Notes: generated by a model from the letters alone, not told the origin. A DNA stretch of 44,372 nt from an uncultured Bacilli bacterium (GCA_944358695.1 CALVRM010000001.1:1-44372), one strand, 5' to 3'. Positions 1-44,372 are shown, numbered from the stretch's first letter. A program made the numbers and translations.

Positions 1-17
1 AAAATTTTATATTTGAG

Positions 18-49
18 AAAAAAAAAAAAAAGAGGGGGGGGGGGGGGGG
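18..49. repeat. Poly(A) then poly(G) homopolymer tract
   Basis: A run of 14 A is followed by GA and then 16 consecutive G. Long G runs are very rare in DNA this AT-rich and are classic sites of slipped-strand length change. The tract ends 3 bases before a TATAAT box and lies upstream of the surface-protein gene at 198, so it sits where a -35 region or activator site would be. The exact G count may also be unreliable for sequencing reasons. Confidence 0.8.
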
Positions 50-52
50 ATG

Positions 53-89
53 TATAATGAGATAAAGATAGAAAATAAAGGAGGAAATG
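53..89 (+). promoter_or_regulatory. Candidate -10 box and start-stop leader of the TasA-like gene
   Basis: TATAAT lies at 53-58 with no TTGACA-like -35; the G run occupies that position. Downstream, a strong Shine-Dalgarno sequence (AAAGGAGG, 77-84) is followed by ATG TAA (87-92), a start codon directly followed by a stop. The real gene has its own ribosome site (AAGGAGTG) before the ATG at 198. The promoter role is inferred. Confidence 0.35.
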
Positions 90-197
90 TAAAATAAAAA
101 GAGAAATAATATAATTGAATTATAGCGAAATATCCGATATAATAAAAATGAATAAAATAAAAGAAAAGTAAACACAATAGAAGTAAGGAGTGAGAGA

Positions 198-1283
198 ATG
201 AATAGAATGACAAGTCGTCAAAGAAATATAATAATAGGAGGATTATGTGCCATAGTATTATTAATGGTAGTGGGATATGCCGCTTTTAGTAGTGTCTTAA
301 ATATAAAAGGAACAAGTAATATAACAAGTAGCTGGAATGTTGAAATAACCAATATTGAAGTATTTAAAAAAAGTAGTGGAGCAACAGATAATCCAGGAAG
401 TCCAACTTATGATAATACTAATGGATTAACAGCCACCTTTAATACAAACTTAACAAGTCCAGGAGATTATGCGATATATAAAATAGAAGTAACGAATAAA
501 GGAAGTTTAAATGCAGTGCTTTCAAGTATAACAGGGCCAACAAGTAATAATAGTGATATAGAATTTTATTTAAATAAAGATCAAAATAATCAAGATATAA
601 CTGATACCTCAAGAATGATAACAACGAATGATATATTAAATAAAGCCGGAGATAGTAATGAATTAAATAAGGGATATGTATATGTAACAGTATTATATAA
701 AGATTACGAAGGACAAACAAATCCAAGTAATAAGACAGCAAGTGCGACAGTGACATTAAACTTTGAACAAAGTAGTAGTGAAGCAACACCGCCAGTAATT
801 TCAAACTCGGAAACAGTGTACTCATGGAATACAACAACAATTACTTTAGGAACGTCAACAATAAATGATTTAGTATCAACTAAAACAGCTGAGCCATATT
901 ATGAAAGTGCTGAAGAAGTAATGAGTGCGAGTGGATTGACATACTTCAATAAGTATACAGTAGTAGATGATGTAATCACCGAAGGATATACATGTCAAAC
1001 ATATGGAATACTAGATGAAGCAGTATGTGTACAAGGAGGAGATGCTTCATATTATAATTATGAAAATACGCCAGGGAACTGGGCGATATTAAATACATTA
1101 AACGGTAATTCTACATTTACAGGTGCTTCGGGCTTTTGCTACTTTGAGTCGAGTGACTCGAACTGCACTGTTGGCCAACTGATATTGGAAGCTTTTAATT
1201 CCTACGGTGTTTCTGCCGGCAATCAGGGCTTGATCGTCTACTGTGGTGTCGGTAACAATGGTGAGGCGATTTGCACTGAGTAG
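198..1283 (+). CDS. TasA/camelysin-like exported surface protein with Cys-rich C-terminal module
   Basis: This 361-residue protein has a basic N-terminus and a hydrophobic segment at about residues 11-27 ending in GYAAFSS, which resembles SipW-type signal regions of TasA fibre proteins. Residues ~35-190 follow the TasA pattern: a beta-rich domain, then a P-G-D-Y-A-I-Y-K and T-N-K-G-S-L stretch like the spacing-strand motif of TasA/CalY. Residues ~200-361 form a second domain with six Cys. The last 53 codons, from residue 309, are about 49% GC by hand count (80 of 162), well above the rest of the gene, and favour NNY codons. The G tract upstream suggests phase-variable expression. Function as a surface fibre or adhesin is inferred; no sortase motif is visible. 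Confidence 0.65.
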   Translation: MNRMTSRQRNIIIGGLCAIVLLMVVGYAAFSSVLNIKGTSNITSSWNVEITNIEVFKKSSGATDNPGSPTYDNTNGLTATFNTNLTSPGDYAIYKIEVTNKGSLNAVLSSITGPTSNNSDIEFYLNKDQNNQDITDTSRMITTNDILNKAGDSNELNKGYVYVTVLYKDYEGQTNPSNKTASATVTLNFEQSSSEATPPVISNSETVYSWNTTTITLGTSTINDLVSTKTAEPYYESAEEVMSASGLTYFNKYTVVDDVITEGYTCQTYGILDEAVCVQGGDASYYNYENTPGNWAILNTLNGNSTFTGASGFCYFESSDSNCTVGQLILEAFNSYGVSAGNQGLIVYCGVGNNGEAICTE

Positions 1284-1345
1284 TTGCGGTAGTCCAGCTA
1301 AAATCTGGAAGTCTAAGATCTAATATTTTGCCTTTGGGAAAAATA
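1122..1345 (+). other. Compositionally distinct 3' module, candidate variable repeat
   Basis: The GC-rich segment begins at the codon for residue 309 and runs past the stop codon. It contains an inverted repeat TCGAG-TGA-CTCGA near 1150, a small hairpin TCCAG/CTGGA after the stop (about 1293-1310), and a larger stem ATATTTTGCC-TTT-GGGAAAAATAT soon after. A GC-rich, NNY-biased 3' end of a surface-protein gene followed by hairpins is the layout of a diversity-generating retroelement variable repeat. No reverse transcriptase or template repeat is in this window. A swapped-in gene cassette is an alternative. Confidence 0.35.
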
Positions 1346-1417
1346 TTCAGAATATAGATAAACTACTAAATTTTTCTAGAGGTTTTCTTGTACATGAATT
1401 TTATTTATATGTTTAAA

Positions 1418-1461
1418 AACCTATAAGGGTATTACGTTTTTTAAAGCCTTATAGGTTATTT
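1418..1461. terminator. Bidirectional terminator between TasA-like gene and plsC
   Basis: The arms AACCTATAAGG (1418-1428) and CCTTATAGGTT (1447-1457) form an 11-bp perfect stem, followed by ATTTTT on the plus strand and preceded by A-rich sequence for the minus strand. The stop codon of the leftward acyltransferase lies in the right arm. Confidence 0.7.
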
Positions 1462-2051
1462 TTAGATTCTTTTATATTTTCTTTCATTAAATATTTAACT
1501 TCATTATATAATTTTTCATTAGCTTCTTCTAATGTCATATCATTAACTTTGAAAGGAGTGCCGAATCTAGCTATTAAATTTTTACTTCTAAATTTATAGT
1601 CACCAGTTAAGCCAAAAGGTATAATAGTTGCACCGGTTTTTTGGGCTATGGAAACAGCACCAAATTTAAATGGTAGAAGTAATTTTTCGGTTTTATTTCT
1701 AGTACCCTCGGGAAATATTCCAATGGCTCCACCATTTTTTAAAACGTTTATAGCGGCATTTTTAGCCTCATTGTCTTTTGTTTGGCGGTTAACGGGAATA
1801 CAACCAACTGATTTGAAAAACCATGCCATCTTACCGTCAAAATATTCTTTTTTGGCCATATAATTAATAACTCTTTTAGTTGAAATAATTGTTAAACATT
1901 GATCAAATAGGTGTTTATGGTTACCAGCGATAATAATTGGTCCTTCAATTTGAAGGGCTTTTTTATTTATAATTTTTGGATTATACCAAAATCTAAAAAT
2001 TGGTGCTAAAAAAGCTTTAAAAATACGATAACAAGTATATTTCTTTTGCAT
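1449..2051 (-). CDS. plsC: 1-acyl-sn-glycerol-3-phosphate acyltransferase, third gene of lipid operon
   Basis: This 200-residue PlsC-family enzyme would acylate lysophosphatidate at the membrane to form phosphatidate. The catalytic HX4D motif is N-H-K-H-L-F-D (His45, Asp50) and the substrate-binding block is F-P-E-G-T-R (residues 113-118). An N-terminal amphipathic/hydrophobic stretch would dock it on the membrane. It is the last gene of a leftward three-gene operon, 11 bases after the acyl-CoA ligase. It is a distant paralogue of the acyltransferase that opens the operon. Family assignment is firm; the exact acyl acceptor is inferred. Confidence 0.88.
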   Translation of the reverse strand: MQKKYTCYRIFKAFLAPIFRFWYNPKIINKKALQIEGPIIIAGNHKHLFDQCLTIISTKRVINYMAKKEYFDGKMAWFFKSVGCIPVNRQTKDNEAKNAAINVLKNGGAIGIFPEGTRNKTEKLLLPFKFGAVSIAQKTGATIIPFGLTGDYKFRSKNLIARFGTPFKVNDMTLEEANEKLYNEVKYLMKENIKESKNNL

Positions 2052-2062
2052 ACTTCCTCCAT

Positions 2063-3802
2063 TTATTTTTTACGTTTTTCCTCTTCTTCTTGCATTAGTT
2101 TTTTGAAATCGATTTTACCAATTAAAGTTTTAGGTAAAGATTTTCTAAATTCAAATTCATAGGGCACAGAATGTTTGGATAAATGTTTTTCACAGAAGTT
2201 TTTAATACTTTTTTTAGTGCTACCTAAAGAATGGTAATCACGTTTTAAGACAATAAAAGCTTTTGGGACTTCTTGTTTATAAGGATGAGGGATTCCGATA
2301 ACTGTGCAGCTTAGAACCGCTGGATGCTGTTCAATGATATTTTCAATATAGCTTGGATAAACATTATATCCACTAGAAATTATCATGCGTTTTAATCTTT
2401 GACGGTAGAAAAATACTCCATCTTCGTCCATGTATCCTATATCACCTGTATGTAACCACAAATACCCATCATCGTGAATTTGTAAAGCTTCGTTAGTGGC
2501 TATTTCGTTATCTAAGTACCCCATCATAACAGTTGGTCCATTAACACAGATTTCGCCATCTTGGTAAGGTCCTAATTCTTCTCTAGTATCAGGGTTGATT
2601 ATTTTAAAATAGTTGCCTGGAAATGGAATACCAATGCTTCCTTCTTTATTAACGGCATCAAAGGCTAAGGCCGTGGCAGCTAATGATTCAGTCATTCCGT
2701 AACCTTGCGATATTCGTTCAGAGCAGCCATGACTGTGAAGATAATCATTTATTTTTTTATTTAAGGTTTGTGACAGAAAATCGCCACCAGAAATAATATA
2801 TTTTACTTGAGCAAGGTTAAGATTTTTAATATTATGACAATTTACTAAAGCTTCGAATAACGTAGGAACGCCAAAAATTAAATTTGGTTTAGTTTTTTGA
2901 AGTAATTTATCAAATTCCCGAGCGTTAAATTGGGGAACGAAAATTACTTTCGCACCAAAACATAATGGTGTATGAGTACAAACGCCAAGACCAAATCCAT
3001 GAAATAATGGTAAAATAGTTAAAACCGAATCTCCAGGGTTTACTTTGGTGAAGATAATTTTGGCTTGTTCAACTAAAGCGTTGAAGTTATTGTTACTAAG
3101 CATAATTCCTTTAGGGTCACCAGTGGTTCCTCCGCTATGTAACATGACAGCCGGTGATTTTTGGCCGCGTTTCATAGTCTGAATATTTTTTGAAGTTTTA
3201 CCATCGTTAAAGAAGTCATGCCATGAAATATATCTTTGATCGGTAATACTTGGTTTTAAAATTTTACGTCCTTGAGTTAATTGGTATCCAATATTAAGAT
3301 ATAATGGCATAGAATCTTTGGCTGAAACGACAATTGTTTTTTCTACTTTGGTTTCATCGATCATGTTATTAACTTTTTCATAGCAAATATCAATCATAAT
3401 TAGTAATTTAGTGTGATTGTTAATAAGATAGTTTTTTATTTCTTTTTCGGCAGATAGGGGATGGATCATATTTGCAATAGCGCCTATTTTATTAAGCGCA
3501 TAAAAAGCGATAATAGCCTCTGGCGTGTTAGGCATGCATATGGTTACAATGTCATTTTTACCGATGCCGTAATTGTTAAAAGCATTAGCGCAAATTCTTA
3601 TTTTTTCTAAGAGGCTATTATAAGTGGTTTTTTTACCAAAATATTCAATAGCGGTTAATTTTGAAAATTTATGAGCAGCATCTTCAAAATATTCGTAAAT
3701 AGTTTTATCTTCGACATGAATATTTTCTTCACCTTTTTTGTAAAATTTATGCCATGGAGCATTAGGTTTTTTGAGCCTTTTAAATTTACTGATAATTTCC
3801 AT
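2063..3802 (-). CDS. AMP-binding long-chain acyl-CoA ligase (FadD-like)
   Basis: This 579-residue member of the adenylate-forming family activates a carboxylic acid, most likely a fatty acid, to acyl-AMP and then acyl-CoA. Visible motifs are the P-loop-like H-S-G-G-T-T-G-D-P-K-G (about 222-232), Q-G-Y-G-M-T-E-S (about 366-373), the hinge region L-H-T-G-D-I-G-Y (about 450) followed by R-Q-R-L-K-R-M-I-I-S-S-G, and a C-terminal G-K-I-D-F-K-K containing the likely catalytic Lys. It is translationally coupled to the upstream plsC: stop and start share one base (TAATG). Flanking by two acyltransferases suggests exogenous fatty acids are activated here and fed to glycerolipids. Confidence 0.85.
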   Translation of the reverse strand: MEIISKFKRLKKPNAPWHKFYKKGEENIHVEDKTIYEYFEDAAHKFSKLTAIEYFGKKTTYNSLLEKIRICANAFNNYGIGKNDIVTICMPNTPEAIIAFYALNKIGAIANMIHPLSAEKEIKNYLINNHTKLLIMIDICYEKVNNMIDETKVEKTIVVSAKDSMPLYLNIGYQLTQGRKILKPSITDQRYISWHDFFNDGKTSKNIQTMKRGQKSPAVMLHSGGTTGDPKGIMLSNNNFNALVEQAKIIFTKVNPGDSVLTILPLFHGFGLGVCTHTPLCFGAKVIFVPQFNAREFDKLLQKTKPNLIFGVPTLFEALVNCHNIKNLNLAQVKYIISGGDFLSQTLNKKINDYLHSHGCSERISQGYGMTESLAATALAFDAVNKEGSIGIPFPGNYFKIINPDTREELGPYQDGEICVNGPTVMMGYLDNEIATNEALQIHDDGYLWLHTGDIGYMDEDGVFFYRQRLKRMIISSGYNVYPSYIENIIEQHPAVLSCTVIGIPHPYKQEVPKAFIVLKRDYHSLGSTKKSIKNFCEKHLSKHSVPYEFEFRKSLPKTLIGKIDFKKLMQEEEEKRKK

Positions 3803-4389
3803 TATTTTTGCCTTCTTTCTATAATCATTTGATTAATTTTATCTTGAAATTTTTGATTTTCTTTGATTACATCATTAGTTTTTATCGTGTATGGCTTTTC
3901 AAAGGTGATTGCTATTGATTTTCCAAAAACATGATATTTACCAGTGATTGCAAATGGGATAATATCAGTATTTGTCTGATAGGTCATACGAACGGCACCT
4001 GTTTTAAATGGAATTGTAATTTTTTCTTTTGTGCGGTTAATAGTGCCTTCTGGGAAAATGCCGATTATTTCCTCGCTTTTTAAAACATCGATAGCCGATG
4101 AAAGTGCGGCTTTATCGCTAGTTTTTCGGTTGACAGGAATAATGGCTAAATGTTTGAAAATAAAGCCTAGAGGCCCTTTAATTAGTTCATCTTTCGCTAA
4201 AAAGTGAATGGTTCTTTTGGTGCAAGTCATTAGTAAAATACAATCTAATATATTTGTATGATTTCCGGCTAAAACAATTCGCCCTTTTGATGGGATATAT
4301 TGTTTATTGATGATTTTTGGGTGAAACATTATTTTAAAAAGAAAGGCTAATATAGGCCTTATTATTTGATATAATCTTGCTTTTTTCAT
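3802..4389 (-). CDS. plsC: PlsC-family acyltransferase, first gene of lipid operon
   Basis: This 195-residue paralogue of the acyltransferase at 1449-2051 has the HX4D motif N-H-T-N-I-L-D (His44, Asp49). The second block reads F-P-E-G-T-I-N (112-118), so the usual Arg after E-G-T is Ile. This residue normally contacts the acceptor phosphate, so this copy may have a different acceptor. It opens the leftward operon behind a good sigma-A promoter (4410-4438) and has a clear ribosome site (AAGGAGAATT) before its ATG. The family is certain; the substrate is unknown. Confidence 0.85.
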   Translation of the reverse strand: MKKARLYQIIRPILAFLFKIMFHPKIINKQYIPSKGRIVLAGNHTNILDCILLMTCTKRTIHFLAKDELIKGPLGFIFKHLAIIPVNRKTSDKAALSSAIDVLKSEEIIGIFPEGTINRTKEKITIPFKTGAVRMTYQTNTDIIPFAITGKYHVFGKSIAITFEKPYTIKTNDVIKENQKFQDKINQMIIERRQK

Positions 4390-4409
4390 TTGAATTCTCC
4401 TTATTAATA

Positions 4410-4438
4410 ATTATACAGCAAAAAAACGGTTATATCAA
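4410..4438 (-). promoter_or_regulatory. Sigma-A promoter of the plsC-ligase-plsC operon
   Basis: On the minus strand, TTGATA (4433-4438) and TATAAT (4410-4415) are separated by exactly 17 bases. The start codon follows about 20 bases downstream. Confidence 0.75.
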
Positions 4439-4562
4439 TTGTTAAAAATTTATGCTTTAAATGAATGGGAAAGATGGTTTTAAAGTAGTACTTAGTAAAA
4501 ATAGTTTATAAAATTTTGGGGTTTTAAGACAATATTTCGTATTTACGTATTATTATATTATA

Positions 4563-4591
4563 TTGACAAAGTGGCTTTTTTCCTTTAAAAT
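4563..4591 (+). promoter_or_regulatory. Sigma-A promoter of gpsB-rnpB
   Basis: TTGACA (4563-4568), a 17-base spacer and TAAAAT (4586-4591) lie upstream of gpsB. The divergent promoter at 4410-4438 belongs to the lipid operon. Confidence 0.75.
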
Positions 4592-4629
4592 GTAGTATAG
4601 ATTTAATTCTAAAGAAAGAGGGGATGCTC

Positions 4630-4953
4630 ATGTATCAAGAAAGAATTATGTTGTCACCAAAAGATATTCTCGAAAAAGAGTTTAAAATCGATACAAGAGG
4701 GTATAGACCACAGGAAGTCGATAAATTTTTAGATACGGTTATTAGTGATTACGAAGAGATGTTTTCGATGATGAGAGAGTATGAAAGAGATAAAAAAGAT
4801 TTAATCGATGAAAATATGCGTTTAAAGCAGGAAATTAGAAGTTTACGTACGAAGTTAGAGGTTGTTAGAGATTCAAGTCCTAGTGAGATGAATAATGCAG
4901 ATTTACTTCGTAGATTATCTAATCTAGAAAAAATTATATATGGAGAAAAATAA
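4630..4953 (+). CDS. gpsB: Cell-division protein GpsB
   Basis: This 107-residue DivIVA-related protein coordinates peptidoglycan synthases with division. The N-terminal membrane-binding domain has the signature L-S-P-K-D-I-L-E-K-E-F, R-G-Y-R-P-Q-E-V-D-K-F-L and D-Y. A coiled coil (about 40-80) follows, and the C-terminal hexamerisation segment ends L-L-R-R-L-S-N-L-E-K, as in B. subtilis GpsB. The ATG at 4630 is preferred over the one at 4624 because GAGGGG (4618-4623) is then spaced 6 bases away. It is directly followed by rnpB, the same order as in B. subtilis. Confidence 0.9.
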   Translation: MYQERIMLSPKDILEKEFKIDTRGYRPQEVDKFLDTVISDYEEMFSMMREYERDKKDLIDENMRLKQEIRSLRTKLEVVRDSSPSEMNNADLLRRLSNLEKIIYGEK

Positions 4954-5301
4954 TATTTTGACAAACGCTGCATTCTTTGTAATGTAGAGGAAAGTCCATA
5001 CTTGCACAGTCTGTGATGATTGTAGTGATTGTGCCTAGGGAAAAAATAACCTAGGGTAGCTTCGGCTAACGACGTTTGATGGCCTAAAACTTTGGTCATG
5101 GCCTAGAACATAAAGTGCCGCAGAGACGAGTCTTTTAGAAATAAGAGAGTGAAACGTGGTAAACTCCGCAAGCAAGAAACCCAAATTATGGTAGGGGAAC
5201 CTAATAGGAGAGAATTAAGAATTTTCTATGGGACCGATATATATCGGTAGATAAATGTTTGTCGCCTAGCAATAGGAACAGAATATGGCTTATAAAATAT
5301 T
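4952..5301 (+). ncRNA. rnpB: RNase P RNA (type B)
   Basis: The conserved core GAGGAAAGTCC (about 4986), the AAACCC-AAATT-ATGGTAGGGGAACC block (about 5178-5202) and the 3' P4 partner ACAGAATATGGCTTATA (5279-5295) are all present in order. AATATTTT (4952-4959) pairs with AAAATATT (5294-5301) as P1, and a following T-run makes P1 double as terminator. P1 overlaps the gpsB stop codon. At about 350 nt it is shorter than the roughly 400-nt B. subtilis RNA; peripheral helices are probably reduced. Ends are estimated from P1. Confidence 0.9.
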
Positions 5302-5331
5302 ATTTTTTTTCTGTAAAGGAAGGATATAAAG

Positions 5332-5799
5332 ATGAAAGAAATCGGTGAACAGTTAAAATCAGCGCGTGAAGAAATTGGCGTTTCGATCGAAGAAGTAGCA
5401 GAAGATTTAAAAATTAGACCGTCACAGATTGAAAATATCGAGGCCGGTAATTCTGAAGCTTTTGAAGATATATTTTATTTAAAATATTTTATTAGAGATT
5501 ATGCTAAATATTTAGGCCTTAACAAGGAAGATTTAGTTGATGAATTTAATGAGTATTTATTTGATTATACGTCTAAACTTTCTTTAGAAGATATTAAAAT
5601 AGCTAAAAAAGAAAAAAAACCAACTAAAACGATTAGATCACCTTATACGCTTGATCGCAAAGCTAGAGTGACTTTTATACCATTTTTAGTTTATGCGGTG
5701 ATTGTTATTCTAGTAGTATCAATAATTTATTTTGTAGTTACTTTAAACAGCAATGATGATGAATTTGTTGAAGGAACAATTATTACAGAAAGTAGGTAG
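5332..5799 (+). CDS. rodZ: RodZ-like HTH membrane protein
   Basis: This 155-residue protein has an N-terminal Xre-type helix-turn-helix of the RodZ kind (residues ~1-70: E-I-G-E-Q-L-K-S-A-R, then I-E-E-V-A-E-D-L-K-I and the Y-L-K-Y-F-I-R-D-Y-A-K-Y-L block). A basic linker follows, then one transmembrane helix at about 120-142 and a very short acidic exterior tail. The large beta domain of longer RodZ proteins is absent, as in many Firmicutes. RodZ anchors the MreB cytoskeleton in other bacteria. It sits directly before pgsA, as ymfM does in B. subtilis. Confidence 0.85.
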   Translation: MKEIGEQLKSAREEIGVSIEEVAEDLKIRPSQIENIEAGNSEAFEDIFYLKYFIRDYAKYLGLNKEDLVDEFNEYLFDYTSKLSLEDIKIAKKEKKPTKTIRSPYTLDRKARVTFIPFLVYAVIVILVVSIIYFVVTLNSNDDEFVEGTIITESR

Positions 5800-5805
5800 G
5801 ATTAT

Positions 5806-6417
5806 ATGAACACACCTAATAAACTTACAATTTTTAGAATATTTTTAACTTTGGTTATTGTAGCTATTTTGTTATTCCCATTTTCAGCGATGGGTATTAA
5901 TGTTACCCAATTATTTGTGAATGAATCTATCGTTATTGATATAAGGTATTTAATTGCTGGTGTATTATTTATTGTTGCTTCACTTACTGATTTTGTTGAT
6001 GGATATATTGCCAGAAAGTATAATTTGATTACAGATTTTGGGAAGATGATGGATGCTATTGCTGATAAAATATTAGTAAATGCGATTTTGATTATTTTAT
6101 GTGCGCAAGGTTTTATCCATCCTATTATTCCAGTTGTTATTATTTTGCGAGACACTTTTGTAGATTCAATTAAAATGGTGGCTGGAAGTAAAGGAAATGT
6201 TGTGGCAGCTAGTAAACTTGGTAAACTTAAGACGGCTTGCATGATGGTTGGTTTAGTATTAACTTTATTTTATAATATGCCATTTGAACTTTGGAATTTG
6301 AAAATAGCTGATTTTTTATTAATATTAGCATCTATTCTTTCAGTTGTTTCAGGGATTCAATATTATGCGCTTAATAAACAATTCTTTATGGATGGACTTA
6401 AAAGCAAAGCCGATTAG
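5806..6417 (+). CDS. pgsA: CDP-diacylglycerol-glycerol-3-phosphate 3-phosphatidyltransferase
   Basis: This 203-residue polytopic membrane enzyme makes phosphatidylglycerophosphate, the first committed step to phosphatidylglycerol. The CDP-alcohol phosphatidyltransferase motif D-x2-D-G-x2-A-R-x8-G-x3-D-x3-D is complete at about residues 65-90. It follows rodZ after 6 bases with a weak ribosome site, suggesting translational coupling. A hairpin terminator follows directly. The usual cinA gene between pgsA and recA is missing. Confidence 0.92.
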   Translation: MNTPNKLTIFRIFLTLVIVAILLFPFSAMGINVTQLFVNESIVIDIRYLIAGVLFIVASLTDFVDGYIARKYNLITDFGKMMDAIADKILVNAILIILCAQGFIHPIIPVVIILRDTFVDSIKMVAGSKGNVVAASKLGKLKTACMMVGLVLTLFYNMPFELWNLKIADFLLILASILSVVSGIQYYALNKQFFMDGLKSKAD

Positions 6418-6443
6418 GTAGAAATTGATTTTCTACTTTTTTA
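6418..6443 (+). terminator. Terminator after pgsA
   Basis: GTAGAAA and TTTCTAC form a short stem directly after the stop codon, followed by six T. Confidence 0.55.
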
Positions 6444-6467
6444 ATAAAATTAGCAATGTAAAAAAAA

Positions 6468-6481
6468 TGAACAAATGTTCG
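6468..6481. promoter_or_regulatory. LexA/DinR SOS box upstream of recA
   Basis: TGAACAAATGTTCG contains the palindromic GAAC-N4-GTTC core of the Gram-positive LexA box (consensus CGAACATATGTTCG). It lies 9 bases before the recA -35 box, a normal operator position. Confidence 0.75.
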
Positions 6482-6490
6482 CAAAAGGTA

Positions 6491-6519
6491 TTGACATTGT
6501 TTTTTTTATATTATACAAT
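6491..6519 (+). promoter_or_regulatory. recA promoter
   Basis: TTGACA (6491-6496), a 17-base spacer and TACAAT (6514-6519), followed by GGAGTTTAAGGAGG before the recA start. Confidence 0.8.
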
Positions 6520-6551
6520 GTGATTGTAGGAGTTTAAGGAGGATATAAGAA

Positions 6552-7574
6552 ATGGCAAAAACTACTAATGATAGTGACCAAAATTTAAAACAAGTGTTAT
6601 CCGATATAGAAAAACAGTTTGGAAAAGGTTCAATTATGCGATTAGGTGACAATGAAAAAAGAGAAATTGATGTAATTTCTTCTGGAAGTATTGCTTTAGA
6701 TGTGGCCTTAGGAATTGGTGGATACCCAAAGGGAAGAATTATAGAAATATATGGACCTGAGTCTAGTGGTAAAACGACTTTTGCTTTGCACGCGATTGCC
6801 GAAGCTCAAAAGCTTGGTGGCAAGGTTGCGTTTATTGATGCTGAAAACTCATTAGATCCGCAATATGCGCAAAGGTTAGGAGTTGACATTAATGAATTGT
6901 TATTGTCACAGCCAGATAATGGTGAACAAGCTTTGGAGATTACAGAAGCATTAGTTAGAAGTGGGGCAATTAGCGTTATTGTAATTGATTCAGTTGCTGC
7001 TTTAGTGCCTCAAGCTGAAATTGAAGGTGAAATGGGTGATTCCCACGTTGGTCTTCAAGCTCGTCTTATGAGTCAAGCGCTTCGTAAATTGGCAGGAATT
7101 ATTAACAAAACTGGAACGGTAGCTATTTTTATTAATCAATTGCGTGAAAAAGTAGGTGTTATGTTTGGAAACCCAGAAGTAACGCCAGGTGGCAGAGCTT
7201 TAAAATTTTATTCGTCTATTAGACTAGAAGTTAGAAGAAGCGAGCAAATCAAGCTTGGAACTGATATTATTGGCAATAAAACGAATATTAAAGTTGTTAA
7301 AAACAAAATGGCTCCACCTTTTAAAACTTGCTCAGTAGATATTATGTATGGTACTGGTATTTCGATGGAAGGTGAGCTTGTTGATTTAGGATCTGAGGCC
7401 AATATTTTAGAAAAATCGGGAGCTTGGTATGCTTATAATGGTGAAAAAATTGGTCAAGGAAAAGAAAATGTTAAGGAATTTTTAAAAGCGAATCCTAAGA
7501 TTAGAGATGAAATTTCTAAAAAGGTTCGTGAATATTATAGTATTAATACGCCAAAAGTGGCCAAAGAAAAATAG
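6552..7574 (+). CDS. recA: Recombinase RecA
   Basis: This 340-residue protein is full length for the family. The Walker A motif G-P-E-S-S-G-K-T-T is at about residues 69-77. The [14 protein letters not shown] and I-N-Q-L-R-E-K blocks and the K-N-K-M-A-P-P-F-K segment are all present. It catalyses strand exchange in repair and triggers LexA self-cleavage, which fits the LexA box in its own promoter. It is monocistronic, with its own promoter and terminator. Confidence 0.97.
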
Positions 7575-7596
7575 CTGTTTATTTAGCTATTTTTTT
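7569..7596 (+). terminator. recA terminator
   Basis: AAATAGCT and AGCTATTT form an 8-bp stem around an 8-base loop, followed by a T-run. The stem includes the recA stop codon. Confidence 0.75.
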
Positions 7597-7629
7597 AAAG
7601 GGTTAATATTTCTCTTCAGATTTTAGTGC

Positions 7630-7658
7630 TTGACTTATTAAAGAATACTTTATACAAT
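7630..7658 (+). promoter_or_regulatory. rny promoter with leader hairpin
   Basis: TTGACT (7630-7635), a 17-base spacer and TACAAT (7653-7658). The 5' leader then carries a hairpin GTGTGAAAA/TTTTTCACA (about 7665-7685) just before the TGGAGG ribosome site, which could affect message stability or translation. Confidence 0.65.
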
Positions 7659-7703
7659 ATAATTGTGTGAAAATATTTTTCACATAGATATGGAGGTAAT
7701 AAT

Positions 7704-9257
7704 ATGCCAAACTTTATTTTCTCCATTTTGCTAGTTGTGATTGGACTTTTTGTAGGTATTATTTTGATGATAGTACTAAGCTATATAAAAGGTTTTACGG
7801 CTTCAAAGAAGGCTTTAAAAGCTATTGAGGATGCTAAAAAAGAAGCAGATAAGTTAAAAAGAGATAGCATTTTAGAAGTTAAGGAAGAGTCTCATCGATT
7901 GAAAGTCGAATTAGATAAAGAGATTAAAGAAAAAAAACAAGAAATTAAAGACTCTGAGTCTAGACTTTTAGCGCGTGAAGAAAGTATGGATCGTAGAGAT
8001 CAAACACTTCAAAACCGTGAGAAGATGATTGAGGATAAAGAAAACAGTTTATTAGAGAAACAAAAGGATATTCAAAATAAGCAAGTGGAGTTAGAAGAAG
8101 CGAAAAACGAACAGATCAAACAACTAGAAAAAATATCGGGGTATTCAAGAAAAGAAGCTCGCGATGTTATAATGAAAAGGGTAGAAGAAATGATGGATCT
8201 TGAGATAGCATCTTATATTAAGGACCGTGAAGCGGAAGCTAAATTGGATGCTGATAAAAAGTCAAGGTCAATGATTGTTTCAACTATGCAGAAATATGCA
8301 GCTGATGTGGCTAGCGAACAGACGATTACCGTAGTAGATTTGCCAAATGATGAGATGAAAGGACGAATCATTGGTAGAGAAGGGAGAAATATTAGAACGA
8401 TCGAGGCAGTTACCGGAGTTGATTTGATTATTGATGATACGCCAGAAGCTATTGTTTTATCTAGTTTTGATCCATACCGAAGGGAGATTGCAAGAATTAC
8501 TTTAGATACTTTGATTAAAGATGGTCGTATTCACCCTGGTAGAATTGAAGAAGTTTATGATAAGACGGTTAAGGATATGAAGGTTAAGTTACTTGAATAT
8601 GGTAATAATGCTTTATTTGAACTTGGAATTACTAAAATGGAGCCGGAGTTAATTGAAATTTTAGGTAAACTTCAATTTAGAACAAGTTTTGGTCAAAATG
8701 CATTACAGCATTCAATCGAAGTAGCTAACTTATCGGGTTTGTTAGCTGGCGAGCTTGGGGAAAATGTTAGTTTAGCTAAAAGAGCAGGTTTATTACATGA
8801 TATTGGTAAAGCAATTGATCATGAAATTGAGGGAAGCCATGTAGAAATTGGTGTTAAAATTGCTTCAAAATATAACGAGAACGATATTGTAATTAATGCT
8901 ATTGCTTCACACCATGGAGATACTGAAGCAACAAATATAATTTCAGTTTTGGTGGCTATTGCCGATGCCTTGTCTGCTTCACGACCTGGAGCACGTAATG
9001 ATTCGGTGGAAAATTATATTCAAAGGCTTACTGAACTGGAGAATATTGGTAACGGAGTTAATGGAGTTGAAAAAGCGTATGCGGTTCAAGCTGGTAGAGA
9101 ACTTCGTGTCATAGTGAAACCTGAGGAAATTAACGATTTGGAGAGTTTTAAAGTTGCAAGAGAAGTAAAAGAAAAAATTGAAGAAAATCTTCAATACCCT
9201 GGAACAATTAAGGTTGTGGTTATTAGAGAAACTAGAGCAACGGAGGAAGCTAAATAA
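7704..9257 (+). CDS. rny: Ribonuclease Y
   Basis: This 517-residue membrane-anchored endoribonuclease initiates mRNA decay. It has one N-terminal transmembrane helix (residues ~4-27) and a long charged coiled coil (~35-195). A KH domain follows, with the [12 protein letters not shown] signature (~221-232). The HD domain has L-L-H-D-I-G-K (~365) and A-S-H-H-G-D. Length and domain order match the family. It lies directly after recA, as in B. subtilis. Confidence 0.96.
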
Positions 9258-9304
9258 GCTTCTTTTTTTGGTGGATTTATGATTAATTTTGTAATAAAGA
9301 GGTG

Positions 9305-9418
9305 ATGTTACTTTACACTTTTGCAAATTTTGACAGTCTTTGGAGTATATTACTATTAGCCTCTTTTTTTATTATATTACCTTTTATTGTTTTAAAACAA
9401 CTATTATCTTGGGTGTAA
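9305..9418 (+). CDS. Possible 37-residue membrane peptide
   Basis: An ORF of 37 codons encodes a single hydrophobic helix (residues ~14-32). AAGAGG lies just upstream of the ATG, though the spacing is tight. TTACTTTACAC (9308-9318) at its start and GTGTAAAGTAA (9413-9423) at its end are a perfect 11-base inverted repeat, so the stretch might instead be a structured RNA. It has no recognised family, and coding status is uncertain. Confidence 0.3.
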   Translation: MLLYTFANFDSLWSILLLASFFIILPFIVLKQLLSWV

Positions 9419-9428
9419 AGTAATTGTA

Positions 9429-9815
9429 CTATACTTCTGGGTTTTCAATTTGCGTGCTGTCGTTGTTTCCGTTTACAGCAACGTATAAAACAATAATTGT
9501 AGCAATAAGAGTGATGACACTGGCATCAATTTGGAGATTAGCATTTTTAATATTTCCTTGATTATAAACCTCTTTAACTTGTTTATCTTTTATATTTATT
9601 AGTAAAAAACCGATGGAAATTAAAAAGGCCAGAGTTCTATTTATAATAAGAACTGTTTCTTCTGCTTGCTGGGTATATAGCGGAGGCTTGTTTTCATATT
9701 TTAAAAGTTCATTATAGGAAAGACTTAAAGAGACAACAAGAGTGAATAAGAAAAGAGTGGAAAGACCAATTTGATCTTTTATTAATTCAACTTCTTCTAA
9801 ATCGTAATTAGTCAT
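9429..9815 (-). CDS. Hypothetical three-helix membrane protein
   Basis: This 128-residue protein has three hydrophobic segments (about residues 18-36, 50-68 and 98-116) and charged loops. I do not recognise a family. It starts one base after the stop codon of the upstream polysaccharide deacetylase lipoprotein on the same strand, so the two are almost certainly cotranscribed and may act together at the cell envelope. Confidence 0.6.
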   Translation of the reverse strand: MTNYDLEEVELIKDQIGLSTLFLFTLVVSLSLSYNELLKYENKPPLYTQQAEETVLIINRTLAFLISIGFLLINIKDKQVKEVYNQGNIKNANLQIDASVITLIATIIVLYVAVNGNNDSTQIENPEV

Positions 9816-9816
9816 G

Positions 9817-11031
9817 TCAGTTTTCCCTTAATTCTTTAAGTTCGAGTAATTCGCTTACTGTAACAAATTCATAGCCTTCTTCCTTTAATTTTTTGACAAC
9901 TGGTTCTATGGCATCGGCGGCATATTTATGATTGTCATGCATAAGTACAATACTACCATCTTTTACGTTTGGAATAACATTTTTAATAATTTTATCGGTA
10001 TTTTTTGCTTTCCAATCAGAGGAGTCGACATCCCATAAAACAAAAGTGAGATCGGTGTATTTTTTTAATCGGTCACTGTATCCACCATAAGTTGGTCTAA
10101 ATAATTTTGGGGTAAATCCGGTAGCCTTTTTGACTTCTTCTTGGGTTTTATTTATTTCTTCTTTAAATTCTTGCTCTGATAGGCGATTTAACCATTTATG
10201 ACTAAATGAGTGATTGCCGATTTCATTGCCATTTTCTAACATTTTATTTAAAGTTTCGTCATAGAAGTCGACTTTATTTCCAATGACAAAAAAGGTGGCG
10301 CAGGCGTTATATTTTTTTAAAGTGTTTAAAATACTATTAGTATATTTACTTGGACCATCGTCAAAGGTTAGAGCGACTATTTTATCTTCATCGCTAATAT
10401 TTCGTTTTTTTAAGTTAAAATAGGTATCACTTCCTTTAGACTTATCTATATCAATTAAAAGCTTTAAAGAATTTAAAGGAATATCTAGATATATTAATTC
10501 ATTGTTCGGTTTTTTTAGTTCAGTAGGGTTAAAATATATGGTGAGATTTTCATCATCAATAGTAAAGTAATCGTAACTAACATTGGTGAGAAAATCCATG
10601 TCGGCTTCTTGATATTTTTCGAGCAAAGCTTTTTTAATATCATAATCTAGAGCTTCTAAATTTTGTACTAAGTCGTCCATCGTTAAAAATTTTCCGGTCT
10701 TTTTATCATAAGTGAATGTTTTAATTTTATTTATTTTAGTCCCAGCGTTTATTTCTGTATTTAAGCTTATATTGATTACGCTATTATTTAGTTCTTTATA
10801 AGTATAAGAAATGTTTAATTCTGGCTTTTTGATATCTTGATAACTATTTTTAAAGGTGTTATAGGTTTTATTAACATAACTGCTAACGGCATCGTCTAAA
10901 ACGCTTATATTGGTTACCGGGTAGTTAATAGAAACTAGCTTGTCGTCATTTTCTATGGTTGTTTTAATTTCTTTTTCGGTACATCCTACTGCAATAAAAC
11001 AAAGTAAAAATATTATTATTTTTTTAGCCAT
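9817..11031 (-). CDS. Lipoprotein polysaccharide deacetylase (PdaC-like)
   Basis: This 404-residue protein begins with a lipoprotein signal: a hydrophobic stretch, then A-V-G-C (lipobox Cys at about residue 17). Residues ~30-205 resemble the DUF4163/DUF3298 region of PdaC and RsiV-like proteins. Residues ~215-395 form a NodB deacetylase domain with the metal-binding motifs T-F-D-D-G-P, G-N-H-S-F-S-H, R-P-T-Y-G, D-V-D-S-S-D-W and L-M-H-D. It likely removes acetyl groups from peptidoglycan or another wall glycan outside the membrane. The stop codon is TGA, and a membrane protein gene follows one base later. Confidence 0.87.
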   Translation of the reverse strand: MAKKIIIFLLCFIAVGCTEKEIKTTIENDDKLVSINYPVTNISVLDDAVSSYVNKTYNTFKNSYQDIKKPELNISYTYKELNNSVINISLNTEINAGTKINKIKTFTYDKKTGKFLTMDDLVQNLEALDYDIKKALLEKYQEADMDFLTNVSYDYFTIDDENLTIYFNPTELKKPNNELIYLDIPLNSLKLLIDIDKSKGSDTYFNLKKRNISDEDKIVALTFDDGPSKYTNSILNTLKKYNACATFFVIGNKVDFYDETLNKMLENGNEIGNHSFSHKWLNRLSEQEFKEEINKTQEEVKKATGFTPKLFRPTYGGYSDRLKKYTDLTFVLWDVDSSDWKAKNTDKIIKNVIPNVKDGSIVLMHDNHKYAADAIEPVVKKLKEEGYEFVTVSELLELKELREN

Positions 11032-11551
11032 AGTTAACTAACATTCCTTTCTATCACCTTTGCAGTTTTTTGCAAGGCACAAATGTGTTTTAATTATGTT
11101 TTTCAACTCTTCACCTAGCTAAGTATATGCTTGTTCATATTATTTATTCGACTATCAAAAGGCGAACATTTATATTTGTTTTGATAATAAAAGTACATAA
11201 GGTAACATTTATCTGAAATACCTAAAAAATTGATTTTTGAAAATTTTTAAATTTTAAGAAAACAATTTTTTTGATGTTTTTTTTGTTTTTTAAAAAAATG
11301 CCATAATTTGCATTTCGCCTTTGAAAAATAAGACAAAAACAGAAAATTATCGATTTTTTCTCAATGATTTTTTTTAGAAAAATTTAAAAATTCTTAAAAT
11401 GTAAAGTTTGTAAAAAATGTATTTTTGTTTTTCCTTTAAAAACAAAGGGTTTGAAGTTCAAGACGAAAAAAAACAAAAAAAAGCGAACATTTTGTATTGA
11501 CGTTTTACGAAAATAGTGTGATAATGAAATTACAATATAGGAGGTCTTGAA
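11032..11551. other. 520-base AT-rich intergenic region between divergent genes
   Basis: This gap separates the leftward deacetylase from the rightward nrdD. It is extremely A/T-rich, with many A and T runs, and I find no convincing small gene or known riboswitch. GCGAACATT occurs twice (about 11162 and 11483), the second just upstream of the nrdD promoter. I could not find a clear NrdR box. Confidence 0.6.
11497..11525 (+). promoter_or_regulatory. nrdD promoter
   Basis: TTGACG (11497-11502), a 17-base spacer and GATAAT (11520-11525), then ribosome site AGGAGGTC and the nrdD ATG. Confidence 0.75.
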
Positions 11552-13858
11552 ATGGTAGAAATGGAAGATAGTTTATTAACTTTAACTGTTGTAAAAAGAA
11601 ATGGGAGAAAAGTTGAGTGGAATGGCACGAAAATTGCCGTGGCAATAAAAAAAGGTTTTGACAGTGTTAAAGGGGAAGACGAGGAAGTTAAGTACACTGA
11701 AAAAGATATTAACAAAGTTTATAATGCTGTGGAGAACAGGATAAGAAAAGATTTTGCTTCTAAAAATATCGATAAAATCAAAATTGAGCAAATTCAAGAT
11801 TTAATAGAAGAAGAGCTTAAGAAAAAAGGCTACGAAGATGTATATCAATCATTTTCACTTTACCGTGAACACAGAAATGCTTCTAGACAATTATTCTTTG
11901 GTGAGAAAAAACAACATAAATTTTTAAAAGCTATTGAAAATTTAGGTTTAAAGTCGTCGCTAGAAGAAGATTCTAAGCGTGAGAATGCTAATGTTGATGG
12001 AAATACAGCAATGGGAACAATGCTTCAATATGGAAGTACAGTTTCAAAAGAGTTTGCGAAAGCTTATTTGATGAAACCTAAATTTGCTGAAGCTCATGAT
12101 AATGGTGACATTCATATTCATGATATGGATTTTATGCCGATGGGGACTACAACATGTTGTCAAATTGATTTGAAAAAATTGTTTACAGGCGGTTTTTCGA
12201 CAGGCCATGGGCATTTAAGAGAGCCGAAGGATATTATGAGTTATTCAGCTTTAGCAGCAATTGCGATTCAATCGAATCAAAACGATCAACACGGAGGACA
12301 AAGTATTCCAGCTTTTGATTATTATTTAGCGCCTGGAGTATTATGTACTTTTAAAAAACAGTTTAAACAGGCAATTTGTGATTATTTAGATTTTACAGAG
12401 TTTGGTAATTTCATAAATATGGATAGGATTGCTAAAGATATCGATAAATTGAAGTCAATAGAGTTTGATTTAGAAGAGTTTGATCATTATGCGAAAGACT
12501 CGGCTGAAGTTAAACGCTTATTTAAAATGAGTTATGAAAAGGCTTTAGCCAAAACGGATAGAGCTACTTATCAAGCTATGGAAGCTTTTATTCACAATTT
12601 GAATACGATGCATTCACGTGCTGGAGCTCAAGTACCATTTTCTTCAATTAATTTCGGAACGGATACATCACCTGAGGGAAGAATGGTAATGAAAAACTAT
12701 TTATTAGCAACAGATTCGGGGTTGGGACATCATGAAATACCAATTTTTCCGATTTCAATTTTTAAAGTAAAAGAGGGTATTAATTATAATCCTGGGGATC
12801 CGAATTATGATTTGTTTAAATTATCTTGTGAAGTTTCGGCTAAAAGGTTATTTCCTAATTTTTCATTTATTGATGCGCCATTTAATTTAGCAACTTATAA
12901 TCCAGAAGATTATCGTACAGAAGTTGGGTATATGGGGTGTCGCACGAGGGTTCTTACAGACGTAACTGATGGAAATGCAATTACTCCAGGAAGAGGAAAT
13001 TTATCTTTTACTTCAATTAATCTGCCACGTTTAGGGATTAAACATGGAATTGTAAACGGTGAGACTGACTTAGATGGCTTTTATGAAGAACTTGGGGAAA
13101 TGATGGATCTAGTGAAAGATCAATTACTTGAAAGATTTGATATTCAGTGCTCTAGAAAGTTGTATAATTTTCCATTTTTACTTGGACAAGGTGTATGGAT
13201 CGACAGTGAAAAACTTAAGCCAGGGGATAGATTAAGAAAGGTTTTAAAGCATGGGACTTTAACCATTGGCTTTATTGGATTAGCTGAGTGTTTAAAAGCA
13301 CTTATCGGAAAGCATCATGGGGAAAGTGAGGAAGCTCAAAAGCTCGGCCTTGAAATTATTGGTTTTATGCGTAGACGAACTGATGAGTATGCTGAGAAAT
13401 ATAATTTAAATTTTTCTTTAACAGCTACGCCTGCTGAAGGTTTATCTGGTAGATTTACGAATATAGATAAAGCAATTTATGGCAAAATTAAAGGAGTTAC
13501 TGATAGGGAGTATTATACTAATTCATTTCACATTCCGGTATATTATAATATATCAGTAGCGCGAAAACTAAAATTAGAAGGTCCTTATCATGCTTTTACT
13601 AATGGAGGACATATAAGCTATGTTGAATTAGATGGTGATACGGCAATGAATGTTGCAGCTTTTGAAAAAATCGTTAGATTAATGCATGATAATGGAATTG
13701 GTTATGGTGCGATTAATCATCCGGTTGATAGAGATCCGGTTTGTGGCTATACCGGGGTTATTGGTGATGTGTGTCCAGGATGTGGCCGAAAAGATGGTGA
13801 AGGAGTACCAATTGAAAGAATTAAAAACGCGAGTTTAAATACTTGCGGTGGAAGATAG
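11552..13858 (+). CDS. nrdD: Anaerobic ribonucleoside-triphosphate reductase, catalytic chain lacking the glycyl-radical tail
   Basis: This 768-residue class III ribonucleotide reductase makes deoxynucleotides without oxygen. An ATP-cone allosteric domain covers about residues 8-105 and the ten-stranded barrel follows. M-G-C-R-T-R-V holds a probable active-site Cys. The C-terminus carries Cys residues in C-G-Y-T-G...C-P-G-C-G, as in the zinc site of the family. The chain then stops at a TAG with G-E-G-V-P-I-E-R-I-K followed by an unrelated short tail ending C-G-G-R, before the glycyl-radical loop that the family normally carries. That loop is encoded by the next small gene (13874-14035). The TAG and the next ATG are in the same frame. 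The stop could be a recent mutation, but the independent ribosome site downstream argues for two chains. Confidence 0.95.
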   Translation: MVEMEDSLLTLTVVKRNGRKVEWNGTKIAVAIKKGFDSVKGEDEEVKYTEKDINKVYNAVENRIRKDFASKNIDKIKIEQIQDLIEEELKKKGYEDVYQSFSLYREHRNASRQLFFGEKKQHKFLKAIENLGLKSSLEEDSKRENANVDGNTAMGTMLQYGSTVSKEFAKAYLMKPKFAEAHDNGDIHIHDMDFMPMGTTTCCQIDLKKLFTGGFSTGHGHLREPKDIMSYSALAAIAIQSNQNDQHGGQSIPAFDYYLAPGVLCTFKKQFKQAICDYLDFTEFGNFINMDRIAKDIDKLKSIEFDLEEFDHYAKDSAEVKRLFKMSYEKALAKTDRATYQAMEAFIHNLNTMHSRAGAQVPFSSINFGTDTSPEGRMVMKNYLLATDSGLGHHEIPIFPISIFKVKEGINYNPGDPNYDLFKLSCEVSAKRLFPNFSFIDAPFNLATYNPEDYRTEVGYMGCRTRVLTDVTDGNAITPGRGNLSFTSINLPRLGIKHGIVNGETDLDGFYEELGEMMDLVKDQLLERFDIQCSRKLYNFPFLLGQGVWIDSEKLKPGDRLRKVLKHGTLTIGFIGLAECLKALIGKHHGESEEAQKLGLEIIGFMRRRTDEYAEKYNLNFSLTATPAEGLSGRFTNIDKAIYGKIKGVTDREYYTNSFHIPVYYNISVARKLKLEGPYHAFTNGGHISYVELDGDTAMNVAAFEKIVRLMHDNGIGYGAINHPVDRDPVCGYTGVIGDVCPGCGRKDGEGVPIERIKNASLNTCGGR

Positions 13859-13873
13859 AAGGAGGAAATATTT

Positions 13874-14035
13874 ATGAAAACAGATGAAAAAAAAGTTGGA
13901 GAAGGGGTTAATTTTGAAAGAATTAGAAGAATTACAGGTTATCTTGTAGGAACTACTGATAGATTTAATAATGGTAAAAAAGCTGAAGAACATGATAGGG
14001 TTAAACATGATGCTAGTAAGTTAACGGCTAATTAA
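13874..14035 (+). CDS. Separate glycyl-radical domain of class III ribonucleotide reductase
   Basis: This 53-codon gene is too short to be found by usual length cut-offs. Residues 9-45 read G-E-G-V-N-F-E-R-I-R-R-I-T-G-Y-L-V-G, then D-R-F-N-N-G-K and end D-R-V-K-H. This is the C-terminal glycyl-radical segment found at the end of ordinary NrdD proteins, with the radical glycine expected at N-N-G-K. It has an excellent ribosome site (AAGGAGG, 13859-13865) and sits between nrdD and nrdG. The motif G-E-G-V-x-x-E-R-I occurs both at the end of the large chain and here, as if the protein split within a short duplication. It probably docks on NrdD in trans and is activated by NrdG, by analogy with YfiD/GrcA and pyruvate formate-lyase (inference). 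Confidence 0.85.
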   Translation: MKTDEKKVGEGVNFERIRRITGYLVGTTDRFNNGKKAEEHDRVKHDASKLTAN

Positions 14036-14037
14036 TT

Positions 14038-14589
14038 ATGAAAATTCGTTTAGCTAGTGATCTTCAATCTGATAGTATTGTTGATGGTGAGGGCATAAGG
14101 ACGGTTATTTGGACTCAAGGGTGCAGTCATAACTGCCTTGGGTGTCATAATCCAGGAACACATGATTTTAAAGGTGGATTTGAAGTAGATACTGAAGATA
14201 TAATTAATGAGTTAGATAAGTTAGAAGGACAGCAGGGAATAACATTTTCTGGTGGCGATCCATTGTTTCAAGTTGAAGCTTGTATTGAAATTGCTAAACA
14301 TGCTAAAGATAGTGGTTTGGATGTTTGGTGTTATACAGGTTTTAAATATGAAGATTTAATTAGAACAACAAAAAACCTAGAATTTTTACGTTACGTCGAT
14401 GTTTTAGTTGATGGTAAATTCTTGTGGGAAGAGAAAAGTATGAATTTAGATTTTCGGGGTTCTAGAAATCAGAGAATTATTGATGTGCCATCGAGTATAG
14501 AAAGTGGTCAGGTCGTATTAATTTCTAAATATGTTGGTGAAAGGACAGTTAATGTTAGATCTGTAAAACCTAGGCATGTATATATATAA
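14038..14589 (+). CDS. nrdG: Anaerobic ribonucleotide reductase activating protein
   Basis: This 183-residue radical SAM activase uses S-adenosylmethionine and a 4Fe-4S cluster to generate the glycyl radical. The cluster motif C-S-H-N-C-L-G-C (CxxxCxxC, about residues 30-37) is intact, and T-F-S-G-G-D-P is the SAM-binding GGE-like motif. It begins 2 bases after the stop of the small glycyl-radical gene with little ribosome site of its own, so it is probably translationally coupled to it. Confidence 0.95.
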   Translation: MKIRLASDLQSDSIVDGEGIRTVIWTQGCSHNCLGCHNPGTHDFKGGFEVDTEDIINELDKLEGQQGITFSGGDPLFQVEACIEIAKHAKDSGLDVWCYTGFKYEDLIRTTKNLEFLRYVDVLVDGKFLWEEKSMNLDFRGSRNQRIIDVPSSIESGQVVLISKYVGERTVNVRSVKPRHVYI

Positions 14590-14608
14590 AACATATTGTT
14601 GTGTTTTT

Positions 14609-14638
14609 ACTTTAGTTATTTGTTAACTAAAGTTTTTT
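14609..14638 (+). terminator. Terminator of the nrd operon
   Basis: ACTTTAGTTA and TAACTAAAGT form a perfect 10-bp stem with a 5-base loop and six T after it. Confidence 0.85.
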
Positions 14639-14839
14639 AGTGAATTTTTGTGTTATTCAAATAAAATAGTTTGTGTATTTTAATGATACTAAATGACGAT
14701 TTTACCGGAAAACATGGAAAGCTTTAATTACAATTTATTTTTATAATTACTAAAAATAAATATGTTGATTTTTTGCCTTGAATTTGTCTGTTCTTTTTTA
14801 TTAAAGTATGTTAAAATGTTAATATAAAGGAGCGTTCAT

Positions 14840-16165
14840 ATGAAAAGAGCTAGTTATGTTGATAACCAGGGGAATCCAATTGATCATAATTTTGAGAGTA
14901 AAAAAGCAATTTTAAATATTTTCTTTGTGATTGGAACGATTTTACCATTAGTGTTAATAGGCTTTATAATTTATACAGCTGTTCAAAATAATAATTGTAA
15001 TAAGTTGTATAAAGAAGTAAAAGCAGCCACTTTAGAATATTTAAAAGACGAAGATAAAATTCCTGATGTTGAAGGTGAAGACGTTACAATTTCAATTGAT
15101 AAATTATATAGTGGTAAATACCTTAGTGATCTTCGAACTAATAATATGATATGTTCAGGGAACGTTAAAACAACAAAATATAAAAGTGAATATATTTATA
15201 CTTTGAATTTAACAAATTGTAATGTTTGTACTACTAATACTCGCTATGGGAAGTGGAGCGGGGAATTAAACTATTATCCTAAAGATAAACCGATTGTTGA
15301 TGTTATTCCTTATTATAATTATTATGAAAGACAAGTAGTTTTTACCGATTGGTCTAAGTATTATGATAAAGAGGAATTAAGTAAATCTAAGTCTAAGTAT
15401 GGAGTTTATTTGCCAGAAGATGAAGAGGATGATGGAATGCCAGTTGTTCCTGAAGAAGGGAACATTGTTGAGGCCCAGAAAGAGGAAATATATTATTATC
15501 GTTATAAGGATAAAAGCTGGAAATGGTATGATATAGTTGGTAATTATTCGGATTTTTCATCTGAGCAACCGGCTGGATTTGCTAACAAGGATGAAGATAC
15601 AGAGCGTTATACTGATTGGTCTACTTATTCATTAACATATCCAGAGGATAAACCATATCGTGAAATTAAAAAAACCGTTGGATATCAATATTACTATGAA
15701 AAAGATGGTAAAAAAATATATGCTAATAACCAAAATTATACTGCGCCTGAAGACGTTGATCAGGTGAAGTATAATAAACGCGAATCTAAGTCTGCTGATA
15801 TGTATACATATCGTGATAAAGAATGGCGCTGGTATAATGGAACGAAAAGGCGTTATAGTAGATATAGCTCAACACAATTATCAATGTATACGTATCGTGA
15901 TGATGGATTGGTAAGTGAGTCTCAATACAGTTCTTGGGATCCTGAGAGCGAATTGACATCAGCTAATGCGGTTTATCGCGAGGAAGAGAAAAAAATAATG
16001 ACTCGTTTTCGTTATGTTTATGAAATTTTATCGGCCAAAGTTTTAGATAATCCAGTGACTAAAGATAAATTCGTTTCTGAAGTTGGGATGACAGTGCCGG
16101 AGTTTTCAACATTAGAAGATTATAAGATGGAAGTGACATATAAATTTAAGTATCGAAAAAGGTGA
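14840..16165 (+). CDS. Membrane-anchored aromatic-rich exported protein
   Basis: This 441-residue protein has one transmembrane helix (about 26-49); the rest is predicted outside. The exterior starts with a helix-plus-Cys region (about 52-135) and continues with Tyr/Trp-rich units. F-T-D-W-S-K-Y, Y-T-D-W-S-T-Y and Q-Y-S-S-W-D each sit near Arg/Tyr strings, and Y-R-Y-K-D-K-S-W-K-W-Y and Y-T-Y-R-D-K-E-W-R-W-Y repeat one another. These resemble the W-x-x-W-S / Y-R-Y repeats of some clostridial surface proteins. No enzyme motif is visible; a wall- or glycan-binding role is a guess. It is a single gene with ribosome site AAAGGAGCG and its own terminator. Confidence 0.7.
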   Translation: MKRASYVDNQGNPIDHNFESKKAILNIFFVIGTILPLVLIGFIIYTAVQNNNCNKLYKEVKAATLEYLKDEDKIPDVEGEDVTISIDKLYSGKYLSDLRTNNMICSGNVKTTKYKSEYIYTLNLTNCNVCTTNTRYGKWSGELNYYPKDKPIVDVIPYYNYYERQVVFTDWSKYYDKEELSKSKSKYGVYLPEDEEDDGMPVVPEEGNIVEAQKEEIYYYRYKDKSWKWYDIVGNYSDFSSEQPAGFANKDEDTERYTDWSTYSLTYPEDKPYREIKKTVGYQYYYEKDGKKIYANNQNYTAPEDVDQVKYNKRESKSADMYTYRDKEWRWYNGTKRRYSRYSSTQLSMYTYRDDGLVSESQYSSWDPESELTSANAVYREEEKKIMTRFRYVYEILSAKVLDNPVTKDKFVSEVGMTVPEFSTLEDYKMEVTYKFKYRKR

Positions 16166-16182
16166 CTGTGAGTCACCTTTTT
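16156..16182. terminator. Bidirectional terminator
   Basis: AAAAAGGTGACT and AGTCACCTTTTT form a perfect 12-bp stem with a GTG loop, shared by the rightward gene ending at 16165 and the leftward gene ending at 16181. Confidence 0.85.
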
Positions 16183-16627
16183 ATAAGATAAAATCTCTGA
16201 TATTAGCCTCATTATGTTTTTCGTTACGATTAATAGCAAAGATGGCTTTGATTGTTTCAAAAATGGTTTCTTGATTTTCGTCGCTATTATATATATCTGA
16301 TAAAGAAATAACTCCAGTTACTTTATTTTTTTGAGTTACTACTAAGCGTTTGATTTTATTCGTTTTCATTAAGTCTAAAGCTTCTTTTATGCTGCTGTTT
16401 TCATCGATTTTAATCACATGAGTATTGCCAAATGGTTTAATTGGTGCTTTACCGTCAGCTAAATCGCAAATTAAATCGCGATCAGTGACGACACCATATA
16501 ATTTATTTTTATTCATAATTAAAATAAAACCAACGTCTTTTGTTTTCATTAAATTGCTGACGAAAAGAACATTATCATCAACTTCACATGTTATTAAATT
16601 TCGCGACATTACATCTTTTACTTTCAT
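16181..16627 (-). CDS. CBS-domain protein
   Basis: This 148-residue protein has two CBS domains (about residues 7-60 and 70-122: M-K-V-K-D-V-M-S-R, then G-V-V-T-D-R-D-L, and later G-V-I-S-L-S-D-I). CBS pairs bind adenine nucleotides such as AMP, ATP or c-di-AMP and usually regulate a partner. The start at 16627 is chosen over an upstream ATG at 16672 because GGTGAT precedes it and CBS homology begins there. It is divergent from yunB. The target is unknown. Confidence 0.8.
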   Translation of the reverse strand: MKVKDVMSRNLITCEVDDNVLFVSNLMKTKDVGFILIMNKNKLYGVVTDRDLICDLADGKAPIKPFGNTHVIKIDENSSIKEALDLMKTNKIKRLVVTQKNKVTGVISLSDIYNSDENQETIFETIKAIFAINRNEKHNEANIRDFIL

Positions 16628-16669
16628 GATATCACCGTTTTTATTATGGACTTTAGTATGAAATATATG

Positions 16670-16677
16670 CATACAAT
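16670..16677 (+). promoter_or_regulatory. Candidate sigma-E type -10 box of yunB
   Basis: CATACAAT matches the mother-cell sigma-E -10 consensus exactly, but no good -35 is seen at the right distance. The box lies only 8 bases before the yunB ATG, so the transcript would be leaderless or nearly so. Confidence 0.4.
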
Positions 16678-16685
16678 TAATTAAG

Positions 16686-17459
16686 ATGAAAAGAATTAAA
16701 TTGAGGAAAACTTTTAAATTAAAGAAGATTAAACGATTAAACTTATTAATTATAAGCTTAATTTTAATAGCGGTATTTATCGTCTTAGGTTTTAAATATA
16801 TTAATGTGAAAGCATCACCAATTATTATGGAATATGCTTCGTTAGAGGCTAAAAAGTTATCAAGTATTATAATTAATAAAGCGATTTCTAAGCATATTAC
16901 TGAAAAAGTAAGTGGAGATGAATTGTTTGAAATTACAAAAGACGATTCAGGTGAAATTAAGGCTATTGATTTTAATACGGCGCTGGTTAATAAATTTTTA
17001 ACAGAGACAACTAATAGCGTTCAAATAAACCTTAGAAATATTGAAAAAGGTAATATCGATGCTTTAGAATTTTCTGATAGTGTTTTAGTAGATTATGATA
17101 AAAAAAAGTTAGAAAAAGGCATTATTTATGAAGTTAGCAGTGGAGTTTTAATCGGCAATCCTGTACTAGCTAATATTGGCCCTAAAATCCCGGTCAAAAT
17201 TAGTTTAGTGGGTGATGCAACGAGTAATATTTCAACAGAAGTTAAAAACTATGGGATAAATAATGCTTTAATCCAAGTTTATGTTAATTTAAAAATAAGT
17301 GAAAAAGTTATTTTACCTTTTTATAATAAATCAATTGATATTGAAACCAAAGTACCAGTGGCCTTAAAAATTGTTACAGGTACAGTTCCAAAATATTATG
17401 CAAATGGGCTTAATCAAAATACGCCATCGGTTGTGGTACCTACGGAAGAAAGTGAATAA
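16686..17459 (+). CDS. yunB: Sporulation protein YunB
   Basis: This 257-residue protein has a very basic N-terminus, one transmembrane helix (about 21-40) and an exterior domain with the YunB features A-S-P-I-I-M-E-Y-A, I-N-K-A-I, and the C-terminal I-K-V/V-P-V-A-L-K-I block ending in P-x-Y-Y-x-N-G. In B. subtilis YunB is a mother-cell sigma-E protein needed for proper spore formation. It is followed by yutD, which is also its neighbour region in Bacillus. No clear ribosome site precedes the ATG. Confidence 0.82.
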   Translation: MKRIKLRKTFKLKKIKRLNLLIISLILIAVFIVLGFKYINVKASPIIMEYASLEAKKLSSIIINKAISKHITEKVSGDELFEITKDDSGEIKAIDFNTALVNKFLTETTNSVQINLRNIEKGNIDALEFSDSVLVDYDKKKLEKGIIYEVSSGVLIGNPVLANIGPKIPVKISLVGDATSNISTEVKNYGINNALIQVYVNLKISEKVILPFYNKSIDIETKVPVALKIVTGTVPKYYANGLNQNTPSVVVPTEESE

Positions 17460-17505
17460 TATTTTAATTTTGACTGATAAATGTTATAATATATTTGGTG
17501 ATGAT

Positions 17506-17787
17506 ATGAAAAAATATATTTTTAATGATGTTGAATATGAACTGATTAAAGATTATAGAAATGGTTTTGATTCTAGCGAAGTTATTAATAAGATAACTGA
17601 ATATTTTGAGCCTTATGATTATATTTTAGGTGATTGGTCGTATGGGAAATTGCGATTGAAAGGTTTCTGTGAAAAAGGAAATAAATTATTTAAACCGCTA
17701 AATGATATTGATTTGGTTGGGCAATATATTCAAGATAATTGTGCTCATGAGTGTAGACATTTTATTTTAAAAAAATCTAAAGAATAA
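17506..17787 (+). CDS. yutD: YutD family protein (DUF1027)
   Basis: This 93-residue protein carries the family core F-E-P-Y-D-Y-I-L-G-D-W-S-Y-G-K-L-R-L-K-G-F and a Cys/His cluster near the end (C-A-H-E-C-R-H). The start at 17506 follows TTTGGTGATG and gives the usual family length; upstream in-frame codons belong to the end of yunB. The function is unknown in Bacillus. The palindrome that follows was probably its terminator before the 12-kb insertion. Confidence 0.8.
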   Translation: MKKYIFNDVEYELIKDYRNGFDSSEVINKITEYFEPYDYILGDWSYGKLRLKGFCEKGNKLFKPLNDIDLVGQYIQDNCAHECRHFILKKSKE

Positions 17788-17802
17788 TTATCTTGGTAAG
17801 TG

Positions 17803-17823
17803 ACATATGTTTTGAACATATGT
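17803..17823. repeat. Left copy of 21-bp target duplication
   Basis: A perfect palindrome, arms ACATATGTT and AACATATGT around TTG, is identical to 29823-29843. One copy was probably the yutD terminator. IS1182-family elements are known for inserting at palindromes and duplicating them. Confidence 0.85.
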
Positions 17824-17866
17824 CAGACTGTTGACAAAAAAATGTTAATAGTCTTTTTATTTTAGG
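17824..17866 (+). repeat. Left IS end remnant
   Basis: About 40 bases align with the left end of the IS at 28490 (shared CAGACTGTTGACAAA and a later GTCTTTT), after which the sequence changes to conjugation-gene coding sequence. Only the terminus needed for transposase recognition is left. Confidence 0.65.
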
Positions 17867-17969
17867 AAAAATAGGTAATGCTATTTATAAAAATAAAATT
17901 CAATTTAAAAATTTAGAAAATACTAACAGAGAAATTTTAAAATCGTTAGGAGGAATTATGAATAAATAA
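17862..17969 (+). pseudogene. C-terminal fragment of the gene upstream of virB4 (PrgI-like)
   Basis: A frame reading L-G-K-I-G-N-A-I-Y-K-N-K and ending L-G-G-I-M-N-K runs into the virB4 start region. In conjugative elements a small PrgI membrane protein normally precedes virB4, so this is probably its tail, cut by the IS end. The PrgI label is from position only. Confidence 0.4.
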
Positions 17970-20364
17970 AAAAATTAATTTAAATTCCAAAAAACTAAAA
18001 CCACCAAAAACAATGTTAGATTTTATTCCATTTAAAGATGTGTGGGATAATTATGCATTTTTAGATAATGGAAATATTGTGGGAGGAATCAAAGTAGGCT
18101 CTATTAATTTGGAACTACTTTTTTTTGAAGAACAAAAAATCAAAGTAGAAAGGTTAAAACAGGTTTTAAATTCTATTGATTATCCTATTAAAATAATTAG
18201 TTATGATAAGCCAATTATTTTAGATAATAATTTAAATATATTAGGTGCTAAAATAAAAGTTGAGAAAAATAAACATAAAGAACAATTATTAGAAGAAGAA
18301 TATAAATATATTGAATATCTAAATGCGAATAAATATGCAGTAAATAGGGAGTTTTATCTAATAATAGAGGAAAGTAGCGAAAATGAGGCTTTGCTTAAAC
18401 AAAAACTTAATGATCTTATTCAAGAATTTAATTCAATGGGACTTATGAGTTCCATAGTTACAAGTGAAGAGTGGAGAGACTTGTTATTCGTTTCTTTAAA
18501 CCCGTGTTCTTCGCTCGACACCTTTAAAAAAGATGCTACAGGTATTACTAGGTCATTTAAAGATAAAATCGCCCCACATGGGCTTAAAACCAATGAAAAA
18601 GATGTCATGTTTGGTGATGCATATATTAGTGTTGTTATATTAGTAAGCTATCCATCTTTGGTTAACGTTGGATGGCTAGGAAGTGTTGCCAATGTTAACA
18701 ATACAAGGATGATAATGACTATTAGTCCGATGAATACTTTAGATATTAGCAATACTTTAAAAAAGAGCATTTCAGCTACTAAATCAAAAATGATTAATAT
18801 AGGCGATTATAATGACCAAATTATTTTAAATAATCAACTCGACGATTACATAGAATTAGTTAACTGAATTGATAGGGAACACGAAAAATTTTCTTTATTA
18901 ACAGTTAATTTTTTGTGTTATGGTAAAACAAAAGAGGAAATGGAAAATGCTAAAAAGGAATTAAAAAACACATTAAGTTCATATGGGCTTGGTGGTGCTG
19001 ATTTAATGTTTGAACAGGAAAAATCATTAAAGATGTGTTTTCCAACTTTATATAAAGAATTAGAAAAACATTTTGGATTACCAGTACCAATGCTAACAGT
19101 AGCATCTTCATTTCCATTTATATTTCAAAATTTACAAGATGATGGTGATTCTATGGTGCTAGGAACAAATTCTTTAAGTAGTTTGGTGTTTTTTGACTTA
19201 TGGAAAAGAACAGATAAAAGAAATAATTCAAACGCAGTTATTATCGGAAAATCAGGTAGTGGGAAATCCACATTGTTAAAGAAAATGATACGAGCAAATT
19301 GGTGCCGAGGCACTGACCTTTCTAACGATGGAAAACATAAACACACAAAAGTAATCGTAATCGATCCTGAAAGAGAGTATAAAGATTTATGCGAAAATTT
19401 AGGTGGTAGTTGGATTGACTGTGGAACTGGTATTTCAGGAATAATTAATCCACTAGAAGTTAGACAAGGATCTGACGAAGAATCAGAATCCAATTCCTCA
19501 AATAGTTTATCAAGACATTTCCAAACCTTTAGGACATTTATTAAATACTACTTTCAAGATTTAAGTGTTTATGAATTAACTAAATTAGAAGAAATATTAA
19601 TTGAAGTATATCAAGAAAAAGGAATAGATTTTGACACTGATTTATCTAAATTAAAAAGTAATGATTATCCTATAATGGAAGATTTATATAGAAAAGTAAA
19701 AGAAAATTTAGAAAATGCTAAAAAAGAAAAAAATTCTAGAAACGTTATTGAATCACTAGAGAAAATAGCATCAATGCTAAAAAGAGCTATCATTGGTGCC
19801 GACGCTAAATTATTTAATGGACATTCCACTATTAACGTTAGTGAATCATCAGACCTTATTGTATTAGATATTCATAGTTTAGTTGATTCAGATGATGGAA
19901 TATTAAAAACACAATTTTTTAATATATTATCGTGGTGTTGGAACGAAATTTCTCGCAATAGAGATGAACAAGTTATTTTAGTTGTGGATGAGGCACATTT
20001 ACTTATTGACCCAAACAATAAAGATGGCATAGAATTTTTAAAAAGAGCAGTAAAACGAATTAGAAAATATAATGGCTCTCTTTGGATTTCAAGCAAAAAT
20101 TTACTAGACTTTATCGCTGATGGAATCGAACGTTATGGACAAGTTATAATTGATAACAGCTCCTATATAATGGTAATAGGACAAGGCTTAAAGGAAATTG
20201 AAGCCGTTGCTAAAATGATTAATTTAAGCGATTCTGAAATTCAATTTTTAACTACTGCATCCCGTGGTAGAGGACTTTTTGTTATAGGACAAAGCACAAG
20301 AATGCCTATTGAAATTTTATTAAGAGAAGAAAAATTATTATTTGGTAAAGCAGGCGGAAGATAA
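17958..20364 (+). pseudogene. Broken VirB4/TraE-like conjugation ATPase
   Basis: Two ORFs in one frame (18013-18867 and 18913-20364) together make a VirB4-type ATPase of about 800 residues. Walker A is I-G-K-S-G-S-G-K-S-T and Walker B is I-L-V-V-D-E-A-H. Two lesions are visible. One extra T near 17967 disrupts the natural start (ATG 17958, after GGAGGAATT). A TGA at 18865-18867 interrupts continuous homology (E-L-V-N-stop-I-D-R-E-H-E-K), probably at a former Trp. The N-terminal docking domain lies before the stop and the complete ATPase domain after it. It would drive a type IV secretion channel if intact, and the absence of other transfer genes confirms decay. Confidence 0.85.
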
Positions 20365-20924
20365 TGAGTAAGGACGAGAAATTAATTTTCAAATTCCTTG
20401 CTCTTTCTTTTATTTCAATTCTTATAATAATGTTTTTTGTTATGACAACAAATATGCAATCAAGCGAAACTGACGAAGTAATATCAACTAAAGAATTGAA
20501 TAAACCTTTTAATTCAAAAATTAAATATATTATTACATCTGAATTCGGTGGTAGAAATAGTCCACTAGGTACAGGTGGGGAATTTCATAATGGGATAGAC
20601 ATCGCCATTCCAAAAGGTACTGAAGTATTGGCTAGTGGCTCTGGGTATGTAGTGTCATATAAATTTTCTAATCTTACAGGCGAAACAGTTATTTTAGAAC
20701 ATAATATTGATAATAAAGTATATAGGACACATTATTATCATATGCTTGAAAATTCAGTTGTAGTAGCTGAAGGTCAAAAAGTTAATGTAGGACAAAAAAT
20801 TGGCATAGTTGGGATGAGTGGCTCACAAGTCACAGGAGTACATCTACATTTTGAAGTGCGTACTTATAATGAAAAATCAAAAAAATTTACACCTATTGAC
20901 CCTAGTTATGTACTTCAAAAATAA
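20364..20924 (+). CDS. M23-family peptidoglycan endopeptidase of the ICE remnant
   Basis: This 186-residue protein has an N-terminal membrane anchor (about 9-29) and a LytM/M23 domain (about 55-180). The zinc ligands are visible: H-N-G-I-D and H-L-H-F-E. Its start overlaps the virB4 stop by one base, as in conjugative elements where a wall hydrolase opens the peptidoglycan for the transfer channel. It is shorter than the usual two-domain ICE hydrolases, lacking the second (NlpC/P60 or lysozyme) domain. It appears intact but is probably without its conjugation partners. Confidence 0.82.
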   Translation: MSKDEKLIFKFLALSFISILIIMFFVMTTNMQSSETDEVISTKELNKPFNSKIKYIITSEFGGRNSPLGTGGEFHNGIDIAIPKGTEVLASGSGYVVSYKFSNLTGETVILEHNIDNKVYRTHYYHMLENSVVVAEGQKVNVGQKIGIVGMSGSQVTGVHLHFEVRTYNEKSKKFTPIDPSYVLQK

Positions 20925-21004
20925 AAACATATTATATTTTGTTGATTAAATACATTCTATAATATAAATAAATATGTTAAAATATATATTAAGTGGGTGA
21001 TACT

Positions 21005-22984
21005 ATGAACATTAGTAATAAAGACATGGAAAAAGAAAATACCTATTTAGCAACAGTAAAAAAGATTGCTAGTGATTATATTGACGAAATCGATATTAAA
21101 GTAGAAAAAGAAAAGCAGGATATTTTTGAAATAAAAAAATATATTTGGGACGAATGCAAAGCAATGAGTGAGTTAGAGTATGGGAATTTGTTAAATGACA
21201 CTGATGCAAAAGTTAAAAGAACTAACGATCAAATTATGCAAGCATTCAGATATAAAAAAATAATTGATAATGCCTATTTTGGTAGAGTAGATTTCAAAAC
21301 TGATGATGACCTTATTAATGTATATATAGGATTACATGGATTACTTAGCGATAGTAAGAATTATATTTTTGACTGGCGAGCACCCATTTCCAGTTTATTT
21401 TATGATTATACTGTTGGTAGTGCAGAATATGAAGCTCCTTTAGGAAAAATAAAAGGTAATATTGAACTCCGAAGGCAATACAAAATTGAGTCAGGAAATA
21501 TTAAAAGAATAATTGAAATCGATATTAATATTGATGATGAAATACTTCAAGAAGTTTTATCTTCTAATTCTTCAGATAAGATGAAAAATATTGTAACAAC
21601 AATTCAAAGGGAACAAAACGCAGTAATAAGAAATACCCAAGATAAATATTTAATAGTACAAGGAGTAGCAGGGAGTGGAAAAACATCAGTTGCATTACAC
21701 AGAATTGCATATTTATTATATAAAGAAGAAAACTTAAATTACAATAATGTCCTTATCTTTTCTCCTAATAATGTTTTTAGTGAATATATTTCGGACGTAT
21801 TACCAGAACTAGGGGAAGAAAATGTTTTGAATACTACATTTAATGATTTAGTAAAATCTTATATTAAAAAACAAAAAAACATTGAAACATTTTCGGATTT
21901 TCTTGAACGCAAATATGAAAGTATAAATAATAATGGTAATGAAGATTATATTTATACAAAAACCACACTAGATGAATTTATAAAACAATTTTTAAGTAAA
22001 TCTATATTAAAATATGGAATAACAATAAACGGTCTTTATTTTAATCAATTTGAATTAAATGAGTTATTAACTAATAAATATAAAAAACTACCATTTTTAG
22101 ATCGTGTTGATAACATTGCAGAATATATTTGTAACAGTGTTAATATTCCAGTAAAAAAGAATAAAACAAAAATTAAAAATAGATTATTAAAAGAAATAGA
22201 TATGGAACTTAATCCAATTAATATTTATAAACAATTTTTAGAATCTAAAAATAATAATAAAGATATAAGTAAAAAGATTTATTATGAGGATTTAGTTAAT
22301 ATTATATATATTTATTTTGAATTAAACGGATATCCATATAACACTAATGTTAAACATATAATTGTTGATGAAGCTCAAGATTATTCAAAACTTCAATTTT
22401 TAATATTAAAGAAGATTTTTCCATATGCATATTTCACAATACTTGGGGATATTAATCAAGCTATAAATCCTTATTGCGAATATAATTCGCTTGAAGAGAT
22501 TAATTCTATTTTTGATGATAAAGCCCGCTATATTGAATTAAGCAAAACTTATCGTTCTAGTGCTGAAATTATTGATTTTTCTAATAAAATTTTAGACATA
22601 AATCATGTTAGTTCAGTTAGAGGCGAAAGTGGATATCCAGTAGTTTCAAAAAACGAAAAAATAACGTTTAAAAGTATAATAAATGATATTATTAAAATGC
22701 AAAAAGATAATATGAAAACTATTGCTATAATTACAAAAAATGAAAAAGATGCTAAAAGTCTGTATAAAAAAATTAAAGAAAATGATGCTGATATTGAATT
22801 TACTTTAAATACAATATCAAAAGATTGTGTGGCTATTTTACCATCTTATATTGCAAAAGGGCTAGAGTTTGATGGTGTGATTGTATGTAATGATTTGGAA
22901 AATAAATACACAAGCCAGGAAAAGAAATTGTTTTATGTGGTATGTACGAGAGCACAGCATCAATTAATTATTTATAATAATTAA
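21005..22984 (+). CDS. helD: HelD-like RNA polymerase-associated helicase, copy 1
   Basis: This 659-residue UvrD/HelD-type ATPase has an N-terminal coiled-coil arm (about 1-75), then the HelD-specific block F-D-W-R-A-P-I-S-S-L-F-Y. Walker A is G-V-A-G-S-G-K-T-S (about 219-227). A divergent insert (about 290-430) is followed by V-D-E-A-Q-D-Y-S (motif II), G-D-I-N-Q-A (III), T-Y-R-S-S (IV), G-L-E-F-D-G-V (V) and V-C-T-R-A-Q-H-Q-L (VI). HelD removes RNA polymerase from DNA and recycles it; related HelR proteins protect against rifamycins. The ATG at 21005 is chosen because GGGTGA precedes it. It is a close paralogue of 26383-28473. Confidence 0.88.
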   Translation: MNISNKDMEKENTYLATVKKIASDYIDEIDIKVEKEKQDIFEIKKYIWDECKAMSELEYGNLLNDTDAKVKRTNDQIMQAFRYKKIIDNAYFGRVDFKTDDDLINVYIGLHGLLSDSKNYIFDWRAPISSLFYDYTVGSAEYEAPLGKIKGNIELRRQYKIESGNIKRIIEIDINIDDEILQEVLSSNSSDKMKNIVTTIQREQNAVIRNTQDKYLIVQGVAGSGKTSVALHRIAYLLYKEENLNYNNVLIFSPNNVFSEYISDVLPELGEENVLNTTFNDLVKSYIKKQKNIETFSDFLERKYESINNNGNEDYIYTKTTLDEFIKQFLSKSILKYGITINGLYFNQFELNELLTNKYKKLPFLDRVDNIAEYICNSVNIPVKKNKTKIKNRLLKEIDMELNPINIYKQFLESKNNNKDISKKIYYEDLVNIIYIYFELNGYPYNTNVKHIIVDEAQDYSKLQFLILKKIFPYAYFTILGDINQAINPYCEYNSLEEINSIFDDKARYIELSKTYRSSAEIIDFSNKILDINHVSSVRGESGYPVVSKNEKITFKSIINDIIKMQKDNMKTIAIITKNEKDAKSLYKKIKENDADIEFTLNTISKDCVAILPSYIAKGLEFDGVIVCNDLENKYTSQEKKLFYVVCTRAQHQLIIYNN

Positions 22985-23017
22985 TCAAAATAATATAACC
23001 AGAAACAGCAATAAATG

Positions 23018-23046
23018 TTGACATTTCAGGGGTTATGTGTTATTGT
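23018..23046 (+). promoter_or_regulatory. Promoter of the precursor peptide
   Basis: TTGACA (23018-23023), a 17-base spacer and TATTGT (23041-23046), followed by a strong ribosome site AAAGGAGG (23054-23061) and the peptide ATG at 23071. Confidence 0.65.
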
Positions 23047-23070
23047 AGCACTTAAAGGAGGCACATATCT

Positions 23071-23193
23071 ATGAAGATTCTTAAAGTAAATACTGCTAAA
23101 AATAGCATCAACGATTTAGCGGATGCTAAAAAAATGACTCTTGCTAATGCACTACTTGATGCTTGTGGTTGTACTGGTAACGGTCAGTGCTAG
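23071..23193 (+). CDS. 40-residue Cys-rich RiPP precursor peptide
   Basis: A 40-codon gene with strong promoter and ribosome site precedes a radical SAM/SPASM enzyme. Residues 1-30 look like a leader: charged and helical, with D-L-A-D-A-K-K and A-L-L-D. The C-terminal ten residues A-C-G-C-T-G-N-G-Q-C hold all three Cys and several Gly/Asn, a typical core for Cys-linked modification (sactipeptide or ranthipeptide style thioethers). No double-Gly protease site is obvious. It is separated from the maturase by a terminator, as is common where much more precursor than enzyme is needed. I cannot assign a known precursor family. Confidence 0.85.
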   Translation: MKILKVNTAKNSINDLADAKKMTLANALLDACGCTGNGQC

Positions 23194-23195
23194 TT

Positions 23196-23226
23196 AAAAG
23201 AGTGAAGTAGTGACTTCACTCTTTTT
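23196..23226 (+). terminator. Attenuating terminator between precursor and maturase
   Basis: AAAAGAGTGAAGT (23196-23208) and ACTTCACTCTTTT (23213-23225) form a perfect 13-bp stem with an AGTG loop and a T-run. No new promoter is obvious before the maturase, so it is likely reached by read-through. Confidence 0.88.
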
Positions 23227-23248
23227 CTAAATTAAAAAGGTGGTAAAG

Positions 23249-24517
23249 ATGTATAAAGTAAGTAATTATAATATAATAAAAAAATATGATGATAAAATAA
23301 TAGTATATAATTCATATACTAAAGCAAGTTTGTTTTTAGACAAAGATTCTTCAACAAAAGCTTTTGAGGATATTGAAGAATTTAATAGGTTAGATAAAGA
23401 AACACAAAAAGTATTAATTGATAATGGTTTTATTATTGATAGTGACAGGGATGAGTTTGCAGAAATAAAATATATGTACGAGAAAAAGTATTATGATAAA
23501 ACATTTTTAAATGTAGTTTTAGTGCCATCATTGGCTTGTAATTTTGCTTGTCCATATTGCTTTGAAAAAGATTTGGAGTGTGGCAAACAAAATATAAAAG
23601 AATATTTTTCAGCATTAAAAAAATTTGCTAAAAATAATTTTAAAAATTATCAATGTATACAAATAAGTTTATTTGGTGGTGAGCCATTATTATTTGCGAA
23701 AGATTGTATAGAGTTTTTAAAATGGGTAAGTGAAGATTCCAAAGAACAAAAATACGATTATTTTAGTTCTATAGTTACTAATGGATCACTTTTAACCGAA
23801 AATATTTTAGATGAACTTTTACAACATGATTTAAAAATGCTACAAATAACTATCGATTCAGATAAAGAAACACATGATTTAACTAGACGATTTAAAACAG
23901 GACAACCATCATTTGAACTTTTAATTGATAAAATTTCAATGATTATCAATAAAACAAAAAATTATGATGATTTTAATTTTGTATTAAGGATTAACTTATC
24001 AAATACTACAGTAGAAAAAGTAAAAGATTCATTAGAGTATATTAAGCCTGAATATCGTTCCAAAGTTAATTTATTAATACGTTCAGTTTATAATACTCAT
24101 GCCTATAAAGATAATAATAAAAATGACAATTCACAAATTGATGATTATTTTGAAATGGGGAGAGCTTTAGGGTTTTCAATATTTCAAGAAAGTTTCCAAT
24201 ATCAAAGTTGTGAAGCCTGTGCTGATGATAAATTTTTCTATCTAATGCCTGATTTGACTATGTGGAAATGTATTAATGATTTAAATTATGATGATGCTTG
24301 TATAGGTAATATTGAAAAAGATGGTAGTGTAAAAATTAATCCTAGTAAAAATGTTAAATGGTCTAAACACGCGATGTTTACATTTAATGATGAAGAGTGT
24401 AAAAATTGTAAGTTACTTCCTGATTGCTATGGTGGATGTATATTGAAAAAATGCAAAACTTGTACAAAACAATGTCGTCCGTTTGAAATGACTAGTATGC
24501 TTCATATTTTTAGATAA
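23249..24517 (+). CDS. Radical SAM/SPASM peptide maturase
   Basis: This 422-residue protein has an N-terminal region (about 1-85) of the kind that holds the leader-binding element in peptide maturases. The radical SAM motif C-N-F-A-C-P-Y-C (CxxxCxxC, about residue 98) is followed by F-G-G-E-P and a barrel. The C-terminal SPASM-type region (about 310-415) has at least ten Cys, including C-E-A-C, C-K-N-C, C-Y-G-G-C and C-K-T-C, enough for two auxiliary 4Fe-4S clusters. Such enzymes form thioether or C-C links in small peptides, so the neighbouring Cys-rich precursor is the obvious substrate. The start at 23249 fits AAGGTGG better than the upstream GTG at 23240. Confidence 0.9.
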   Translation: MYKVSNYNIIKKYDDKIIVYNSYTKASLFLDKDSSTKAFEDIEEFNRLDKETQKVLIDNGFIIDSDRDEFAEIKYMYEKKYYDKTFLNVVLVPSLACNFACPYCFEKDLECGKQNIKEYFSALKKFAKNNFKNYQCIQISLFGGEPLLFAKDCIEFLKWVSEDSKEQKYDYFSSIVTNGSLLTENILDELLQHDLKMLQITIDSDKETHDLTRRFKTGQPSFELLIDKISMIINKTKNYDDFNFVLRINLSNTTVEKVKDSLEYIKPEYRSKVNLLIRSVYNTHAYKDNNKNDNSQIDDYFEMGRALGFSIFQESFQYQSCEACADDKFFYLMPDLTMWKCINDLNYDDACIGNIEKDGSVKINPSKNVKWSKHAMFTFNDEECKNCKLLPDCYGGCILKKCKTCTKQCRPFEMTSMLHIFR

Positions 24518-24543
24518 TAATTTTCTGTATAGGGGGTAGTGGT

Positions 24544-25413
24544 ATGAAATTAAATATCTGTGAACATGAATTGTTAAATAATTTACAGCAACAAGGAAAA
24601 AGAAAATTTTATAAAATTGGTTTTACAAAGGCTATAATGGATGTAGGAAACTTTAGAAAATTCCAAGAAGATTCAATATTAATTACTACTCATAAAAGTT
24701 TCCAAGATATAGAAATGTTATTAGTCACTGATGGTATGGGAGGATTAGAAAATGGCGCTCGTGCTAGTCGATTATCTGCCCAACATTTAATGAAATGGTT
24801 TCAACAATTGGAATTTGATGATTTAAAAACAATTAGTAATTTAAAACCGCAATTCTCATCTTTTGTTAATAAATTAGATGGAATTATTAGAGAAAAGTGT
24901 GGACAAGGTGGTACAACAGTAGTTTGTGCTTTCGTTGTAGGTGATTTTACCTTAGTTGCAAATATCGGTGATTCACGTGCATATATTTATAAAGATGGAA
25001 GTCTAACACAGATAACAACTGACCATTCCATTACACAAAATCTTTATGTTGATGGAATTATAGAGAAAGAAGAACATATAAGATTCCATAAGAAAAATAA
25101 TTTAATTTTATCAAGGCTTGGTTGTGAAAAGAAATTGTTGGAATTAGATTTTTATGAGATGCCTACTGCAGATATGGAAAAATTATTGTTATTTTCCGAT
25201 GGAGTAACTGACTGTGTTTCGCAAAAAAGATTGCATGAATTAATTAGCCAAAGTTCTGATGATGAACTTTGTCACAAAATTATTGATGAGGTTTTAAGTA
25301 TTGATTCATTTTCATATAATTTAGATTGTGATGATTATTATGATAAAATATCTGCAGGAAAAGATAATGCATCAATTGTATATAAAAAGAATAGGAGAAT
25401 AAAAAATGACTAA
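24544..25413 (+). CDS. PP2C-family serine/threonine phosphatase
   Basis: This 289-residue protein contains the PPM motifs Q-E-D-S, V-T-D-G-M-G-G, G-G-T-T-V-V, I-G-D-S-R-A-Y, T-D-H-S, F-S-D-G-V-T-D and K-D-N-A-S-I-V. The metal-binding Asp residues are therefore all present. An unusual N-terminal 35 residues precede the domain. It lies 26 bases after the maturase with ribosome site AGGGGG, and its end overlaps the next gene by 8 bases. In this operon it may dephosphorylate the peptide, the maturase, or a target of the neighbouring kinase; none of this is shown by the sequence. Confidence 0.88.
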   Translation: MKLNICEHELLNNLQQQGKRKFYKIGFTKAIMDVGNFRKFQEDSILITTHKSFQDIEMLLVTDGMGGLENGARASRLSAQHLMKWFQQLEFDDLKTISNLKPQFSSFVNKLDGIIREKCGQGGTTVVCAFVVGDFTLVANIGDSRAYIYKDGSLTQITTDHSITQNLYVDGIIEKEEHIRFHKKNNLILSRLGCEKKLLELDFYEMPTADMEKLLLFSDGVTDCVSQKRLHELISQSSDDELCHKIIDEVLSIDSFSYNLDCDDYYDKISAGKDNASIVYKKNRRIKND

Positions 25414-26275
25414 AATTCAAGAGAAATGGCGAGATAGTTTAACCGATATAAATGATGTTCAATTTAAAAACATTGAGTTTGAGAAAATAATTAGTTATCC
25501 GCATGCCGGAAATGATGTTTTTGAGTGTATTGGTAAATATAAAGACAAAAACATTAATTTTATCTTTAAAAGTGAAAGAGGAAAGTTTGCGGACTTTTCT
25601 AATGAAATTGAAGTTTTAAAGGCAATACACAAAAAGTTTCCTGTTCCTGCTGTTATAGAAAGCGGGAAAATTAATGAATATACTTATATTGTTCTTTCAA
25701 AAATAGAGGGTGAAAAACTTTCAGATATTTTTAAAGAAGATATAGAGGCAGATAAGGATAAATATTTATATTTATATGGTCAGGAATTAGCTAAAATTCA
25801 TCAATTAGATATAGATTGGAAACGTGCCAAACTACGTGATATAAATGATTATCCAAATACTGATTATTATAAGGAGTTAGATAACTGGGAAAATAAAATT
25901 GTCAGCTATTTAAAAAATACAAAACCGGCAATTGATTATAATACTTTTATTCATGGAGATTTCCATTATGGAAATATACTTTGGGATAATTATAAAATAA
26001 CAGGTATTTTAGATTGGGAATATGCTGGTAAAGGTTTCAAGGAGCAAGACATTGCTTGGGCATTAATATTAAGACCAGGGCAAAAATTTATGGATAATTT
26101 TGAAAATTTGGAATCATTTCTAGCAGGATATAAAAGTATTAATAATTATGATGAAGATAAATTGAAGTGGTGTTTAGTAAATGGATCCATGCATTTTTAC
26201 TTAATGAACAAGAAACAAAATAATATTGAATATTTAGAAAAATTAAAAGAAATCATTAATTCTTTAATAGACTAA
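25406..26275 (+). CDS. APH-fold phosphotransferase (kinase)
   Basis: This 289-residue protein has the aminoglycoside phosphotransferase/choline kinase fold. The catalytic loop H-G-D-F-H-Y-G-N-I-L is at about 180-189, D-W-E-Y-A-G holds the metal-binding Asp, and an N-lobe E-x-E-V-L-K segment and I-V-L-S-K-I-E-G hinge are visible. It overlaps the PP2C gene by 8 bases, so the two are tightly coupled. APH-fold kinases phosphorylate small molecules, and in class V lanthipeptide clusters they act in peptide modification, so the peptide's Thr35 is a possible target. Drug resistance is possible but nothing specific supports it. Confidence 0.85.
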   Translation: MTKIQEKWRDSLTDINDVQFKNIEFEKIISYPHAGNDVFECIGKYKDKNINFIFKSERGKFADFSNEIEVLKAIHKKFPVPAVIESGKINEYTYIVLSKIEGEKLSDIFKEDIEADKDKYLYLYGQELAKIHQLDIDWKRAKLRDINDYPNTDYYKELDNWENKIVSYLKNTKPAIDYNTFIHGDFHYGNILWDNYKITGILDWEYAGKGFKEQDIAWALILRPGQKFMDNFENLESFLAGYKSINNYDEDKLKWCLVNGSMHFYLMNKKQNNIEYLEKLKEIINSLID

Positions 26276-26276
26276 T

Positions 26277-26307
26277 AAGATACGTTGCATTAGGCAATGT
26301 ATCTTTT
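26277..26307 (+). terminator. Terminator ending the peptide operon
   Basis: AAGATACGTTGC and GCAATGTATCTT pair over 12 positions with one G-T wobble, followed by a T-run. This separates the peptide operon from the second helD gene. Confidence 0.8.
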
Positions 26308-26327
26308 ATTATATAGCGATTAATAGT

Positions 26328-26356
26328 TTGTATTTTTTTATCTTTTGTGTTATTAT
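26328..26356 (+). promoter_or_regulatory. Promoter of the second helD gene
   Basis: TTGTAT (26328-26333), a 17-base spacer and TATTAT (26351-26356), then CAAGGGGG and the ATG at 26383. Confidence 0.6.
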
Positions 26357-26382
26357 ATTACTATTTTCAAGGGGGAATTGAT

Positions 26383-28473
26383 ATGACAAAACTTAATCAA
26401 ACATTAGAAGAGGAAAAACAGTATTTACATGAAGTAGAAGAGTTACTTTGTAAAGAAATAGAAACATCAGAATTAAATATTGAAGAAAAGCAAAAAAGAA
26501 CAGAAGAATTTAAAAAATTTATATGGGAATCAAGAGGCGAACTTTCTGATTATGAATATAATATGCATTTCAATGAAGTTGATGGTGATACGGATATTAT
26601 TAATGATAAGATAAAAAAACTTTTAAACTTCAAGAGAGCAATTAACTCGCCTTATTTTGGTAGAGTAGATTTCCAATTTGGCAGCCGAGTATTACCAGTG
26701 TATGTTGGTATTACATCTTTAAAAAAAGATAGACAAAATTATATATTTGACTGGCGAGCACCAATTTCAAGTTTATTTTATAATTACACTGTTGGTGATG
26801 CAGAATATGAAGCGCCAAAAGGAACTATTAAAGGAGAGATACTTACTAGACGCCAGTACAAGATTGAAGACGGTGTACTTAAAAGAATGATTGAAAGTGA
26901 TATTAATATTGATGATGAAGTCTTACAAGAAGTATTGGCAAATAGTTCTTCAGATAAGATGAAAAATATTGTAACAACAATTCAACAAGAGCAAAACGAA
27001 ATTATCAGAAATAATTTGGATGAACATTTAATAGTACAAGGAGTAGCAGGAAGTGGAAAAACATCAGTTGCATTACACAGAATTGCCTATTTGTTATATC
27101 AAAATGAAGATTTAAATTCAAATAATATTTTAATCTTTTCCCCTAATGAAGTCTTTGCAGAATACATTTCTGAAGTATTACCAACGCTAGGTGAGGACAA
27201 TGTATTAAATACAACATTTTCTGAATTAGCCAAAGAATATACAAGAAAAAATAATAAGATTCAAACTTTTACTGAATTTATAGAAGAATATTATAATAAT
27301 GATTTTGACGAATTTAGTTTTGAAATTAATAAGTTCAAATTATCAGATTCTTTTAAAAATGCTATAGACCAATTTTTAGAAAAATATGTTATGATGCATA
27401 ATTTAAATAATGATATTGAAATGGTCGTTAATCGTTCAAAAACGATTGTAATTGATAAAGATGATGTAAATGATTTCTTTAATAATCGTTATAAAAGATT
27501 ACCAATAAAAGAAAGATTAAATTTAATCAGTGAAAGAATTTGCGATTTAGAACAAATAAGTTATTCTAAATGTGGAGCAAGCATTAGAAATGCTATTATA
27601 AATGAAATGGATATTACTTTAGATGAAAAAAAATTATATTTTGAATTTTTAAATAGTGAAATTTTTACAAATAATTTTGATTTTGACACGGAACCATTTA
27701 ATGTTAAAAGCTCTAACATAAAGTACCAAGATTTGATTGGAATATTATATTTAGGTTTTGAATTAAATGGATATCCATATAATTCAAAAGTAAAACACAT
27801 TGTAATCGATGAAGCCCAAGATTATTCTGAATTACAATTTTATATTATAAAAAAGATGTTTCCAAAGGCTACTTTTACAATATTAGGTGATATAAATCAA
27901 ACTGTTAATCCATATTATAAATATGATGATTTATCTACACTTTGGGATATTTTTGGTGATGAAAGCGAATATTATGAGTTGTCAAAATCTTATAGATCTA
28001 GTCCTGAAGTAATTGATTATGCAAATGCAATTTTAGGATTAACAGATAAGCCATCAGTTAGACATGAATCAAATTTACCTATTCAAAATATAACTGAAGA
28101 CAATAATGTTGCATTACAGTTAAGTCAAAGTATAGATAGTATGAGAAATAATGGATTAAAAAGAATTGCAATAGTAACTAAAAATAATACAGAGGCTTTA
28201 GAGATTATGGAACAATTAGAAAATATTGTTGATGGTGTATCTTTAGCTACCGAAAATATGTCTAATGATAATGTGATAATAGTTCCATCCTATATTGCGA
28301 AAGGATTAGAATTTGATGGCGTAATTCTATATACAAAACCAGATAATTGCTATTCTGAAATGGAAAAAAATTTGTATTATGTAGTATGTACAAGAGCACA
28401 ACATCAATTAATCATTTATAATCAACCACAATTAACTTTAGATAAACCTAAAACCCTAAAAAAAGAAAAATAG
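26383..28473 (+). CDS. helD: HelD-like RNA polymerase-associated helicase, copy 2
   Basis: This 696-residue paralogue of the protein at 21005 has the same motif order: F-D-W-R-A-P-I-S-S-L-F-Y, Walker A G-V-A-G-S-G-K-T-S (about 220-228), D-E-A-Q-D-Y-S, G-D-I-N-Q-T, S-Y-R-S-S, G-L-E-F-D-G-V and C-T-R-A-Q-H-Q-L. The helicase halves are nearly the same, while the middle insert (about 295-460) and the Lys-rich C-terminal tail differ, the regions expected to touch different polymerase sites. The ATG at 26383 is chosen for its AGGGGG ribosome site. It has its own promoter, separate from the peptide operon. Confidence 0.88.
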   Translation: MTKLNQTLEEEKQYLHEVEELLCKEIETSELNIEEKQKRTEEFKKFIWESRGELSDYEYNMHFNEVDGDTDIINDKIKKLLNFKRAINSPYFGRVDFQFGSRVLPVYVGITSLKKDRQNYIFDWRAPISSLFYNYTVGDAEYEAPKGTIKGEILTRRQYKIEDGVLKRMIESDINIDDEVLQEVLANSSSDKMKNIVTTIQQEQNEIIRNNLDEHLIVQGVAGSGKTSVALHRIAYLLYQNEDLNSNNILIFSPNEVFAEYISEVLPTLGEDNVLNTTFSELAKEYTRKNNKIQTFTEFIEEYYNNDFDEFSFEINKFKLSDSFKNAIDQFLEKYVMMHNLNNDIEMVVNRSKTIVIDKDDVNDFFNNRYKRLPIKERLNLISERICDLEQISYSKCGASIRNAIINEMDITLDEKKLYFEFLNSEIFTNNFDFDTEPFNVKSSNIKYQDLIGILYLGFELNGYPYNSKVKHIVIDEAQDYSELQFYIIKKMFPKATFTILGDINQTVNPYYKYDDLSTLWDIFGDESEYYELSKSYRSSPEVIDYANAILGLTDKPSVRHESNLPIQNITEDNNVALQLSQSIDSMRNNGLKRIAIVTKNNTEALEIMEQLENIVDGVSLATENMSNDNVIIVPSYIAKGLEFDGVILYTKPDNCYSEMEKNLYYVVCTRAQHQLIIYNQPQLTLDKPKTLKKEK

Positions 28474-28489
28474 AAAAAGAAATATATGT

Positions 28490-29822
28490 CAGACTGTTGA
28501 CAAAGGTCAAAGGTCTTTTCATTTATAAAAATATGTAGTATAATGAATATGCGAGATAAAACTTTATTCTAACCAAATAAAAGTTACTTACAATCTCGTT
28601 TTTTTGTGCTAAAAATGGTATAATATAAGTGGTTAGAGTAAAGAACAGTAGATGATAAATGTAATATTATAGTAGATGCTTATGTTACAGAAGGAAATGT
28701 TCATAATTCAAAGCCTTATAATGAAAGAATAGATTATATAGAAAAACATATAAATTTAAAATAAAAGAAGTTGCTTTAGATTCAGGTTATGATTCATTAG
28801 ATATTAAAAAACATTTATTAGATAAAAATATATTTGGAGTAATTGGTCATAGAAGATATGGAAGCAAAGAATCGAGAAAAGAAAAATATAAATATATATA
28901 TGATGAAAATTTAAATGTTTACGTTGAGAAAGAAACTGGTGAAGTAATAGAAAATGTTGATACCAAGCATATTAAAGAGAGTTTGACAGACCCAGAAAGC
29001 GGTTGTTTTCATAAAGGAGAAAAAGAAAAATGTTTCGCATATACCCATCAAGTATTTTGTGATAAAAACGGATTTGTAATAGCCAAAACTACAAATCCAG
29101 GGAATATTCATGATAGTGTAGCATTCTTTTAAGCATATAAAGTTTTAAATGAGAAGTTTAAAGATAAAATAAAAAATGTATGTTTAGATGCAGGATATGT
29201 AACACCCGCAATATGTAGAGAAATCATAATAAAAGGCCATATACCACTAATGCCATATAAAAGACCGATGACTGGTAAAGGGCTATTCAAAAAATATGAA
29301 TATGTATATGATGAATATTATGATTGTTATATATGCCCAAACAATGAAATATTATCATATTCAACCACAAATAAGAATGGATATAAACAGTACAAATCAA
29401 ATCCAGATAAGTGTATAACGTGTCCTTTAAGAGAACAATGTACAAAAAGTAAGAATCATCAAAAAGTAGTTACTAGACATATATGGGAAAAATATAAAGA
29501 ACAAGCAAATGGAAATAGATATACCCAAAATTGGAAAGATAATTATCCACTTCGAAAAGAAACCGTTGAAAGAACATTTGGAGATTGTAAAGAACAACAT
29601 GGCTTAAGATTTACTAGAGTTCGTGGTTTACTAAAAAATGAGCAAAATGCCACGATGATTTTTGCATGTCATAATTTAAAGAAAATGGCCAATTGAAGAT
29701 GGAAATCATCACCTAATATTGACTTAATTAAGCCTATTTTCAGAAAAATATTCCAATTTCTAAATTTTATCATGAAAAAAGTAGTATATCCAATTTGAGT
29801 ATACTACTTTGTCAACAATCTG
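28490..29822 (+). mobile_element. Degenerate IS1182-family insertion sequence
   Basis: CAGACTGTTGACAAA (28490-28504) and TTTGTCAACAATCTG (29808-29822) bound a 1333-bp unit, shorter than typical members, with a broken transposase inside. An inverted repeat AAAGTAGTATA/TATACTACTTT lies just inside the right end (about 29778-29810) and CGAGAT/ATCTCG with a T-run (28552-28607) lies inside the left end. It has no matching target duplication of its own. Confidence 0.8.
28651..29696 (+). pseudogene. IS1182-type transposase remnant, apparently chimeric
   Basis: The intact C-terminal half (29250-29696) has the IS1182 features C-P-N-N, C-x2-C-P-L-R-x2-C, H-Q-K-V-V-T-R-H, and the terminal R-K-E-T-V-E-R-T-F-G-D-C-K block with its catalytic Glu. 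Upstream, homology continues through T-D-P-E-S-G and G-N-I-H-D-S, interrupted by a TAA (29130-29132) and a frameshift near 28762. The first ~90 codons (G-N-V-H-N-S, A-L-D-S-G-Y) repeat the same part of the protein seen again at G-N-I-H-D-S and C-L-D-A-G-Y, so two related copies seem to be fused. The N-terminal DNA-binding part is missing. Confidence 0.8.
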
Positions 29823-29843
29823 ACATATGTTTTGAACATATGT
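29823..29843. repeat. Right copy of 21-bp target duplication
   Basis: Identical to 17803-17823, directly outside the right inverted repeat. Followed by TTTT, so with the T-run it would form a weak intrinsic terminator. Confidence 0.85.
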
Positions 29844-29937
29844 TTTAATTATGGAAAATTTATGAAATCTAATTTTGATGGTGGTCAAATAACGGATAAA
29901 ATGTTATAATGGTAATACATGATAAGGAGGTAGGGTA

Positions 29938-31027
29938 ATGGAAGTAAAGGAACTGATTAATATTTATGGAATTTATCTAACTCGCATCAATGATTTATGG
30001 AGGTCACTTTGACCCTGATGGAAAAAGAAAACGCATAGAGGAACTACGTGAGATAATGGATAAGCCTGACTTTTGGAATAATAAAAAGTATAGTGAAATG
30101 GTGATTGCGCAGTTCAATGAACTAAAAACATTATTAGAAAAAACAAGTAAATTAAAGTCAGAAATTGAATTTCATTTAGAAACTTTAAAGGAAGCATCAC
30201 AAGATGATGAAGCAATGCTTTTTGCTTTAGAGGAAAAAGATATAATTGGTAGTAATTTGGATGATTTAGAATTACAGATACTTTTGAATGGTGAATATGA
30301 TTCTAATGATGCTATTTTAGAAATTCATTCTGGTGCTGGCGGGACTGAAGCGTGTGACTGGGCTAATATGCTTTATAGAATGTATGCTAGATGGTGTGAC
30401 AAGAAAGGCTATAAAATTGAAGTTGTAGATGAACTTCCGGGAACTGAAGTAGGAATAAAAAATATTTCAATGATTGTTAAAGGTCATAATGCTTATGGTT
30501 ATCTTCAAGGTGAAAAAGGAATACATCGGTTAGTTAGAATTTCTCCATTTGATAGTAATTCACGAAGACACACTTCATTTGCTTCAGTTGAAGTTACTCC
30601 GGTTATCGATGACCATGGGGAAATTGAAATAGATGATAAGGATTTGCGAATTGATGTTTATCGAAGTACTGGTGCCGGTGGTCAAGGGGTTAATACGACT
30701 GATAGTGCTGTTAGAATTACACATTTACCAACAAAAATTGTTGTAACTTGCCAAAATGAGCGAAGCCAATTGCAAAATAAAGAAAGATGTATGCAAATAC
30801 TTAAAAGCAAATTATATGAGCTTCAGAAAAAAAATCAGGAAGCGGAACTTAAAAAAATCAAAGGTGAACAAAAAGAAATTAACTTTGGTTCTCAGATCCG
30901 CAGTTACATTATGTGCCCTTATACTCTAGTTAAGGATCACATTACTAATACTGAAGAGGTGAATGTCGGTAAAGTACTAGATGGTGATATTGATAGATTT
31001 ATAAATGCTTATTTAAAGGGGAAATGA
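29938..31027 (+). CDS. prfB: Peptide chain release factor 2, with programmed +1 frameshift
   Basis: Translation starts at ATG 29938 (ribosome site AAGGAGG) and runs 24 codons to CTT TGA C (30007-30013). An internal Shine-Dalgarno-like TATGGAGG lies just before the shift site, as in the E. coli and Bacillus prfB regulatory frameshift. After slipping +1 over the T at 30010, the long frame continues to 31027 (about 363 residues in all). The UGA-recognising S-P-F tripeptide (I-S-P-F-D) and the catalytic G-G-Q (G-A-G-G-Q-G-V-N) are present. Low RF2 favours the shift, so the protein limits its own level. The annotated coding join is 29938-30009 and 30011-31027. Confidence 0.97.
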
Positions 31028-31028
31028 T

Positions 31029-31907
31029 ATGTTTTTTAAAAGTGTGTTTGATGATAATAAAATAGTTCAGGAAATTTACAATAGTGATCGTTTAAAACGG
31101 TATACGGTTTTTATATTAGGAGTTTTATTACAGTCGCTGGCTTTTAATATATTCATTTTGCCTAGTGATATGGTTTTTGGTGTTAGTGGAATTTCAGTCA
31201 TTTTAAATGCTATTTTTTGTATTAATCCAGCGTATATAATTTTGATTGCTAATTTACTACTTATTGTAGCTAGTTTAGTTTATTTAGGCAAAGAGGTAAC
31301 TAGCTATACGATTGTGGGGGCTATTTTATATCCGGTATTAGTTGAAATAACTTCGTTTATTCCTGCATATATTGATTTAGGTCAAACAGAGCCAGTAATA
31401 ATTGCTTTAACAGGGGCTGTTTTATATGGGTTTGGAACCGGAATGGTATTTAAAGGCGGATATACGACCGGCGGTACTGATGTTTTAAAACAAATAGTAT
31501 CTAAGCATGCTAAAAAATCCGTTGGACAAGCAACACTTTATGTCGAAGGAATAATAGTAACACTTGGAATTTTTATTTTTGGTTGGCAGTCCTTTATTTA
31601 TTCTGTTATTTCTTTGGCTATTATTAGTACAATCACAGATAAAGTTATGCTTGGAATTAATGAATATAAGAGTTTTCAAATTATAACGACTAAAGAAAAA
31701 GAGATTAAACAATATATTTTAAATCAATTACATCATGGTGTGACAATTATTGATAGTAAAGGTGGGTTTGCTAATACTCATAAGTATTTATTACTTTGTA
31801 CTGTGCCTACAAAGGAGTACTTTTTATTGAAGGAAGGAATTTTGCGAATAGATAAGGATGCATTTTTTATTGTAACCGATACTTATGAAGTAAAAGGCGA
31901 GTATTAG
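31029..31907 (+). CDS. YitT family membrane protein
   Basis: This 292-residue protein has five to six transmembrane helices (about 25-215), with the YitT repeat motifs G-V-S-G-I-S-V-I-L-N and G-F-G-T-G-M-V-F-K-G-G-Y-T-T-G-G-T-D. It ends in a cytoplasmic DUF2179 ligand-binding-type domain (about 225-290: H-H-G-V-T-I-I-D-S-K-G-G). It starts 1 base after prfB and precedes ftsE by 15 bases, suggesting one transcript. The transported substrate of the family is not established. Confidence 0.88.
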   Translation: MFFKSVFDDNKIVQEIYNSDRLKRYTVFILGVLLQSLAFNIFILPSDMVFGVSGISVILNAIFCINPAYIILIANLLLIVASLVYLGKEVTSYTIVGAILYPVLVEITSFIPAYIDLGQTEPVIIALTGAVLYGFGTGMVFKGGYTTGGTDVLKQIVSKHAKKSVGQATLYVEGIIVTLGIFIFGWQSFIYSVISLAIISTITDKVMLGINEYKSFQIITTKEKEIKQYILNQLHHGVTIIDSKGGFANTHKYLLLCTVPTKEYFLLKEGILRIDKDAFFIVTDTYEVKGEY

Positions 31908-31922
31908 AAAGTAGGATGAATT

Positions 31923-32606
31923 ATGGATTTAATTAGATTGGTAAATGTAAAAAAGACGTATAAAACTGGTGTAACAGCGATTCAGGACTTAAACTTGTCA
32001 ATAAAAAAAGGCGAATTTGTTTTTATTATTGGTTCCACAGGTTGTGGAAAGAGTACTCTAATTAAAATGCTTTATCGGGAAGAAAAACCGACAAGTGGGC
32101 AAATTATTGTTGGTGGTGTTAATGTTGGAAGGCTTAGAAATGGTAAAGTTTATAAAATTAGAAGAAAGATTGGCGTAGTGTTTCAGGATTATAAGTTGTT
32201 GCCGAAATCGACAGTTTATGAAAATGTAGCTTTTGCTTTAGAAATTTTTGGGATTCCTAAGGAAGAAATTCATTCTAAGGTTATTAAAGTATTAGAACTT
32301 GTTGGTTTAAAACATAAAATTAAGAGCTATCCCGCTCAGCTTTCAGGCGGGGAACAACAACGTGTAGCAATTGCTAGAGCAATTGTCAATGGTCCTAAAT
32401 TATTGATCTGTGATGAGCCGACAGGTAATCTGGATCCATCAACTAGTATGGAAATTATGAAGGTTTTAGAAGAGATAAACAAATTAGGAACGACAATTAT
32501 TATGGTTACCCATAGTATTGATATTGTTAAGGAAATGAACAGGCGTGTTATTGTGCTAGATTCAGGTAGATTGTTAAAAGACTATGAGGAAGGGACGTAT
32601 AGATAA
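31923..32606 (+). CDS. ftsE: Cell-division ATP-binding protein FtsE
   Basis: This 227-residue ABC ATPase has Walker [10 protein letters not shown], the signature L-S-G-G-E-Q-Q-R and Walker [13 protein letters not shown]. The Q-D-Y-K-L-L Q-loop is characteristic of FtsE. With FtsX it forms a membrane complex that activates peptidoglycan hydrolases at the septum. Its stop overlaps the ftsX start by one base. Confidence 0.95.
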
Positions 32607-33505
32607 TGAAGACATTTAGAATTATTGGTCGAAATATTAGAGATGCCTTTAAAGGGGTATTTAGAAACTTTTCTTTGTCTTTAGCTTCTATATCTTGTAT
32701 AACAATTACATTAATTGTCGTAGCAGTTTCTATTGTTTTATCTTATAATGTGGATAATTTTACTAATTTGGTTGAAAAGGATGTAACGATTGTTGCTTTT
32801 TTGGATAATGAACTTGATGATGAACAGATTGATGGTATAAAGGATAAAATTAGTGTTGTAGATAATGTCGAGAAATATGAGTTTATTTCAAAATCTGATA
32901 TTACTAAGGATATGATGGAATCTTCAGATATCTTTGAAAGTATAATGAAAAATTGGAGTGATGAGGAAAATCCAATTCAAAATACTTTTCAAGTTAAAGT
33001 AGAAGATATTAACGATATTGATAAAGCGGCGAAAGATATAAAGAAAATTGAAGGTGTTACCTTAGTAAAATATGGTGAAGGAATGGTTGAACAATTGGTA
33101 TCGGCTTTTGATGTTGTTCATAAGATCTGTTTAATTTCAGTAGTAGCTTTGATTTTAGTGACGGCTTTCTTAATTTCCAATACAATTAAAATTACGATTT
33201 CTTCTAGACAAAGAGAAATAAGTATTATGCGTCTGATAGGTGCATCTAATTTAAATATTAGAATACCTTTCATTATTGAAGGATTATTATTAGGGGCTTT
33301 AGGTTCGATTATACCAATTATTATGACGATATATGGATATATTTCTATTTATCAAAAATTCAATGGTCAATTATTTTCACCATTTATTAAACTGATTCCT
33401 CCAACACCTTTTGTGTATACTACTTCATTATTACTTTTAGGTATTGGTATAATTGTGGGAATGTTTGGATCTTGGAGAGCAGTTAGAAAACATTTGAAAA
33501 TATAA
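32606..33505 (+). CDS. ftsX: Cell-division protein FtsX
   Basis: This 299-residue membrane partner of FtsE has an N-terminal transmembrane helix (about 23-46), a large external domain (about 50-170) and three C-terminal helices (about 172-195, 222-245, 262-285). The cytoplasmic loop S-S-R-Q-R-E-I-S-I-M-R-L-I-G-A is typical. It is translationally coupled to ftsE and followed by a strong terminator. Confidence 0.95.
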   Translation: MKTFRIIGRNIRDAFKGVFRNFSLSLASISCITITLIVVAVSIVLSYNVDNFTNLVEKDVTIVAFLDNELDDEQIDGIKDKISVVDNVEKYEFISKSDITKDMMESSDIFESIMKNWSDEENPIQNTFQVKVEDINDIDKAAKDIKKIEGVTLVKYGEGMVEQLVSAFDVVHKICLISVVALILVTAFLISNTIKITISSRQREISIMRLIGASNLNIRIPFIIEGLLLGALGSIIPIIMTIYGYISIYQKFNGQLFSPFIKLIPPTPFVYTTSLLLLGIGIIVGMFGSWRAVRKHLKI

Positions 33506-33507
33506 GT

Positions 33508-33541
33508 AAATCTATCTATTTTGTCAAATAGATAGATTTTT
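33508..33541 (+). terminator. Terminator after ftsX
   Basis: AAATCTATCTATTT and AAATAGATAGATTT form a perfect 14-bp stem with a TGTC loop, followed by T. Confidence 0.85.
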
Positions 33542-33591
33542 AAATGCTGCTAAATTAAAGAAATTGTTTCACCCATATTAATGGTTTTAGT

Positions 33592-33619
33592 GATATTAAA
33601 CTAATAAAATTCATATACT
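33592..33619 (+). promoter_or_regulatory. Candidate mother-cell sigma promoter of yabG
   Basis: GATATT (33592-33597), 14 bases, then CATATACT (33612-33619) matches the sigma-E/K type -35 ATATT and -10 CATA-x-x-x-T arrangement rather than sigma-A. It lies 15 bases before the start of yabG, a mother-cell gene in B. subtilis. Confidence 0.5.
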
Positions 33620-33634
33620 TACATGGGTGATATT

Positions 33635-34420
33635 ATGGAATTAAATGTAGGTGATTTAGTAACACGTAACTCTTATGGTAATGATGTGGTTTTTAAAATA
33701 GTATCTATCGATGAGGATAGTGTTAAATTAAAAGGTGTTAATATTAGATTACTTGCTGATTCAGACTTGAGTGATTTAAGTATATATAACAATGAGGAGG
33801 ATATTGAAGGAGAAAAAAGTTTTCTTGACCGGCTAGATACTAAACTTGACTTAGATAGAAGTGATTATTTTTATTTGCCTGGGAAAATTTTGCACATTGA
33901 TAGTGATGCTGAATATTTGTCTAGGTGTTTAGATTATTATAAAAAAATAAATATTTGGGCTATGGGTATTAATGAGCAAGAAGATAAGGTAGCTTCACAT
34001 ATTAAAGGATGGCTAGATGAATATAAGCCAAATATTGTAGTTATTACCGGTCATGATGCTTACAATAAACGAAAAGGTGACGTTGATGATTTGGGTTCTT
34101 ATAAAAGCAGTGGGTATTTTGTTGATGCGGTTAGAAAAGCCCGCGAGTATGAGGGAAGTCATGAGAAGTTAATTATTATTGCTGGTGCTTGTGGCTCATA
34201 TTATGAAGAATTAATTAAAGCTGGGGCTAATTTTGCATCAAGTCCTAAGCGGGTAAATATACACGCATTAGATCCAGCTATTGTGGCTTCTAAGATGAGT
34301 TTATCTGATATAAACAAAGATATAGATTTAAAAACAATTTTAGATAAGACAAAGTATGGCAAGGATGGCATTGGGGGAATTATTACGAAAGGAACAATGT
34401 ATGTTGGATATCCTAGATAA
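33635..34420 (+). CDS. yabG: Sporulation-specific peptidase YabG
   Basis: This 261-residue protein matches the YabG family: G-D-L-V-T-R-N-S-Y-G at the start, P-G-K-I-L-H-I-D-S-D with C-L-D-Y-Y, V-I-T-G-H-D-A-Y, and I-I-A-G-A-C-G-S-Y-Y-E-E-L-I-K-A-G-A-N. The conserved His and Cys fit the proposed Cys-protease chemistry. YabG trims spore coat proteins in the mother cell. The ATG at 33635 is preferred over 33623 since GGGTGAT precedes it. Its last 20 bases overlap veg. Confidence 0.9.
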   Translation: MELNVGDLVTRNSYGNDVVFKIVSIDEDSVKLKGVNIRLLADSDLSDLSIYNNEEDIEGEKSFLDRLDTKLDLDRSDYFYLPGKILHIDSDAEYLSRCLDYYKKINIWAMGINEQEDKVASHIKGWLDEYKPNIVVITGHDAYNKRKGDVDDLGSYKSSGYFVDAVRKAREYEGSHEKLIIIAGACGSYYEELIKAGANFASSPKRVNIHALDPAIVASKMSLSDINKDIDLKTILDKTKYGKDGIGGIITKGTMYVGYPR

Positions 34421-34649
34421 AGGTGTTCTTGATAATAATTCAATTCGTAAAGCCCTCAGCGGATATCTTGGCAAGTCGGTAACGATTAAGTATAATTTAG
34501 GTCGTAACAAATACGAGACCTATAAAGCAACAATTAAAAATTTGTATAATTGTGTATTCTTAGTGGAACTAGATAACGAAAAACACGTTATAAAATCATT
34601 CTCTTATGCAGATATTATTACAAAAACGATTAAAATTTATGATAATTAA
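34401..34649 (+). CDS. veg: Veg protein
   Basis: This 82-residue protein carries the Veg pattern: I-R-K-A-L-S-G-Y-L-G-K-S-V, then L-G-R-N-K-Y-E-T-Y-K-A-T-I and L-Y-N-C-V-F-L-V-E-L. It follows yabG as in B. subtilis, where Veg promotes biofilm gene expression. Here its start lies inside the end of yabG (20-base overlap), while B. subtilis has a separate strong promoter, so translation here may be coupled. Confidence 0.88.
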   Translation: MLDILDKGVLDNNSIRKALSGYLGKSVTIKYNLGRNKYETYKATIKNLYNCVFLVELDNEKHVIKSFSYADIITKTIKIYDN

Positions 34650-34659
34650 AGGTTTTTTA

Positions 34660-34688
34660 TTGCCTTTTAATGGAAATTATTGTATACT
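34660..34688 (+). promoter_or_regulatory. spoVG promoter
   Basis: TTGCCT (34660-34665), a 17-base spacer and an extended TG-TATACT -10 (34683-34688), about 40 bases before the TTG start of spoVG. Confidence 0.65.
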
Positions 34689-34727
34689 GAGATTGTAAAC
34701 ATGATGTGCCAGAAGGGAGAGGTTAGC

Positions 34728-34994
34728 TTGAAAATTACTTCAGTTAATGTGCGAAAAATTGAAAAGGAGAATTCTCGTATTCGTGGAATTGCATCTGTCG
34801 TATTAGAAGATTGCTTTGCAGTTCACGGTATTAGAATTATAGAAGGTGATGGTGGCTTATTTATTGCTATGCCAAGTCGCAAAACCAATAATGATGAGTA
34901 CCACGATGTTGCGCACCCTATAACTCAAGAATGTCGTAAGATGTTCGAAGATGCAATTATCGAAGAATATAATAATACAAAAGAAGACGAATAA
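34728..34994 (+). CDS. spoVG: Septation regulator SpoVG (RNA/DNA-binding)
   Basis: This 88-residue protein has the SpoVG core I-R-G-I-A-S-V-V-L-E-D-C-F-A-V-H-G-I-R-I-I-E and F-I-A-M-P-S-R-K, followed by D-V-A-H-P-I. The start is TTG at 34728, five bases after GGGAGAGG, because this gives the family's N-terminus K-I-T-S-V-N-V-R. SpoVG binds nucleic acid and affects septation and other processes. Confidence 0.93.
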   Translation: MKITSVNVRKIEKENSRIRGIASVVLEDCFAVHGIRIIEGDGGLFIAMPSRKTNNDEYHDVAHPITQECRKMFEDAIIEEYNNTKEDE

Positions 34995-35036
34995 GTCTTT
35001 TTTTTTCGCATATAATTGAAGTGTAGGAGGGACATT

Positions 35037-35324
35037 ATGGACAAGATGGATACTATTTCCTCATTGACTCATGCAATTACACTCAATGAGAGAAAAAACA
35101 TTATTATAACTGGAGTAAAAAAAATTGATAGTTTTGACGAAGAAGAATTTTATTTGGAAACAACGATGGGAGATTTAATAATCAAGGGTGAAGAACTAGA
35201 AATAATTAAGTTAGATACTTATCAAGGTAATGTTTCGATCAAAGGGAAAGTTGATAGTTTAACTTATACGGAAGATGGCAAAAAAAATAAAGAAAGCGGA
35301 GTATTTAACAAGTTATTTAAATAA
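35037..35324 (+). CDS. yabP: Sporulation protein YabP
   Basis: This 95-residue YabP/YqfC-family protein has L-N-E-R-K-N-I-I-I-T-G-V-K-K-I-D-S-F-D-E and a second block G-D-L-I-I-K-G-E-E-L, then K-G-K-V-D-S-L-T-Y. In B. subtilis it is a sigma-E protein of the spore coat region. A CATATAAT at 35009-35016 could serve sigma-E or sigma-A. The ATG follows AGGAGG by 6 bases. yabQ begins at its last base. Confidence 0.85.
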   Translation: MDKMDTISSLTHAITLNERKNIIITGVKKIDSFDEEEFYLETTMGDLIIKGEELEIIKLDTYQGNVSIKGKVDSLTYTEDGKKNKESGVFNKLFK

Positions 35325-35596
35325 TGGATTTACAAACACAAATAGTAACTTTGATTGCTTCGTTTTTCTATGGTATTTTTTTTGCATTCTTTATAGGGGT
35401 AAACTATAAGATTATTTATCATGATAAAAAGTATATAAAATTAATAGGTTCGTTTTTAATAGTTCTAATAGGCGTACTTTTATATTTTATAATTTTAAGA
35501 AAAATAAATTATGGATCTTTTCATCCATACTGTTTATTTATGTTAATTATCGGATTTTGCTTGGAGCATTTCATTGTAAAACATTTTAAAAAATGA
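35324..35596 (+). CDS. yabQ: Sporulation membrane protein YabQ
   Basis: This 90-residue protein has three predicted transmembrane helices (about 9-28, 37-58, 66-84). The Q-T-Q-I-V-T-L start, the G-x-F-F-A-F-F-I-G-V-N-Y-K cytoplasmic turn and the N-Y-G-S-F-H-P-Y-C block fit YabQ, and it sits between yabP and divIC exactly as in B. subtilis. It is shorter than Bacillus YabQ, lacking the extra C-terminal part. YabQ is needed for spore cortex formation. Confidence 0.75.
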   Translation: MDLQTQIVTLIASFFYGIFFAFFIGVNYKIIYHDKKYIKLIGSFLIVLIGVLLYFIILRKINYGSFHPYCLFMLIIGFCLEHFIVKHFKK

Positions 35597-35625
35597 TATA
35601 CTTACTTTAGAATAGTGGTGATATC

Positions 35626-36096
35626 ATGGCAAAAAAGAAAATTACAAAAACAGCTAAAAGACGTTTAACAGTACTTACCCCTATTGTTATTTTGGCAGTA
35701 GGTTATTTGGCATTTACTTTAGTCACCACGGTTATTCAGTTATATAAACTGCATAATGAAGAAGCTGAATTAAAACAAGAACTTACTGAGTTAAAAGGAG
35801 ATTCTAAAGAACTTAAAACGGAAATCACAAAATTACAAGATAAAGATTATGTGGCTAGGTATGCTAGGGAAAATTACTTATATACTAAAGATGGTGAATA
35901 TGTTATCAAGGTTGGGGATGACGAAGAAGAAAAACAGGAAGCTAAATTTAAAATTAAAGAAGAATATATTTTTTATGGTTGTGTGTGTTTATCTTTTTTA
36001 ATTGTTTTGTATATAGTTATAAAACATTTAAAAAAGAAAAAAGAAAAGAATAAAAAGATTAAACGCCAAAAAAATAGTACAAAAAAGGGAAAGTAA
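35626..36096 (+). CDS. divIC: Septum formation initiator DivIC/FtsB
   Basis: This 156-residue protein has a basic N-terminus, a transmembrane helix (about 17-38), a coiled coil (about 40-72) and the DivIC motif Y-V-A-R-Y-A-R-E-N-Y-L-Y-T-K-D-G-E-Y-V. DivIC, FtsL and DivIB form the septal complex. Unusually, a second hydrophobic helix (about 116-135) and a very basic tail follow, which ordinary DivIC lacks. The yabP-yabQ-divIC order matches Bacillus. Confidence 0.9.
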   Translation: MAKKKITKTAKRRLTVLTPIVILAVGYLAFTLVTTVIQLYKLHNEEAELKQELTELKGDSKELKTEITKLQDKDYVARYARENYLYTKDGEYVIKVGDDEEEKQEAKFKIKEEYIFYGCVCLSFLIVLYIVIKHLKKKKEKNKKIKRQKNSTKKGK

Positions 36097-36109
36097 TTGC
36101 TTTCCTTTT
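36083..36109. terminator. Bidirectional terminator divIC / lemA
   Basis: AAAAGGGAAAG and CTTTCCTTTT pair with one bulged G and sit between the converging ends of divIC and the lemA gene. Confidence 0.65.
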
Positions 36110-36653
36110 ATAGTTTAAAGTCTTTGGTATCATCATCGCTCATATCTTTGCCATCAAAATAAAGTTTGGGTTTAAATTTAAAAATTAGGGCAATGATATT
36201 GCTAGGAAATGATTTTACCATTTTATTATAATCAGTAATTATATCATTATAATATTTTCTAAAAGCGACAATTTCAGCTTCAGATTCATTTAGGGAAATG
36301 TCTATTTTAGTAAAGACTTCACTTTGTTTTAATTGTGGATATTCTTCTTTGTATTTATTAAATTCTTTAATTCCATCATATAATTGTCTGTCTAAATCAA
36401 AGTTCGAAAGTTTACGTGAGCGTAATTTTATGATTATTGATAAAACATCTTCTTCAGTTTTGATATTGGCTTTTATAATATCGATTGATTTATTTAGAAG
36501 ATCGAACCTTTTTCGTAAAATAGAATCAATATTAGCTTCGGCTTCATTAATTCTAATAATGTATGCTTGAAAGTTATTATAAGCTGTTGCAATCGCTATT
36601 CCAACTATGAAAATTATTATGATAATTGCTATTCCGATAATAAGTATTTCCAT
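36108..36653 (-). CDS. lemA: LemA family protein
   Basis: This 181-residue protein has one N-terminal transmembrane helix (about 3-25), Y-N-x-F-Q/I-N-E-A-E-A-N-I-D followed by L-L-R-K-R-F-D-L-L, and the F-R-K-Y-Y-N-D-I-I-T-D-Y-N segment of LemA proteins. The family's function is unclear; some members relate to envelope stress. The start at 36653 is chosen over a GTG at 36662 because AGGTGG precedes it. It lies 43 bases after gerQ on the same strand. Confidence 0.88.
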   Translation of the reverse strand: MEILIIGIAIIIIIFIVGIAIATAYNNFQAYIIRINEAEANIDSILRKRFDLLNKSIDIIKANIKTEEDVLSIIIKLRSRKLSNFDLDRQLYDGIKEFNKYKEEYPQLKQSEVFTKIDISLNESEAEIVAFRKYYNDIITDYNKMVKSFPSNIIALIFKFKPKLYFDGKDMSDDDTKDFKL

Positions 36654-36696
36654 GTTTACCACCTATGGTTAATTATAGCAAACATTTTTATTTATT

Positions 36697-37062
36697 TCAA
36701 TTATTTGGATAAAATTCCGCACTAGAAATTATACGTTCATTGAATTTTATATAGTTAATATAGATCATTAAGATTAAATACCATTCACCAGTTTTAGGGT
36801 CGCTTAAAATAATATGATCACGTCCGGATCTTTCGATAATTCCGCTGAATATACGATCACGCCATTCAGTTGAATCTGGGTAAGAAGCATAGATTTCTAC
36901 TTGTTTACCTCTATTTAATCTTAAAATATTTTCAATATAAGACTGTTCAAATTCCATGTTTCCAGCTAAATTTTGGGCAGTCTCTTGATTGGGAACTGCA
37001 GTGCCACCAGAATATATTGGAGTGCCAGGGAAAGTTCCTTGGTTTACAAAATTATTATTCAT
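36697..37062 (-). CDS. gerQ: Spore coat protein GerQ
   Basis: This 121-residue protein has a low-complexity N-terminus (Asn, Gly, Pro-rich, ~1-35) followed by the highly conserved GerQ block E-Q-S-Y-I-E-N-I-L-R-L-N-R-G-K. Next come W-R-D-R-I-F-S-G-I-I-E and G-R-D-H-I-I-L-S-D-P-K-T-G-E-W-Y-L. GerQ is a spore coat protein needed with CwlJ for germination in B. subtilis. It precedes lemA on the minus strand. Confidence 0.9.
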   Translation of the reverse strand: MNNNFVNQGTFPGTPIYSGGTAVPNQETAQNLAGNMEFEQSYIENILRLNRGKQVEIYASYPDSTEWRDRIFSGIIERSGRDHIILSDPKTGEWYLILMIYINYIKFNERIISSAEFYPNN

Positions 37063-37211
37063 ATAATCATCCTTTCTATAAAAATATATTTCATGGATAG
37101 TAGGAATATGATATAATTTATATTGAAAGGATATAATTTAAAGAGGCATTTAAGAGCCAGAAAAAGAATATTGTGGTCTTTTAAAGAATAGAAAATTTTG
37201 GGGTGAAATAA

Positions 37212-37805
37212 ATGAAAATATTAGTTGGGGTATCTGCTCGTCATGTACATTTAACAAAAGAGGTATACAGACAATTATTTGGTCATGAAGAGTTAAAAAA
37301 AATGGTTGATATTGATCAACCTGGACAGTTTTCTAGTACTAGTGTGGTTACAATTAAAAATGGTGATAGGAAAATAGAAAATGTGCGGATTGTTGGGCCT
37401 TTACGTGATTATAATCAAGTAGAAATTTCAAGAACGGATTGTTATCAGTTAAAGGTTAATCCACCAGTTAGATCTTCTGGCGATTTAGAAGATAGTTTAC
37501 CAATTACCTTAATTGGGCCTAACGGAGCGGTTGATTTGGAAAAAGGACTTATATTAGCTAATCGCCATGTACATATAAATTATGAAGATGTTCAAAAATA
37601 CGGATTGCAAGGGCTTTCAGAAGTAGCTATAAAAGTAACTGGTGAGAAGTCTGGAATTTTAGAAAATGTTTATTTGAAAATTCAAGATACAGCTGCTTTG
37701 CGTTTACATTTAGATACTGATGATGCCAATGCATTTAATTTAAAAAATGGCGATGAAGTAGAACTTTTAAAAATAAGAGGTGAAAAAAATGGAATTAAAA
37801 GATAA
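37212..37805 (+). CDS. pduL: PduL-type phosphate propanoyl/acetyltransferase
   Basis: This 197-residue protein has duplicated metal-binding motifs: S-A-R-H-V-H-L near the start, and N-R-H-V-H-I at about residue 117, with Q-P-G-Q-F and G-P-L-R-D-Y-N-Q-V-E between. It converts acyl-CoA and phosphate to acyl phosphate, in place of Pta. No bacterial microcompartment shell genes are nearby, so it is probably the cytosolic form used in fermentation. It overlaps the next gene by 17 bases. Confidence 0.92.
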   Translation: MKILVGVSARHVHLTKEVYRQLFGHEELKKMVDIDQPGQFSSTSVVTIKNGDRKIENVRIVGPLRDYNQVEISRTDCYQLKVNPPVRSSGDLEDSLPITLIGPNGAVDLEKGLILANRHVHINYEDVQKYGLQGLSEVAIKVTGEKSGILENVYLKIQDTAALRLHLDTDDANAFNLKNGDEVELLKIRGEKNGIKR

Positions 37806-38562
37806 AGTAGCAGTGATAACTGGTGGCGCTATGGGAAATGGTCTTGGAATTGTAACAGAATTTTTAAAAGAAGGGGCTAAAGTAGCAATTTTAGATATTG
37901 CTGATGCCTTGGAAGAAACATTAAAGAATCTTAATACAGAAAATGCTTTAGGTTTTAAAATTGATGTGCGAGATTCCAAAATGGTTCAAGATGTGATGCA
38001 AAATATTGTTAATAAATTTGGAAAGATCGATATTGTTGTTAATAATGCTGGTGTATGCCGCTTGAGTTCTTTTTTAGATACTTCGGATGAACTACGTGAT
38101 TTTCATTTCGATATTAATATTAAAGGGGCATGGAATGTGACAAAAGCTGCACTTCCATATATGCGTGGTGGATCGATTATTAATCTTTCTAGTGTAACTG
38201 GTCCGATGGTGGCGGATAGTGGTGAAGTAGCTTATGCAACAACTAAGGCGGCTTTAATCGGTTTTACCAAAGGCTTAGCGGCTGAGTTAGTCAATAAAAA
38301 TATTAGAGTTAATGCGATTATGCCTGGCTATATTATGACACCAATGGTTGAAGGCATGGCTAAAGAAAGTGACAGTGCTGATCCAGAAAGCGTAGTTAAA
38401 GGAATTGCTGCTGGCATCCCAATGAAGAGGCTTGGAACAATTGAAGAACTAGGAAGTTTAGCGGTATTTTTAGCTAGTGAAAGGTCTAGTTATATTACTG
38501 GACAAGGAATTGTGATTGATGGAGGTTCTACGTTACCAGAGACGATGACAATGGGTGTATAG
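37789..38562 (+). CDS. Short-chain dehydrogenase/reductase
   Basis: This 257-residue SDR has the cofactor-binding T-G-G-A-M-G-N-G-L-G, N-N-A-G, the catalytic Ser (L-S-S-V-T-G) and Y-A-T-T-K, and the C-terminal I-T-G-Q-G-I-V-I-D-G-G. D-I-A after the second strand (I-L-D-I-A) favours NAD(H). The substrate is unknown, but overlap with pduL suggests a shared metabolic step. The ATG at 37789 fits AAGAGG; the upstream GTG at 37780 does not. Confidence 0.9.
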   Translation: MELKDKVAVITGGAMGNGLGIVTEFLKEGAKVAILDIADALEETLKNLNTENALGFKIDVRDSKMVQDVMQNIVNKFGKIDIVVNNAGVCRLSSFLDTSDELRDFHFDINIKGAWNVTKAALPYMRGGSIINLSSVTGPMVADSGEVAYATTKAALIGFTKGLAAELVNKNIRVNAIMPGYIMTPMVEGMAKESDSADPESVVKGIAAGIPMKRLGTIEELGSLAVFLASERSSYITGQGIVIDGGSTLPETMTMGV

Positions 38563-38575
38563 AATTTAATATAGA

Positions 38576-38607
38576 AAAACTCTTAGCTTTGGTGCTAGAG
38601 TTTTTTT
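38576..38607. terminator. Bidirectional terminator SDR / PBP
   Basis: AAAACTCTTAGC and GCTAGAGTTTT pair with one bulged T, followed by a T-run. It is shared by the converging SDR and penicillin-binding-protein genes. Confidence 0.75.
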
Positions 38608-40558
38608 ATTCTTCAGTTTTAACCGTTGGTATAACATCGTCTAAGTCATATTTGCTATTAGCCGGTTCAGTGCCTTTTATATAATATAAAACTTTAGCAT
38701 CACTACTATTTGTGGCTATTTTTCCACTTATAGGGTCGATAGCAACCCCAACGACGTTATTTGGCGTTTTATACCAATTGTCTTTTTTATCTTTTAAATA
38801 ACCTTCCATGATATCAATCCAAGCATTTTTAATATTAGTACTATCTTGACTGTCGACCGGGCTATTATCATCATAGCCAGTCCAAAGACCAACTAAGAGA
38901 TCTTGATTATAACCAAAAATCAAGTTATCAGTGTCTGTGGTTCCACTTTTAATAGCATATTTCCTGGTCATTTTAGGTGAAATATTGTAACAAGTTGGAA
39001 CACTATAATCGACAAACTCTTTAGCGGACGTCGTGGTCAACAATTCATTTAAAACGTAAACAGTATTTTTATTTAAAACATTTTCAGGGTCAGGCTTATA
39101 TTCGTAAAGGACATTTCCTTCCATATCCGTTACTTTACTTATGAAATAAGGTTTTACTTTATATCCTTCATTAGCTAAAGCCGCGTATCCTTGCATCATT
39201 TGCATCATATTTATTTCTTCGGCACCTAAAGCTAACGATGGAAGTTCACTTACTTTTTTATTAATACCTACACGTTTTAAAATATTGGCTAAATTATTTT
39301 CACCGAGGAATAAGTGTGTTTTAACTGCATATATATTGTCTGAATAAGCAATAGCAGCTGCCATGCTTATTGGTTTGTTTGGATATTTGTCATCGTAGTT
39401 TTTAGGTGAGTAAGTTTTATTGTTACCAAAGGTGAATGTTGTTTTTTCACTGGTGAAAGTTGTCGAAGCGGTAAAACCATTTTCTAAAGCTGAATAATAT
39501 AAGAATGGCTTAATAGTAGATCCAACTTGTCTAGAGGCTTTTGTAGCCCGATTATATTGACTTTTATTATAATCTTTACCACCGGTAAGCGCAAGAACTT
39601 TACCGTTTTCAGGATCCATTACTACACCAGCTAGCTCGATTTTATCATTAGTAATATTTTTGTTAGCACTTTCTTCTAGCTGTTTTTGAGCTTTAATATC
39701 TAAATTGGTATATATTTTTAAACCACCGGTATCGAGAAATGAGGCTGGAATGGAATCGATTTTTTCTAGTTCATCCATAACAGCATCTTGGTAATAACGC
39801 ATCATTTTAAGTGAGTCTTGTTCTTCATTACTTTGATAAGTAAGTTTGGTATTGTAGGCCTCGTCTGCTTCTTTTTGGCTAATATATTTATTTTTTACCA
39901 TAGAATTTAAAATGATTTTTTGTCTACTCTTTGCTTTTTCTTCATTAACGAGTGGCGAGTAAACACTAGGGTTTTTAGGAATACCAGCTAGAATTGTGGC
40001 TTCGGCTAAATTTAAGTTTTTAGCGCTTTTTCCAAAGTAATATTGAGCCGCATTTTCGATACCAAAAATACCACCATAGTTGATTGTATTTAAATAGCCT
40101 TCGAGTATTTCATCTTTGCTATAATGGGCTTCTAACCTAATTGTTAACCAGGCTTCTTTAATTTTTCTTTCCCAGGTCTTATCGAAGTCGAGAAAAAGAT
40201 TTTTAGAATATTGTTGAGTGATAGTAGAAGCACCTTGTGATTTATTACCAGAGGTAGCGACGATAAATAGCGCTTTAAGAATCCTAGGATAGTCAAATCC
40301 ATGGTGGTTGTAAAAATTTTTATCTTCAACGGAAATTGTAGCGTTGACAAGATTATTAGAAATGTCTTCTAATTTGATCCAATCTTCACTAGCTGTTCCG
40401 GTATATAAATCACCATTGGAATCGTATAGATAATAACCGTTAGCGCCATCGATAGCAAGCTTCGGAGTGATTCTTGCGTATAAATAAATACCGAAGTAAA
40501 GAGCGATAAAAAAGACAATTATGCCTAAAAAAATTATAAGCTTTTTATGCTTTTTCAT
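38606..40558 (-). CDS. Class A penicillin-binding protein (transglycosylase/transpeptidase)
   Basis: This 650-residue bifunctional peptidoglycan synthase has an N-terminal transmembrane helix (about 7-28). The glycosyltransferase 51 domain (about 60-235) has E-D-K-N-F-Y-N-H-H-G, S-T-I-T-Q-Q-Y-S-K-N and E-G-Y-L-N-T-I-N-Y-G. The transpeptidase domain (about 300-620) has S-T-I-K (catalytic Ser), Y-S-D-N and K-S-G-T. It builds glycan strands and cross-links them outside the membrane. It resembles PBP1a/PBP2d of Firmicutes; the specific orthologue is not assignable. It is a single-gene unit. Confidence 0.94.
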   Translation of the reverse strand: MKKHKKLIIFLGIIVFFIALYFGIYLYARITPKLAIDGANGYYLYDSNGDLYTGTASEDWIKLEDISNNLVNATISVEDKNFYNHHGFDYPRILKALFIVATSGNKSQGASTITQQYSKNLFLDFDKTWERKIKEAWLTIRLEAHYSKDEILEGYLNTINYGGIFGIENAAQYYFGKSAKNLNLAEATILAGIPKNPSVYSPLVNEEKAKSRQKIILNSMVKNKYISQKEADEAYNTKLTYQSNEEQDSLKMMRYYQDAVMDELEKIDSIPASFLDTGGLKIYTNLDIKAQKQLEESANKNITNDKIELAGVVMDPENGKVLALTGGKDYNKSQYNRATKASRQVGSTIKPFLYYSALENGFTASTTFTSEKTTFTFGNNKTYSPKNYDDKYPNKPISMAAAIAYSDNIYAVKTHLFLGENNLANILKRVGINKKVSELPSLALGAEEINMMQMMQGYAALANEGYKVKPYFISKVTDMEGNVLYEYKPDPENVLNKNTVYVLNELLTTTSAKEFVDYSVPTCYNISPKMTRKYAIKSGTTDTDNLIFGYNQDLLVGLWTGYDDNSPVDSQDSTNIKNAWIDIMEGYLKDKKDNWYKTPNNVVGVAIDPISGKIATNSSDAKVLYYIKGTEPANSKYDLDDVIPTVKTEE

Positions 40559-40658
40559 GAAATCACTCCATTTCTAAATTTATTATTGGGAAAAATTTCA
40601 AAATTATGAGTAAAAAAAATACTAAATATGATATAATTTTGTCATTGGATGTGAGTTT

Positions 40659-41021
40659 ATGAGTAAAATATATATAAAGCTGGAATTGACATCAGATAAT
40701 GCTTCATATTTATATGAAGGCTTTGCAATTAAAAAAAACAACAAAATTATTTATAATGATGAAGGAATAATGACATCAATATTATTGGGTGATACTATTT
40801 GGCTTTCACGAAAAAAGGATTATGAAATAAAAATGGGCTTTTTATCTAATGCTAAAATAAAAGGTACATATATTATTCCAGAAGGGAAATTTGATTTAGT
40901 GACAGAGACAAAAGATTTAAAATTATTAGAAAATAGTATAAAAATAAAATATAAATTAATGATAAATAATGCGTTTATCGATGATTTTGAATTAAATTTG
41001 AATTATTCTATTGACAGCTAG
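40659..41021 (+). CDS. DUF1934 (YwiB-like) beta-barrel protein
   Basis: This 120-residue protein is mostly alternating beta strands ending in Y-K-L-M-I-N-N-A-F-I-D-D-F-E-L-N-L-N-Y, consistent with the calycin-like DUF1934 family typified by B. subtilis YwiB. The location just before rpoE supports this, since ywiB and rpoE are neighbours in Bacillus. Function unknown; conserved motifs are few, so the call rests partly on position. Confidence 0.6.
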   Translation: MSKIYIKLELTSDNASYLYEGFAIKKNNKIIYNDEGIMTSILLGDTIWLSRKKDYEIKMGFLSNAKIKGTYIIPEGKFDLVTETKDLKLLENSIKIKYKLMINNAFIDDFELNLNYSIDS

Positions 41022-41077
41022 TAAAAATACATATAAAATGTTTTAAGAATTGATTACTTAACTGGAAGGAGGAGTTT

Positions 41078-41509
41078 ATGAAACTTGATAAAATGCCTAA
41101 AGAGGAGTTAGAATTATACTCCTATGTTGATTTAACTAAGATGATTTTGGAAGAGGAAGGTACGCCTTTAAATACTCCGACTATTTTTAAAAAAATTTGC
41201 TCATTATTAGAAATGTCAGATAATGAGTATGCTGATAAGATTGGTGATTATTATACTGCTTTAACAACTGACAAAGATTTTGTACTATTGGATGATGGAA
41301 ACTGGGATTTACGTGATCATCATCCAGTAACGGTTATTTTAGATGACGAGGAGATTGAAGACGAGTTGGAAGAACCTTTAGAGGAAGAAGAAATCGAAGA
41401 AGATATTGAAACCGATCTTGATGATATAGATGAAGAAGATATTGAAGATTTAGATAGCGATGATGACGAAGATTTAACAATTATTTCGGAAGAAGAATTA
41501 GAAGACTAA
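41078..41509 (+). CDS. rpoE: RNA polymerase delta subunit
   Basis: This 143-residue protein has an N-terminal HARE-HTH domain (about 8-88: E-E-L-E-L-Y-S-Y-V-D-L-T, W-D-L-R-D-H-H). A highly acidic, disordered C-terminal tail (about 91-143) is almost all Asp and Glu. Delta speeds RNA polymerase recycling in Gram-positives. HelD acts with delta in B. subtilis, which is relevant to the two HelD proteins in this window. Own ribosome site GGAAGGAGG; terminator follows. Confidence 0.92.
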   Translation: MKLDKMPKEELELYSYVDLTKMILEEEGTPLNTPTIFKKICSLLEMSDNEYADKIGDYYTALTTDKDFVLLDDGNWDLRDHHPVTVILDDEEIEDELEEPLEEEEIEEDIETDLDDIDEEDIEDLDSDDDEDLTIISEEELED

Positions 41510-41517
41510 TTCTTTTT
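41494..41517 (+). terminator. rpoE terminator
   Basis: AGAATTAG and CTAATTCT form an 8-bp stem with AAGA loop and T-run; the left arm is the end of the coding region. Confidence 0.7.
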
Positions 41518-41684
41518 ATTATAATTATACTTTTTTAGACATAAGTTTTATATGATAGGATAAATACTAGAAATTTATATAATAATGATTAGTGGTATTT
41601 GCATGATGATATTATTTATTAAACTTTTTAGTAAAAACTTTTGAATAAGGTTAATTTTATTGGGGTGAATATTTGGTTTTTTAT

Positions 41685-41713
41685 TTGCATCAGAATGCAA
41701 AATATAGTATAAT
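41685..41713 (+). promoter_or_regulatory. prfA promoter
   Basis: TTGCAT (41685-41690), a 17-base spacer and TATAAT (41708-41713), 24 bases before the prfA ATG. The 175 bases between the rpoE terminator and this promoter hold nothing else I recognise. Confidence 0.7.
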
Positions 41714-41737
41714 TGGAAACGGTTAAAAGGTGATAAA

Positions 41738-42793
41738 ATGAAAGAAAGACTACAAGTAATTGAAGAAAGATATAATGAGCTTACTTTAGAATTAAGTAAG
41801 CCTGAAGTTTTGAGTGATATAAAAAAAACAACGGAATTATCTAAAGAGCAAGCTTCGCTTAAAGAAGCATATGAGGCTTATCAAACTTATAAGTTGTTAA
41901 ATAGTGATTTAAAAGATGCGGAAGAATTAGTTAAGGATAGCGAATTAAGTGAATTTGCTAAGGAGGAAATTCAAAGATTAAAAGGTGAAATTGATGATTT
42001 AGAGAAGAAAATAGAGGTTATATTATTGCCTAAGGATCCTAATGATGATAAAAATGTTATTGTAGAAATTAGGGGGGCTGCTGGTGGTGATGAGGCTAAT
42101 ATTTTTGCTGGTGATTTATATCGTATGTATAGTAAATATGCTGAAAAAGAAGGCTGGAAGTTAGAAGTTTTATCGGAAGAACATTCTGATGCTGGCGGAT
42201 TTCCACTAATTGAGTTTATGGTTAAGGGTACTGGCGTTTATTCTAAACTTAAGTATGAAAGTGGGGCACACCGCGTTCAAAGAGTTCCAGTTACAGAAAC
42301 GCAAGGCCGAGTACATACTTCAACAGCGACAGTAGTAGTAATGCCGGAAGCCGAAGAAGTAGATGTTGAGATTAAACAAAGTGATTTAAGAATAGATGTT
42401 TATCGGAGTACTGGTGCCGGTGGTCAATGTGTTAATACGACTGATAGTGCAGTGCGAATTACTCATATACCAACGGGGCTTGTAGTGACTTGCCAAAATG
42501 AACGTAGCCAGATTCAAAATAAGGAAAAATGTATGCAGATGCTTAGAACTAGGCTATATGAAGAAGAACTTCGTAAAAAAGAAGAAGAATTCGGAAATGA
42601 AAGGCGTAGTAAAATTGGCACTGGTGACCGCTCTGAAAAAATTAGAACATACAATTACCCACAAAATAGAGTGACTGATCATCGTATCGGTTTTACGACA
42701 AAAAATTTAGATAGAGTTATGGAAGGTAATTTAGAAGAGATTATTAATGCTTTGATTACTGAAGATCAGAATAGAAAGTTACGCGGCGAATAA
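41738..42793 (+). CDS. prfA: Peptide chain release factor 1
   Basis: This 351-residue class I release factor reads UAA and UAG. The RF1 stop-recognition tripeptide P-V-T ([10 protein letters not shown]) and the catalytic G-G-Q (G-A-G-G-Q-C-V-N) are visible. It is paired with prmC, which methylates that Gln; the prfA stop and prmC start overlap by one base. Confidence 0.96.
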
Positions 42794-43500
42794 TGACGGA
42801 CATTGAATATTTAAAAAAATATTTCCCTGGTAAAATCGAGGACGGTGTTAAAATGCTTGAAGAAGGCTTACCTGTTCAATATATAGTCGGTACGGTAAAT
42901 TTTTATGGAAGTACATTAAAAGTTAATCCTAGTGTCTTAATACCAAGGTTTGAAACTGAGCTGTTAGTGGATAAAACTATCAATTATGCTAAAAAATATT
43001 TTTCTGGGAAAATAAAAATATTAGATATTGGAACTGGAAGCGGAGCAATTGCAATTACTTTGAAAAAAAAATTAAATGCTGAAGTTGATGCGGTAGATAT
43101 TTCAAAAGAAGCTTTGGAACTAGCGCAGATTAATGCTATGGATAATGGCGCGACAATAAACTTTTTTGAAAGCGATGTGTTTGAAAAGGTAACTAAAAAA
43201 TATGATGTGATTATAAGTAATCCACCATATATCGGTTATAATGAGGACGTTGAAGATATTGTTAAAAATAATGAGCCAGCAATTGCTTTATTCGCTGAGG
43301 ATAACGGCTTAGAGTTTTATGAGAAAATTTTAAAAGATGCATCTATGTATTTGAATGATAAAGCTTTAATTGCTTTTGAAATTGGAAAGAGTCAAGGTGA
43401 GGATATTACTAGAATTGCTAAAAAGTACTTTAAGGAAGCAAAGATTAAAGTGGAGAAAGATTTGCCAGGTGTGGATCGTTATTTATTTGTATTTATTTAA
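42793..43500 (+). CDS. prmC: Release factor glutamine methyltransferase
   Basis: This 235-residue SAM-dependent enzyme methylates the GGQ glutamine of RF1 and RF2. The motifs are L-D-I-G-T-G-S-G-A-I-A (SAM binding), the catalytic I-S-N-P-P-Y-I and the V-L-I-P-R-F-E-T-E segment. The N-terminal helical domain that normally positions the release factor is shortened to about 45 residues, making the protein roughly 45 shorter than typical. It is translationally coupled to prfA. Confidence 0.94.
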   Translation: MTDIEYLKKYFPGKIEDGVKMLEEGLPVQYIVGTVNFYGSTLKVNPSVLIPRFETELLVDKTINYAKKYFSGKIKILDIGTGSGAIAITLKKKLNAEVDAVDISKEALELAQINAMDNGATINFFESDVFEKVTKKYDVIISNPPYIGYNEDVEDIVKNNEPAIALFAEDNGLEFYEKILKDASMYLNDKALIAFEIGKSQGEDITRIAKKYFKEAKIKVEKDLPGVDRYLFVFI

Positions 43501-43507
43501 GATTGAT

Positions 43508-43537
43508 AAAATCATCGTCGATAATCGATGATTTTTT
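43508..43537 (+). terminator. Terminator after prmC
   Basis: AAAATCATCG and CGATGATTTT form a 10-bp perfect stem with an 8-base loop and a T-run. Confidence 0.85.
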
Positions 43538-43570
43538 ACATTTTATTAACAGAGAGAGATTTTTGTTAAA

Positions 43571-43598
43571 TTGACAAACAAAGCAAATGTGTTATAAT
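43571..43598 (+). promoter_or_regulatory. Strong sigma-A promoter of the repeat protein
   Basis: TTGACA (43571-43576) and TATAAT (43593-43598), both perfect, with a 16-base spacer, followed by a ribosome site AGGAGGGG. Confidence 0.8.
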
Positions 43599-43622
43599 AT
43601 ACTCAAGACAGGAGGGGTATTT

Positions 43623-44372
43623 ATGCCTGAAGGTAATGTTGAACAGGCAGTTGATCCGCGTGTTGCTGCACAAGAAGCTTATATCAGAAATTTGATGGCT
43701 GGAGGTGAAGGGGTTCCCGGTTTATCAGAAGAACAAGCACGAGCAATGGTTGCCAACAATAATGATTTATTTGAAAACTGGGCAAGAAATCACGGCTTTG
43801 CTTCTATTTTTGAACTTTCTAATCAAATTGAAGATCCTTTTGTTCCAGCAACAGAGGCCTTTGTCAGCAATTTAATGTCAGAAAGTGAAGGAGTTCCAGC
43901 TGTTAGTGAGACGCAAGCTAGAGCTATTGCTAGTGATAGAGTTGCAGTAGAAACTTGGGCGCGAAATCATGGATTTGCTGAAGCTTTTGATAATTTTGAA
44001 AGACTAAAAAACAGGAAACAACAGTTATATGATGCAAGGAGCGCTTATATTGATTCATTAAAATCAGCTGGGATGTCAGAAGAGGATGCAAGAAAGTTTA
44101 CTAATTTAGAGCAAAATCAAGATTTGTTTGAGAATTGGGCAAGAAATAATGGATTTTCAAAAGTAATTAATGACAGACAAATAGTAACTTTAGAAGATGC
44201 TAGAGAAGCGTATATTAACTCATTAAAATTAGCTGGGATGTCAGAAGAGGATGCAAGAAAGTTTGCTAATTTAGAGCAAAATCAAGATTTGTTTGAGAAT
44301 TGGGCAAGAAATAATGGATTTTCAAAAGTAATTAATGACAGACAAATAGTAACTTTAGAAGATGCTAGAGAA
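43623..44372 (+). CDS. Tandem-repeat protein, 3' end outside the window
   Basis: An open frame of 250 codons runs to the end of the window without a stop. It has no signal peptide or membrane segment, so it is probably cytoplasmic. It is built of repeats of about 55-65 residues, each with a helical start (E-A-Y-I-x-x-L), S-E-E-x-A-R, and the invariant W-A-R-N-H/N-G-F. Units 1 and 2 are divergent, with an extra G-E-G-V-P insert, while units 3 and 4 differ by only a few bases, indicating recent amplification. I do not recognise the family. The strong promoter implies high expression. Confidence 0.8.
   Translation, partial: MPEGNVEQAVDPRVAAQEAYIRNLMAGGEGVPGLSEEQARAMVANNNDLFENWARNHGFASIFELSNQIEDPFVPATEAFVSNLMSESEGVPAVSETQARAIASDRVAVETWARNHGFAEAFDNFERLKNRKQQLYDARSAYIDSLKSAGMSEEDARKFTNLEQNQDLFENWARNNGFSKVINDRQIVTLEDAREAYINSLKLAGMSEEDARKFANLEQNQDLFENWARNNGFSKVINDRQIVTLEDARE
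44031..44372 (+). repeat. Nearly identical 165-bp tandem repeats
   Basis: The units 44031-44195 and 44196-44360 share a 165-base period (55 codons, in frame). From GCTGGGATG onward they differ at only one position (ACT versus GCT). A third unit begins at 44361 and continues past the window end. Unit number is likely to vary between strains or to be collapsed in assembly. Confidence 0.9.

Follow-up and report, generated by a model that had tools for sequence, protein, structure and literature searches.

The window analysed here, a stretch of 44,372 nucleotides from an uncultured Bacilli bacterium (GCA_944358695.1), carries at positions 20993-28473 six intact genes on the plus strand, which encode in this order a HelD-type protein (HelD1), a precursor peptide, a radical SAM/SPASM maturase, a PP2C phosphatase, an APH-fold kinase and a second HelD-type protein (HelD2), together referred to as the cassette (Table 1). 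This bears out the first-pass annotation, which had read the region as a six-gene peptide-maturation operon. The maturase contains the motif CNFACPYC and the SPASM motif CX2CX5CX3C, the phosphatase is of the Stp1 protein-phosphatase type as judged by model match, and the catalytic motifs of both the phosphatase and the kinase are intact. The precursor had been called Cys-rich, a label that is correct in a mild sense only because the peptide has three Cys residues. A promoter before and a hairpin after the precursor gene are a usual route by which more precursor than enzyme is produced. TTGAC boxes similar to the promoter-like site of the window are present at several other cassette loci, and a hairpin lies 3' of the precursor gene at nearly every bacterial locus, with sequences differing between loci.

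Table 1. Features of the cassette and its surroundings in the window, and loci of the second HelD-bearing peptide operon on other contigs.
Feature	Position	Strand	Remarks
Left 21-bp palindrome copy, ACATATGTTTTGAACATATGT	17803..17823	.	identical copy at 29823-29843
IS1182-type left end without transposase	17824..17838	+	CAGACTGTTGACAAA; recurs at further IS copies in this genome
VirB4-like conjugation ATPase, broken in two	18013..20364	+	each half matches NF045975
M23 peptidase of the same conjugative remnant	20364..20924	+	PF01551, E 4e-24
HelD1	20993..22984	+	ATG at 21005 likely start; NF041464, 481 bits; 6wvk, E 3e-101; predicted N-terminal coiled coil
Promoter-like site before precursor	23018..23046	+	TTGACA-17-TATTGT, TG before -10; consensus match only
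Precursor peptide, 40 aa, core LDACGCTGNGQC	23071..23193	+	kept in nine genomes and in an archaeal contig
Hairpin between precursor and maturase	23197..23225	+	terminator- or attenuator-like
Radical SAM/SPASM maturase	23240..24517	+	ATG at 23249 likely start; PF04055
PP2C protein phosphatase, Stp1-like	24544..25413	+	PF00481; metal-site residues invariant across 8 loci
APH-fold kinase	25406..26275	+	PF01636, E 2e-23; HGDFHYxN and LDxE conserved
Terminator-like hairpin between APH and HelD2	26277..26305	+	count of such hairpins not above chance expectation
HelD2, the operon's conserved HelD	26347..28473	+	ATG at 26383 likely start; NF041464, 481 bits
Decayed IS1182 element	28490..29822	+	NF033551 on 29250-29696; both ends present
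Right 21-bp palindrome copy	29823..29843	.	identical to left copy
Second HelD-bearing peptide operon	L149:5081-10646, L186:7051-12620		also L187, L188, L189, L190, L191, L192, L194

The cassette lies in a 12 kb segment (17803-29843) before prfB, which is bounded by opposed IS1182-type ends and the identical 21-bp palindrome and which also holds the broken VirB4, the M23 peptidase and the decayed IS1182 element. In several relatives of the window's genus orf17506 stands directly before prfB without the intervening 12 kb, and the segment is therefore an insertion, recognizable as IS1182-bounded by its inverted IS ends, the repeated target and the uninterrupted site in relatives. The 21-bp palindrome was not seen in the empty orf17506-prfB intergenic stretch of these relatives. 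The mobile element proposed in the first-pass annotation is thus present in the window and was seen only there, as nothing comparable was noticed in the reading-frame lists of the other cassette loci. Further IS1182 copies of the genome (L209, L210, L212, and L213) adjoin other palindromes, apparently hairpins. The gene prfB (29939-31027) appears to keep its programmed frameshift site CTTTGAC, so that the frame listed from 29990 is only the second part of the gene.

Searching for close relatives of the maturase yielded seven genomes, including that of the window, among 385 genomes of the order, two more among 386 genomes of the family and no new one among 395 genomes of the class, the genomes searched being mostly fragmentary drafts. 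The order precursor-maturase-PP2C-APH is found in all nine genomes (the window's and eight others of the same family); in one the operon is divided between two contigs (G213) and in another the PP2C gene is frameshifted (G335). A tenth locus (G407), found via its APH gene, is cut by a contig end and has a frameshifted HelD gene. Genomic sites and flanking genes both differ from genome to genome, and a gene order preserved in nine genomes despite these differences is not chance clustering. The conjugation gene remnants within the IS1182-bounded insertion could suggest chance neighbours moved together by a transposon, but the same order in eight other genomes at other sites refutes this explanation, which we regard as extremely improbable. 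A HelD gene follows APH in nine of the ten loci, the G407 fragment included, as compared to HelD proteins above the model cut-off in 22 of 60 family genomes sampled, a background that is itself enriched for cassette carriers; the adjacency therefore exceeds chance by far, despite the common descent of the loci. The exception is G001, where the locus is complete without HelD and where no full-length HelD was found in the genome. The link of helD to the precursor-maturase pair, for which the first-pass annotation had proposed a co-occurrence check, thus stands for bacteria, and it is further backed by HelD lineages specific to the cassette and by a second HelD-bearing peptide operon (both described below); it fails at G001 and at an archaeal locus. 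The distribution is patchy, with the cassette in about 1-3% of family genomes and none found elsewhere in the class. None of 80 related loci in genome contigs combines PP2C, APH, and HelD, viral contigs contained neither a maturase relative nor the core pattern, and phage and plasmid records held only distant maturases, with at most 32% identity among the matches listed.

The core DACxCTGNxxC is invariant in all ten precursors compared, including the archaeal one, and the conserved pairing of the precursor gene with an adjoining radical SAM/SPASM enzyme in nine genomes and one archaeal contig marks the system as a putative operon for a ribosomally synthesized, modified peptide (RiPP). Judged from the sequence, the three invariant Cys residues may form Cys thioethers (ranthipeptide or sactipeptide). 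A peptide that binds a single conserved target would be expected to vary as little as this core does. The archaeal locus, on a Nanoarchaeota contig (L036:1760-3381), encodes an 80-aa precursor ending in LDACGCTGNGSCN and a maturase of 35% identity; PP2C, APH, and HelD are absent nearby, and a gene for an archaeal-type XerA recombinase adjoins. It is the only one of the 80 related loci that shares the core, and the maturase was found in none of 144 other genomes among the relatives of this archaeal genome. The locus demonstrates that peptide and maturase can occur with no HelD in their neighbourhood. Together with the three invariant Cys, the same core in a contig devoid of neighbouring HelD, PP2C, and APH would agree with a metal, redox or signalling role of the peptide, which HelD joined for other reasons, e.g., keeping the locus transcribed. 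However, HelD has been retained although the proteins have diverged widely (about 45-50% identity), and it is joined to the second peptide operon too, so that such a role appears unlikely.

HelD, a general transcription factor, both clears RNA polymerase and protects it. Both HelD proteins of the window score above the NCBIfam HelD_BACSU cut-off (481 bits vs. 419) and match the solved HelD 6wvk by sequence with E values of about 1e-100. The predicted fold of HelD1 has its best match among solved structures in the HelD of the RNA polymerase complex 6wvk, and HelD1 is predicted to keep the N-terminal coiled-coil arm, at the tip of which an acidic residue is nearly invariant. The score above cut-off over the whole length, the secondary-channel arm and the ATPase motifs place the proteins in HelD class I, and as members of this family the cassette HelDs would bind and recycle RNA polymerase. 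No further HelD above the cut-off is encoded in the window's genome. A tree of the family's HelD proteins unites the majority of stand-alone chromosomal copies in a single group (100/100) that excludes the cassette copies, and one genome (G283) has one copy of each type. In the window's genus HelD1 and HelD2 form sister groups (support 96/99, weaker at 81/30 with more rows), a pattern most readily explained by duplication inside the operon lineage. The pair of flanking HelDs described in the first-pass annotation is real for this genus and confined to it, the upstream HelD1 occurring only there while the place of HelD2 is general. HelD1 relatives at contig ends in G108 and G317, as well as a long-branched, operon-free copy in G023, are possible lone copies. 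In G317 the HelD1 relative (88%; L158:2-2689) adjoins nrdG at the contig end, and the nrdG of the window lies a few kb before the insertion.

The second HelD-bearing peptide operon was first met in G204, where a radical SAM enzyme other than the cassette maturase lies beside HelD, and ten loci were found in a search of 385 genomes. It encodes a precursor of 44 aa (two with an extension) that ends in GYDGCGTHTHK and has a near-invariant core, a 533-aa maturase that stays below the family cut-off of every model listed, a 209-aa P-loop protein, HelD, a free-standing C39-like protease and a HAD hydrolase, the latter with some rearrangement of its position. HelD is present in all nine uncut loci. 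In the family, HelD is thus linked with two distinct peptide systems, which suggests RNA polymerase as the likely target. The assignment of the P-loop protein as a kinase was dropped, its predicted fold having no clear match. Some genomes additionally encode a tetrapyrrole-methylase-like protein in this operon, and in L186, L190, and L192 an inverted repeat, ACACAACATAGG / CCTATGTTGTGT or close to it, flanks the precursor gene on both sides.

An alignment-based search for the kinase matched 10 of 213 genomes, four with APH in operons and six with APH lacking the rest of the operon. Among these six, one is broken, one is distant (36% identity) and one lies at a contig end; with the exception of the broken and the distant copy, lone APH genes keep both kinase motifs. 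Lone and operon copies are intermixed in a poorly resolved tree. One lone relative (L231:5622-8523) is located near a cytosine DNA methyltransferase-like gene. Unlike APH, no close maturase was seen alone in bacteria, and this asymmetry is the pattern of resistance genes. HelD and APH are candidate immunity genes, to which the lone APH genes fit; these may also be what is left of operons that decayed. Proteins can be substrates of APH-fold kinases, and together with the Stp1 type of the PP2C this is compatible with APH and PP2C acting not on the peptide but on proteins, for which HelD, the maturase and RNA polymerase are examples. However, APH is found alone in genomes without HelD and maturase of the cassette kind (e.g., G093), and we consider protein substrates quite unlikely.

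As the first-pass annotation had pointed out for the window, the cassette has no exporter or peptidase: none is present in it at any locus, and the exporter in the operon that is characteristic of bacteriocins is missing throughout. The main rival explanation, an intracellular regulator, is favoured by this absence. The modified peptide would stay inside the cell and adjust transcription or growth of the host in a stress response or an abortive defence, with APH and PP2C setting its activity and HelD resetting RNA polymerase. The pairing of a kinase with a phosphatase, the near-invariant core and the presence of ABC transporters in the Clo7bot locus examined are in line with such a switch, whereas the very patchy distribution, the kinase genes alone in other genomes and the absence from viral contigs are not. 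Moreover, PADLOC models detected no known anti-phage defence system, only generic helicase and radical SAM similarity, which leaves the suggestion of an intracellular defence island unsupported. Overall, we judge an intracellular switch to be rather unlikely.

Our own reading, held tentatively and at somewhat less than an even chance, is that the cassette serves both to make a ribosomal peptide that acts on RNA polymerase and to protect the producing cell from it. The precursor would be made in excess and its C-terminal core would be modified by the radical SAM/SPASM enzyme, probably by forming thioethers at its three Cys residues. The mature peptide, presumably released from the cell, would inhibit RNA polymerase, and HelD might protect or free the polymerase via its secondary-channel arm, i.e., by target protection. 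APH would phosphorylate the peptide and thereby inactivate it, the invariant Thr of the core being a candidate site, and PP2C may remove the phosphate and render the peptide active again. The position of HelD after APH in nine of ten loci despite differing sites, the separation of cassette HelDs from the stand-alone clade (100/100) with one of each in G283, HelD in 9/9 uncut loci of the second operon, the lone APH genes and the near-invariant core all argue for such a function at the level of sequence, the predicted retention of the HelD arm suggests it from modelling, and published precedents for HelD, ComG, and RiPPs suggest it by analogy. Against it stand the lack of a conserved exporter or leader peptidase, the G001 and archaeal loci without HelD, the frequency of HelD in the family (22/60 genomes) and the possible origin of lone APH genes from former operons. 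It is conceivable, though we hold this with more doubt than belief, that HelD-linked radical SAM peptides constitute a new class of ribosomal peptides directed at RNA polymerase, which arose two or more times, each time with its own maturase and precursor, and in which a dedicated HelD guards the target, with activity set by a kinase and a phosphatase in the case of the cassette.

The reason why some bacteria keep extra HelD copies has been called unclear (PMC8655204), and dedicated copies in peptide operons would partly answer this question; in the open-access literature searched, no description of HelD as part of a peptide operon was found. If our model is true, radical SAM peptides would supply new inhibitors of RNA polymerase, and HelD or APH genes standing alone could be interpreted as resistance genes against such peptides. 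As both cores are short and almost fixed, co-expression offers a direct test of the idea.

Among known systems, the maturases of the CefB, TIGR04463, and Clo7bot families (ranthipeptide-like RiPPs) resemble the cassette maturase in fold, N-terminal domain, SPASM cysteines and an adjoining small Cys-containing precursor, but their cut-offs are not reached (178/600, 171/525, and 135/600 bits, respectively), and the cassette precursor matches no family. While the Clo7bot locus examined contains many precursors and ABC transporters, the cassette has one precursor and no ABC transporter. Class I HelD shields RNA polymerase from rifampicin via its N-terminal arm (PMC12802891). The cassette HelD is similar to B. 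subtilis HelD, of class I, and to HelR in being full-length with arm and ATPase motifs, but differs from them by residing in a peptide operon; its clamp-arm (middle) region spans about 119 residues between matched blocks, compared to 196 in B. subtilis HelD. Lasso systems depend on lasso enzymes and frequently include an exporter. The cassette relies on radical SAM chemistry, in contrast to the lasso chemistry of microcin J25 and capistruin. These are likewise small ribosomal peptides with RNA polymerase as target, which for the cassette is only proposed, and ribosomal peptides other than that of the cassette are known to block the secondary channel of RNA polymerase (PMC8183687). The cassette kinase shares the APH fold with aminoglycoside phosphotransferases and with ComG, an APH-like kinase that inactivates the peptide antibiotic corramycin and is likewise encoded within a peptide-producing operon (PMC10996006). 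However, corramycin is made by a non-ribosomal route from a cluster without a suitable phosphatase, whereas the cassette combines a ribosomal precursor with a PP2C phosphatase.
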